Shown here in pieces: positions 1 to 64,000 of a DNA stretch of 64,000 nucleotides. Position numbers and translations under genes: made by a program. Source of the stretch: Morinoia aosen (lineage: Eukaryota > Arthropoda > Malacostraca > Amphipoda > Talitridae); the NCBI GenBank assembly GCA_030386875.1, contig CM059566.1, positions 39,530,068-39,594,067 on the forward strand, in the 5' to 3' direction. Positions within the stretch are counted from its first letter, which is position 1. The number at the start of each line of letters is the position of its first letter. The notes under the pieces were generated by a model, which saw only the letters and a program-made list of their open reading frames with translations, did not search any database and was not told the DNA's origin.

Positions 1-2656
1 CCAACCTAACTTTCCCTTCTTGGGCTTGCCTTACCGGGAAGATAGGCAAGTACCATCCCACGCCTTTCTCAGGAAGTTCCCCTGCGACTACTTCCTCAAC
101 GTGATCATTGTCAATGTACGATTGCATTTTCTCGAGACTTAGTGTAGCACTTGAGGGATCTCGACGCAGTTTTCCCAACGTCGTGTTCGTTCTTCCCAAT
201 ACAGACACGTAATTATTACACAAATTTGGTGGATCTCTAGTAAAGGGTAAAGGCGCAACAATCCTATCGTCTTTCACTTCGATACCAGCTCTCAAAATAC
301 TTACAAATTTATTGTCTAACACACTCAGACCCTGGAGCTCGTCGTCGACTCGCTCCTCAAAGACGTCGAGCGTCTGCCTCCCAGGGTTGGGCCCACGTAT
401 CTTGATCGAGAAGTGATGATCCTCGTGGTTCACGAATGACGTCCGCAGGGCAGTGGTCTGCTGGGTTCTTGCTCCTCCGTTCAATGGTCCCAACAGTGCC
501 CAGCCCAGGGCGGTCTTGCAGGCAAGAGGACCTCGTACTCCATAGTGTCTAGATGCCATGAGCGACACGGCATCTCTTCCGATGAGTATCAGTGACCGAG
601 CCAAAGGATCATGCTCATTGAAGTGCTTGACCAGGTGCGCAACGTGGCTGAGCTTCTTCACAACGTCGCGAGTGGCTACTTCGTCAGTCGTGTCCGGGAT
701 ATTTTCGTTGGTCCATGTAGTGGGTAGCTGATGCCATCGGTTCTCACCCACACCCCTTATCTTGAGCCCGGTGATGGCGTGTCCTTCCACCTCAGACGAC
801 AGACCACTCAGTGTTCTGAGGGCGTACTTCCAGGGAGTGGCCTTAAGATCGAGCTGTTCTATCAGGGAAGGGTCCGCAAAGCATCTTGAGCTTTGCTCGT
901 CAATGATGGCGTAACAACGCACTTTTCTCTGGGTGGACGTCGAGGTGACATCTACTAACAGCGTCTTGGAAAATTCCCTGGACTCGAGACCGAGGCATCC
1001 CGTTCTGGTGCAGGTGGCGACCTCACCAGGGGTCACCGGTTTAGTGCTTGCCCGGTGCATGACCGTCAGGTGTGAGCCTTGACAGTGAGAACACTTCACT
1101 TGTTTGTCGCAGTTCCTGATGTAATGGGGACCAAGGCATCGGAAGCATACCTTCGCCTCGGTGATGAGCTTCTTCTTCTGGTCGATGTGTAGTCTTCCAA
1201 AGGACCGGCACTCCCAGGTTCCATGGGCGTCGACCTTGTGGAAAATACATTTGTTGATTCTATGGTCCGTTTCCGGAGGTTTTTTGTTGTGAGGTCCTTG
1301 CGCCTCATATCTTGACTCAGGTTTGTTGTAGGCCACCATGGACTGATCACCTTCACTAGACTCTTTCTTGGTATTCTGGTCAGCGCTTGTGTGCAGGACC
1401 CGAACGGGCTTGGGTCTTCCGCCTGACAGTGCTGGGTTGAAAAATGGATCCCTCATCGCTCTTTCTTCGTCTCTTAGGAACTGGTTGAAGAAGGAGAACG
1501 TTGGGCGCTGCCCACTCTTGGCTCGTAGGTCAGATGCTTTCCTATGCCATCTGCGTTGCAGATCTGGCGGGAGTTTGAGTGCCAAGAGCCTCATGCCTCT
1601 GGTAGTGCAAAACTCCTCCAGCTCGTCCGATCTTGCTGCGTTGGTAAGTGCGGTAATCGTAGAATCTAAGAAATCCTGGAGAGCGGTAAGATCCCCAGGA
1701 GGGATGTTTGGGAAGTTCCGAAGTTGGTCTGCCGTGTGTTCTGCTAGCAACCAGTCCGAACCATAACGCTCACGAAGGGTGTTCCATACCACCTGCAACA
1801 CTGCCTCTGCATTGTTTCCGATGACTGACCTCATAGTTCTCTGAACGTACTCCTTGGGTTTACCCGCGGTATTGGCCGCCAAAACTTGTAGCTCTTCGAT
1901 GGGGCCCAAAGCTAGTCCCTGCAGTCGATTCTTCAGATCAGATTCCCAGCAATGGTACAATCCGATGTCTCCTTTGAAGGGGTTGGCAGGGGTCTTCAAC
2001 AGCTCGGCCCGGATAAGGTGAACAGAAGCTGCATCTAGAGTGCTTCCCTGCCTAGGAGCTCTCAGTCGATGGTTTGCCTCTACTCTAGGCTCTAGAATCG
2101 ACCTGCGAGAGCTCACGGAAGCGTGTTCCATCAGCCCTGCCAGATCATCTAGGTTGCTTTCCTGCTCTTGATATTCTTCATCCTCTCCTTCTGAGATAGT
2201 AGAAACCTCAGAGGCTACCGACAGTGGTGTGGAAAAAGGTCCAACTTTTTCTCTTCTTACGGAGGTAAGTTTACTCATTCTCTCACTACGCAGAGAAGAC
2301 AGGTCTTTGGGATCAAGGTTGGAAACCATGTCCCCTCCAAGCCTCTCCATCTGTTTGTTGAGTGTCGCGATGCGACCAAAGCAGTCTTCCAGCATCACAC
2401 GTCTCTTCAAAAATTGCTCATGGTACCGCTGCTTATGTCCTGCTCGTTCCAAAGAACCTTCAAAGGCTCTGCTTGAAGTGATGAACTGATCGCGCTTGAC
2501 CTTAAGTTCAGCTATGAAGGATAAGATGGCCAACGTCTCATCCTCTCCTGGACTCTCCCTGGACAGGGCTTCATAAAGATCGTCATAGGTCTTTACGGCT
2601 TCAACTTCAGCTAGTTTAAGGGTTTTCTTTGAGCTTCTTTTGGCCATTTGAGACAT
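1..2656 (-). CDS. BEL/Pao LTR retrotransposon gag-pol, partial (runs off left edge)
   Basis: Reading the minus strand from an ATG at 2656 gives 885 sense codons without a stop to the window edge; an in-frame TAA lies at 2680-2678. N-terminal ~450 residues are gag-like with a predicted coiled region. Two zinc knuckles follow: C504-x2-C507-x3-H511-x4-C516, then C522-x2-C525-x3-H529-x4-H534, the paired arrangement typical of BEL/Pao gag. The aspartic-protease-like domain has D-E-Q-S at 586-589 where many relatives have D-S-G, then LIGRD at 691-695 and a LGW.LLGP motif near 726, as in the DUF1758 family. The start of the RT (GWYLPIFPVR, 867 onward) is at the edge. RNase H, integrase and the 3' LTR would lie to the left. 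The frame is undamaged, so the copy is young or was recently active. Family assignment is by motif, not search. Confidence 0.88.
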   Translation of the reverse strand, partial: MSQMAKRSSKKTLKLAEVEAVKTYDDLYEALSRESPGEDETLAILSFIAELKVKRDQFITSSRAFEGSLERAGHKQRYHEQFLKRRVMLEDCFGRIATLNKQMERLGGDMVSNLDPKDLSSLRSERMSKLTSVRREKVGPFSTPLSVASEVSTISEGEDEEYQEQESNLDDLAGLMEHASVSSRRSILEPRVEANHRLRAPRQGSTLDAASVHLIRAELLKTPANPFKGDIGLYHCWESDLKNRLQGLALGPIEELQVLAANTAGKPKEYVQRTMRSVIGNNAEAVLQVVWNTLRERYGSDWLLAEHTADQLRNFPNIPPGDLTALQDFLDSTITALTNAARSDELEEFCTTRGMRLLALKLPPDLQRRWHRKASDLRAKSGQRPTFSFFNQFLRDEERAMRDPFFNPALSGGRPKPVRVLHTSADQNTKKESSEGDQSMVAYNKPESRYEAQGPHNKKPPETDHRINKCIFHKVDAHGTWECRSFGRLHIDQKKKLITEAKVCFRCLGPHYIRNCDKQVKCSHCQGSHLTVMHRASTKPVTPGEVATCTRTGCLGLESREFSKTLLVDVTSTSTQRKVRCYAIIDEQSSRCFADPSLIEQLDLKATPWKYALRTLSGLSSEVEGHAITGLKIRGVGENRWHQLPTTWTNENIPDTTDEVATRDVVKKLSHVAHLVKHFNEHDPLARSLILIGRDAVSLMASRHYGVRGPLACKTALGWALLGPLNGGARTQQTTALRTSFVNHEDHHFSIKIRGPNPGRQTLDVFEERVDDELQGLSVLDNKFVSILRAGIEVKDDRIVAPLPFTRDPPNLCNNYVSVLGRTNTTLGKLRRDPSSATLSLEKMQSYIDNDHVEEVVAGELPEKGVGWYLPIFPVRQAQEGKVRL

Positions 2657-4012
2657 TGCAGAGATGTTGTTGAAAATTTATTGTGACTGCCTCAACAATT
2701 TCTATCGACGAGGGGAAGGTTCAGAAAAGTCCACGGATGATGCAAAACTTGTCTTAAGCAGCCATTTATTGTACATAAATTTTCCTGAAATAGAAAGGTC
2801 TAGTTAGCACAAAAGTAATACAAAAAATATACAGTTTTTAGAGATTGCATATCTAAAAGTGATTCAGAGGGCAAACCAGAAAATAAGGACGCAAAAATTG
2901 GGGCAGAACTGCATCACTGGCACAAGAAAATCTCATTCAGAGAACACGGGTAATACTTCAGCGGCTCATTCAACACCCAAATCATTGGCGAGACTTGGTA
3001 CAATTTTCATACGAGCACCCCAATGGCACAATCAGATATAACCCGTCAACCTAATGAGGCCCTCATTAAATACTAAGGTCAGGCAGTAGGCTCTACACAC
3101 TAATGTCCAACCAGGTAGATGCTGAATTGAAGTTACACGGCTATTCCCATATAAAAATGCATGTCCAACCCGGTAGACGCTGAACTAAAGTTACACAGCT
3201 ATTCCTACGTAAACAGTGCCTGACAACTTGAGTTGTTTCTGACTCACATGACTAGTCACAAAAGTCTATCAATCTATAGTACCACCTGGGCATAGTTAAA
3301 ACACACCCATCTACAAAGGTGGTTAATAAGTGAACAAGGGGGCACACTTAGACACCTCTGAACAAGTAAATAGTTACCTAACAGGCATGAACACATCATC
3401 AACCAGGCAATATAAAATATCCGCAGCACAGTAAAAATCACACAAATAAAAATAGGCAAAAACCACCACACTCTACAGACTGGTAAAATAGCAACTTGAG
3501 TGAGGAATTACACAATTCTAGAGTCCAAATACCAGAGTTTAAATCCACTAACATTAATCGTGAATGATAACAAGGATCTATATAATGCAATGTGCTTAGA
3601 TCAAATCAACAACTGAGCACAATGAATCCAGCTGTGAATTCCAGCAAATAAATTAAGTAGCACTGACAAGCACAGAACAAATCAGGCTCAACAATATAAT
3701 CAAAACATGACTGAGTGTTTGCAAGAAAGTCTCACAACCCTGTCCAACACAGGGCAATACCACTAGACAATTTGAGCCAGGTACAAATAGGTAAACACAG
3801 AATTACATTATATTAGCACCGCGAATGAAGAATCAGTATCTAGAATTGTAAAAGCACAAACAGAAAAACTGTGACAGCACACATTCTAACATCCCCTGAA
3901 ATCTTTTAGCTTTTCCAGGACCTAATGCACTTAATATTTAGCACTCTTTACTTACATTTCCTTCTCTGGAGTCTACACACTACTTCAACACAACTGGCGG
4001 CCTGAACTTGAA
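2657..4012 (-). other. leader and presumed 5' LTR of the BEL/Pao element
   Basis: No gene is visible here. By position this should hold the 5' LTR and leader of the element. A polyadenylation-like AATAAA lies on the minus strand at about 2766, which would fit an LTR close to the gag start. A TGTTGAAG at about 3990 on the minus strand is a possible LTR start, because many BEL and Gypsy LTRs begin TGTT. Without the second LTR the ends cannot be fixed. A 58-bp direct duplication lies inside (3103-3219). The LINE cluster begins just beyond. Confidence 0.4.
3103..3219. repeat. 58-bp tandem dimer in presumed LTR
   Basis: Two adjacent copies, 3103-3160 and 3161-3219, begin ATGTCCAACC and differ at about ten positions. 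Tandem duplications of this size are common in the U3 part of LTRs, where they may act as enhancer repeats; that role is inferred here. Confidence 0.8.
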
Positions 4013-6376
4013 CTTGAACTTGAACTTGAGGGCCGACAGTGTCGGGGCCTTTGTAACGGCCTACAATTCCCTCCACAATTTTCACACAAAGAGTTCAGCG
4101 CCTGGTACCAGACTTGTCCACTAAACTACTCAGGATCTACGATCCTTGTCACAAGCCTCCATTGGAAGGCATCACAGGGACAACCAGTGTGTCAAAACAC
4201 CATCCCCCGGCACATTGGGTCATTACAGCCCATTCTACCAGACTGGCTCATTCCAGTCACTGTCTCTTACTCCAGGCACGCACAAGAAACACTTTCATAG
4301 CCTCAGTGATACTCGCATTACACTCCTGATCCAATCCAGCAAGACAGCTCATACCGCAATCATCTTCAGCACATCTGGCATTCCACTCATTCTCTCCATA
4401 CTGCTCAGACACCACATTCATAAAACTCTCTCTCTCTTGCTCATACTTACTACATTCCAGCACAAAATGCTCTATTGTTTCCTCTACTCCACTATTACAC
4501 TGCTGACATAATCTGTTATTATTCTCATTCCATCTCCATGTACGTCTGTTCACACTCAATGACTTACATCTCACAGCAAACAAGAGTTGACTTCCAAAAC
4601 TACCATCATAGAACAGCTCAAACTTAGGTGCTTTCTTTTTCATATACCAGTTAAGTGTAGGCTTCCGCATCATGCTAAGCTTCCACTTATTCAAACCATA
4701 CTCTTTTGTTTGTCTCTCAATCTCTTTCTTCCACCTCTTGCAGTCCCACTCAGGCCCTACACCTCCAACATTTATTAAACTCCAGTCATCCACAGGTCTC
4801 CCAATTCTAACATGAATAATCTTTTGCATACTGAGTTTCCTTGCATGCCCCCAACATACTTTCTCCCAATAGCTTACACTCAGATTCCATTCAAAGATTC
4901 GCCTTACCCACCTGCTATTCTGCATTCTTTCAATTCTCACCTTATAATTCAGCACAGCTTTCATCATTCTTTCTGAAAATAGGCTCCACCCTAGGTCACC
5001 TCTAATGGCTTCTATAGCTGTCCATTTCGGAGCACCCAATGCTACACGTCCTACCTTATTTTGTATCACATCCAGCTTTTCAAGATCACTTCCATTCCAA
5101 GCAAGAGCACTCATACCATACATGACACTAGGTACAGCAACATACTTCCACATTCCTCTCACACATTCGTACTTGTTTGCTCTGTATCTGGCCACACTAC
5201 CTAACCGTCCACTCCACTGCATTGCTTTAGCCACTTTCTCACCTTTAGTTCTAGTACATCCATCTTCACTTATCATACAACCTAGATATTTGTATTCTTT
5301 TGTTCTACCTATTCTGATTTCTCCAATATTCCACAGTCTGTCTCTATCAGTCTCATCACTATTTATAACCATGACCTTACTTTTATCGGCACCAAAGTTC
5401 ATCTTGAAATCTGTACTATATCCATTCACAATGTCAAGCATCCTTTGTAGTTCATGACCACATTCACTAACCACAACCACATCATCAGCATACAACAAAC
5501 AGCTCAGTCTCTCATTACCAACTTTCAGTCCTAAGCCACTCCCTCTCAGTCGAACTGCTAATTCTTCTGTGTACAATCCAAACAACAGGGGGGACAGAGT
5601 ACAGCCCTGTCTCACTCCTCTAACACTCCTCACTTGACCTGTTTCCAAATTTCCTAACCTGTAGATAGCACTTGTGTTCTCATACAGACTCTGTACAATG
5701 TTCACTATTTTTCTGCTAAAACCAACTTTTCTCAAAATTTCAAACAGCCTAACCCGATCCACTCTGTCATACGCCTTTTCAATATCCAGGAATGCTAAAT
5801 ATACCTTCTTGTTATCCTTCTTCATTCGCTCAATTAGTTCACTCACAACAAACAGATTATCCTCCCCCCGTCTATCTTGCCTAAAACCATTCTGTTCTTC
5901 TCCCAGGACTCCTAATTCCTCAACTAAATTTTTCATTCTCTCATTCAAAATACCACAAAATATCTTACATACGGTGTCACCCAGTGCAATTGGTCTGTAA
6001 TTTTTTAGTTCTTTCATACTCTTATGTCCACCCTTATGCAACAGAACTACATTACACTTGTTCCAGTCATCCGGTACTCTTTCACTCTTCCATATCTCAT
6101 CAAATAAACATTTCAACATACTGACTACACTCTCTCCTCCACATTTATAGAACTCATATGGTATCTTATCAGGACCACATGCCTTTCCATTTTTCACTTT
6201 CTTCAAAAATCTTACAATCTCTTCACAAGTGATTTCGTCTTCCATTTGCAGTTCACGTTCATCTATCAGCAAATTTATCGGTTCATCATCTGTAACCTGC
6301 TCATTCATTCCACCAATGTCCTCCCAGTATTCTTCAACTGCTTTCACCATTTGCATCCTATCTTGCACACTGCAAC
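4013..6376 (-). mobile_element. TTCAAG-tailed LINE, copy A (5'-truncated)
   Basis: This copy keeps the 3' two thirds of ORF2, a ~225-bp 3' UTR and a hexamer tail (about three to four TTCAAG units, minus-strand sense) at 4013-4030. It starts at a point equivalent to ORF2 residue 433. Its truncated 5' end at 6376 directly abuts the hexamer tail of copy B with no spacer, so the two form a head-to-tail dimer. The simplest reading is that A inserted into the tail repeat of B. Sequence is nearly identical to B and G, marking it as a recent insertion of the same subfamily. Confidence 0.9.
4257..6376 (-). pseudogene. LINE ORF2 fragment (RT and C-terminal zinc finger), copy A
   Basis: The frame is open from the truncation point to the stop at 4257. 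It contains the RT core (catalytic D in FLDIEKAYD, the RQGCTLSP turn, YADD) and the C-terminal C-x2-C-x9-H-x4-C finger, but no endonuclease. The open frame actually extends upstream to 6455 through the tail of copy B, where the hexamer is read as alternating Val-Gln, giving a 732-codon chimera. The endonuclease is missing, so the protein could not support retrotransposition alone. Confidence 0.85.
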
Positions 6377-6629
6377 CTTGAACTTGAACTTGAACTTGAG
6401 GGCCGACAGAGTCGGGGCCTTTGTAACGGCCTACAATTCCCTCCACAATTTTCACACAAAGAGTTCAGCGCCTGGTACCAGACTTGTCCACTAAACTACT
6501 CAGGATCTACGATCCTTGTCACAAGCCTCCATTGGAAGGCATATTCACCGGGACAGCCAGTGTGTCAAAACACCATCCCCCGGCACATTGGGTCATTACA
6601 GCCCATTCTACCAGACTGGCTCATTCCAG

Positions 6630-9600
6630 TCACTGTCTCTTACTCCAGGCACGCACAAGAAACACTTTCATAGCCTCAGTGATACTCGCATTACACTCCT
6701 GATCCAATCCAGCAAGACAGCTCATACCGCAATCATCTTCAGCACATCTGGCATTCCACTCATTCTCTCCATACTGCTCAGACACCACATTCATAAAACT
6801 CTCTCTCTCTTGCTCATACTTACTACATTCCAGCACAAAATGCTCAATTGTTTCCTCTACTCCACTATTACACTGCTGACATAATCTGTTATTATTCTCA
6901 TTCCATCTCCATGTACGTCTGTTCACACTCAATGACTTACATCTCACAGCAAACAAGAGTTGACTTCCAAAACTACCATCATAGAACAGCTCAAACTTAG
7001 GTGCTTTCTTTTTCATATACCAGTTAAGTGTAGGCTTCCGCATCATGCTAAGCTTCCACTTATTCAATCCATACTCTTTTGTTTGTCTCTCAATCTCTTT
7101 CTTCCACCTCTTGCAGTCCCACTCAGGCCCTACACCTCCAACATTTATTAAACTCCAGTCATCCACAGGTCTCCCAATTCTAACATGAATAATCTTTTGC
7201 ATACTGAGTTTCCTTGCATGCCCCCAACATACTTTCTCCCAATAGCTTACACTCAGATTCCATTCAAAGATTCGCCTTACCCACCTGCTATTCTGCATTC
7301 TTTCAATTCTCACCTTATAATTCAGCACAGCTTTCATCATTCTTTCTGAAAATAGGCTCCACCCTAGGTCACCTCTAATGGCTTCTATAGCTGTCCATTT
7401 CGGAGCACCCAATGCTACACGTCCTACCTTATTTTGTATCACATCCAGCTTTTCAAGATCACTTCCATTCCAAGCAAGAGCACTCATACCATACATGACA
7501 CTAGGTACAGCAACATACTTCCACATTCCTCTCACACATTCGTACTTGTTTGCTCTGTATCTGGCCACACTACCTAACCGTCCACTCCACTGCATTGCTT
7601 TAGCCACTTTCTCACCTTTAGTTCTAGTACATCCATCTTCACTTATCATACAACCTAGATATTTGTATTCTTTTGTTCTACCTATTCTGATTTCTCCAAT
7701 ATTCCACAGTCTGTCTCTATCAGTCTCATCACTATTTATAACCATGACCTTACTTTTATCGGCACCAAAGTTCATCTTGAAATCTGTACTATATCCATTC
7801 ACAATGTCAAGCATCCTTTGTAGTTCATGACCACATTCACTAACCACAACCACATCATCAGCATACAACAAACAGCTCAGTCTCTCATTACCAACTTTCA
7901 GTCCTAAACCACTCCCTCTCAGTCGAACTGCTAATTCTTCTGTGTACAATCCAAACAACAGGGGGGACAGAGTACAGCCCTGTCTCACTCCTCTAACACT
8001 CCTCACTTGCCCTGTTTCCAAATTTCCTAACCTGTAGATAGCACTTGTGTTCTCATACAGACTCTGTACAATGTTCACTATTTTTCTGCTAAAACCAACT
8101 TTTCTCAAAATTTCAAACAGCCTAACCCGATCCACTCTGTCATACGCCTTTTCAATATCCAGGAATGCTAAATATACCTTCTTGTTATCCTTCTTCATTC
8201 GCTCAATTATTTCACTCACTACAAACAGATTATCCTCCCCCCGTCTATCTTGCCTAAAACCATTCTGTTCTTCTCCCAGGACTCCTAATTCCTCAACTAA
8301 ATTTTTCATTCTCTCATTCAAAATACCACAAAAGATCTTACATACTGTGTCACCCAGTGCAATTGGTCTGTAATTTTTAAGTTCTTTCATACTCCTATGT
8401 CCACCCTTATGCAACAGAACTACATTACACTTGTTCCAGTCATCCGGTACTCTTTCACTCTTCCATATCTCATCAAATAAACATTTCAACATACTGACTA
8501 CACTCTCTCCTCCACATTTATAGAACTCATATGGTATCTTATCAGGGCCACATGCCTTTCCATTTTTCACTTTCTTCAAAAAACTTACAATCTCTTCACA
8601 AGTGATTTCGTCTTCCATTTGCAGTTCACGTTCATCTATCAGAAAATTTATTGGTTCATCATCTGTAACCTGCTCATTCATTCCACCAATGTCCTCCCAG
8701 TATTCTTCAACTGCTTTCACCATTTGCATCCTATCTTGCACACTGCAACCATTGACTACTAATTCATCAACTTGAACTTCACTACCTCTATCATTACCTT
8801 GTATGAACCTATACCAATCTTTTATTCCATCTGGACCTTTCTTTCTTAGATTTTCAACTTGGTGTCTCTCTTCTTTAACCCTAGCCTCATTGATCATTCT
8901 CTTTACTTTTTTCTGCTGGTCCTTGTACTCATTCCATACACTCTGCCATTCATCCTCAGTAATTCTGCGTCTTTCATACATTTTCCTCATACTGCGTTGT
9001 TTTTTATTTAAAGTCTTCCTTCTCGTTCGTTCTTCCTTTATCTCACTCGTAAACCACCTAGCATTCCCTGTACTTTTCCTGCATTTCATTCTACCGATCT
9101 TTTGCTCTGCCACATCATACAAGGTTCTTGCAATCTCCTTATTTAGGTCATTTACATTTCCACACCTGTTCCAGTTACATCTACTCAATTCATTTCGAAA
9201 TTCTTCCCAGTTTGCCATTTTAATACGCCAATTTTCTCTTACTCTGCTGGCCTTCTGCATTGACTCCTTTCCACCCCAATTATATTCTAGTACAAGCATT
9301 TTATGGTCACTATCAATATCAAAATCATCTTCATCTACGAACATTTCTCTGACATATATTCTTGCTCTACTATTCACTATCATATAATCAATTGCAGTTT
9401 TACATTCCCTGCTTTGCCATGTATGCAAGCCATTTCCTATTGTTACATTCAGGTTCTCAAGTTCATTCTCATCACAGAAATTAATCAATTTTTGTCCATT
9501 TGCATTCACAGGCTCACCAAGTATACCAACATGGCCATTCATATCACCCATCACAATCAGAGGGCATCTGCAATGCTCTTGCACAATTCTTGTTAATATT

Positions 9601-10046
9601 TCATACTTTTTTACATTCTCTTGATGAGCTAAAATACCATCAGTTGTCATATAGCATACAACCACAATAACACATTCTCTGGCATGCATTCTTTCACACT
9701 TTATTACTAACAGATCTTCACTCTCAGGTTCATTTCCAGCAGGAAGTTCCTCTAATCTCCAATTTAGAGCATTTTTTACAATGAGACCAACTCCACCACC
9801 TCTTTTTTGCCAACTTACACGCCCTTTTCCAATCATATAGTACTTACTCTCTTTACATTTTAAACTGACTCTATCACGCATTTGGGTCTCTACTACACCA
9901 ACACAATCCAAATCTCCATTCTCAAATTCTGCTACAAGGTCATTTAACTTTCCTGCATTCCATCCACGCACATTTATACATCCAAACCTTACAACACTAT
10001 TGGACAATTCACGACATTTTTCATTTTTGCTCTGACAGCTTTCCAT
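6630..10046 (-). CDS. LINE ORF2: APE endonuclease-reverse transcriptase (copy B)
   Basis: The protein has 1138 residues. The apurinic-like endonuclease occupies about 19-255 with the expected catalytic signatures: N in INVRGWN (24-30), E53 in VVETQ, RGGGVGL at 82-88, D168/N170 in GDMNGH and SDH at 246-248. A linker with coiled-coil character follows (about 280-420). The RT spans about 500-790: YRPIAL at 559-564, D630 in FLDIEKAYD, RQGCTLSP at 688-695 and YADD at 728-731. The C-terminus carries C1056-x2-C1059-x9-H1069-x4-C1074, a finger seen in several LINE clades. All key residues are present, so this copy may be active. The ATG at 10046 immediately follows the ORF1 stop, giving TGAATG, which suggests translation by termination and reinitiation. 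Confidence 0.95.
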   Translation of the reverse strand: MESCQSKNEKCRELSNSVVRFGCINVRGWNAGKLNDLVAEFENGDLDCVGVVETQMRDRVSLKCKESKYYMIGKGRVSWQKRGGGVGLIVKNALNWRLEELPAGNEPESEDLLVIKCERMHARECVIVVVCYMTTDGILAHQENVKKYEILTRIVQEHCRCPLIVMGDMNGHVGILGEPVNANGQKLINFCDENELENLNVTIGNGLHTWQSRECKTAIDYMIVNSRARIYVREMFVDEDDFDIDSDHKMLVLEYNWGGKESMQKASRVRENWRIKMANWEEFRNELSRCNWNRCGNVNDLNKEIARTLYDVAEQKIGRMKCRKSTGNARWFTSEIKEERTRRKTLNKKQRSMRKMYERRRITEDEWQSVWNEYKDQQKKVKRMINEARVKEERHQVENLRKKGPDGIKDWYRFIQGNDRGSEVQVDELVVNGCSVQDRMQMVKAVEEYWEDIGGMNEQVTDDEPINFLIDERELQMEDEITCEEIVSFLKKVKNGKACGPDKIPYEFYKCGGESVVSMLKCLFDEIWKSERVPDDWNKCNVVLLHKGGHRSMKELKNYRPIALGDTVCKIFCGILNERMKNLVEELGVLGEEQNGFRQDRRGEDNLFVVSEIIERMKKDNKKVYLAFLDIEKAYDRVDRVRLFEILRKVGFSRKIVNIVQSLYENTSAIYRLGNLETGQVRSVRGVRQGCTLSPLLFGLYTEELAVRLRGSGLGLKVGNERLSCLLYADDVVVVSECGHELQRMLDIVNGYSTDFKMNFGADKSKVMVINSDETDRDRLWNIGEIRIGRTKEYKYLGCMISEDGCTRTKGEKVAKAMQWSGRLGSVARYRANKYECVRGMWKYVAVPSVMYGMSALAWNGSDLEKLDVIQNKVGRVALGAPKWTAIEAIRGDLGWSLFSERMMKAVLNYKVRIERMQNSRWVRRIFEWNLSVSYWEKVCWGHARKLSMQKIIHVRIGRPVDDWSLINVGGVGPEWDCKRWKKEIERQTKEYGLNKWKLSMMRKPTLNWYMKKKAPKFELFYDGSFGSQLLFAVRCKSLSVNRRTWRWNENNNRLCQQCNSGVEETIEHFVLECSKYEQERESFMNVVSEQYGENEWNARCAEDDCGMSCLAGLDQECNASITEAMKVFLVRAWSKRQ

Positions 10047-11222
10047 TCATCCAGTTCCACCTTCCATTACAATATGAGTACACCCAATCCACTGGATGTA
10101 TCTCCTGGAGAGTTTCATCTCACCTTCTTGAGTAAGGTGGACTCCATCTCCACGAAAACATCCACTCTGGATCAGGTTATCCATATCAAGGAAGCTGGAA
10201 CCCATTTCACGCTTTCTCATACTCTCAGCTTTCATACTCATAATCCTTTCATGCACTTCCCTATTCACCTCCTTTCGCACCCTTTCATACTCCTCACCAC
10301 ATGCAGGCCTTCTCAGCAGGCTGGTCACAGCCACTCTTACATTCTTCTTTCGCGCCCTTTCAACAACATTCATAATTGCATTCACCGTATGCTCTCTCCC
10401 ACATTCAAGCAATCCATTGCCACCTCCTTGTAGTACAACCATCCCTTCATCCATTCTATCTATCACTTCCTCAGCATGCCTACAAATCTCTTTCACTCCC
10501 TTTCCTCTCATGCTCGTACATCCACTACGGTCAGTCATTCTCACAAACCTATCCACATTCTTCACCATGCTGTCACCACATATTCTAATCGTAGGTCTCA
10601 CTCTCCCTTTCATACTACTCTTTCGTTCAACTCTTCCACTCACATCACTCTTTCCATCCATCTTCCTTTCATTCACTTCCACTACAGGCGCCTGCACCTC
10701 ATGTGGCATATCAACAGGTTGCTCCTTCACTCTCTTCCCATTCGTACTTCTTTCATCATGCTCATTCATTCTTCTACTCTCATCTGGCACATTTGCACCA
10801 CCATTCACTTCATTTATTGCATTCACACTCCTTGCACCATCATCTACTTCATTTGCACTCCTTGCACCATCATCCACTTCATTTGCACTCCCAGCACCAC
10901 CACCATTTACCTCTTCATTCACTGCATTTGCACCATTCTCATTCTTTCCTTCATTCAACTTCCTTTCATCCTTCAAGTCAGCCTCTAAAGCAACCATCAG
11001 AATTGTCAATCTCTCAACCTCCTCTTTCAACTTCTTACTCTCATCATTCAAACATTTCCAGCACGTAAACACAAGATCACTCAACTTTTTCCGACTCATT
11101 TCTCTCAAACCTTTGCATGCATCTATATCTACCCACTCTTTACAAGTCATGCACTCAATCTCCTCATCCATTCCGCTTGCACCTCCCTTCCTACGACCAG
11201 TCCTATTTCTTGCCATCCTCAA
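10047..11222 (-). CDS. LINE ORF1: PHD-like finger plus SGNH esterase (copy B)
   Basis: The protein has 391 residues. Cysteines at 24, 27, 36, 54 and 57 form a degenerate PHD-like finger near the N-terminus. A Lys/Glu-rich heptad region (about 58-95) looks like a coiled coil. Residues about 95-150 hold a short Asn-Gly-Ala-rich repeat with an 11-residue motif around EVDDGARS. The C-terminal half is an SGNH/GDSL hydrolase: GDS with S218 as nucleophile, GGGN at 266-269, and D359-x2-H362 in DGVHL completing the catalytic triad. Esterase-bearing ORF1 proteins are established for CR1-group LINEs; the substrate is unknown. Its stop codon directly abuts the ORF2 start. Confidence 0.92.
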   Translation of the reverse strand: MRMARNRTGRRKGGASGMDEEIECMTCKEWVDIDACKGLREMSRKKLSDLVFTCWKCLNDESKKLKEEVERLTILMVALEADLKDERKLNEGKNENGANAVNEEVNGGGAGSANEVDDGARSANEVDDGARSVNAINEVNGGANVPDESRRMNEHDERSTNGKRVKEQPVDMPHEVQAPVVEVNERKMDGKSDVSGRVERKSSMKGRVRPTIRICGDSMVKNVDRFVRMTDRSGCTSMRGKGVKEICRHAEEVIDRMDEGMVVLQGGGNGLLECGREHTVNAIMNVVERARKKNVRVAVTSLLRRPACGEEYERVRKEVNREVHERIMSMKAESMRKREMGSSFLDMDNLIQSGCFRGDGVHLTQEGEMKLSRRYIQWIGCTHIVMEGGTG

Positions 11223-11867
11223 ACACAGACTTCTCTCTCAGTACAAATTTCACAGGCAGAAGAAGTCTTCACTCACCAAATCTACTGAAAATCAAGTTAT
11301 CAAACAAAAAGAAACAAAAACGTTTCCTACTACTCACAGTCACTCTCTACAATGTCACACACTATACTCTTTATATGCAAAGAAAGCTTAACTACCAGTC
11401 AAAACACCTCAGTCAAAAATTGCAAGTCACCACACCAAAGTCCAATGCTCAGTCTCAACTCTCACGCAACAAAAAAACTACTCTCACGAGCACTCCATAC
11501 AAAGTCACACACTGTACTCACGTGAATATACAAACTATACCATTTTCCAGCAACTTCACTTTAATTTACCACAATATTCGTCGGAGCACCAGAAACACGT
11601 GCACACGTGGATAACAGTAACGCCACCCTCAGTTGTTGCTGCGCTCTTATTTCTAAATTCTGTGTTTGAATCCTCCGCGTCCGTCTTCCTCTCATAAAAT
11701 ACAGGCCTATACACTACTTCGAATGGAAAAAATTGTGATGAATGTGATGAAGATAATTTATAATACAATATTCGAATAAAACTACCATGTAAAATCCTAT
11801 TATGATTTATTAGTTTGAGCACACTCATAATTTGGTCATAAACATCGGAGTGGTCATAAATATCGGG

Positions 11868-11987
11868 TTGTGTGATGTACTCGCAAGTGATAATGCTTCT
11901 AACTTTTCATCTCATGACTTTAAGGATTTTCTAATTTCTAATAGCATTGAGCACCTCACAACTCCGCCTTATTCTCCAGCCAGCAAT
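11868..11987 (+). pseudogene. Ty3/Gypsy-like integrase core fragment
   Basis: Translation gives a ~40-residue stretch matching the integrase catalytic core around the second Asp: a VLASDN motif (family form V.SDNG), NFSSHDFKDFL, then a PPYSPASN motif corresponding to PYHP..NG. Here N-A-S replaces N-G. The homology stops exactly where the right arm of an inverted repeat begins, so the fragment was cut by a rearrangement. Only a relic; no function is expected. Confidence 0.6.
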
Positions 11988-12003
11988 CGGAGTTGTGAGG
12001 TGC
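11951..12003. repeat. perfect 16-bp inverted repeat with duplicated flank
   Basis: The left arm 11951-11966 and right arm 11988-12003 are exact reverse complements separated by 21 bases. The loop sequence CTTATTCTCCAGCCAG recurs immediately after the right arm (12003-12018), so the structure is an inverted plus direct duplication, as produced by template switching. Confidence 0.85.
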
Positions 12004-12042
12004 TTATTCTCCAGCCAGGGAGTGGCTTAGGACTGAAAACCT

Positions 12043-14321
12043 CTTGAACTTGAACTTGAACTTGAGGGCCGACAGCGTCGGGGCCTTTGTAACGGCCTAC
12101 AATTCCCTCCACAATTTTCACACAAAGAGTTCAGCGCCTGGTACCAGACTTGTCCACTAAACTACTCAGGATCTACCAGTCCTTGTCACAAGCTGCCATT
12201 GGATGGCCTCACTGGGATAGCCAGTGTGTCAAAACACCATCCCCCGGCACATTGGGTTATTACAGCCCATTCTACCAGACTGGCTCATTCCAGTCACTGT
12301 CTCTTACTCCAGGCACGCACAAGAAACACTTTCATAGCCTCAGTGATACTCGCATTACACTCCTGATCCAATCCAGCAAGACAGCTCATACCGCAATCAT
12401 CTTCAGCACATCTGGCATTCCACTCATTCTCTCCATACTGCTCAGACACCACATTCATAAAACTCTCTCTCTCTTGCTCATACTTACTACATTCCAGCAC
12501 AAAATGCTCAATTGTTTCCTCTACTCCACTATTACACTGCTGACATAATCTGTTATTATTCTCATTCCATCTCCATGTACGTCTGTTCACACTCAATGAC
12601 TTACATCTCACAGCAAACAAGAGTTGACTTCCAAAACTACCATCATAGAACAGCTCAAACTTAGGTGCTTTCTTTTTCATATACCAGTTAAGTGTAGGCT
12701 TCCGCATCATGCTAAGCTTCCACTTATTCAATCCATACTCTTTTGTTTGTCTCTCAATCTCTTTCTTCCACCTCTTGCAGTCCCACTCAGGCCCTACACC
12801 TCCAACATTTATTAAACTCCAGTCATCCACAGGTCTCCCAATTCTAACATGAATAATCTTTTGCATACTGAGTTTCCTTGCATGCCCCCAACATACTTTC
12901 TCCCAATAGCTTACACTCAGATTCCATTCAAAGATTCGCCTTACCCACCTGCTATTCTGCATTCTTTCAATTCTCACCTTAAAATTCAGCACAGCTTTCA
13001 TCATTCTTTCTGAAAATAGGCTCCACCCTAGGTCACCTCTAATGGCTTCTATAGCTGTCCATTTCGGAGCACCCAATGCTACACGTCCTACCTTATTTTG
13101 TATCACATCCAGCTTTTCAAGATCACTTCCATTCCAAGCAAGAGCACTCATACCATACATGACACTAGGTACAGCAACATACTTCCACATTCCTCTCACA
13201 CATTCGTACTTGTTTGCTCTGTATCTGGCCACACTACCTAACCGTCCACTCCACTGCATTGCTTTAGCCACTTTCTCACCTTTAGTTCTAGTACATCCAT
13301 CTTCACTCATCATACAACCTAGATATTTGTATTCTTTTGTTCTACCTATTCTGATTTCTCCAATATTCCACAGTCTGTCTCTATCAGTCTCATCACTATT
13401 TATTACCATGACCTTACTTTTATCGGCACCAAAGTTCATCTTGAAATCTGTACTATATCCATTCACAATGTCAAGCATCCTTTGTAGTTCATGACCACAT
13501 TCACTAACCACAACCACATCATCAGCATACAACAAACAGCTCAGTCTCTCATTACCAACTTTCAGTCCTAAACCACTCCCTCTCAGTCGAACTGCTAATT
13601 CTTCTGTGTACAATCCAAACAACAGGGGGGACAGAGTACAGCCCTGTCTCACTCCTCTAACACTCCTCACTTGCCCTGTTTCCAAATTTCCTAACCTGTA
13701 GATAGCACTTGTGTTCTCATACAGACTCTGTACAATGTTCACTATTTTTCTGCTAAAACCAACTTTTCTCAAAATTTCAAACAGCCTAACCCGATCCACT
13801 CTGTCATACGCCTTTTCAATATCCAGGAATGCTAAATATACCTTCTTGTTATCCTTCTTCATTCGCTCAATTATTTCACTCACTACAAACAGATTATCCT
13901 CCCCCCGTCTATCTTGCCTAAAACCATTTTGTTCTTCTCCCAGGACTCCTAATTCCTCAACTAAATTTTTTCATTCTCTCATTCAAAATACCACAAAAGA
14001 TCTTGCATACGGTGTCACCCAGTGCAATTGGTCTGTAATTTTTAAGTTCTTTCATACTCTTATGTCCACCCTTATGCAACAGAACTACATTACACTTGTT
14101 CCAGTCATCCGGTACTCTTTCACTCTTCCATATCTCATCAAATGAACATTTCAACATACTGACTACACTCTCTCCTCCACATTTATAGAACTCATATGGT
14201 ATCTTATCAGGGCCACATGCCTTTCCATTTTTCACTTTCTTCAAAAAACTTACAATCTCTTCACAAGTGATTTCGTCTTCCATTTGCAGTTCATGTTCAT
14301 CTATCAGAAAATTTATTGGTT
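12043..14321 (-). mobile_element. TTCAAG-tailed LINE, copy C (5'-truncated)
   Basis: It carries the hexamer tail at about 12043-12063, the 3' UTR and ORF2 from a point equivalent to about residue 467. It belongs to the A/B/G subfamily. At the truncated 5' end the sequence passes into a dozen bases (about 14319-14330) matching the LINE in the opposite orientation, then a 10-bp hairpin. This could be a very short 5' inversion. Confidence 0.88.
12294..14283 (-). pseudogene. LINE ORF2 fragment with one-base frameshift (copy C)
   Basis: The RT region is split into two frames: 14283-13957 and then 13883-12294. The break is in a T run at about 13966-13971 (plus-strand sense), where C has six T and the other copies five. 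Apart from this, the RT core and C-terminal finger match copy B closely. Slippage in a homopolymer explains the damage. Confidence 0.85.
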
Positions 14322-14330
14322 GTGGTTAGT

Positions 14331-14356
14331 TCTGCGAGCTCTACTCAGCTCGCAGA
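14331..14356. repeat. 10-bp-arm hairpin between copies C and D
   Basis: TCTGCGAGCT at 14331-14340 and its exact complement at 14347-14356 enclose a six-base loop. It lies in the 60-bp spacer between the 5' end of copy C and the tail of copy D. Confidence 0.8.
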
Positions 14357-14634
14357 GTTTAAATACCTAATGTACCGGAAGAACTTGAACTTGAACTTGA
14401 AATTGAGGGCCGACAGCGTCGGGGCCTTTGTAACGGCCTGCAATTCCCTCCACAGTTATCACACAAAGAGTTCAGCGCCTGGTACCAGACTTGTCCACTA
14501 AACTACTCAGGATTTACCAATCCTTGTCACAAGCTGCCATTGGATGGCGTCACTGGGATAGCCAGTGCGTCAAAACACCATCCCCAGGCATATTGGGTCA
14601 TTACTGACCATTCTACCTGACTGGCTCATTCCAG

Positions 14635-17600
14635 TCACTGTCTCTTACTCCAGGCACGCACAAGAAACAATTTCATAGCTTCAATGATACTCAAATTGCA
14701 CTCCTGATCCAATCCAGCAAGACAGCTCATACCGCAATCATCTTCAGCACATCTGGCATACCACTCATTCTCTCCATACTGCTCAAGCACCACATTCATA
14801 AAACTTTCTCTCTCTTGCTCATACTTACTACATTCCAGCACAAAATGCTCAATTGTTTCCTCCACTCCACTAATACACTGCCGACATAATCTGTTATTAT
14901 TCTCATTCCACCTCCATGTACGTCTGTTCACACTCAATGACTTACATCTCACAGCAAACAGGAGTTGACTTCCAAAACTACCATCATAGAACATCTCAAA
15001 CTTAGGTGCTTCTTTTTTCATATACCACTCAAGTGTAGGCTTCCGCACCATGCTAAGCCTCCACTTATTCAATCCATACTCTTTTGTTTTCCTCTCAATC
15101 TCTTTCTTCCACCTCTTGCAGTCCCACTCAGGCCCTACACCTCCAGGATTTATTAAACTCCAGTCATCCACAGGTCTCCCAATTCTAACATGAATAATCT
15201 TTTGCATACTAAGCTTCCTTGCATGCCCCCAACACACTTTCTCCCAATAGCTTACACTCAGATTCCATTCAAAAATTCGCTTTACCCATCTGCTATTCTG
15301 CATTCTTTCAATTCTCACCTTATAATTCAGCACCGCCTTCATCATTCTTTCTGAAAATAAGCTCCACCCAAGGTCACCTCTAATGGCTTCTGTAGCTGTC
15401 CATTTTGGAGCACCCAATGCTAACCGTCCTACCTTATTTTGTATTACATCCAGCTTTTCAAGATCACTTCCATTCCAGGCAAGAGCACTCATACCATACA
15501 TGACACTAGGTACAGCAACATACTTCCACATTCCTCTCACACATTCATACTTGTTTGCTCTGTATCTGGCCACGCTACTTAATCGTCCACTCCACTGCAT
15601 AGCTTTTGCCACTTTCTCACCCTTAGTTCTAGTGCATCCATCTTCACTTATCATACAACCTAGATATTTGTATTCTTTTGTTCTACCTATTCTGATTTCT
15701 CCAATATTCCACAGTCTGTCTCTATCAGTCTCATCACTATTTATAACCATAACCTTGCTTTTGTCAGCACCGAAGTTCATCTTGAAATCTGTACTATATC
15801 CGTTCACAATGTCAAGCATCCTTTGCAGTTCATGTCCACATCCACTAACCACAACCACATCATCAGCATACAACAAACAGCTCAGTCTCTCATTACCAAC
15901 TTTCAGTCCTAAGCCACTCCTTCTCAGTCGAACTGCTAATTCTTCTGTGTACAATCCAAACAACAGGGGAGACAGAGTACAGCCCTGTCTCACTCCTCTA
16001 ACACTCCTCACTTGCCCCGTTTCCAAATTTCCTAACCTGTATATAGCGCTTGTGTTCTCATACAGACTTTGTACAATTTTTACTATTTTTCTGCTAAACC
16101 CAACTTTTCTCAAAACTTCAAAGAGCCTAACCCGATCCACTCTGTCATACGCTTTTTCAATATCCAGGAATGCTAAATAAACCTTCTTATCATCCTTCCT
16201 CATTCGCTCAATTATTTCACTCACTACAAACAGATTATCTTCCCCACGTCTATCTTGCCTAAAACCATTCTGTTCTTCACCTAGGACTCCTAATTCCTCA
16301 ACTAAATTTTTCATTCTCTCATTCAAAATACCACAAAATATCTTACATACAGTGTCACCTAGTGCAATTGGTCTGTAATTTTTAAGTTCTTTCATACTCT
16401 TATGTCCACCCTTATGCAACAGAACTACATTACACTTGTTCCAGTCATCCGGTACTCTTTCACTCTTCCATATCTCATCAAATAAACATTTCAACATACT
16501 GACCACACTCTCTCCTCCAAATTTATAAAACTCATATGGGATCTTATCAGGGCCACATGCCTTTCCATTTTTCACTTTCTTCAAAAAACTTACAATCTCT
16601 TCACAAGTGATTTCGTCTTCCATTTGCAGTTCACGTTCATCAATCAGAAAATTTATGGGTGCATTATCTGTAACCTGCTCATTCATTCCACCAATGTCCT
16701 CCCAGTATTCTTCAACTGCTTTCACCAGTTGCATCCTATCTTGCACACTGAAACCATTAACTACTAATTCATCAACTTGAACTTCACTACTTCTATCATT
16801 ACCTTGTATAAACTTATACCAATCTTTTATTCCATCCGGACCTTTCTTTCTTAGATTTTCAACTTGGTGTCTCTCCTCTTTAACTCTAGCCTCATTAATC
16901 ATTCTCCTTACTTTCTTCTGCTGGTCCTTGTACTCATTCCATGCACTCTGCCATTCATCCTCAGTAATTCTGTTTCTTTCATACATTTTCCTCATACTGC
17001 GTTGTTTCTTATTTAAAGTCTTTCTTCTCATTCGTTCTTCCTTTATCTCACTTGTAAACCACCTGGCATTCCCTGTCCCTTTCCTACATTTTATTCTACC
17101 AATCTTTTGCTCTGCCATATCATACAAGGTTCTTGCAATCTCACCATTTAGGTCATTTACATTTCCACACCTGTTCCAGTTATACCTACTCAATTCATTC
17201 TTAAATTCTTCCCAGTTTGCCTTTTTTATCTGCCAACTTTCTTTCACACTACTGACCTTTTGCATTGACTCCTTTCTACCCCAGTTATATTCAAGCACAA
17301 GCATTTTATGGTCACTATCAATATCAAAATCATCTTCATCTACAAACATTTCATTGACACACTCTCTTGCTCTACTATTCACAATCATATAGTCAATTGC
17401 AGTTTTCCATTCCCTGCTTTGCCATGTATGCAAGCCATTTCCTATTGTTACATTCAGGTTTTCAAGTTCATTCTCATCACAAAAATCTATCAATTTTTGT
17501 CCATTTGCATTCACCGGCTCACCAAGTATACCAACATGGCCATTCATGTCACCCATCACAATCAGAGGGCACCTGCAGTGTTCTCGTACAATCCTTGTTA

Positions 17601-18051
17601 ATATTTCATACTTTTTTACATTCTCTTCATGAGCTAAAATCCCATCAGTTGTCATATAACATACAATCACAACAATACATTCTCTGGCATGCATTCTTTC
17701 ACACTTTATTGCTAACAAATCTTCACTTTCAGGTTCATTTCCAACAGGAAGTTCCTCTAATTTCCAATTTAGAGCATTCTTTACAATCAAACCAACTCCA
17801 CCACCTCTTTTTTGCCAATTTACACGCCCTTTTCCTATCATATGATACTTATTCTCCTTACATGTTAAACTGACTCTATCACGCATTTGGGTCTCTACTA
17901 CACCAACACAATCCAATTTTCCATTCTCAAATTCTACTACGAGGTCATCTAACTTTCCTGCATTCCATCCACGCACATTTATACTTCCAAACCTTACAAC
18001 ACAATTGGACAATTCCAGACGTTCCTCACTTTTGCTCTGACGGATTTTCAT
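14635..18051 (-). CDS. LINE ORF2: APE endonuclease-reverse transcriptase (copy D)
   Basis: The protein has 1138 residues, collinear with ORF2 of copy B. The endonuclease signatures (INVRGWN, VVETQ, RGGGVGL, GDMNGH, SDH) and RT signatures (FLDIEKAYD, RQGCTLSP, YADD) and the terminal Cys/His finger are all present. Differences from B are scattered conservative substitutions rather than stops or frameshifts, as expected of two subfamilies that both stayed under selection. The start ATG follows the ORF1 stop in the same TGAATG arrangement. Confidence 0.95.
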   Translation of the reverse strand: MKIRQSKSEERLELSNCVVRFGSINVRGWNAGKLDDLVVEFENGKLDCVGVVETQMRDRVSLTCKENKYHMIGKGRVNWQKRGGGVGLIVKNALNWKLEELPVGNEPESEDLLAIKCERMHARECIVVIVCYMTTDGILAHEENVKKYEILTRIVREHCRCPLIVMGDMNGHVGILGEPVNANGQKLIDFCDENELENLNVTIGNGLHTWQSREWKTAIDYMIVNSRARECVNEMFVDEDDFDIDSDHKMLVLEYNWGRKESMQKVSSVKESWQIKKANWEEFKNELSRYNWNRCGNVNDLNGEIARTLYDMAEQKIGRIKCRKGTGNARWFTSEIKEERMRRKTLNKKQRSMRKMYERNRITEDEWQSAWNEYKDQQKKVRRMINEARVKEERHQVENLRKKGPDGIKDWYKFIQGNDRSSEVQVDELVVNGFSVQDRMQLVKAVEEYWEDIGGMNEQVTDNAPINFLIDERELQMEDEITCEEIVSFLKKVKNGKACGPDKIPYEFYKFGGESVVSMLKCLFDEIWKSERVPDDWNKCNVVLLHKGGHKSMKELKNYRPIALGDTVCKIFCGILNERMKNLVEELGVLGEEQNGFRQDRRGEDNLFVVSEIIERMRKDDKKVYLAFLDIEKAYDRVDRVRLFEVLRKVGFSRKIVKIVQSLYENTSAIYRLGNLETGQVRSVRGVRQGCTLSPLLFGLYTEELAVRLRRSGLGLKVGNERLSCLLYADDVVVVSGCGHELQRMLDIVNGYSTDFKMNFGADKSKVMVINSDETDRDRLWNIGEIRIGRTKEYKYLGCMISEDGCTRTKGEKVAKAMQWSGRLSSVARYRANKYECVRGMWKYVAVPSVMYGMSALAWNGSDLEKLDVIQNKVGRLALGAPKWTATEAIRGDLGWSLFSERMMKAVLNYKVRIERMQNSRWVKRIFEWNLSVSYWEKVCWGHARKLSMQKIIHVRIGRPVDDWSLINPGGVGPEWDCKRWKKEIERKTKEYGLNKWRLSMVRKPTLEWYMKKEAPKFEMFYDGSFGSQLLFAVRCKSLSVNRRTWRWNENNNRLCRQCISGVEETIEHFVLECSKYEQERESFMNVVLEQYGENEWYARCAEDDCGMSCLAGLDQECNLSIIEAMKLFLVRAWSKRQ

Positions 18052-19197
18052 TCATCCAGTTCCAGCTTCCATTATGACATGAGTAGCCCTGATCCACCGG
18101 ATATATCTCTTGGAGAGTTTCATCTCACCTTCTTTTGAAAGATGGACTCCATCTCCAAGAAAACACCCATCCTGGATCACGCTATCCATGTCAAGGAAGC
18201 TGGAACCCAGCTCACGCTTTCTCACACTCTCAGCTCTCATACTCATAATCCTTTCATGCAACTCTCTATTCACCTCCTTTCGCACCCTTTCATATTCCTC
18301 ATCACACGCAGGCCTTCTTAGGAGGCTAGTCACCGCCACTCTAACATTCTTCTTCCGCGCCCTATCAACAACTTTCATAATTGCATTCACCGTACGTTCT
18401 CTCCCACATTCAAGCAACCCATTGCCACCTCCTTGCAGTACAACCATTCCTTCATCCATTCCATCTATCACTCTCTCAGCATGCCTACAAATCTCCTCCA
18501 CTCCTTTCCCTCTCATGCTCATACATCCACTACTGTCACTCATACATACGAACCTATCAACATTCTTCACCATGCTATCTCCACATATTCTAATCATAGG
18601 TCTTACTCTCCCTTTCATGCTACTCTTTCGCTCACTTCTTTCACTCAGATCATTCTTTCCATTCATCTTCCTTTCATTCGCTTCCACTACAGGCTCCTGC
18701 ACCTCATGTGGCACCACAACAGGTGGCTCATTCACTCTCTTTCCATTTTTACCTCTTTCATCATGCTCATTCATCCTTCTACTCTCATCTGTCACATTTG
18801 CACCATCATTTGCTTCATTCACACTCCTTGCACCATCATTTGCATTATCATCCACTTCATTTGCACTCCTTGCACCACCATTTACCTCTTCATTCACTGC
18901 ATTTGCACCATTCTCATTCTTTCCTTCGTTCAGCTTCCTTTCATCCTTCAAGTCAGCCTCTAAAGCAACCATCAAAATTGTCAATCTCTCAACCTCCTCT
19001 TTCAACTTCTTACTCTCATCATTCAAACATTTCCAGCACGTAAACACAAGATCACTCAACTTTCTCCGACTCATTTCTCTCAAACCTTTGCATGCATCCA
19101 TATCTATCCACTCTTTACAAGTCATGCACTCAATCTCCTCATCCATTCCACTTGCACCTCCCTTCCTACGACCAGTCCTATTTCTTGCCATCCTCAA
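18052..19197 (-). CDS. LINE ORF1: PHD-like finger plus SGNH esterase (copy D)
   Basis: The protein has 381 residues, ten fewer than in copy B. The difference is in the Asn-Gly-Ala repeat region (about 95-140), where the repeat unit number and register vary. The N-terminal Cys finger and the coiled coil are conserved, as are GDS (nucleophile near S208), GGGN and the DGVHL motif with the catalytic Asp and His. Variation in the linker alongside a conserved esterase suggests the enzyme domain is the selected part. Confidence 0.9.
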   Translation of the reverse strand: MRMARNRTGRRKGGASGMDEEIECMTCKEWIDMDACKGLREMSRRKLSDLVFTCWKCLNDESKKLKEEVERLTILMVALEADLKDERKLNEGKNENGANAVNEEVNGGARSANEVDDNANDGARSVNEANDGANVTDESRRMNEHDERGKNGKRVNEPPVVVPHEVQEPVVEANERKMNGKNDLSERSERKSSMKGRVRPMIRICGDSMVKNVDRFVCMSDSSGCMSMRGKGVEEICRHAERVIDGMDEGMVVLQGGGNGLLECGRERTVNAIMKVVDRARKKNVRVAVTSLLRRPACDEEYERVRKEVNRELHERIMSMRAESVRKRELGSSFLDMDSVIQDGCFLGDGVHLSKEGEMKLSKRYIRWIRATHVIMEAGTG

Positions 19198-19492
19198 ACA
19201 CAGACTTCTCTCTCAGTACAAATTTCACAGGCAGAAGAAGTCTTCACTCACCAAATCTACTGAAAATCAAGTTATCAAACCAAAAGAAACAAAAACGTTT
19301 CCTACTACTCTCACAGTCACTCTCTACAATGTCACACACTATACTCTTTATATGCAAAGAAAGCTTACCAGTCAAAACACCTCAGTCAAAAATTGCAAGT
19401 CACCACACCAAAGTCCAATGCTCAGTCTCAACTCTCACGCAACAAAAAAAACTACTCTCACGAGCACTCCATACAAAGTCACACACTGTACT

Positions 19493-19825
19493 GAACTTGA
19501 ACTTGAACTTGAACTTGAGGGCCGACAGCGTCGGGGCCTTTGTAACGGCCTACAATTCCCTCCACAATTTTCACACAAAGAGTTCAGCGCCTGGTACCAG
19601 ACTTGTCCACTAAACTACTCAGGATCTACCAGTCCTTGTCACAAGCTGCCATTGGATGGCCTCACTGGGATAGCCAGTGTGTCAAAACACCATCCCCCGG
19701 CACATTGGGTTATTACAGCCCATTCTACCAGACTGGCTCATTCCAGTCACTGTCTCTTACTCCAGGCACGCACAAGAAACACTTTCATAGCCTCAGTGAT
19801 ACTCGCATTACACTCCTGATCCAAT
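19493..19825 (-). mobile_element. TTCAAG-tailed LINE, copy E (333-bp 3' stub inside the 5' UTR of D)
   Basis: The stub has the hexamer tail, the whole 3' UTR and only the last ~23 codons of ORF2. It belongs to the A/B/C subfamily while its host D is of the other, so a subfamily-1 copy inserted into a subfamily-2 copy. On both sides the sequence resumes as the D 5' UTR. Seven extra bases (19826-19832) at its 5' boundary repeat nearby sequence. About 3 bp of target duplication can be seen. Confidence 0.85.
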
Positions 19826-19869
19826 ATACAAACTCACGTGAATATACAAACTATCGTTTCCGGAAGAGA

Positions 19870-22327
19870 GCTTGAACTTGAACTTGAACTTGAAATTGAG
19901 GGCCGACAGCGTCGGGGCCTTTGTAACGGCCTGCAATTCCCTCCACAGTTATCACACAAAGAGTTCAGCGCCTGGTACCAGACTTGTCCACTAAACTACT
20001 CAGGATTTACCAATCCTTGTCACAAGCTGCCATTGGATGGCGTCACTGGGATAGCCAGTGCGTCAAAACACCATCCCCAGGCATATTGGGTCATTACTGA
20101 CCATTCTACCTGACTGGCTCATTCCAGTCACTGTCTCTTACTCCAGGCACGCACAAGAAACAATTTCATAGCTTCAATGATACTCAAATTGCACTCCTGA
20201 TCCAATCCAGCAAGACAGCTCATACCGCAATCATCTTCAGCACATCTGGCATACCACTCATTCTCTCCATACTGCTCAAGCACCACATTCATAAAACTTT
20301 CTCTCTCTTGCTCATACTTACTACATTCCAGCACAAAATGCTCAATTGTTTCCTCCACTCCACTAATACACTGCCGACATAATCTGTTATTATTCTCATT
20401 CCACCTCCATGTACGTCTGTTCACACTCAATGACTTACATCTCACAGCAAACAAGAGTTGACTTCCAAAACTACCATCATAGAACATCTCAAACTTAGGT
20501 GCTTCTTTTTTCATATACCAGTCAAGTGTAGGCTTCCGCACCATGCTAAGCCTCCACTTATTCAATCCATACTCTTTTGTTTTCCTCTCAATCTCTTTCT
20601 TCCACCTCTTGCAGTCCCACTCAGGCCCTACACCTCCAGGATTTATTAAACTCCAGTCATCCACAGGTCTCCCAATTCTAACATGAATAATCTTTTGCAT
20701 ACTAAGCTTCCTTGCATGCCCCCAACACACTTTCTCCCAATAGCTTACACTCAGATTCCATTCAAAAATTCGCTTTACCCATCTGCTATTCTGCATTCTT
20801 TCAATTCTCACCTTATAATTCAGCACCGCCTTCATCATTCTTTCTGAAAATAGGCTCCACCCAAGGTCACCTCTAATGGCTTCTGTAGCTGTCCATTTTG
20901 GAGCACCCAATGCTAACCGTCCTACCTTATTTTGTATTACATCCAGCTTTTCAAGATCACTTCCATTCCAGGCAAGAGCACTCATACCATACATGACACT
21001 AGGTACAGCAACATACTTCCACATTCCTCTCACACATTCATACTTGTTTGCTCTGTATCTGGCCACGCTACTTAATCGTCCACTCCACTGCATAGCTTTT
21101 GCCACTTTCTCACCCTTAGTTCTAGTGCATCCATCTTCACTTATCATACAACCTAGATATTTGTATTCTTTTGTTCTACCTATTCTGATTTCTCCAATAT
21201 TCCACAGTCTGTCTCTATCAGTCTCATCACTATTTATAACCATAACCTTGCTTTTGTCAGCACCGAAGTTCATCTTGAAATCTGTACTATATCCGTTCAC
21301 AATGTCAAGCATCCTTTGCAGTTCATGTCCACATCCACTAACCACAACCACATCATCAGCATACAACAAACAGCTCAGTCTCTCATTACCAACTTTCAGT
21401 CCTAAGCCACTCCTTCTCAGTCGAACTGCTAATTCTTCTGTGTACAATCCAAACAACAGGGGAGACAGAGTACAGCCCTGTCTCACTCCTCTAACACTCC
21501 TCACTTGCCCCGTTTCCAAATTTCCTAACCTGTATATAGCGCTTGTGTTCTCATACAGACTTTGTACAATTTTTACTATTTTTCTGCTAAACCCAACTTT
21601 TCTCAAAACTTCAAAGAGCCTAACCCGATCCACTCTGTCATACGCTTTTTCAATATCCAGGAATGCTAAATAAACCTTCTTATCATCCTTCCTCATTCGC
21701 TCAATTATTTCACTCACTACAAACAGATTATCTTCCCCACGTCTATCTTGCCTAAAACCATTCTGTTCTTCACCTAGGACTCCTAATTCCTCAACTAAAT
21801 TTTTCATTCTCTCATTCAAAATACCACAAAATATCTTACATACAGTGTCACCTAGTGCAATTGGTCTGTAATTTTTAAGTTCTTTCATACTCTTATGTCC
21901 ACCCTTATGCAACAGAACTACATTACACTTGTTCCAGTCATCCGGTACTCTTTCACTCTTCCATATCTCATCAAATAAACATTTCAACATACTGACCACA
22001 CTCTCTCCTCCAAATTTATAAAACTCATATGGGATCTTATCAGGGCCACATGCCTTTCCATTTTTCACTTTCTTCAAAAAACTTACAATCTCTTCACAAG
22101 TGATTTCGTCTTCCATTTGCAGTTCACGTTCATCAATCAGAAAATTTATGGGTGCATTATCTGTAACCTGCTCATTCATTCCACCAATGTCCTCCCAGTA
22201 TTCTTCAACTGCTTTCACCAGTTGCATCCTATCTTGCACACTGCAACCATTAACTACTAATTCATCAACTTGAACTTCACTACTTCTATCATTACCTTGT
22301 ATAAACTTATACCAATCTTTTATTCCA
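19870..22327 (-). mobile_element. TTCAAG-tailed LINE, copy F (5'-truncated)
   Basis: It starts at a point equivalent to ORF2 residue about 407 and runs through the RT, finger, 3' UTR and hexamer tail. It belongs to the D subfamily. The sequence TTCCGGAAACG borders its 5' end (about 22329-22339) and again lies between its tail and the D 5' end (19854-19864), a candidate 11-bp target duplication. Confidence 0.88.
20128..22327 (-). pseudogene. LINE ORF2 fragment (RT and finger), copy F
   Basis: The frame is uninterrupted from the truncation point to the stop at 20128 and includes the complete RT core and terminal finger, without endonuclease. The open frame continues upstream into unrelated flanking DNA to 22440, so a fortuitous 770-codon frame exists. 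It is nearly identical to copy D. Confidence 0.85.
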
Positions 22328-22440
22328 GCGTTTCCGGAAAACGAGTGAACGTGCGGACTGGTTCCCTCGATATTCGAAGGCACAAATTTTCTACCGCTGT
22401 TTGAAAATATAAATTTCCTAAATTGCTGCGAAGGCAGCAC

Positions 22441-23027
22441 AGCTTATACATTCCAACGTCTATCGCAGTTTTTCGCGCTTTTACCTATAACTGGCCTCGC
22501 AACACATCGTATTATATAAGGTATAAAATATTTCACTACTAGTATATAAGATATTTCACTGCAGGTTTTTGACTTTTCCTAAAGTGAAGCATTTTCCCAA
22601 AATCTTAATAATTCCCAAAAATCTTAATATGAGAGTAGTATCTCTGGACAATACAGTTAGAGTCGTGTGTACAATATGGAAAGTGAAATGTTTCATTCTT
22701 TCATTTGAGAGTAATTTGAAGTCGTTGGGTGCATTCTTTCAAAAGTTAAAACCGGGTCAACTTAAGTTTTTACTGAGCGGAGTCGGAAAGGCTTTTTGAT
22801 GAATTTCTGTAGTTCCCAAAAAACAGTTAGAGTCGTGTGTACAATATGGAAAGTGAAATGTTTCATTCTTTCATTTGAGAGTAATTTGAAGTCGTTGGGT
22901 GCATTCTTTCAAAAGTTAAAACCGGGTCAACTCAAGTTTTTACTGAGCGGAGTCGGAAAGGCTTATTGATGAATTTCTGTAGTTCCCAGAAAACAGTTAG
23001 AGTAGTATTTCTGGACAATACCCTCTT
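22441..23027 (+). repeat. dispersed segment, copy 1, with two 170-bp tandem units
   Basis: Starts GCTTATACATTCC and ends at TTTCTGGACA. The same sequence recurs at 29187-30112 with almost no differences apart from the number of tandem units. Units begin CAGTTAGAG at 22654 and 22824, with a partial third at 22994. In the second copy the segment leads straight into LINE reverse transcriptase, so it may be the 5' part of that LINE. After 23027 this copy passes into unrelated sequence. Confidence 0.85.
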
Positions 23028-24449
23028 CGCCCCAGAAAAATTTGAGCCAACTTGCAAAGTGGGTTCAAATTTTCACCCGTTAATTTTAATTATGACCTTT
23101 ACATACCCCTTACGTTAAAGAGTTAGAAAATATTCACCCTCTTTTTCAATTTCTTAGCTTTTCCCGACATCAACATATCCCTACATATCACCTCATCATT
23201 TACCTTCTTGCAACACGCCGATGTTGACGCATTTATAAAATATTCATTAATACCTGACACACAGTAAATAATTGAAACGCATCTCTTACACACATTATTG
23301 TAGTACGCAAATAGCAAAGAACACAGTAAAGATACCGCACATATCCAACAACTTGAACGCATAAATAAAACACACACGACATATTATTCTCGACTTACTC
23401 TCGGCAAATTCATCAACATAGATAAACATATAAATTAGAGATCGAAAAATCGGCGAATTTGTTACAAGCAGAGACATCCTTTCAGCTTTCTCGGTTGCAA
23501 TCCACCTAAAAACACAATCTCAAAGTGGAGGTGATTTTCCAACCTCAAGTTTTCTTCCTCATGATTATCATTTAATCCTGTGATTCAAAGTAGACGTTTT
23601 TCTTCCAACAAAACTCGCTGTTGCTCCTCCTGCGAGCCTAGGTACAGCTTGTTGTTGTTGTTCCTGTGACGTGCTACTCCTCGGCTTGCTCCTGATCCTG
23701 GGCTTGCTACTGATCCTGGGCTTGCTACTGATCCTGGGCTTGCTACTGATCCTGGGCTTGCTACTGATCCTGGGCTTGCTACTGATCCTGGGGAGGGCCC
23801 CCTGCTGAGAATCGAAGTTACTGAAGCTTTTCCATTAAAAAATTCATCCTTGGCGTCACGTGAATTCGTGGAAAATTCCGTAGATCCTCGTTGCGTCAAA
23901 TCGCGGACAAATCCTGTAGATTACGGCGTCAATACGCGTAGGACTCCCACGTTGGAGCTCATAAGCTCTTTCATAAAATTGTAGAAAATGAAGCACATTT
24001 AATTGCGAAGACCTTCAGGTTTTGGTTCTCAGTCTGCTCGTCGACTAGCATGACATTAACCCCTGATGTTCGCGTTAAATTGCCAATGATCTCCTTCCGT
24101 AAATGTACGCGTTTGATTGTCTAACATGGTTACTTGGTAATCGAGAGACAGCGCATTACATGGTCGATCAACGTAAGAATTGTTCCTCGGTTTTCTTCAA
24201 AATCTGCCTTGAGTGAGGCGGACGTGAGCTACACGAAGAATTCCTACATACAAACATAAAATAGTTACTTTCCGGTATCCTCAACCAACTCTAGACAAAA
24301 GCCGAAATTCGTTCGACGGTGTCACTAATTGGTCAAATCACCTCACAAGACTATATGAACATTATTACACATGATGTACGAACTCGCAGGAGATTTACCC
24401 TCTAGGCCGAAATCCTGAATACGCACCAATAAAAAAAAGCACATATACA
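23028..24449. other. noncoding stretch with an 18-bp minisatellite
   Basis: No gene is visible. At 23684-23790 there are six copies of an 18-bp unit (GGCTTGCTACTGATCCTG). They lie in a 104-codon minus-strand frame (23899-23585) that reads as repeated PGSVAS; this is most likely the repeat staying open by chance, since 18 is a multiple of three. Confidence 0.6.
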
Positions 24450-25020
24450 TTGGGTATTGTCAAGGCGTCTAACTTTACATTATACTCTGCCGCGAAGGCT
24501 TTTCTAACGATCAGACATTATGCCAACACCGACACACAAGAGAAAAATTACACATGAATTGGGTACTATATCAGCTCATCGGACTTTACGTTATACTCGG
24601 CCGCGAAGGCTTTTCTAGCGATCCGACATTCTAACAATACCGACATACAAAGAAATGCAAAAATAGACAAAATGTAGTGTTACCAACCCGTCAAACTTTA
24701 CATCTTACTACGCCGAAAGGCTCTACAGACGATTTGACATTGTGATAACACTGACACAAAAATGCAAAAATAGATACGACACAAAATTTTATCCGATTCT
24801 CAGCCCCAGAGACAGTGCAGCACATTTAAATGATTCCACGTTGCCGCAAGATTATATAAACATTCACACAAATATTGTACACCAAATCGGGAGATTTGCC
24901 AAACAGGCTGAAATCCCTAACGCACTTAATGTACTCATGAATACACAGTGTGTCATCACTCTGTTAGACTTTACATCATACTTTTGCTGAGAACAGCCGT
25001 TCTGATGATCTAACATCCTG
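24450..25020. repeat. ~112-bp satellite, three adjacent units plus one displaced
   Basis: Homologous blocks around ACTTTAC.TTATACT.GCCG begin at 24472, 24583, 24695 and 24968. The first three are spaced 111 and 112 bp. Each carries a CCGAAGGC.T-type core and a GA(T/C)..GACATT block. Units are 75-85% alike by eye, so the array is old. Confidence 0.75.
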
Positions 25021-27972
25021 ATTACACACACAAAATGAAATAAACATGATTATTAACCTAATTCTCAGCCTTTGAGAAATTGCACAATTGTTATTCAATT
25101 ATGTCATTTTCTTCGTCGTCCTTCAATTTCAACGCATTTAATTCAATGCTACTGATAACATTTAATGTACATTCTTTTCTTGTTCTCACAACATCCTACA
25201 TTCTTGCGTTCCGTACTACCACACTAGAGTTTTAACCACATCAACTTGAACGTACCGACAAATTTCTTAATTGCGAGTGCAATCCACTATAGCAATAAAA
25301 TTCCGGCAAAGGCTCTCTGCTGCGCGGTCCATCTCTCTCACATACATTCTCGATGAAGATTTCCCTTGTACAATCCAGTCGCTATGCATTTTCAATTTTT
25401 TAACGCCATAAATCAATTCCTTTGCAGAAATTACACTCCATCTTGAATATTGAGCATTTTCGTACTAGAAAATAAACATATCCTAATGAAGTTGATAAGT
25501 ACATCGTTATTATGCAAACACTCTATCGCCATCAATCAACGCTAGAATTTCAATTATTGACGAAACGGCTCACACAATTTGATTAAAGTTACAACTAAAC
25601 CATGTCAAATTCAAAGCATTGTCGAATGTTTCTGCTCCTCCCATCTTACGCTCAAACATTAGAAGGCACGCCAGAGCTACTTTTGTTGATCAGGCAAAAC
25701 CGACCCCAACGAACCTGTCCAAAATCCGCGCACGAACGAGAGAGAATGCGTAGACAAATACGAGGAATGCATTATAAAATCCAAAAATTATTCTGAAGAA
25801 TTCTCATGGATCTTCCGTTCCACCGATTTAATTCAATACAGAATGTTAGGTCATTTTCGCTTTCAGTACAAGTAAATTTCTCTGTTTAGCGAGACGATAC
25901 TCCCAGACGTACGCAAGGAATATTCATCTCACACGAGGCAATACTTTACTCTGCGATAAAATTCGAGGTCGAATCCCACTCGAGAAATGGCGTAGTATTT
26001 CTTCAAAATCTACACAACTCTATCTCTTTCGCTGTAGTAGAACTCAGTTTCCGTAAGATATAATTTGCACCTCTCACATGAGTATAACTTGAACATACCC
26101 TTAGACGACGAACGATTTGAAGAAAAATACACAATCTTCCAATTAACGCACACTTAAAAATGAAAATTCATTCATCGGTGACATGTAACTGTTTAGACTA
26201 CACAAAATTGCATTTAATCCACGTGTTCCCTCTAAAATCTACAGATGCTTAATATAATAAAAATTCCTTCCTACCTGAAGGCAGCTAGGATTGAATAATC
26301 TTAAATTACCACGCTCTACCATCGAATTCACTTCAAAAAGAAATTTTAAACATCATGAATCTATAAAAGTTAAGGAAGAAAAATTTTTATGCTCATTGAA
26401 TTTGATATAAAGGTATAGATTGACTCATGTCAGTGTCGAAATGGATTGTATAATTGGCACATGGGAAAATTACCCAAAATATTCAATGATTTAGTGTATT
26501 ATTATTGAAGCAATTATTTAAATTCTCACTCTGATGTACTGGAGCTTAGCACAATGATCTTGTGAATAGAAACAGAGGACGAATTTACTTTACTTAACAC
26601 ACGAGCAGCGGCGTCATTTATATCTAAGTGAATAAAATTAGACCACGAACTAAATGTGCAGCATCGTTGGAAGCCATCACTTACTTTAAAACACTACATT
26701 TAATTTTTATCCTAAGCACCGCCACTTAATTCATTCAACAGTTTTGCAACAAGAATTTACCACCCCTTTGATAGCAAGGAAATTGATTCTCAAAATTCCC
26801 ATTACTGCTTCTCAGCAGATGTCAATTTAAATACTTGAAGCTCTCAAATATCAACGAATGAAAATATGAATTATGTTGCTAAAGCTGATTGGAGAAGCTT
26901 GACACACACGAGGCCAAAAAAAATTTTTGCAAATCATTTATAAGCGAGGTATCATTAAAAAAAATTCCAACTATATTAATTACTAAATGCCTCAAAGCCC
27001 AGAAAATGTAAACTTGTTTCAAAGATTCACTTGAGATAAGGCGGCGTTTGCTGGGGTTAGGGCGTTATTTCCCCAGACAATGCTTCACACCTCAATTCAG
27101 TTAAACCTGATAATCGTACAGATCATAGAAAAATTCAACCAAAAATTCAGCACTCAAGGAAAATTTTATTGAACACATTGTCGAGAAAATAGAGCAAGTA
27201 TTTGATGCAATATACACTCAGACAATATTAACTAGATCAACTCAGCGGCACAAAAAAAATGAGCAAAGATCTCGGAAAATATCAATTCCTCATAGCATTT
27301 CGAAATTAATGGCCATGGATAACACTTAGTCAAGTACACTTCAAATTAGGCGCTCAGATTTGGTCCGACTGCAGCTGCCAGAATCTCAATTTTTATTACT
27401 CCGTCCTCCAACCGCGCGACCGGCGTTAGGCGTCGGTACAGCACGCCCACGGTACCGCTCTCTACGTTAGAAATTTTACTCCAAGTTGGAATGCCCACGA
27501 AATGACACGGATGAATTGTACTTGCAGAAAATTCTGCTTAATTATCGAGCGACTATTGGACTGAATTAAAAAAAGAAGAAACAGATATTTTTAGACAACT
27601 GAAAATAATTAAAAAAAATCTCCATGTTGATATACAGACAGTACGCTTGCATAGGTTAATTAATATTTTTCCTGTTGCGATACGGAGAAGGGGTTGGGTT
27701 TAGGACCCCCCCCTTGCCCATACGCTGAGGGAATTGCAACCCCCACACATGTTATAGTATTATCCTTTATGCTTGCGTACACCTGCATACCAGACATGGA
27801 GAATAAAAGGATTGAAGATTTACATGAATTTATTTTGGGAAAAACACGTGGATCAAGTCATACAAGGCATTGAAACGAAATGATTTGAAAGGGCACAACT
27901 GCGTTAATGAAAGGCACACACATTTCTACCGTTTTTAAGACTCTAAACATGACACGATATAATGTGATGCTT
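25021..27972. other. AT-rich noncoding region
   Basis: Nothing recognisable in either strand beyond short spurious frames. If the promoter at 28.9 kb is used, this would be intron or transcript body on the minus strand. Confidence 0.5.
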
Positions 27973-27974
27973 AC

Positions 27975-28888
27975 CGGGAATTCAAGTTACCAATACTCCA
28001 TCGTAGACAACGATTTACGCATACACAGACTGCCGGCTCCACAGTAACACAAATCATAATATTTGCGAGAATAACACATCACGATTTAACCTGGAATTTG
28101 TGACACGGTGTCGAATCATACAACAGGAAGTCGATTCTCGACTCAACAAACACAGGAAATCGATTGCCTATAAATTAGATGATTCTTCGCGATACTTTGA
28201 GAAGCACTTTTCTGTGTGCTGATCTACATCTGAAATTGAACTTCAATCACCACCTAAAAGAGCTCTCACAACTATACAACACTCGCCCTTTTGATAATAA
28301 ATGATTCACTGATGGATATTCACTGCCGATGCCATTGCTCACTGCTGATGTTCCACGTCGTAGCTTAGAATGGCTGCTGTCCTGTGCTGATGTCTCGTTA
28401 ACGTGCTGCAGTGGTACCTTCCACCGCTCCATCTTGGGATGCCGGTATTACAACTCGTATTCACTGCTGCCATGATGCCTGGAATCGCTTTAGAGTTTCG
28501 TTCAGCCCAGGATTCCTTGAGGCGTTGGTGAGCCAATTCACTGTAGTTTTGTGCGCTGATTTTCGCATCGTTGGTGAACGAACTTGACTGTTGATACTCG
28601 CAATGTTGGCGCTTGCGTGGCTCCAAATCTTGATGCTGCAGTTGCCTGTGAGCTCGGTCCCCGATGCAAAGGTATTTGAATCACCGCTGCGAGGCCGGTT
28701 TACTTCGATCAGGTTTCTTTTGGGAGACGGTGTTCACCGGTTGCCGACGTCCAACTTTGTTTCTTGCACTTCGAATTATTAACTTTCAAATTGCAGCTTG
28801 GTAGAAGGCAAGTCGGCTATGCCGACCTGCTGTGTAGTGCACCCTCAGACGTCGTGCGCAGTGCTCTCTCGTGCGTTCAAAAATCCCT
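27975..28888 (-). ncRNA. candidate heat-inducible transcript, first exon (no long ORF)
   Basis: This is the stretch downstream of the promoter cluster at 28911-29095. It has no ATG-started frame longer than a few dozen codons and ends in a good splice donor (CCCG/GTAAGC at about 27975/27974). The sequence is of more balanced composition than its surroundings and contains several CAGTGAA/CATCAGCA-type short repeats. A long noncoding RNA or the 5' leader of a gene further left would fit; a degenerate retroelement leader is also possible. Start position is estimated at about 30 bp from the TATA box. Confidence 0.35.
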
Positions 28889-28910
28889 CACGAGTCTTCA
28901 TCTACCCTCC

Positions 28911-29095
28911 TTATATATGCGCGTCTCGGATCCTTCTCGAATGTTCACGAATATTCGCAGTTACAATGACAGCATTTTACAGCTGATTGGAGGAATTCTT
29001 CCTTGTCCTGACGTCTCGAAATTTCATTGGCTAGGTGCCCGCTTTCATAATTGTGCCACACCTTCTCGTGTGATCGCTTGGCAAGCGTTCATTGG
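28911..29095 (-). promoter_or_regulatory. heat-shock-type promoter: 3 CCAAT boxes, 5-unit HSE, TATA box
   Basis: At 28934-28956 five TTC/GAA units alternate perfectly with two-base spacing, the binding site of trimeric HSF. Fifteen bases downstream on the minus strand is TATATAA (28918-28912). Upstream on the same strand are CCAAT boxes at 28990-28986, 29030-29026 and 29095-29091. Order and spacing are those of classical hsp promoters. Chance occurrence of five perfect units in 64 kb is very unlikely (15 specified bases). Confidence 0.8.
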
Positions 29096-29186
29096 TGTAG
29101 ATGTTGCGGCTTTTGTTTAAGGCCAACCTTCGTATCGCGCCTTCGTGCGAGGCCTGTTCCCATGCCCAAGCGACGGCCGGCTTAAC

Positions 29187-30112
29187 GGCTTATACATTCC
29201 AACGTCTATCGCAGTTTTTCGCGCTTTTACCTATAACTGGCCTCGCAACACATCGTATTATATAAGATATAAAATATTTCACTACTAGTATATAAGATAT
29301 TTCACTGCAGGTTTTTGACTTTTCCTAAAGTGAAGCATTTTCCCAAAATCTTAATAATTCCCAAAAATCTTAATATGAGAGTAGTATCTCTGGACAATAC
29401 AGTTAGAGTCGTGTGTACAATATGGAAAGTGAAATGTTTCATTCTTTCATTTGAGAGTAATTTGAAGTCGTTGGGTGCATTCTTTCAAAAGTTAAAACCG
29501 GGTCAACTTAAGTTTTTACTGAGTGGAGTCGGAAAGGCTTTTTGATGAATTTCTGTAGTTCCCAAAAAACAGTTAGAGTCGTGTGTACAATATGGAAAGT
29601 GAAATGTTTCATTCTTTCATTTGAGAGTAATTTGAAGTCGTTGGGTGCATTCTTTCAAAAGTTAAAACCGGGTCAACCTAAGTTTTTACTGAGCGGAGTC
29701 GGAAAGGCTTTTTGATGAATTTCTGTAGTTCCCAAAAAACAGTTAGAGTCGTGTGTACAATATGGAAAGTGAAATGTTTCATTCTTTCATTTGAGAGTAA
29801 TTTGAAGTCGTTGGGTGCATTCTTTCAAAAGTTAAAACCGGGTCAACTTAAGTTTTTACTGAGCGGAGTCGGAAAGGCTTTTTGATGAATTTCTGTAGTT
29901 CCCAAAAAAACAGTTAGAGTCGTGTGTACAATATGGAAAGTGAAATGTTTCATTCTTTCATTTGAGAGTAATTTGAAGTCGTTGGGTGCATTCTTTCAAA
30001 AGTTAAAACCGGGTCAACTCAAGTTTTTACTGAGCGGAGTCGGAAAGGCTTATTGATGAATTTCTGTAGTTCCCAGAAAACAGTTAGAGTAGTATTTCTG
30101 GACATTCCTCAA
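29187..30112 (+). repeat. dispersed segment, copy 2, with four 170-bp tandem units
   Basis: Same start (GCTTATACATTCC) and end as the segment at 22441-23027. Tandem units start at 29400, 29570, 29740 and 29911, with a partial at 30081, i.e. periods of 170, 170, 171 and 170. Here the segment continues without a break into RT coding sequence. Adjacent units differ by only one or two bases, so the expansion is recent. Confidence 0.88.
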
Positions 30113-30559
30113 GGTTCAATCATCGGCCCGCTCTTATTTTCAATCTTCATCAATGATTTCCCCACCATGCCGGCAAACACAAAAATCTCAATGTATGCTG
30201 ACGACGTACAAATTGCCATGACAAGCTCAACAGCAGATTTAAAAGAAACACAAGCCAACGCTGAAAACCTTCTGAGAAACCTTAAATTGTGGTATGACCA
30301 TAATGGCCTCAAACTTAACGCAAGTAAAACGCAATGCATTATTTTTGGATCACAGAATGCGACTAAAAATTTACCACCATTCAAGCTAACATTTGGAGAC
30401 GATACAATTGAACCAGGAGAGACGGTAAAAAATCTGGGTGTTTGGTTTGACAAAAATATGACTTTCAAATCACACGTCGAAACAATGTGCAACAAAATAA
30501 ACGGAACCTTAATGTTCTTTCATCGCATTAAGAACACACTTGACGAAAAATCTAGATTG
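30090..30559 (+). pseudogene. CR1/L2-like LINE reverse transcriptase, first piece
   Basis: An open frame encodes the central part of a LINE RT: IPQGSIIGPLLF, then FINDFP, MYADDVQIAM with the catalytic Asp pair, and VKNLGVWFDKNM typical of CR1/L2/Jockey-like elements. The N-terminal RT fingers and endonuclease are missing; the 170-bp tandem array lies where they should be. The frame ends at a TGA created by the insertion of LINE copy G, and the rest of the protein resumes at 33383. This LINE is different from the TTCAAG-tailed family. Confidence 0.85.
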
Positions 30560-30560
30560 T

Positions 30561-33380
30561 GAGAGATGAATTGAGTAGATGTAACTGGAACAGGTGTGGA
30601 AATGTAAATGACCTAAATAAGGAGATTGCAAGAACCTTGTATGATGTGGCAGAGCAAAAGATCGGTAGAATGAAATGCAGGAAAAGTACAGGGAATGCTA
30701 GGTGGTTTACGAGTGAGATAAAGGAAGAACGAACGAGAAGAAAGACTTTAAATAAAAAACAACGCAGTATGAGGAAAATGTATGAAAGACGCAGAATTAC
30801 TGAGGATGAATGGCAGAGTGTATGGAATGAGTACAAGGACCAGCAGAAGAAAGTAAAGAGAATGATCAATGAGGCTAGGGTTAAAGAAGAGAGACACCAA
30901 GTTGAAAATCTAAGAAAGAAAGGTCCAGATGGAATAAAAGATTGGTATAGGTTTATACAAGGTAATGATAGAGGTAGTGAAGTTCAAGTTGATGAATTAG
31001 TAGTCAATGGTTGCAGTGTGCAAGATAGGATGCAAATGGTGAAAGCAGTTGAAGAATACTGGGAGGACATTGGTGGAATGAATGAGCAGGTTACAGATGA
31101 TGAACCAATAAATTTTCTGATAGATGAACATGAACTGCAAATGGAAGACGAAATCACTTGTGAAGAGATTGTAAGTTTTTTGAAGAAAGTGAAAAATGGA
31201 AAAGCATGTGGTCCTGATAAGATACCATATGAGTTCTATAAATGTGGAGGAGAGAGTGTAGTCAGTATGTTGAAATGTTTATTTGATGAGATATGGAAGA
31301 GTGAAAGAGTACCTGATGACTGGAACAAGTGTAATGTAGTTCTGTTGCATAAGGGTGGACATAAGAGTATGAAAGAACTTAAAAATTACAGACCAATTGC
31401 ACTGGGTGACACCGTATGTAAGATCTTTTGTGGTATTTTGAATGAGAGAATGAAAAACTTAGTTGAGGAATTAGGAGTCCTGGGAGAAGAACAGAATGGT
31501 TTTAGGCAAGATAGACGGGGGGAGGATAATCTGTTTGTAGTGAGTGAAATAATTGAGCGAATGAAGAAGGATAACAAGAAGGTATATTTAGCATTCCTGG
31601 ATATTGAAAAGGCGTATGACAGAGTGGATCGGGTTAGGCTGTTTGAAATTTTGAGAAAAGTTGGTTTTAGCATAAAAATAGTGAACATTGTACAGAGTCT
31701 GTATGAGAACACAAGTGCTATCTACAGGTTAGGAAATTTGGAAACAGGGCAAGTGAGGAGTGTTAGAGGAGTGAGACAGGGCTGTACTCTGTCCCCCCTG
31801 TTGTTTGGATTGTACACAGAAGAATTAGCAGTTCGACTGAGAGGGAGTGGTTTAGGACTGAAAGTTGGTAATGAGAGACTGAGCTGTTTGTTGTATGCTG
31901 ATGATGTGGTTGTGGTTAGTGAATGTGGTCATGAACTACAAAGGATGCTTGACATTGTGAATGGATATAGTACAGATTTCAAGATGAACTTTGGTGCCGA
32001 TAAAAGTAAGGTCATGGTTATAAATAGTGATGAGACTGATAGAGACAGACTGTGGAATATTGGAGAAATCAGAATAGGTAGAACAAAAGAATACAAATAT
32101 CTAGGTTGTATGATGAGTGAAGATGGATGTACTAGAACTAAAGGTGAGAAAGTGGCTAAAGCAATGCAGTGGAGTGGACGGTTAGGTAGTGTGGCCAGAT
32201 ACAGAGCAAACAAGTACGAATGTGTGAGAGGAATGTGGAAGTATGTTGCTGTACCTAGTGTCATGTATGGTATGAGTGCTCTTGCTTGGAATGGAAGTGA
32301 TCTTGAAAAGCTGGATGTGATACAAAATAAGGTAGGACGTGTAGCATTGGGTGCTCCGAAATGGACAGCTATAGAAGCCATTAGAGGTGACCTAGGGTGG
32401 AGCCTATTTTCAGAAAGAATGATGAAAGCTGTGCTGAATTATAAGGTGAGAATTGAAAGAATGCAGAATAGCAGGTGGGTAAGGCGAATCTTTGAATGGA
32501 ATCTGAGTGTAAGCTATTGGGAGAAAGTATGTTGGGGACATGCAAGGAAACTCAGTATGCAAAAGATTATTCATGTTAGAATTGGGAGACCTGTGGATGA
32601 CTGGAGTTTAATAAATGTAGGAGGTGTAGGGCCTGAGTGGGACTGCAAGAGGTGGAAGAAAGAGATTGAGAGACAAACAAAAGAGTATGGATTGAATAAG
32701 TGGAAGCTTAGCATGATGCGGAAGCCTACACTTAACTGGTATATGAAAAAGAAAGCACCTAAGTTTGAGCTGTTCTATGATGGTAGTTTTGGAAGTCAAC
32801 TCTTGTTTGCTGTGAGGTGTAAGTCATTAAGTGTGAACAGACGTACTTGGAGATGGAATGAGAATAATAACAGATTATGTCAGCAGTGTAATAGTGGAGT
32901 AGAGGAAACAATTGAGCATTTTGTGCTGGAATGTAGTAAGTATGAGCAAGAGAGAGAGAGTTTTATGAATGTGGTGTCTGAGCAGTATGGAGAGAATGAG
33001 TGGAATGCCAGATGTGCTGAAGATGATTGCGGTATGAGCTGTCTTGCTGGATTGGATCAGGAGTGTAATGCGAGTATCACTGAGGCTATGAAATTGTTTC
33101 TTGTGCGTGCCTGGAGTAAGAGACAGTGACTGGAATGAGCCAGTCAGGTAGAATAGGCTGTAATGACCCAATGTGCCTGGGGATGGTGTTTTGACACACT
33201 GGCTATCCCAGTGACGCCATCCAAAGGCAGCTTGTGACAAGGATTGGTAGATCCTGAGTAGTTTAGTGGACAAGTCTGGTACCAGGCGCTGAACTCTTTG
33301 TGTGATAACTGTGGAGGGAATTGTAGGCCGTTACAAAGGCCCCGACGCTGTCGGCCCTCAATTTCAAGTTCAAGTTCAAG
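30561..33380 (+). mobile_element. TTCAAG-tailed LINE, copy G (5'-truncated, plus strand)
   Basis: The copy begins at a point equivalent to ORF2 residue about 285, right after the endonuclease. Five bases (30561-30565) at the 5' junction match neither parent. The 3' UTR, stem-loop and hexamer tail (33362-33380) are intact. TGT at 30558-30560 and at 33381-33383 is a minimal 3-bp target duplication. It is the only complete-3'-end copy on the plus strand. Confidence 0.92.
30566..33129 (+). CDS. LINE ORF2 lacking endonuclease (copy G)
   Basis: About 854 codons are open and collinear with residues 285-1138 of ORF2 in copy B, differing by a handful of substitutions (for example H in DEHELQ and I in GFSIKI). 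The linker, complete RT (FLDIEKAYD, RQGCTLSP, YADD) and C-terminal finger are present. Without an endonuclease or a native start codon it should be a dead copy, but its undamaged frame shows that it is young. Confidence 0.85.
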
Positions 33381-33853
33381 TGTTAGTGATTCAGTCTTTA
33401 GTTTTATCGCGCCTGGACTACTGCAGTCTTGTATGGGGAAATTTACCTCAATATCGTCAGGAAGAGTTGCAAAAATGTGTAAACTTCGCCGCCAAAGTGG
33501 GATGCAAAGGAAATTTCAATAAATACGATCATGTCACCCCTCTTTTAAGAAAACTCGACTGGATCCCAATACCGAACAGATTCATGATCCAAAAAGCTCG
33601 ACGAGTGTTCTCCTCTCTGTACCTCCCCCAAAGTAATGCAGAGGTGGTAAAATTTTTTCCATCTAATATCCCAAACAAAAAACCAAATCGGAGGAATGAT
33701 GTTTTAGTCAGTTACCGTTCATCTAACGTGGGACAAAAAGCTCTCTCAGTTTCTGGAGCTTTTTTGTGGAACAAGCTTCCCCAGCATATCAAAAACTCTA
33801 AAACTGTGAAAGAATTTAGAGTAAATGTGTCGCGTCATTTTGCATCTCTATAG
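33381..33853 (+). pseudogene. CR1/L2-like LINE reverse transcriptase, C-terminal piece
   Basis: Continues the RT interrupted at 30560. It has the conserved C-terminal signature SRLDYCSLVWG, then LQKCVNFAAKV, HVTPLLRKLDWIPI and LWNKLP, diagnostic of the CR1/L2/Rex1-like thumb and tail region, and ends at a stop at 33851-33853. The frame is in phase with the 3' UTR and tail of copy G upstream, so an ATG at 33302 within copy G opens a chimeric 183-codon frame. Confidence 0.85.
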
Positions 33854-34239
33854 ACCTGCAGCATTTCGGTGTGAATTTCCCATTTACCAGAAATTTTAAT
33901 TTTCCTGAAATTTCTGTTAGAAAATTAGAAACTATTTCATTTTACGTTTGCTAAGCCATTCGTGCATTCATCTTAACTATTTCTGTCGACAATAATGAGC
34001 ACCCCAGCCGTGAGTTCAATACAGCAGAATGAACGTTTTTTCCATAATTAGGAGTATTTCCTCATCTTTATTTTGTTATTTTTTCTTCTCTGTGTTAATA
34101 TTTAACATCCGTATGGGAAACATACTCTGAAATACATTTTGTGTGTACACCAATATACAGGTTTATAAATGTGAGGATTGTGCAAAGTTTATCATGAATT
34201 AAATTTTGGCTAACGTTGTCTTGCTATTTCAAAATCATT
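33854..34239. other. 3' flank of the CR1/L2-like LINE
   Basis: No gene. Probably its 3' UTR; a TTTCCTGAAATTTCTGTTAGAAAATTAG-like block here resembles blocks at about 34555 and 35265 inside the duplicated unit that follows. The repeat unit may therefore start slightly upstream of 34240. Confidence 0.4.
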
Positions 34240-36735
34240 CTCGAAGATGTTTTCAATCGATTTCGGCTGAGCTGGGGGGAGGGGTTAATTTAAGCATTTT
34301 CATTCAGTCTTTTAATATTTTTCCGTGCGTTCAGTGCACACCAGCACTAAACTTCAAAATCGAAAAAAACTGTTAATTTGTGTTATCAAAATTATCACTT
34401 TGGACCATTGCTTAATCTACCTATATGTGCCAAATTTTGTAAATATTCTCCACTCAAATGTGATATCCGGCCACAAAGTTACTCCATTCTATCCCATGTA
34501 CACATGTCTGTATAATGCTGAAGAGTTGTGTTGTTTCTTGACTGTAACCTGAGTTTTCTTAAAAATTTCTCTGAAGAAACTAAAAACCAGTTCATTTTAC
34601 GTTTTCCGAAGTCATCTTTTCCTTTTAGTTATTTTTTTTTCGAATAATTTCTTAGGATTACAATGAGCTCAACTGTCATTATCGGTGTAATAGATGGTAG
34701 GTTGTTTCTATCCTCTTATTTTATATTTGTATTTTTTTCTTATATTTCATTCTCAATAAGTACATATATTAATATGTGTGTGTACGTATATAGGTATATA
34801 TATATCTACATAAATAGATATACATGTTTCTATTTCATTTCTTTACACAAAAACCATCCGGTTAATAAATTTTATTGCACTAGCGAAATGATTCAAAAAT
34901 AGATCTCCCACTTACTCCAGAGGATGTCTCTGTGAATCGGATTAATGACAAATACAATTAATGAAATTAATCGTAATTTGAGCGTATGAATCGTGGTAAA
35001 ATTATCTTTCTGTCCGTATGTTGTACAAGCAAATTTTGATGTTGAGTATATGTTTGTTTGCGCATTTCTGCCAAAATTTTGTAGATATTTGTCAATCATG
35101 AGTGGTAACTGGCCTACACTGTATCTCCATTTTATCCCATGTACCCATGTCCGCATGATGTTGCAGAGAATATCAAGAAGATATGATATATGATATGATA
35201 TATTGAAGATATATGTTTTTTTTTTTTTTTTTTTTGTTGTTCCTCAGCGGTAACTTGAGTTTTCTTAAAATTTCCTTTGGGAAATTAAAAAACCATTCCA
35301 TTTATACGTTTTTCGAAGTCCTTTTCTATTCCTTATCTTTCCTCAGGTTATTTCTTACGATTCATCAGAGCTTGGGCTGTCATTTTAAATATTGAAAGAG
35401 TAAGATTATTTTTCATGTCTATTAGCATTTTTCTTATATTCGTTTTCAATACGTATATATATGAATATGAGTGTTGGTGTGTGCGTGAGTATGTACGTGT
35501 GCGCACGCAAACATAAATGTTTATGTATCAGTGTAAACATGCACACGTTTCGCACACATATATGCGCACATGTACATATATCGGTTTCTATTTCTACTTT
35601 TTGCATAAAAAAGCAAAACCTCAAGACACATTACATTTTACCTAAAGCTCTGCAATCAGTTAACACTGCACCAAATTTCAGAAATAAACAAATTGATTGC
35701 GCTTGCTTTATGATTTATAAATCGATCTATCACAACCCCGAAGGGCATTTCTGTGAACAGAAGAAATTAAAAAGTATAAACAGACAAAGGAAATAAAGCA
35801 CTCGTGCAAAAATTATCTCTATATTTGTATGCCGAACAAGCCATGCATTTCAATTTTGAGTGTAAGTATGTTTACGCATTCCTAGATGTGCGTGCTGTGT
35901 TGCGCGATGTTCTTTACAAATTATTTCGAGACTATCTTTTCTCAATACTTGATTGTCATTTACGGTGTTGTTTCAATCTGGTACGGTGTAGCGTTTTTTT
36001 TTTATTTTTCCTACTTCGATGATCTTATAAATAATTCGAAAAATACTAAAGAATTCTTCGAAACTGCCAAGTTCTTAGTTGAAATTATCGAAGTAGGAAA
36101 AAGGCAAGAAGCGCTGTACCGGAATCTCTTGGAATATAAAATATCCAAGAGATAATATTTCTCATTTCTCATTTAACTACCCTTGACAGAGTTAAACTAT
36201 TAGCACGACCCGTATGGTTTGTCTATTAGTACGCCTCGTATATTTTTTCTATTAATATGCCTCGTATGGTCTATCTATCTGTACACCTATGATAGTATTG
36301 TCTAATATTACATCTCGTATAGTTTGTCTATTATTATGCCTCGTACGGCTTATCTATTTGTACACCTCGTATGGTTTGTCAATTAGTATTCCTCGTATGG
36401 AACTTTGTTAGACTATTAGCACACCACGTGTGGTTTGTCTATTATAGTACGCCTCGTATATTATGTCTATTAATATGCCTCGTATGGTCTATCTATTTGT
36501 ACACCTCTGATAGTTTATCTATTAGCACACCTCATATAGTTTGTCGATTATTATGCCTCGTATGGCTTATCTATTTTTACACCTCGGATGGTTTGTCAAT
36601 TAATACTCCTCGTATGGATCTTTTGTTTTAGGACGTCTTATATTAAGGAACTTTTAAAAGCCAATATGTTGGCATATGTATCTCATGTGACAACTTGGAA
36701 ATAAACGTTTTTTTTTTTTTTTTTTTTTTTTGGCC
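34240..36735 (+). repeat. long direct repeat, unit A
   Basis: Begins near TTTTCAATCGATTTCGGCTGAGC and ends at AAATAAACG plus a run of about 20 T. Landmarks recur in the same order in unit B: the GTGCGTTCAG block (34323 vs about 37738), the GAGCTCAACTGTCA block (34667 vs 38075), the AAACCATCCGGTTAAT block (34852 vs 38835), the 26-bp minisatellite (36195 vs 40080) and GCCAATATGTTGGCAT (36660 vs 40352). Inside, a ~650-bp sub-repeat occurs about three times. No coding potential is seen. A poly-T of 24 bases lies at about 35211-35234. Confidence 0.75.
36195..36625. repeat. 26-bp minisatellite in unit A
   Basis: About 16 degenerate copies of a 26-bp unit (CCTCGTATGGTTTGTCTATT plus six bases). The equivalent position in unit B (about 40080-40275) has about seven copies. 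Confidence 0.8.
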
Positions 36736-36777
36736 TATTGCTCGAGCAAGTTCTGAGCATCTTCAGACTTCATCTAC

Positions 36778-36842
36778 TTTACAAAGTCTGTATAAGAACA
36801 CAAGTGCTATATACAGGTTAGGAAATTTGAAAACAGGGCAAG
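36778..36842 (+). mobile_element. LINE relic, first piece
   Basis: About 65 bp matching ORF2 of the TTCAAG-tailed LINE (it would encode SLYKNTSAIYRLGNL). Base variants match the D/F subfamily. It ends at GGGCAAGT, where unit B begins. Confidence 0.75.
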
Positions 36843-36904
36843 TTAGTGTTTCAATCAATTTTGGCTTAGCTTTGAGGAGAGGGTAGTTCAGCATTTCATT
36901 TATT

Positions 36905-37725
36905 TTTGGTAAATGTTGAAGAGTTGACTATAATTTATTTTTAACTTTTGGATGCCTAAACATAGTTAAGTATGTGTAAATTAACAACTATTCTTCTATG
37001 CACTTTCCGTCTGAAATAATTATTGAACGAGTTATAGGAATGATTAACTTCCCGCAACTGTAGTGTTTGAAGCGGGAAGTAATTAAGTATTCAACTTTGA
37101 AGTTGCCTTTCGCAGTGATTGCGCCAAATTAAATGAATAACGGAAGCTAACATCCTATTACAAACATAAAGAGATTAGGTTGTGAGGGGTAGCCACAGTT
37201 TTTCTACCTAGTGAAAACTATAAATAAAGGTTGTAGTTAACCGACCAATTACGTTGAATGACACGAAACACATGTAGCCATCACCGCTGCTTCGACGTAA
37301 CTGGCAGCCTTGAGATGACCGCAGGTCCGTCCGTAACTTCAACCCCGGTATATTGTGGGTTTGACGTATCTACGAACATTCGAATTAAGTCTTTCGCATC
37401 GACAATATAACTCGTCATCTCATTAACTATGTTTATGCATAGTAGAATGTGACTTTATTTAAAATTTTCACTAAAAGAACTGTGGCTACCCCTCACGACC
37501 CAACCTCTTTACGTTTGTAATAGGGTGTTTGCTTTCCTTGTTCATTTTTCTTCACCTAAAACACTGGAGTTCCGGTAACTCATTTACCGCTATAACTTGT
37601 AAAATACTTATTTCAGACGGAAATTGCATTGAAGAAAACTTGTTTATTTTAATCTCATTAACAATATTTAGGCATCCGAAAGTGGAAAATCAATTATGGT
37701 CAACTCCTCAACATTTACCTTATTT
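36905..37725. mobile_element. foldback/MITE-like element M1 with ~130-bp terminal inverted repeats
   Basis: Left end GGTAAATGTTGAAGAG and the complementary right end near 37720 start inverted repeats of about 130 bp that include a TTCTTCTATGCACTTTCCGT block. The middle holds a second element (37152-37525). No transposase is encoded. Confidence 0.7.
37152..37525. mobile_element. MITE nested in M1, ~60-bp terminal inverted repeats
   Basis: CCTATTACAAAC at 37152 and its complement ending at 37525 begin inverted repeats of ~60 bp sharing a GTGAGGGGTAGCCACAG core. Internal sequence has no ORF. I could not find a convincing target duplication. Confidence 0.7.
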
Positions 37726-38138
37726 TTTCTATTTTTCGTGCGTTCAGCGCACATTAGCACTGAACTTTCGAATAGAAAACACTCTAAATTTTTGTAATTA
37801 AAATGATCACTTTAGACCATTGTTGAATCTCCCTACACGTGCTAAATTTTCGTAAATATTCGCAACTCATAGGTATGTGATATCCGGCCACAATGTTATT
37901 CCATTTTATCCCATGTACTCATGTCAGTATAATGCTGAAAAGTTGTGTTGTTCCTTGACTGCAACCTGAGTTTTCTTAAAAATTTCTATAAATTAAAAAC
38001 CAGTTCATTTTATGTTTATCAAAGTCTTTTTTCCTTTTAGTTATTTTAATCTGAATAATTTCTAACAATTAGAGTGAGCTCAACTGTCACTTTTAATGTA
38101 GTATACGGTAGATTGTTCAGCTTTTTATTTTACATATT

Positions 38139-38690
38139 TAGGTAAATCTGAAGGATATGTCTGTTATCAATTTTCCACTTTTTGGTGCCTGGACCTATTT
38201 AATTGAATCAAAATGAACAAGTTTTCTTCTATGCACTTTTCGTCTCAAATGAGTATTATATGATTTATAGCGGTAAGTTTAGTTTTGTCTTTGATGACGA
38301 ATGCGCTCAAATAAACAACTACTCATCGATTTTTTAATTTTTGTTGCTTGAATCATGGTAATAACATCGAAATAAACAACTTTTCTTCTATACACTTTTT
38401 CCGTCAAATGAGTATTTAACGAGGTATAGCGGTAGGTTTGGTTTCGTCTTTGATGTCGATCGCGATGGAAAAGTGCGCATTGCAGTGTTGCTGTCCAACG
38501 TGCTCCTTGAAATACTTGCCGCTCCAAACACTGGAGTTGCGGTAAGTCATTTACCGTTATAACTAAAAAAATACTCATTTGAGACGGAAAGTGCATAGAA
38601 GAAAACTTGTTTATTTCGATCTAATTAACTATGCTTAGGCATCAAAATTTACAAAATCGATAACTGACATATCCTTCAGAATTACCCATA
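38139..38690. mobile_element. foldback/MITE-like element M3
   Basis: Ends GGTAAATCTGAAGGATATGT on the left and its near complement on the right start ~130-bp inverted repeats of the same family as M1. Unit A has no insertion at this position, so the insertion is later than the duplication. AT-repeat DNA lies at the right border (38690-38712). Confidence 0.75.
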
Positions 38691-40421
38691 TATATATATA
38701 TATATATATATTTATTTTATATAAATTCATTTTCAATAAGTACATATATTAACATGTATGTACATATGTAGGTATTTGTATATCTACATAAATAGATAAA
38801 CATGTTTCTATTTCATCTCATTTCTTTATGCGAAAACCATCCGGTTAATTAATTTTATTGCACTAGCAAAATGGTTCAATAATCGATTTATCACTTCCCC
38901 AGAGAGCATTTCTGTGAATCAGAAAAATGATAGATAGAACTAGGGAAATGAAGTGCAATTTGAGCACATAAGGTGTGGTAAAATTTTCTTTCTGTCTGTA
39001 TTTTGAACAAGCTATAAATTTTGATGCTGAGTATATGCTTGTTTGTTTATGCATTTCTGTAAAAAATTTTGTAGATATTTGCTAATCATAAGTGATATCC
39101 AGCTTACATTGCATCTCCATTTTACCCCATGTACCCACGTCTGCATGATGTTGCAGAGAATACCGAGAGGATATGAAATGCGTTTTTTTTTTGTGTTGTT
39201 CCTTTACGGTAACTTAAGCTTTCTCAAAATTTCTTTTAGGAAATTAAAAACCATTTCATTTAGACGTTTTTTGAAGTATTTTATCCTATTCCTTATTTTT
39301 CCTCAGGTTATTTCTTACGATTACACAGCTTGACTGTCATTTTAGATAAAGCAAAAGCAAGATTGTTTTTTATGTTTATTAGTATTTTCTTATATTCATT
39401 TTCAATAAGTATATATATAAATCTATGTGTGTAAGTATGTGCATATGTGGGTATGTATGGGTATGTGTGTGCACGCAAATATGAATGTCTATGTATCTAT
39501 GTGCACATATACACGTTTGCACATATATGTACATATGCATATAGCCTATGTTTCTATTTCTATTTTTTGATTAAAAGCAAAACTTCAAGACACATTACAT
39601 TTTACCTGAAGCTCTGCAATCAGTTGACACTGAACCATATTCCAGAAATAAACAAATTAATTACGCTTGCTTAATGATTCATAAATTGATCTATCATGAC
39701 CCCGAAGAGCATTTCCGTGAATAGATGAAATTAAAAGAATAAACAGACATTTTTCATATCATTTTTGCGTGTAAGTTTGTTTACGCATTTCTAGATGTGC
39801 GTGCTGTGTTGCGCAATGTTCTTTATGAATTAATTTGTGACTAACCTTTTCTCAATACTTGGTTGTCATTAATGATGGTGTTTAAATCTGCACCGGTATA
39901 GCATTTTTTGTCTTTTTCTTACTTCGATAATTCCACTAATAACTTGGGAGTTCCGAAGAAATCTTTAGTAGTATTTAAATTATTTATAAGTTGTCAGCCA
40001 TCTCTTCAAATATAAAATATCCAAGAGATGATATTTTTCATTTCTTATTCAACTACCCCTTGACAGAATTAGACTAATAGCATGCCACGTATGGTTTGTC
40101 TTTAGTACGCATTGTATAGTTTGACTATTAGTACGCCTTGTATGGTATATCTATTTGTATACCTCTGATAGTATGTCTATTAGTACACCTCGTATAGTTT
40201 GTCTATTATTATGCCTCGTATGGCTTATCTATTTGTACAACTTGGATAGTTTGTCAATTAGTACTCCTTGTATAGGGTGTTTGCTTTACTTTTAGGACGT
40301 CTTTGCTTTACTTTTTTGTTTAGGACGTCCTTTATTAGGAAATTTTTTAAAAGCCAATATGTTGGCATCTATCTCATGTGGCAACTTGGAAATAAACTGT
40401 TTTTCTTTTTTTTTCTTTTCT

Positions 40422-40757
40422 TAGAGGAGTGAGATAGGGCTGTACTCTGTCTCCCCTGTTGTTTGGATTGTACACAGAAGAATTAGCAGTTTGACTGAGG
40501 CTGAGAATGAGTGGCTTAGGACTGAAAGTTGTTAATGAGAGACTGAGCTGTTTGTTGTAGGTATGCTGATGATGGGGTTGTGGTTAGTGAATGTGGACAT
40601 GAACTACAAAGGATGCTTGACATTGTGAATGGATATAGTACAAATTTCAAGATGAACTTTGGTGCTGATAAAAGTAAGGTTATGGTTATAAATAGTGATG
40701 AGACTGATAGAGACAGACTGTGGAATATTGGAGAAATCAGAATAGGTAGGACAAAAG
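40422..40757 (+). mobile_element. LINE relic, second piece (decayed RT)
   Basis: About 335 bp matching ORF2 of the D/F LINE subfamily from RGVRQGC to the GRTKE motif. It has small insertions near 40495 and 40560, an in-frame stop, and G replacing V right after YADD. The 3' part is missing. Confidence 0.85.
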
Positions 40758-40813
40758 AAGGTCAATATTGAGTTTAAGCCTTTCACGGAAATTTAAAATT
40801 CCATTCCAAAGAA

Positions 40814-41640
40814 TCACACTAAATGTGTAGCGTTGGTCAGTAATTGATTTTCCACTTTTTGGTGCCTAAACATAGTTAATTAGATCAAAATAAATGAGGG
40901 CAAATGTGTAGTGTTAGTTAGTAATCAATTATAAATATTTTGATGCCTATCCATAGTTAATTAGATCAAAATAAACAAGTTTTCTTCTATGCACTTTCTG
41001 TTGGAAATGAGTATTTTATGAGTTATAGTGGTAAATTAGTTACCACAAATCGAGTGTTTGAAGCGGGAAGTAATTCATCGAGCGCGTCATATGGCAACAC
41101 TGCAATGGACACTCGCTTCCGATGCGCTCAAATGATTGAGCCCGTTCCCACCTTCTAAGACAAAAGTTAACATACCGCTATAATTTGTTATTTTTGGGTG
41201 ATAATTTCTATTGTGTTATTAACTAAAAGATCCTAGAAGTGGGTTCAGGCTTCGCAAGCTCCGCAGAATAAGCTAATAATAAATTAGGAAGTACCCAAAT
41301 GTACTATAACAGTTCAATCGTGCAACAACAAAACCTTCGCTCTAACTCGTAAAACACTTATTTGCCGCAAAAGTGTATAGAAGAACAGTAGTTCATTTCA
41401 ATGTTATTACCATAGTTCAAGCATCAAAAATTCGAAAATCGATTAGTAGCTGTTTATTCGATCACATTTGTCATCAAAGATTAAAATTAGCATACCGTTA
41501 TAACTCGTAAAATACTCATTTCTGACGAAAAGTGCATAGAAGAGAACTTGTTCATTTTGATCTAATTAACTATGTTTAGGCACCGAAAAGTGGAAAATCG
41601 ATTATGGTCCTTTCCTTAACATTTACCGCTGTATTCACAT
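40814..41640. mobile_element. foldback/MITE-like element M4
   Basis: The inverted repeat of the M1/M3 family appears at about 40835-41045 (left, with an 81-bp partial duplication at 40821 and 40902) and about 41490-41640 (right). A further inverted copy lies at about 41340-41445. No coding sequence. Confidence 0.6.
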
Positions 41641-44419
41641 CCACCCCCTTCCCTCCCTCGTTTGCCACTCTCACAACGCACAGAACGTTCTGAGCCTTCA
41701 CTAGCGTGTAAAACAAGGACTTTTGTACAGAATAAAGCAATAAAAACCAAAAAACAAACATTTCAGGGGTGTGGTACATGCACTTGCTGGTTGTCACTGC
41801 CTGCTGAGTGGACCTCTCCCCCTTCCCAACCCCATTTTCCTTCCTTACGATGCTCAGATCATTCTGTAAATATGACAGCTTGTGAAGTAAGCACATCTTT
41901 AGTGAATAAAGCAATAAAACTCAAACCAGGAATTATCTGGATTCAGGGTAGATGTTCCCCTCAACCCTTTTGATCTGACAATTTGAAAGAACATTTTTTT
42001 TGTAAGTTTTTTGTTAGAATAGTGTCACGCCTATCAAAATGAACTGATGCATTCCAGTTTCACCAAATTTTACATTCAAATTATTGAGATATTTATATGG
42101 CGTCTTGAGTAGCTGTCAGGCATTTAATATCCATCAAGAGCAGCATGAGGAAAGTTTCTGAGATGAAAATAGGCTAGTTTCATGCTATGTAATAAGAGGG
42201 AGATTATTACACAGACCAGTATTTATAAGTATGTTGTTTATAGACTTTCATTCATCACAGTGTGATGAATCCTTGTCTGTATTCTCATCATAGTCTGAGC
42301 TGGCATTCCAATCTTCTTCCTCTAGTAGTTTAGAAAGATCACTGAATTTAATTTGAGCTTCATTGTCATCTGCAAAAGAATGTGGAATGATAACATCAAT
42401 CTTTCTTAGGAAAATAGATTTAGATTTGTCATGAAAGAAATTGTTCAACTTGGCATAAAAGCTGTATTTATATAGAGATAATTGTTTCTCTTCAGTATTT
42501 GCACTTTCTTTGTAAAGATTTATATGGAAATTGTTAAAATATTCCCACACAATGATTTAAATCAGTTTTGTGGTATATTCTGTGAATAAATGAACAAAAA
42601 GTAAAATATGTGAGGAAGTTTATCAACTGCCTGGTAGCATCTGCAGTGCATCTTATAAATTGTCCATAAAAACATATGAAAAAAATGGTAATTACTAATG
42701 ATATGTACACGGTTATCTTTCTGAATGTTGCATGCAATAACTTCATTCTTATACAATACTGAATAATCACTGTGTATAGAGAAAATTACAAATTGAATAT
42801 CGAGTCAAAAAAGTGATGCCAACCTGTTGCGTCAGCGGTGGCAAGACTGTCCTTGCATCCTCAAAACAACACGCAGTTGCCTACTAGTCATTTCTTAGGA
42901 TAGAAAAGGGTTACTGCAGATGCCAGTTGTCCTACACTTACTACAAATGCTGTAGGAAACTAAAAACATGAAAAAAATGAGGTGGCTACTGGGATAGCCA
43001 GTTGGATTGAAAGGGTTAAAAGTCACTTAGTGTGCTTCTGTTGAGAAGCAACTGTAATTTGATTTTGTTTTTTTTCCATTCATAACAGTCCATAAAAGTT
43101 TCTCAACTAGCAAACATATTAAAAATTACAGAACATACTGTACAGACTAGGAAGTTGTAATGCCAAATAATAGAAAAATTCCAAAGCAGCTGAAGGCTCT
43201 CCAAAAAAGGAAGAGAAAAACCCCACTCACACTCACAGCTAGGCAGAGAAAAACATATAGACACTGCCCCCACCAAAAAGAATCATTGTAAAATTAGGAG
43301 CTCTACTCCAGTAACTGTGTCCCAACCAATTCATGCTGAACCAAAATATCCTTCCCTTCAAAAATAATTGCAGGACCTAATCCAAATCAAACAGCAGGTT
43401 CAAATGCAATCAAACTGTTGTCTTTAGCCGGAAAATAAAGTTGCGAGTGAGACGGTAGCATGTCTACCAGCACTCAGACTTACCTTCCTCACAGTCGTCC
43501 TCTCAGTTGGAGACCCGTGCCACCAGGTGCGACGCTCTCCCACTGTACGACTGTTCAGAGATGCGGCTGTCACCTCTCCCGCAGGAGCAAGGAGATCACT
43601 TCTAACAGTTGCCGGGCACTCTTACCTCGGAAAACTACGCAGCTTTCCCACTGCAGGAACTCTAATTTCTTTGCAAATTAGAGTTATTAGACAGCTCTAT
43701 CACAGCCTCATGGTAATACACAAAGGTGCAACTCAAATCCACTAATGTAAGCTCTGTCTTCTCTTTACCGCTATCGTTAGTACACTGGCCTCCCCGCTCG
43801 CTGCCATCTGGCAGCAGCGGAGAGATGACTGTCTTGCTCAGCCAGAGGGCATACCGTTGCAGCGCTCTCTTGCAGTGGCAAACACCACAACACCACACAA
43901 ACGAATGCTTGACAAAAGACCAGATGCTTCTTTTAAAGCCAACAACAATGAAAAAAATTCTCATGACATATCGAATGCTTCAGTTAAAGAATTGTCCTTG
44001 TCAATTATATCAAATCCTTCAGGAGATTGGTTTAACAAAAATTCCTTTAGTAGAAGTTAAGACGAAATTTTTAATAATCAAGAACTAAAGTAAACCAGAT
44101 AAGCTCTGCTGTAGAAAAGGAATCAGCCAAAAAAAAATCAGAATCTTTCAGAAAATACTGATAAAATGCCACAATCTACTAGGCACATTATTATGTCTTC
44201 TCTTCAACAGATGAGCATGTCAACCTTTCCAAACTTAATCCCTTCAAGGTGCAAAATTTATTAAACAAGATTTGTGGGCCTGTTGAGTAAGTAGACTTCA
44301 AAAGAGTAGAAAGTTTAATTATCAAAACAAAAACTTTGAAGCTAATTAATGATGTAACTGTAAAGAAGGAAAATTGTAACGTTGCTTTTTTGTACTAATT
44401 ATTTAAAATTTTTTTTCAG
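41641..44419. other. intergenic region upstream of TRAPPC6
   Basis: No gene can be supported. Two ~150-bp imperfect repeats lie at about 41650-41760 and 41810-41930, both ending in AATAAAGCAATAAAA. A GC-richer stretch at 43440-44060 has several short overlapping frames and could be old exon or transposon sequence. Confidence 0.45.
42248..42550 (-). CDS. unrecognised acidic-tailed ORF
   Basis: I do not recognise this 100-codon frame. The C-terminal ~40 residues are rich in Asp, Glu and Ser (KLLEEEDWNASSDYDEN), and the first 60 are aromatic and lysine-rich. Its composition is protein-like, and it could be a terminal exon or a relic of a transposon gene. There is no supporting splice evidence. 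Confidence 0.2.
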   Translation of the reverse strand: MWEYFNNFHINLYKESANTEEKQLSLYKYSFYAKLNNFFHDKSKSIFLRKIDVIIPHSFADDNEAQIKFSDLSKLLEEEDWNASSDYDENTDKDSSHCDE

Positions 44420-44449
44420 ATATTATTTGCTCATCAGATTGAATTCAAA

Positions 44450-47400
44450 ATGACTAAACTTGCCGAAGATGTAATTTTTGACTTTTTACACATGGAAGCA
44501 GTCAAATATGTCTATGATCAGAGCAACAATGAAAAACAGACTGAGGTAAGTATATTTACAAAGCTTCTCAGAAATGAACAAAAAACCTTAAATATTATCT
44601 ATATGCTGTCCTGCTGTTTTTCCTAATTTTATTAATTGTTGAAAGAAATAAATGATTGTTTATTCATTAAGTTCAACATTTTTGAGGTTTGGATGTAGAT
44701 GACAGAAACTGGTTTTGATTATTCACATTAGCTTCAGTACCTATTTATCATTCCCATAAGCATTTGCTACCAAGGAGATATATGACTACCTAGATAACAT
44801 TGATCCATATAGCCCAGTTATTGTATCTGTTGTATCACTTTGGCTTTTTCTTTGTGTGCCAGAAAATTTTTAGATGTGTAAGCAGTCTCTATTTTTGGCG
44901 AGTCAGACATTTTTTGGCCTGCTAGCTGTATTCAATTTTGAAATTCCCAGACATCTGTACAGTCTTCTCTGACACCTCCAATATCTTGCACTTCTTTGAT
45001 GTCACCTATCATTTGAAAAATATATAGGTGCATCTTGACCAACATTGTCTTGATTTTGCATTTACTGTCAAAAGTTCAAAATCAACTTTCATTTTTACTA
45101 TGTATCCAATCTCTAGTTTTACAATTTAATTTTTGATAGAAAATATTTCTACACAAACTATCATATTTTCAAGTTTAACCAAGTGCATTGTTTAAACTAT
45201 TTGTTACAAGCATGCAATCTTGAGCAAAGTATGATTTCTATTGTATTCTTTTCTGTTTTTAACTCAAGCTGTTTGATTTGACGGTTAGTGCAAAGTTTAT
45301 TTTATTGTGTATATTGTTTTTTTTACCCAGTCCCTCAATATCAAGCCATATGTGTACCAACAATAAGATTTCACTGTTGCGTATTGGTACACTCGTGTAT
45401 CAATACTGAACTTGAGCAGCAAAGATTTTTGCAACAATAGAATAAGTGCTACTACTGCATGTACAGGGAATGTGTTAAATAGATTGTGGTAGTGTTGAGA
45501 TCAGGTTTGTGCTATTTCAATGCCAACATTATTGATGAGAAAGTTTTGGAATTTTAATTAAATAAAAAATTAAAATTGTTAGAGATAATTGTGTTCATGA
45601 AACTGATACAACATACCTACTCCTGAACCTCTTCTCTCCAAATGATTTTGTCGATGTTATTGAGCTATTATTCAGAACCTAATTCCTAGTTAAATTTTGA
45701 ATAATGGAAGTTAAATGATTTCTTTTTCATTTTCTAGGATGAGGCAACATCAAAGCTTGAGCACATGGGATTTTCAACAGGTTACAGACTGGCAGACAGG
45801 TAAGACACTGCTAAGATATACTGTAAAGTGATTTTCAACAGTTTTTGTGTGTAATCGCAAAAATCATTAGTAATGATATACAGTATGAACGGTTAAACTT
45901 GTTTATAATGTGCTGTTTTCCTGGCAAGCATCTACAGATTTAATAGAAATTTTATCTCTGCTGTTTAGCCTTTAATGTATACCTCTTCTGGGATGGGTCG
46001 TCTTTGCTCGGTGTTTCTTACTAAAGTGTTGGTGGGCTTCATATATTGAGCCTTTGCTGATGTGCCTCCTGTTAATTTTACATCTTGTGCATCATAATTG
46101 TATCCACTTTTTCTCTCCTTCGTTATGAGAAAGAAAACTTCAGTAAAAGACCATATGGTAGCCTGGAAAGGAATGTGCTGTTTTATTTCAAACGGTAAAA
46201 TTGGTCTCATTTTGAAGTACTTATTCATTATTAGTTAGTGTTTTGATAATAGGACAATGCTGTTCATTACATTCTTATCAACAAATTAATTTTTTTGGAG
46301 CATTCATCTTCAATCTTTTTATTATTCAGATTGAGCAGGGAGAGTTTGCGGTTTAATGACGAGTTGGACCTGTTGAAGTATGTGTGCAAAGTTGTGTGGA
46401 GTGCAGTGTACCGTAAAGAGGTGGACAACCTGCGCACTAATCACCAGGGCTTCTATGTTCTTCATGACAATACATTCAGATTCTTCACTTCTATGTCCAG
46501 AAGTAAACAGTACCTGGAACAGGCTCCTAAGGTGCGTAAACAAGGCTCCAGAATATGTCTGTCTAATGGGTTGCTTTGTGATCAATGACTATGAAAAATG
46601 TGATGATAGACTTACCTGGTGAGAACACTTGCTTGTTAGAATGTGCTCTAAATGATGCAGTGAGCCCTGGCTAAGCAGAAAATTTGCTAGATAATCTAAT
46701 GAATATTGTTGGGTCAAATATATTCTGGTCAAGTTTATTATGGCATAGTAAAATTGGATCTAGGTGTCATTGTGTGAACAATGGCCAACTGAAATCTCTT
46801 CTTGCTGACAATGTAGAAACGGTTTAGTAAAAATTCATTATTTAACTCAGGAAATATAAGTAATTGTACTATGTAACAAGGTAATCAATGGCTCTTCATG
46901 TGCAAGATGCAGTATGCACTGTCACATAGCGTTCCTGTCACATATAAGTTGATATTTCTTAGCTTTCAATTTATTCAATACCTTCAGTTTTAATTTATTT
47001 CTTTTAGTATGTGATGGCTATAGAAAAAATGTTTAGGATAACCCGGGTGGGAAAATTAAATCTTCAGAGGCCAAAGTTCAGCATTTTAATAATAGTTAGT
47101 GAGAAAACTTGTCAAATGATGTGCAAATCTCAATCAGACTAGGAGTGAATTGGAAAACTCAGAATATTCTTAAGCTGAAACATATGTGACAGAAAATGAG
47201 CTGGAATGTAAGCCAAGTTTTAGGCATGAAGATTTAACTTTTGACTGTCCAAAATTTTTACTCACATTACCATCATTATCATCACTGCCCCCAATGGACT
47301 GGCATCAAGTGTTGTCACCGACATTGCAATAAGGACGGAACTCCCACCCGGCAGCGAAGAGAACTTAACACATTTGACTACGAATCAGGATAGAAATGAA

Positions 47401-48502
47401 GTATAGGAGCATTTTTGTTGTGTGCCGTATAAGAAGTGTAAAGCAATTGAAGATTAATTAATAAGTACTGCAAAAATATATTTTATTCAAATCAAGGCTC
47501 ATAGATATCATCTTGTATATCAGGTTAGTGCAAAAGTAATGCCCGATTTAAAGATCTTGGGTGAAAATGAATAAGCCAATGACTAAGGAAATATTAGTCA
47601 TTTAAATTCTCCCTTTCTTTCAATGACGTTATTCTGCTTTTCAACAGACTTATCTATCTTGCTTGTTATATCTAGCCTTGCTTATTATATTTGGTAGGTG
47701 TAGAATCCTAATATAAATCCAACTCTTTTTAAATCTTTTATCTGGTTGTTAACCTAAGTACCTAGCAAAATAAAATAGTAAGACCATTGCAGAATCCCTT
47801 TGGGGGGGGGGATACAACTATTGTATCTGTGGGAATTAGCTCTCCCAGGGAGAAACTCCGAGCTTCTGAGCAAGAGGAGTTAGGTAGGCCTCCTTTTTGT
47901 TGAAATAGGATGTTTTTTTTTTTTGTTTTGTTAAGGACCTTTATTTTTTGGATCACTGCTATCCTAAATAGGATGTTTTTTTTTTGTTTTGTTAAGGACC
48001 TTTATTTTTTGGATCACTGCTATCCTGTTACCCAGCATATGTGATTTTCTTTTACAACTTTTATCTTGTTTTGTAACCTTGCTTCTTGACACTGTTTCTA
48101 TGCAAACGGGATCCTGTACGGGAAAACCCTTTACGCATAGATTCTGGTTTCCCTATACTCCATACTAAATGGTGCCTTCATCCTTCCTCTCTTTAAACAT
48201 CTTTGTATTGGTAAGGGAGGCTAAAACTAATTTACAATCAATCAATCGAAATGTTCATTCTCACCAATACCTACATGAGCAATTTACCTAGCGTTAAATC
48301 GGCTGTGAACATGTTAAACCCAAGCAAAATAACACAGTAAGACTGTTGCAGAATGTTGATTTGTGAGATGTTGCAGTACCTGGCGTTCCCGTGCGGCGTG
48401 GTGCGAGGCGCTCTCGCCAACTTGGGCGTCCAGTGCGTCGTGACGGCTGAGGTGACGGCACTGCCTGCGTGCAAGTTCCAGGTCCAGGTGCAGCGTGGCT
48501 AG
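44450..48502 (+). CDS. TRAPPC6B: TRAPPC6 (BET3 family), subunit of the TRAPP vesicle-tethering complex
   Basis: Four coding exons splice to a 161-residue protein (human paralogues are 158-160): 44450-44545, 45738-45799, 46330-46531, 48377-48502 including the TAG. Introns are GT-AG with phases 0, 2 and 0. The product has the family signatures KLEHMGFSTGYRL, FNDELDLLKYVCK, VDNLRTNHQGFYVL, YLAFPCGVVRGALANLG and the final PACKFQVQV. TRAPPC6 pairs with TRAPPC3 in the core of TRAPP complexes, the GEF for Rab1-type GTPases in ER-Golgi traffic. An acceptor at 44417-44419 suggests an upstream 5' UTR exon outside my reach. Intron 3 contains a copy of the ~360-bp repeat. The match is strong by memory of the family, not by search. 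Confidence 0.95.
45968..46162 (-). CDS. protein-like ORF within TRAPPC6 intron 2, possible terminal exon
   Basis: On the minus strand a fair acceptor (TTCCTTTCCAG, ending 46163) precedes 64 codons ending in TAA. The sequence is protein-like (GYNYDAQDVKLTGG and PTNTLVRNTEQRRPI occur in it), hydrophobic at the start and polar at the end. I do not recognise it. It may be a small nested gene, or a retrocopied exon. No upstream exon was found. Confidence 0.3.
47786..48235. repeat. ~360-bp interspersed repeat, copy R1 (intron 3 of TRAPPC6)
   Basis: Shares with R2-R4 the blocks GATACAA.TATTGTATCT, AATTAGC.CTCCCAGG, TTAGGTAGGCCT, GTTAAGGACC and TTTCTATGC. It contains an extra ~61-bp tandem duplication (about 47905-48026). 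Confidence 0.8.
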
Positions 48503-48544
48503 CGCCGTCTTCTCCCTCCTCTGCTTCCTGGTCCTGCTGTTGGT

Positions 48545-48985
48545 GTGACATCTGGGTCTGCTGCTAGTGCTGGTGGTGTGACATCTGGGTCTGCTGTTAG
48601 TGCTGGTGGTGTTGCTGCTGGTGGTGTGACATCTGGGTCTGCTGCTAGTGCTAGTGGTGCTGCTGGTGCTAGTTCTGCTGGTTCTGTTTTTGCTAGTTAT
48701 ACTGGTGATGCTGCTGCTGCTGGTGCTAGTTCTACTGGTGCGACGTCTGGATCTGGTGCCGGTGTGACATCTGAGTCTGTCAGTACTGGTGGTGCTGCTG
48801 CTGTTGCTAGTCCTGCTGGTGTGACATCTGAGTCTGCTGCTGGTACTGCTGCTTGTTCTGCCGGTGGTGTTGGTTCTAGTCCGGTGGGTACTGTTTTTGC
48901 TGGTTCAGTTGTTTCTGGTGTTGGTGCTAGCACTGTTGCTGGTTCTGTTCATAGTCCTGCTGGATCTGCTACTTGTTATTAGTGA
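48545..48985 (+). repeat. GCTGGT/GTGTGACATCTG minisatellite after TRAPPC6
   Basis: Imperfect tandem copies of a ~30-40-bp unit built from GTGACATCTGGGTCTGCTGC and GCTGGTGGT. It opens 145 plus-strand codons of Ser/Ala/Gly/Thr/Val, but starts 43 bases after the TRAPPC6 stop, so it is best read as 3' UTR or intergenic repeat. Confidence 0.7.
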
Positions 48986-49149
48986 ATATTCAAAGTTGAC
49001 CGCTTTCATTCAAGACTTGGAATGTGATGTTCCTGTGAAGGCTTTGAAAAATATCTTATTAATTTTTTAACAAATATTGAAGCAACATGATGAAAGCTAT
49101 TGACTCGACATGATGAAAGCTATCGACTCACGCTGCGCAAGATTCAATT

Positions 49150-49512
49150 TCTTGCCCCCCTCAGGGGGATACAATTATTGTATCTATGGGAACTAGCGCT
49201 CCCAGGGGGACAATGTCAGGGCCCGAGCTGAGAGTTAGGTAGGCCTTCTTTTTTGTTGAAATAAAATGTTTTTGTTATGTTAAGGACCACCTTTTTTCGG
49301 TTCACTGCTGTCCTGTTCTTCATCACCTACTACTCTCCTCTTCAACTTTGGTCTTGTTTCATGATCTTCTTTCACAACTTACTGTTTCTATGCCTTTCTG
49401 CGTAGATTCCGCGTTCCCTTAACTCCATACTAAATGGTGCCTTCGTCCTTCCTCTCTTTGGATCGCATTTGTTGCTGGGTAGGGAGGCTAAAACTAACGA
49501 CTAATCTAATCA
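49150..49512. repeat. ~360-bp interspersed repeat, copy R2
   Basis: The most complete copy: CCCCTCAGGGGGATACAATT at one end, then the GGCCCGAGCTGAGAGTTAGG block, GTTAAGGACCACC, GTTCCCTTAACTCCATACTA and a CTAATCTAAT end. The first end contains a palindrome (GATACAATTATTGTATC). I see no tRNA-type promoter boxes, so it is not clearly a SINE. Confidence 0.8.
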
Positions 49513-50255
49513 ATTTCTTGCCCTGGGCTCGAAATTTTCTTAGAATATATCCTGCTATTCTCGATTTTAAGACAAGTTTGGGTATAATGGGTGTATGCCA
49601 CAGATGGATTTTCAGAGTGTTTCTGGGGACTGTATGTGATTTTAAATCCATGAAAAGTCGAATGCGGCTTAGATTATTTGTTATTGTTTGCTGGTTTTAG
49701 GTTGTGTGGTGCATATATTTGATCCAAATTATAACTAATTTGAGGATATTCTTATTGTTAATTTTTCTATAGGGTGATCAATTTCTGTGGAGTTCATAAG
49801 TCCTGCAATGCAGGAAATTCTGTTATGGAGATTTCAGAGCAAGATTCAAGACACGTGTTGTGCTTCCGTGTAAATTCAAGTTATCAGGTAGCAATCATTT
49901 TGATGTCAAACTTTTGGATGCAAGCTTAGTTTTTTTAGCGTGTGAATGCAAAATTAGTTAGCAAATTTTTCAGCTATCCTTGGAACATGTTGCTGTAATA
50001 GAAGCAAAATATTCAATGAACCCGAACTTCAAGAGCATCATCGTGTAGTTTCATACCCTGAAGAGTATTAAAGCTATTGTATTGCAGGTGTTGGACGTTC
50101 TTTTTAACATTTCGTCAGGACCCTTTGATGAAATACATTCCATTTGCTAAGTTTGTTTGTTGTTGTTTTGTTATAGACCTAGTTTTAGTTTACCTAAAAT
50201 TTTTCTACTTTTATTAACTTACTTATTTATGGGATAGAGAAAAGGTACACGTCAA
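49513..50255. other. noncoding spacer between R2 and R3
   Basis: No gene or recognisable element seen. Confidence 0.5.
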
Positions 50256-50630
50256 ACCCACTCAGGGGGATACAACTATTGTATCTATGGGGAATTAGCA
50301 CTCACAGGGGGAATGTATGAGGTCCCAAGCTAAAGGTTAGGTAGGCCTTAATTTTGTTGAAATAGAATAGGTTTTTTGTTATACCACGGACCATCTTTTT
50401 CGGTTCACTGCTTCATGTTTTTCTGCTCCTAGTACTTCTTTAACTTTTGCCTTCTTTCATAAACATATTTCTCAACTCACTGTTTCTATGCCCTTTGTGC
50501 ATAGATTCCGCATTCCCGTAGTCCATATAAATGCTGCCTTCGTCCTTCTTCCGTTTGGAATGCTTTTTGTTGGAACTTTTGGAACTTCTGTTGCGGTTTA
50601 GGAGGCTTAAACTAACCTCTAATCGAATCT
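50256..50630. repeat. ~360-bp interspersed repeat, copy R3
   Basis: Same block order as R2, more diverged. Confidence 0.78.
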
Positions 50631-52914
50631 GTTCGTCAAACTGAAGACCTGGAGGATATTGCTGTGCTCAAGAACGTTTTGACTAGCTCCTCTCTACGTA
50701 CTCATTTTTTTTTAGAGGGTTGTGTGTCATTGAGTGATGCACAAAATGTACATGAGTACACGTTCAGTCTTAGCAAAAATTTCAATTCTACAATAAACAG
50801 CAATAATTCAAAGCAAGTTGCGCAGCTGCAACATACCGTCTGTCTAATATCTGGGACTGTGCCCTCTGTGGGTTGTTTGAAAAGAATCTCTGGTTGCTTT
50901 CAGGAGAATATAATATATTTTGCCTGATATTTAGCCTAACTACAAAAATATAGATAAAGCCTAAAATCTACAATGCGAAGACGTGGACAAATGATCTAAG
51001 CCTTTCTCTCTCTTGACAGTAACATTTGATGTCCTAGATTTATCTTTTGATTGTGTTGGTTGATGGGCGGCCGTTGAAGGTAGACTTATTAATTAAAGTG
51101 TTTATTCATTTATATTAATTCATCAATATTGTCATTGTAAAAAATATCTTAGCAATGACTTAACAAGTAAAGAAGCAAAATAATGAAAACCATCGACTCA
51201 CGTTGCACAAGATTCGATTTCTTGCACCAGGCTCATAATTTCCTACTACAACAAGTTAGTAAAGACAAGCAGGTTTACGCTTTGGTATAATTGCAACCAT
51301 TGAACGCCAACTACAGTAAGCCCTTAAATAATACAAGTTGTATATTTGCATTGTGAGTGGATTTCCTTCTATTTAGTTGTAAATACGAGCGTGATATTGC
51401 ATGTACATATGACCAACTGATAATTTATGTGTAGAATTTTGTAAATAATACTTGAGTAATTTTTTTTGCGCAAATGGTTAATATTAATAACATTGATTTC
51501 TTTTTTTAACGTAGCCCTTTAATTTTTGATTTATAAAAAATGACGTCATGAAAGAACAAATTTTTCAGTGCTTGTATTAGCTTCTTATTCACATGAATTC
51601 CTATGTTTCGGTTCTAGGATTTTTGTAGTTGGTTAAATATTGTCCAGATTTCACTTTGTCAAGCCGTTTCCTACTCGCTAAAATTGAGCTTCTTTCGAGA
51701 TGTCAGAGAAATTTTTGTTCACAGAAAAGCAGATATGATTTTGCCTGATTATTCTCATTGTAACATGAAGCTTTTCCATTTCGTTATTTTTTAAACTTTC
51801 TCTTATTTTATTCTCGTTTCTCAAATATTGTCAATAACAAATAGGTTGTGAAACTGTTGGCTAATATATTACCATCATCATTTCCTGTTCTGAAGTTTCA
51901 GTAAACTACAAATTAGGATCCTGAATTAATTTTCTTCCGAGTAATCTCTGTTGCGGTTTTTGTCATGAATCTATTTAGTTCGAAGTTTGCCCATTTTCTT
52001 ACAACGTATGAGTCTTCAAAGATGTGTAATAATTGTTTGTTGTTCATGGTCATATTTGACTTATACCAACGTGTTTATATTAATGTAAACATTCTTGCAA
52101 CCATTTTTTTTCTGTGTGTAGTGTAGTGTAGTGTGGTGATTAGAAATATTATTTTGCTATTTTAACAGGTGCAGTTGTATATGATGTTTTGGAAAAGTTA
52201 CATGTTATATTTCCTTTTTGTTAATGTTAATCCCAGTAGCTTTTCACCATGATTTAAATCCGACAACAGGCTGAGATAACCCAACAATTTTTATTCTGCT
52301 CTCTTAGTTTCATGTCTATTCGAAAAATACTATTCGCTGCAATTCAATATTCATGGTTGGGTTTCCTTCATAGGGAGTGAGCATTTTTTTTACTATATAT
52401 ACTCTATTGTAATGTTCTTTGAATATCTCTGGTAAGCTCAGTAGGTCTAGTAATTATTTAAGAGACAGCGAACAAGCATGGCAAAATTTGTCAGATCCAT
52501 TAGTAGTGCAGATTATTTCAACTGCTCATGAATGGGTGCTTCACAATATTCATCATATTTTGATACCAAATGTGAAGTGTGAAAATCGCGTAACTGTAAT
52601 AAAAGTTACGATGAAAAGTAGATATTGCTTGAAAATAAACCTGTTGATCGCAAACTGGCATTCTACAAGCAGCATTTAACAAAAACTTGTCTAGAACTAT
52701 GAAACTTTTGTAAAATCTAGAATTGAAGGTGACATTAGTTTTGTAAATACAATGTGTCGTTTGAAGGATACTCTAACAGCCCCTAGCGCTACTGTCTTTG
52801 GAGTTCTGCCGTTTCTGGCAAAATTTGCCAAACTTTTTCATTGTCAAGGGTTTTGCAAAATTCTATATTATGAATGTGCTAAAATGACATTGAATGTGAA
52901 ATTAATGACCTAGT
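50631..52914. other. AT-rich intergenic region
   Basis: Nothing supportable as a gene. Short frames at 50664-50927 and 52419-52679 have no recognisable motif. Confidence 0.5.
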
Positions 52915-53280
52915 CGGTGACCCCTCAGGGGCATACAATTAATGTATCTATGGGAATTAGCGCTTCCAGGGGGACTATGTGAGGGCCCGAGCTGAGAGTC
53001 AGGTAGGCCTTCTTTTTGTTGAAATGAAATGTTTTTGTTATGTTAAGGATCACTTTTTTCGGTTCACTGCTGTCCTGTTTTTCAGCACAAATTGATTCCT
53101 TCTTCAACTTCTTGTTTCATAATCTTCTTTCCCAACTTTCTGTTTCTATGCCCTTTCTGCGTAGATTACGCGTTTCCTCAACTCCATGCTAGATGGTGCC
53201 TTCCTCCTTCTTCCCTTTAGATCGCATTTGTTGATGTGGGTAGGGAGACTAAAACTAACGACTAATCTAATCTAACCTAG
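52915..53280. repeat. ~360-bp interspersed repeat, copy R4
   Basis: Very close to R2, including the GGGCCCGAGCTGAGAGT block and the TAATCTAATCTAA end. Confidence 0.8.
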
Positions 53281-53699
53281 TTGGTGAAAGTTTCTATCGG
53301 GATTTAAATTTACTCTTCCTTTCCTCTCTAAACGTAGGCTATTGCTAAGTAATTTTCCTAAGTCCCTTTGTTTTCTTAATATTTTCTCTTTGCGCTAGAC
53401 AATTATTATAACACTGACTGCACTGCAATGACGTGCTGTATTGTGTGAATTTTGTTTCAATTTCTGCTTTGAAATAGCCATGTTGCTCGAACAGATTTCA
53501 AAACAAAACAGTAATTCAATCGTGTAACATCGAATTTTGAAATGAATTTTTAGCTAAACTGACATCCATTGTAGTCTAATATTTTTGACAGGGAAGAGTT
53601 ATAGAATTATTTTAAACGTCAGTATTTCCACAAATACCTTGCATGATGTGCTAAACGGAATTGTTTCAGTGCATCTTGATGCTTGACAATATTGGTTTC

Positions 53700-53862
53700 T
53701 ACTTCTTCAATTTTTATCTTGTTTCGTAAACTTCTTCAACTTACGGTTTTTATGCCCCATCTGCATAGATTCCGCGTTCCCTTATCTCCTTACTAAATAG
53801 AGCCTTCCTCTTTTCGGAACGCTGTTTTTGCGGTTAAGGAGGCTTAAACTGACATCTAATCT
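53700..53862. repeat. partial copy R5 of the ~360-bp repeat
   Basis: Only the second half is present (from the CTTGTTTCGTAAACTTCTTC block to the GACATCTAATC end). Confidence 0.7.
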
Positions 53863-54689
53863 TGGAAATATTCAAGAGAAGGTTGAATTTTTCTCGATGT
53901 ATGCAATGGTCGGCCATCAGCGTGTCCTACCTTAGAGGATTCTGAGCAGCTGCTCGACAGATGCACTCGTCGTGATGACCACTTCTGGAATTCACTTCTA
54001 ATTTTTTTTTCCTCATTCACTGCCTTCAACTCCTGAAAAGCTAACCACAGAGGAATCTGCGAAGAGTGATATCCTTCATTCATAAAATTGTCTGCGCTAC
54101 GTAAGTGGTGCAGTTTGAGTTTACGGGAGCAATTCATAATTCTCCAAGTGATGTTATTTCTGTACATGTTTTCTATAGTCCGTAATGAAGGATCCCTCGG
54201 CTCCACTGTCTTGTGATCGCCTTTAGAGTGACTGTGAAGCCTTTAGCTAATATAATAAACAACAATAATAAACTATTACGATTATTTACTTTTCCATTTC
54301 ATTAAATTGACTCCTTTTAGGTATTATTGTCAAGGTCAATATTTTAGCCTGGAGTAACTCGAGTTCCTAGCACAAGTGTTGATAATATTTTGAGGGCGAT
54401 TACCAAATCATGAGTTCAATTGACTATATTGCTTGAATGTTATTTGTTATAGTAATAAAATTGTTTCTATAGAAACGTTTCATAGAAAACTTGAATTTTA
54501 AAGCATACTTTATTTTTCAGGTTAATAATAATTCATGACCGAATCAAAATTAAACAGTACTTGAACTGTTTCTCACATAGTATTTGTTATCGTTTGTCAA
54601 ACGAACTCGGTTGTGTTTGAAAACGTCTGAAGGTTGTGACGGAATTTTTGAACGATCACTAAAATTATCCTTGAATAGTTTTCTTTAAA

Positions 54690-55660
54690 TCTCGTAGAAA
54701 ACTAAGTTTTCTTTGAACTACCAAACAAAAAATTTTATTGTGATGACAATATTTTCAAAAATACAAAAGTCCTCCATAGAAAATTTTCATCTTTCTACGT
54801 AATAGAAAATTGACTCTTTTAATCGAAAACGTTGTGGGGTTGAGTCATGAAAATTTTGTTTGACTTCTGGAGTTATGCTTAGAATAGTTTTCTATAATAA
54901 ATTTCGTAGAAAACTACGTTTTCTTTGAATTTTTACATAATAAACATTTTTAGAGTGACAATTGTATTTTTTTCAAATACACAAGTTTTCCATGGAGAAA
55001 CGTTTTCTTCTGATATAAAAGAAAACGAAGTTGTGATCGAAAACTTTTTGGGCGTTCACTCATGTAAATTTTGATTGATTATTGAAGTGATACATAGAAT
55101 AATTTTCTTTGACATATTTTGTAGAAAACAAAGTTTTCTTTGAATTTTTACATAGAAAAGATTACGAGGGTGACAATTCTATTTTACAAATACACAAGTC
55201 TTCCATGAAAAAAGTTTTCTTTTGACATATTAGAAAACAGTTGACAGAAAACTTTATTAGGGTTAACTTATGTTTATTTTGAATGATTTAGTTGGAGTTA
55301 CTCTTAAAATAGTTTTCTGTGTATTACTGAATAAAAAACTTTATTCGATTTTCAGAAATACACAAGTCTTCCTTGAAAAAAGTTTTCTTTCGACATATTA
55401 GAAAACAAAATACTCAGACAGAAAACTTCTCGAGGGTAAACACATGTATTTTTTCAATGATTACTGGAGTTACCCATGGAATATTTTTTTTAAAGAGATG
55501 GTGCGACAACTACGTTTTCTTTGAATTCCTAAATCGACTACTTCATCAGAATAATGCTTTTTCTCCCCCCCATAAAAGTTTTTTCAAGATATTAGAAAAC
55601 GAATTTCACTTTAATCGAAAACTTTTAGTGGTATACTCAAAATTAACCCCTAAAAGTTTT
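54690..55660. repeat. 212-215-bp degenerate satellite
   Basis: GTAGAAAACTA.GTTTTCTTTG blocks start at 54694, 54906 and 55121 (periods 212 and 215), each followed at a fixed distance by an AATACACAAGT-CTTCCATG block. Two further decayed units run to about 55660. AT-rich; the TAGAAAAC/GTTTTCT motif is itself partly palindromic. Confidence 0.75.
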
Positions 55661-56330
55661 CATTTGAAATAGTTACTATATACTCTATATTTCGAGTTAA
55701 AGATCTTCCAGATCAGATTCAAAACGAAACAGTACTCAAAACTGTTACTCAAATATTTGCTCCAGTTAGTAAGGATTTTTTATTAATGAAAACGTCCCAT
55801 AATAAATTTGAATTTGAAGGCATACTACATTTTGCAAGCAGAGTATCAATCACGTTCAGGCATTAGGTTTTATTAGTCGTCGAGATTACAGGTTCATTTT
55901 CTTCCTCTCCGTTATTTGAAAGAGGTGGGCGATAATTCATTAAGGCGAAAACAGGCATTACTGTTGTAGATAAAACCTATCTCACGTCGTAAAGCACCCC
56001 TTAGTGGCCGACAGTATCCCTCCAAACAGTCACTTCGTACTACCACGATAGGTGATTCCACTGAAATGAAAAAATCTTGTACGGTGCTCTTTTATTTCAT
56101 GAAAGAAAACTTATTTCCTGATCTCAATTATAAACGCTTCTTTCAATGTCATTTCTATCGTGTTGTAGTTTTTAAAATAAAACACCAGTTGAAGGTGCAC
56201 ACTTACCTAAAACCTTGAAAATTCAGCTGAGATGACAATCAAGCACAAAAATAAAATTCAATAAATCTCTAGGTAGCTACGCAGCATATGAGTTACGTTC
56301 TCCTCGCATGCAGGATGAGATGAAATCTCA

Positions 56331-59300
56331 TCAGGCGAGCGCCTCCAATAGCTTGTTCTTTTCTTCAGGCATCGCGTCAAGTCTTGGGCTAGGCCTGGCG
56401 AAAGTGGTAAAATTATGTGGCTTGGTAAACAGGTTATGGATCATTTGATTTTGATCAAGTACTTATGAAAATTGAGTTTGTGACAACAGGTGGGTTAGGC
56501 GCAGTCAACTAGTTAAATAACAGATACATGAATCCCTTTCTTCCCAACGTATTACATAATATACTTATGCATATACTTATATAATATGAAATACATGTCA
56601 AATAAAAGCATAGCGTTCATTCAACCTCCATTTAAAACCAATCGACAGAATACTTAGTTCTACTACATTTTCTAAATGCATTTTCATATCAAATGCTGTG
56701 AACTAATTCATGTTGAATACCTCGTAATTCTCCAAAAGTGCGCAAGCCCAGCAAGATTAACTTATAAGAAAAGGTTCACCCTTTCATACCCAGTGTGTGA
56801 AATTTCACACATGCCACTTTTTCATCAACTTTTTATAGAAGAAAAAAAAAGAAGCACTTTCTGCCAGTTCCTTTGCATCCAAATAAATGATTACCAAGTT
56901 TAAAAAAGTTGTTTCATCTGATAACTTAATTCAAGCATGCGAGGTTACGATTCCATGTGTCAAGCCTCACTTGTTGCCACTTCCATTTTTCTGCCCAGCT
57001 CAACCTTTCCAAATTCCCATGCGTCGCAGCCTGCGCACTCACCTGTTTTGCTCAGTATTCTCAATTTGGTTACAGATTTCTTCTACCCAATTCTACCCAG
57101 TTTTGTTGTAGTTATTCTACCCAGTTACAATAACTAAAACAAAAAGGTTCTGAAGAAAGAAAAAAGGAAAGCCTTACTTAGTATGGAGTCAAGGGAACGG
57201 GGATCTATGTACAAGGTGTGTTCCCACAAAAACACTGCATGCAGAAACAGTTAATTAGGAAAGAAGTTTATGAAATCAGATAAAAAAGTTGAAGAAGACA
57301 GTAGTAGATGGTGAAAAACAGGACGTTAGTTAACCGAAAAATTGATAGTCCACAATAAAATTAAAAAAACCTATTCCAAAAAAAGGCCTTTCCAACACTT
57401 AGGTTTTCCCCTGGAAGCTCTAATTCCAACGTGAGAGCGCTAATTTTTTAAATCCAGTAGTTTAATTTCCCAGAAGGAAAACTTAGGAAAATTCAAATTT
57501 TCAGCTAACATTTTTGCCTCGTTATTCTCTAGTGTATTCATTATTCCAGGTTCCGAGCCACACGTCATTTCCTCATTCTTTCAACTCACTTGAAATTAAT
57601 TTCATTACTTCCCTTCGTACAGCACATTTCACCGGCGTTCTTGCATCACCGTGCTTACAACCTTCCACTTCTAATTTCTATTTCTCCATTTCTATCTCGG
57701 GCTTAATCACATAAATTACTCCTATTTTCGTTTCTTTTTTGATGCACTCAAATTACTTTCATTCTTATTCTTCGAGCACCAACATCTTCTCGCCAAAAGT
57801 CCCTACATTTCACAACTGCTGTTTCTCTCACACTGATGAGATCCAACTCTATACCAGTACGTACGTTTCGCTATTCTCACATGCATACAACCACCGAGAT
57901 TTTTTTCATCAATAATAACTAATCCAATCATCCTTAACCTACCTTCATTTTTTGTTTACTTTAGTGCTACAAGTAAATTATAAATTCTCACCTGGAAATA
58001 AAGTAGGTTAAGGTATTCTTGGCGTCTTGAGGGAAGTATTTTTCTTTGACGAGCGTAGCTAGGCTTCTTAAAACTCCTCTTTGCTCCCACGTTACCGAGA
58101 AGTTCTTATCCTGAAATGCAAAAGTTTCAAGATAAATGTTTTCAGACTCTCGTAAGTTCTATGAAAAATATACGATCAGACTCTCGTGGGAATATAATTT
58201 TAATAACTAGTGACATGAAACTGCATATATGAAAAAGAAACAATCTTAAAAAACATTTGAGAATACAAAAAGAATTTTTGGTGTAGAACGAGTTTCCTTC
58301 AACGCTTTTTTCTTGGAAGAATAAAATTACATTTTTTGACAATCAGGACGAGAGATAAGCAAGTAGGTGGACAAAAAACGATTACTTCACTTCATTTTAA
58401 AACCAAGAATCCGCAGAAAAACCATTTGGCTAAACCATAAAAAAAACGCGTTGGACCAAGCTGCTGCAACTTTGCATTCTCAAGCAGTTGGGAGACCAAA
58501 AAATGAATCACTTCAAAATGGTCAATTGAGTGAAACATATAGACCATCTGAATCAATAATTGCATTAAAATGCATAATTATGCCATTGCCTAGCAACATC
58601 ATTCAGAACGCATGTTCGCAAGCAAAATACACAATCGTGCATAGAAGACATACTCTTATTCATTGAACTGCATATTCAGGTACAAACATACACGCATGAA
58701 AACCACTATAATATAGGTAGACACACAGAATGTCTGCTTGACATAAGGCCTCAATAACAAGCACATTCCATGAGGTATTATTCGTAATATAAAGAAGTTA
58801 AAAACAGGGCTTGCAAAAAAGAATAAATAGCGCTTGTACCTCACACTTAATGAGTCCAAGGTAGACTAGGAAGGTGTTCGTGGTGTAGGATACCAGCAGA
58901 TGCTCCTCTGCACGAGTGAAGATTGCTTTGCCCAGCGTTTGCACCACCGATGACACTGCCGCCAGCAGCTGTGAATCAGGCATGATAATAAACACGAATC
59001 AGAAGTTCTGTTTCAAGTTGCAGGTTGATCTAAAGAAAAAAAAAAAGAGAACAGGGAGTAGAAGCAACCAGTTTTTAGGATAGGGCTGAATTAGTCAAAA
59101 AATTTTCCTGAAGAAAGATAATAAATAATCTTCCACTCATAAATTACACTCGCATCAAATCTTTACACTTATTCACCAAGATAATTATAACCTATAAAAA
59201 GAAAAAAATATCATGAACCCAGAGGTTGAGAATTCGTAATGCTCTGAATTTTTCTTCAACAGAAAATCGCTTTCAGCTGACATCGTTAAAATCATAAGTT

Positions 59301-61195
59301 TAATAATGAACTCCGATATTTGGATGGAATTTAGAGCAACTTCACAGAGCGGGATTTTAAACCAATAAGCCCATCATGCTTCTTGCTTTCCCTATCATTG
59401 GCAAGAGCTCTATACACATTCAAGAAGCTTAGCCATTGGCAATGGAGCCCGTCTTAAGCTGGCTAGGATTCCAACAATTAGTTATTTAAAAGTTGGGTTG
59501 AAGTTCAAATTTTTTTATTCACACTACATTTCTTAAAACCAAAAGAAAATTTTCTCGATAATCCTTAGCCAAAGATCTTTTAGTCACTGATAACCTTAGC
59601 CAAACCATTCTGTTAATCGAAAACCACAGTAAAAACCTTTTATACATTGAAATCACAGCAAAAACCTCTCTCGAAAACCCCAGCAAAGACCTACCCACCC
59701 ATTGATAAATAATCACAGCCAAAGCTTTGTGCTCATTGGAAACCTCAATCACGACCAAACCAATGAGACTTTAAAAACAACCTGAACATTGAAAATCTAA
59801 CCACTGAGACCTTAATAACACCCTGACCATTAAAAACCTAACAACTGAGACTTTAATAACATATTCCCGAACAGAAACAGAATAACCTCATCCAAAAACC
59901 TTTAGACATTTGAAAACAATCAATACCTCCTGACAAATGAAATTCTTTTGACCACCAAAAACCATTACTATATCTTTTTGAGAACAGTAAAGCTTCAGCT
60001 CTTTAAAAGCCTCAATCCAATCATGGCCGGCCCCTGAGCCTCACAAATCTTGGCCAGGAGACGCACGAGGGGAAAACCATTACTTAATCTTTTTGAGAAT
60101 TGCAAAGGCAGCCGAAATCTTGCCAACAGAAAAAAGCTCAGGCAAAACCTTGAGCCAACCGAAAGCAAGAGCAGCACACCTCTTTGTCGTCGGTGTGCGA
60201 TAGCGCGGCAGCGTGCACCAGCAGGCGCACGAGGGAGCTGATCTCCTGGTCAGGCGAGGCACAGCCCGCTGTCGCGGCCGCTGTGAGGGCTTCCGTCGTG
60301 AGCTGAGACACCGGCAGTCCTAGCAACCGCGAGGCACACGGGGATGCGATGAAGTCCGCTGCTGTGCCCTGTAGGAAGACATTTAAATCCATGGAAAAGA
60401 CGTCTTGGTTTCTTTACTCCTATGTGTAATGGTGAGCACATTTGAATCCATGAAGAAAAGACACCTTGGTTTCTTGACCTCTATATGCAATGGTACGTCT
60501 TGGTTTCTTTACTTCTACATGACATGGTACTCGTTAAAATGAAGAAATAATACTTATATTAGGAGGAAAGTTTTTTCAATTCTCTTTCATCTGAAATCAG
60601 ATAAGCAGTTGAATATTGTCAAATCGTGAACTGATGTTGCTTAGTTTTGATTTTGATAGAGATCAGAAGAGGCCTTCTATAATAGCGGATTCTGAATATG
60701 AAGAAACTCTTTCTACAAATGATTAAAATATTTATAAAAGAAATGCTTGCTGACATAAAAACCAGGTACATTGTAAAAAAGTGGTATTCCGACCAATTCT
60801 ATTTAGTCATTCTTCAAGCCTAAACCATTCAAGCAACAAATCCTCAACACCAAACGGAAGTTTCAACATTCAAATGACCTCCACAGGACTGATGGGCCCC
60901 ACAATGAAGCTCGACTCCAACGATGGCGAGTCTTCGCTAGCAGCGGGAGGAGGTTTAGCTCTGTGCTCCAATACAACCTCAACGTCTGTATCAGCATCGC
61001 TCTCGGTTGCGGCTGCTGCTTCTTCTTCTTCTTCGTCGTCGTCATCGTCTTCTTCCTCGCTGTCCTCTTCACCATCATCGCCATCTTCGTCTTCCATTTC
61101 CGAGTCCGTGGGTGCGTTGTTTTCCAGAGGAACCCACACGTCCAGTTTGCCAACGTCTTTGAGGAAGTTTTCGATCATCTCTTGGCCGCTATCAC
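56331..61195 (-). CDS. unidentified multi-exon gene, 3' part, with acidic tract
   Basis: Four phase-consistent internal exons lie at 61195-60879, 60368-60180, 58968-58840 and 58110-57992, all with AG acceptors and GT donors. A probable terminal exon is 56394-56331, ending in TGA; a polyadenylation signal follows at about 56095. Together they give about 271 residues. The first exon has MIENFLKDVGKLDVWV, then an Asp/Glu tract of ~45 residues and the TDVEVVLEH motif. The next three are Leu/Ala-rich amphipathic helices of ARM/HEAT type (for example LGLPVSQLTTEALTAA, LLAAVSSVVQTLG). I cannot name it; virilizer-like m6A-complex proteins have a comparable acidic-plus-HEAT build, but the similarity is weak. 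Upstream exons must lie beyond 61201 or outside. The first donor (GAG/GTCATT) is poor. Confidence 0.7.
57165..57440. repeat. inverted partial copy R6 of the ~360-bp repeat
   Basis: Reverse-orientation match containing TTAGTATGGAGTCAAGGGAA, GAAACAG and AAAACAGGAC blocks; lies in the last intron of the minus-strand gene. Confidence 0.65.
59530..59960. repeat. 41-bp minisatellite within an intron
   Basis: Units around ACTGAGAC.TTAATAACA start at 59762, 59803 and 59844 (period 41), with weaker relatives (AAAACC.CAGC.AAAGACC) on the left. Confidence 0.65.
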
Positions 61196-61201
61196 CTGCA
61201 G

Positions 61202-64000
61202 TACATGGAACCCGTGAGATATGTTTCAGGAAAATATCTTGGATTAGTTAAATTTTACAAATGAAGTTACAGGGAAACAATGTGGAACTTATCCCAAATG
61301 AATTACTGAGAAAGCGTTTTGGATAAGCAACACTTATCACTAATTGCAGCAGCACGTGCTGGAGGGGTGCGTACATGCAGTACGTGTGTGCGTATATGCG
61401 TATGGATATCGGTGTTCGTATGTGCCTGTCTGTAAGTTTAGCACGTATTCCCTTTTAAAATGCTCATATTGATCCTGTAGAGACGCAGTGTCGTCCTTTA
61501 CACTCTTCCAGTGTGCTTTCGGCCACACCATTTGAGGTGGTTTTGACTTTCTCGTTTTGCCCCAGCAATCTTGATAATGTTACGGTTGGCATTGTACATC
61601 GGTCCCTCTCATCTATTTTGAATCCGGTAAATTTTTCTGTGCCAAAGCTTGTAGTATACGAAATTTAAATTTTTCCGTTATTGTAAAATCGTTCATTTCA
61701 TCCATACCAGGTATTTTAACTTACCAGTTGATACAAAACAATGTAAAACTGCCTATAACATCAACCTAGCAGTCAAAGATGCAAATTAATTTTGGATCTA
61801 CCCGTTGTACCTTCAACCTTTAATCCCTCATTTCACTAGTTCCAACGTTCGCAAGCTCAAATTTCAATATGGAAATGCACCAACTTGAGTGTTCTTAACA
61901 ACGCATCACATGTGCAATGTTTTCCTGACCCCTTGAAATAAAATCCAGTGTTAAAATCAGACCAACACAAGGGAGAGAATGCATTTATCGACGTACTTTT
62001 CTCCTAATTATTTGTTCCAAAACTTAACCGATAGAAATATTACGATCCTCATGTATTTGATATCAACATAAAAGAAGGAATGCATTTTCTTTGTACTTTT
62101 CTCCCAACCATTTGTTTCAAAATCAATCAATATAAATATTACGATCCTCATGTATTCGATCTCAAGTCATGGTCTTAACTTTAAGATACTCGTAAATACT
62201 TTTCGCTCATATTGAAGCTTTTTGAACATGCGACGGAGTTCATTAGCATTTTTTTGTGTATATCGGTGTTCCAGCTGTGTAGCAAATATTACAGGCTCGT
62301 GATCCAATAACACGCACCCTAACAAGAGTATTTTCAGCTATGCGTCACAGGGATTTTGTGTTCTTTGTGACTCACTTTCATCTTGCATTTCCAAACCCAA
62401 ATCAATCACCGCAAAGAGAGAGAGCGGATGTCAAATGTGAGGGTATATTAGTACATACTTTCTCTACTTTCGATCTCGTTGAAACATTTGAAAAGGCCTC
62501 GGATCTGACGAATGTCATAACTTTGAAAATCATCATTTTAATCTTCTTATTCTGGTCTCGAATTGCTGTCGTAAGCTTTGTGTGATAAACTCTTCTTACC
62601 TTTTTATTCTCGTGAATACACTACGACAACACTAATTTTAAATAGTTAACTTTTGCAAGGTTCCACCTATGTTGAAAATATTACATCTAGCGATGTAAAA
62701 CAATACTTTTCATGTCTTTAACCCCGAGGTACTCTTTGCGAAAGTACTATTTGCGCAAGTAAGAAATATCATAACCATCTTGTGTATTGTTATAGCAAAT
62801 ATAATCGTTGGGACACCTTGCATAGGGATGAAAGATCGGATGTGGGCTTTCACCGGATGTAAGATATAAACAAATGTAGAGGCATGACCGGATGCGGGGC
62901 ATCACCGGAAGAGGGAGTGAAGTGTTGTCGGATGGGCGAAAGGAATTCCTGGATTTTGGAGTTGATAATCTATTAGAACTTGTGCTTCTCCCTAAATCCT
63001 GTGTCGACAACCATCATGTGTATTACGATAACCAAGTATGAATAGCAATCAAGGATCTAAATCATATGTTCCAACACTTAACATGGATACTACGATAACC
63101 ATGTACAAATAGCAATTAAGGGTTTCTATGCTAAGGTATTTGAATGCATTTTTCGCTTTCATTTTTCAATACTTGTGCGTACTAATGAAAGTGTTTTTCA
63201 AATGAACGTCGCGAGGATTGTGCTCTCTTAGTTCAAAATCAGATTAGGCAAGGAAAGGAACTCAATTTTGTTGTACTTTTCTATCAATCATTTTGTTTCA
63301 ACATTTTACACGGGTATTACGATACCAATGTGTTATAATCATTTAAGGATGTTAATGTTAAGGTGTTTTAAAAACCAATGTATCGACATTTCATGTTTGT
63401 ACTTTATTGGAAATAAAATGTTTTTCTTTTTTTCTTTCTTTTTTTTTTTAATGGAGAGTCAGGAAAATATCTCAAATATCTAAAACTCATGAAAATACCT
63501 AAATTAGAAAATGAACTGAGGAAAATTTGAGCACATACATGTATTTCAGTTCTACTGGAATACAGGAAAATGTGCGTAAACAAGTACAGTAATACATTCG
63601 GAAGCTTCATTTCAATTCTACCCCAGTATGCAAGAAGTTAATAAAAATTCGTCTGAGAAATGCTCAAAGAATTTATGATGGAAAAGGCCTTTTGTGTTTC
63701 CCGCCTCCTAAACCTTCCACTGACGACCATAGCGTACGTACTTCGACCATGAAGAATGATCGGGCAAGCTAAGCAAACTTAAATATCGAGACATGCCAAC
63801 TACTTCACATGAATTAAAGCTTCATAATTAAACTGTAAAAACACAACTACACAGCCGCAAGTTAAATCAAATTTGAGTCAAAACGAGCTATTTGAAGTTG
63901 GGAGTTACATAATTAGTTAATAAGCTAAATAATGAAGAAGTTATTGAGCTTAATATTCAAAATGCGGATGTTTTAAGATACCTTCATCACTATCATAAAT
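61202..64000. other. noncoding, probably intron upstream of the acidic gene
   Basis: No exon could be supported. A ~100-bp repeat with TTGTACTTTTCT and ATATTACGAT blocks occurs at 61993 and 62093 and again, diverged, near 63050 and 63273. A splice-donor-like AAG/GTATCT on the minus strand at about 63983 could end another exon at the right edge. Confidence 0.4.

Follow-up and report, generated by a model that had tools for sequence, protein, structure and literature searches.

Within a stretch of 64,000 nucleotides from the amphipod Morinoia aosen (from here on the window) the minus strand carries what looks like a complete heat-shock promoter with no recognisable protein behind it, which raises the question of what this promoter belongs to and what it drives. 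A motif scan of this strand located a heat shock element (HSE) of five perfect alternating units, GAATATTCGTGAACATTCGAGAA, at 28956-28934, a sequence also marked out by its constraint across copies, followed by a TATA box (TATATAA, 28917-28911) and preceded by three CCAAT boxes (29095-29091, 29030-29026 and 28990-28986). All of these had been described from the letters alone (the sequence-only reading), and only the gap between HSE and TATA box has to be corrected, from 15 to 16 bases. The HSE is the single five-unit array in the window; base composition predicts ~0.0002 such arrays per 64 kb and none occurred in 200 windows simulated with a first-order model. A donor-like GGTAAG was likewise found at its claimed place (27975-27970, minus strand), and from 23 to 28 kb this strand holds no stop-free frame of at least 150 amino acids, in agreement with the earlier remark that the downstream region has no frame of note. 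From this layout, together with a 112-bp satellite further downstream, the sequence-only reading had proposed a stress-induced non-coding RNA gene resembling hsr-omega of Drosophila, with the leader of an HSE-bearing retroelement as the alternative. Our analysis leads, with a probability of about 0.8, to the conclusion that the promoter sits in the LTR of a young LTR retrotransposon, non-autonomous and driven by heat shock factor (HSF), whose family is one among several that are related. Below we describe its LTR structure, its many copies, the lack of a detectable coding region and the evidence that the HSE is constrained among copies that have diverged.

When analysing the sequence around the promoter, it was found to lie in a 5' LTR of 2432 bp (TGTCCAGAAATA...CGTATCGCAACA; 30104-27673, minus strand), the ends of which were set from the complete LTR pair of another genomic copy (L009) and from the target duplication. 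Its upstream part contains a 170-bp tandem repeat in 4.1 copies (29399-30090, minus strand), the copy number of which varies among the genomic copies of the LTR, and the GGTAAG, a candidate splice donor within the LTR, stands upstream of a candidate poly(A) signal revealed by motif scan (AATAAA, 27834-27829, minus strand). Judged by these motifs, promoter and poly(A) signal both lie within the LTR, as expected of an LTR retrotransposon, with the HSE upstream of the core promoter as in an ONSEN-like element. The interior (27672-23018, minus strand, 4655 bp) is without coding signal, shares partial homology with interiors from other families and gives way to the 3' LTR, of which the window contains the initial 576 bases (23017-22442, minus strand) up to the point where a LINE array was inserted; the remainder of this LTR is found past the array, beyond the window (L014, orientated positions 7842-9344). 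The LTRs have TG...CA ends, and the 3' LTR closes with ...CAACA and is directly followed in L014 by GGAA, identical to the GGAA preceding the 5' LTR (30105-30108, minus strand), the two being the copies of a 4-bp target duplication. Compared with the 5' LTR, the far part of the 3' LTR shows one mismatch in 1503 bases. In the near part the number of mismatches varies with the register chosen for the 170-bp repeat, being seven in 565 bases or none in 366. Because the LINE array intervenes, the two LTR promoters of the element lie 33.7 kb apart. The sequence directly after the 5' LTR starts GGAAAAATATTAATT, and inspection by eye for the canonical TGG-type start of a tRNA primer-binding site, and for this start only, did not find one there.

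The poly(A) signal, both LTR ends and the second LTR at 23017-22442 had been overlooked in the sequence-only reading. As for the 112-bp satellite, repeats of ~112 bp do exist, but merely as three degenerate units inside the interior of the element (24454-24715, minus strand) and a fourth at 24950-24988, with 62-74% identity to the first over 39 bases; one pair is 87% identical over 68 bases. The hsr-omega transcript, by comparison, holds a long array of short tandem repeats.

The LINE array is arranged in tandem, head to tail, occupies the window from 1 to 22441 and continues upstream of it on contig C11. Its length, estimated from the distance between the separated parts of the LTR, is ~27 kb, and it represents a single insertion in the 3' LTR within a 6-bp duplication, ATAAGC, one copy of which is situated at 22442-22447 (minus strand). 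Endonuclease and reverse transcriptase were identified in its units by Pfam, and a GDSL-like match in the first ORF was below the cut-off. An older reverse-transcriptase relic (region 29972-33853), into which the HSE element was inserted, is interrupted by another LINE copy that runs the opposite way (30563-33384); the parts of the relic lie at 29972-30562, recognised by Pfam, and probably at 33293-33853, without Pfam match.

A search of the 1.99-Gb genome with the 185-bp promoter gave 751 candidates, the best 40 of which were scored and were all 98-100% identical; among these 40, nine same-strand pairs, 6.3-8.5 kb apart, could be found in addition to the pair of the window element. An exact search of the genome gave 174 sites for the 23-base HSE and none for its reversed control, and among the 100 sites listed 54 make up 27 same-strand pairs, 4.4-11.2 kb apart, with 21 pairs spaced by 6.3-7.0 kb. 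One copy, L009, is complete, with LTRs of 1918 and 1917 bases, the ends TGTCC...CAACA, no mismatches over the 1917 bases compared and a CGCG duplication. In four other LTR pairs the parts compared differ by 6 of 1863 bases (L010), 4 of 1480 (L011), 2 of 1020 (L012) and 5 of 1586 (L013). All five elements for which both outer flanks were read show a target duplication of 4 bp (CGCG in L009, GAAG in L046, ACCT in L049, TGAA in L050 and GGAA in the window), and in a sixth, L015, the sequence ends after two matching duplication bases. Long, near-identical direct repeats with TG...CA ends and a short target duplication thus identify the unit as an LTR retrotransposon, and the copies of the window family are 97-100% identical in the promoter. 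The search for further copies of the promoter region, which the sequence-only reading had suggested, ended in a multitude of them, arranged as paired LTRs and bounded by target duplications.

The interior of the window element contains no stop-free frame longer than 111 amino acids, and in five interiors (4372-5547 bp) the longest stop-free frames were within the null range. Alignments of the L009 interior with those of L048 and L049 over ~1.35 kb showed no strong codon phase in the mismatches, and the indels were a multiple of three in one of 11 and one of 14 cases, respectively. Of the stop-free pieces, ten chosen from L009 and the longest one from L046 were compared with Pfam and gave no match above the cut-off; below it, the L009 pieces matched DUF4811 (E 0.014) and Transposase_28 ('putative gypsy type transposon', E 0.084). 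A coding interior is thereby unsupported by the frame, codon-phase, indel and Pfam analyses, and the gag-pol coding region of an autonomous member was not found in the interiors analysed. LARDs, known mainly from plants, are elements with a non-coding interior of more than 4 kb between LTRs and are presumed to be mobile in trans. The window element resembles them in its 4655-bp non-coding interior between LTRs, and all five elements mentioned above exceed ~4 kb in this respect. Gypsy reverse-transcriptase pieces upstream of the HSE at a related locus, L051, were considered as a possible autonomous partner and rejected, since they lie ~3-4.5 kb off, across a minisatellite, and their best match to any element interior is one of 24 residues in L047 at E 0.081, below the cut-off; they are taken as flanking sequence. 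A scan of the window from 22000 to 30500 with Rfam gave no family at the gathering threshold, so no hammerhead ribozyme, and the reading of the element as a retrozyme was rejected on this ground.

Paired LTRs with perfect HSEs are also present in four more elements (L046, L047, L048 and L049), which represent about three diverged family groups; in the second LTR of L047 one spacer letter of the HSE is altered. When comparing the LTRs of the window family, L046 and L047, similarity was found mainly in the promoter, in L046 also near the end, and the diverged families, whose loci were chosen by their HSE, contain perfect HSE units between which the spacer letters differ. When four interiors were aligned, the identity of pairs, averaged over stretches of 150 bases of the window interior, was 0.10-0.70, gaps counted as differences, and at least 0.50 in 20 of the 31 full stretches. 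All six LTRs collected in a library contain a CCAAT box 126-145 bases upstream of the HSE (the first box in the window), a TATA-like box 15-19 bases after it and a poly(A) signal downstream, and the second and third CCAAT boxes recur at -74 in three and at -34 in four of the six. The promoter module is apparently common to LTR families of one genome by descent.

The perfect five-unit HSE pattern matched 570 times in the genome, against ~8 expected, and the reversed control pattern matched 480 times, which itself far exceeds the expectation from base composition; a genome-wide enrichment of HSEs by count alone is therefore not relied on. The distinct places among the first 30 five-unit matches in genome order make up 28 HSE loci, and 24 of these have a match among the six library LTRs at E 1e-5 or below, which in L016 and L021 covers only ~115 bases of the promoter; L024, L025, L026 and L038 match one another only. 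A TATA-like pattern is absent from seven of the 28 loci (L023, L024, L025, L026, L035, L036 and L043) and is placed 26 bases after the first five of seven HSE units in L030. A seven-unit HSE, perhaps arisen by unit duplication, is present in a related LTR at L051 (orientated positions 5830-5862, C1:30380138-30380170).

Host genes for Hsp70 were included in the survey, a captured hsp70 promoter being a conceivable source of the LTR promoter. The Hsp70-domain search gave 349 candidates, the best 53 of which were scored, many of them clustered on C3, C4 and C21, and the C4 cluster looks duplicated ~0.9 Mb apart. For 16 Hsp70/DnaK domain starts the preceding ~660 bases contained no perfect run of at least three HSE units, two of these stretches being doubtful as L067 ends in an apparent 5'UTR splice acceptor and L054 looks bacterial; among the 100 five-unit HSEs listed, none is situated inside the C3 or C4 Hsp70 clusters. 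Several strong Hsp70/DnaK matches lie on C27 at ~56-72 Mb (L054), and since the stretch upstream of one of them is bacterial-looking, C27 may include joined unplaced or bacterial sequence. Six units of TTAGG, the arthropod telomere repeat, matched 6769 times in forward and 8723 times in reverse orientation in the genome, and five units of TTAGGG gave no match, which makes an arthropod the most likely host.

The copies of the window family are young and near-identical and therefore uninformative about selection. Copies were instead sought with the 571 bases downstream of the TATA box in L052, a query that lacks the HSE, L052 itself having been found by its HSE. Of the 44 rows obtained, the 27 reaching the promoter side were used and the query and 16 others excluded; the copies in this sample are 71-92% identical to the query. 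All 15 core bases of the HSE are kept in 13 copies, 14 in eight, 13 in three and 12 in one, and the HSE is absent from two. Mean pairwise diversity, calculated for 25 copies without the two HSE-less ones and with the five units adjoining the TATA box taken from a seven-unit copy, was 0.108 in the 15 core columns and 0.449 in the eight spacer columns interleaved with them, a fourfold difference, while the flanks showed 0.451 (25 upstream columns) and 0.364 (10 downstream columns). By permutation, p was ~1e-5 when core and spacers of the HSE were compared and, with all 58 columns included, 5e-6, the lowest value that the test could give. Because all columns have one genealogy, relatedness alone does not produce the contrast between core and spacers. 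A second query, L046, yielded a sample of 13 among 40 scored places, picked among the more diverged, in which the core is complete in four copies, lacks one base in one and the HSE is missing from one; the other seven form a subfamily with a decayed HSE (12-13 of 15), shared losses and still several copies. The HSE is in this way conserved beyond its surroundings in one set of related LTRs, with one subfamily departing from the pattern. Judged from these alignments, the HSE appears to have been maintained by selection in the lineages that went on copying, apart from the subfamily in which it has decayed.

The GGTAAG is a recurrent feature as well: 14 of the 28 HSE loci have it downstream of the HSE, at a distance of 911-1132 bases, and the other 14 lack it. 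In total 15 occurrences were counted in the 1-kb downstream stretches of these loci, compared with one on the opposite strand and two and two in the upstream stretches. Eight of the 14 loci come from the window family and three from the C/D group, so that the independent lineages are few. In the four library LTRs that have the motif it is followed by a poly(A) signal. The layout of promoter, exon and donor pointed out in the sequence-only reading accordingly recurs beyond chance, but as the property of a retroelement and not of a single gene, and with the recurrent donor an HSE-driven, possibly spliced non-coding RNA of the retroelement remains plausible. In retroviruses, binding of U1 at the donor lets the polymerase bypass the first poly(A) site.

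A mechanism may be proposed along these lines. Under heat or other proteotoxic stress the host HSF would bind the HSE in the LTR and, together with CCAAT- and TATA-binding factors, initiate a transcript within the LTR. Starting in the 5' LTR, the transcript would traverse the interior and reach as far as the AATAAA in the 3' LTR, and the GGTAAG ahead of the AATAAA in the 5' LTR could let the polymerase pass this first poly(A) site, through U1 or through splicing. The element RNA would then be reverse transcribed and integrated by proteins of a separate autonomous element. Lineages without the HSE would mostly leave fewer copies, so that the HSE stays and the spacers drift, and as a by-product candidate HSF-responsive promoters would be strewn over the genome. 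Taken to its full extent this would describe an old, gene-less LTR superfamily using the heat-shock response as its on-switch, with a selected HSE, a donor that bypasses the poly(A) site, scattered promoters and possibly a dispersed RNA resembling hsr-omega, a broad picture which we put forward tentatively, as less likely than not.

Several other explanations have to be weighed. A single-copy stress gene of the hsr-omega type, with HSE promoter, unique exon, intron and tandem repeats, would account for the promoter, the long non-coding stretch, the donor recurring at about +1 kb and the short internal repeats; the whole unit is, however, repeated genome-wide with LTRs and target duplications, and its internal repeats amount to three to four degenerate units and no long satellite. 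As the unit is multicopy and bounded in this manner the single-gene reading fails and is hardly tenable, in line with the sequence-only reading, which had itself named numerous copies with LTRs or target duplications as speaking against such a gene and was right in its alternative, the HSE being located in the LTR of a multicopy element. That the HSE was inherited by chance from a captured hsp promoter, is functionless and persists through recent common descent would suit the young copies of the window family, 97-100% alike in the promoter, and the subfamily with the decayed HSE. This is very improbable when considering that the core is fourfold less variable than the spacers in copies only 71-92% alike and picked without the HSE, and that diverged families, although chosen by their HSE, have perfect units despite different spacer letters.

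A coding retrotransposon, the genes of which were missed owing to introns, frameshifts or an unusual protein, would fit the partial homology of the interiors across diverged families, the hint at splicing from the recurrent donor and the weak protein matches below the cut-off, but with neither a codon-phase nor an indel signature over the 1.35 kb compared, ORFs that stay within the null in all five interiors and no Pfam match above the cut-off for the chosen stop-free pieces we consider it improbable. A rather unlikely but real contender is a mobile LTR element whose HSE is used not for heat induction but for expression that is constitutive or developmental, for instance through germline HSF without heat. 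The constraint on the HSE reveals that the site matters and not when it is used, and HSFs do act in gametogenesis without stress; perfect five-unit arrays are, on the other hand, typical of strongly heat-inducible promoters, and an array of seven units is found at the related locus L051. For the preferred reading, an HSF-driven non-autonomous LTR retrotransposon, the diverged relatives, which mostly retain the HSE in their sequences, suggest that the elements exploit the heat response of the host to copy themselves, and the element is one of an ordinary class with an unusual and, it appears, selected promoter.

Whether stress drives bursts of transposons is an old question for which a well-worked case of an HSF-driven LTR is the plant element ONSEN (PMC3907296), the fungal and nematode cases of heat-responsive LTR elements being suggestive (PMC12810828, PMC4714518). 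With several LTR families bearing textbook HSEs and evidence of their retention, heat-driven retrotransposition in an animal becomes testable. These elements bring ready-made candidate HSF promoters and are a possible source of new heat-responsive genes; if the proposal is true, heat waves would mobilise the superfamily and make neighbouring genes heat-inducible. Among the matches listed in the literature search, mostly open-access and represented by titles and the openings of abstracts, no animal LTR family with conserved multi-unit HSEs appeared, and the term 'transpos' is absent from the available part of a study of Drosophila HSF sites (PMC3021535).

When comparing the element with known systems, hsr-omega of Drosophila and SatIII of humans are stress-induced non-coding transcripts (PMC9032817); hsr-omega is a single-copy gene, in contrast to the window element, which is a dispersed retroelement, neither single-copy nor provided with a long tandem array or satellite. 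Among mobile DNA in animal genomes, Helitrons of Caenorhabditis carry HSEs (PMC6927752) but are DNA transposons and not LTR elements. In C. elegans a subset of LTR elements is heat-inducible and normally blocked by germline nuclear RNAi, with HSF and HSEs unnamed in the main text (PMC4714518). Another animal likeness is copia of Drosophila, an LTR retrotransposon with heat-shock consensus sequences and an expression raised by heat (cited in PMC3907296), which is also transcribed without heat, responds much less than ONSEN and lacks the at least three further nGAAn copies needed for high-affinity HSF binding (PMC3907296). In Cryptococcus the LTR retrotransposons TCN3 and TCN12 are mobilised at 37 C and have two and one putative HSEs in their LTRs, respectively (PMC12810828); they are fungal, and TCN3 has a gag-pol ORF. 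ONSEN (ATCOPIA78) of Arabidopsis, the LTR of which contains heat-responsive elements bound by host HSF (PMC3907296), shares with the window element the position of HSF-type heat elements in the LTR of a retrotransposon. It differs in being a copia-type plant element with heat induction shown, whereas induction is predicted for the window element, in which no Ty1/copia coding region was found and the HSE has five perfect units. Several heat-responsive LTR families with HSEs, COPIA37, TERESTRA and ROMANIAT5, are described from Brassicaceae, where, for most families, the sites are described as species-specific (PMC5059998), while in Morinoia aosen the module is common to the families of one genome.
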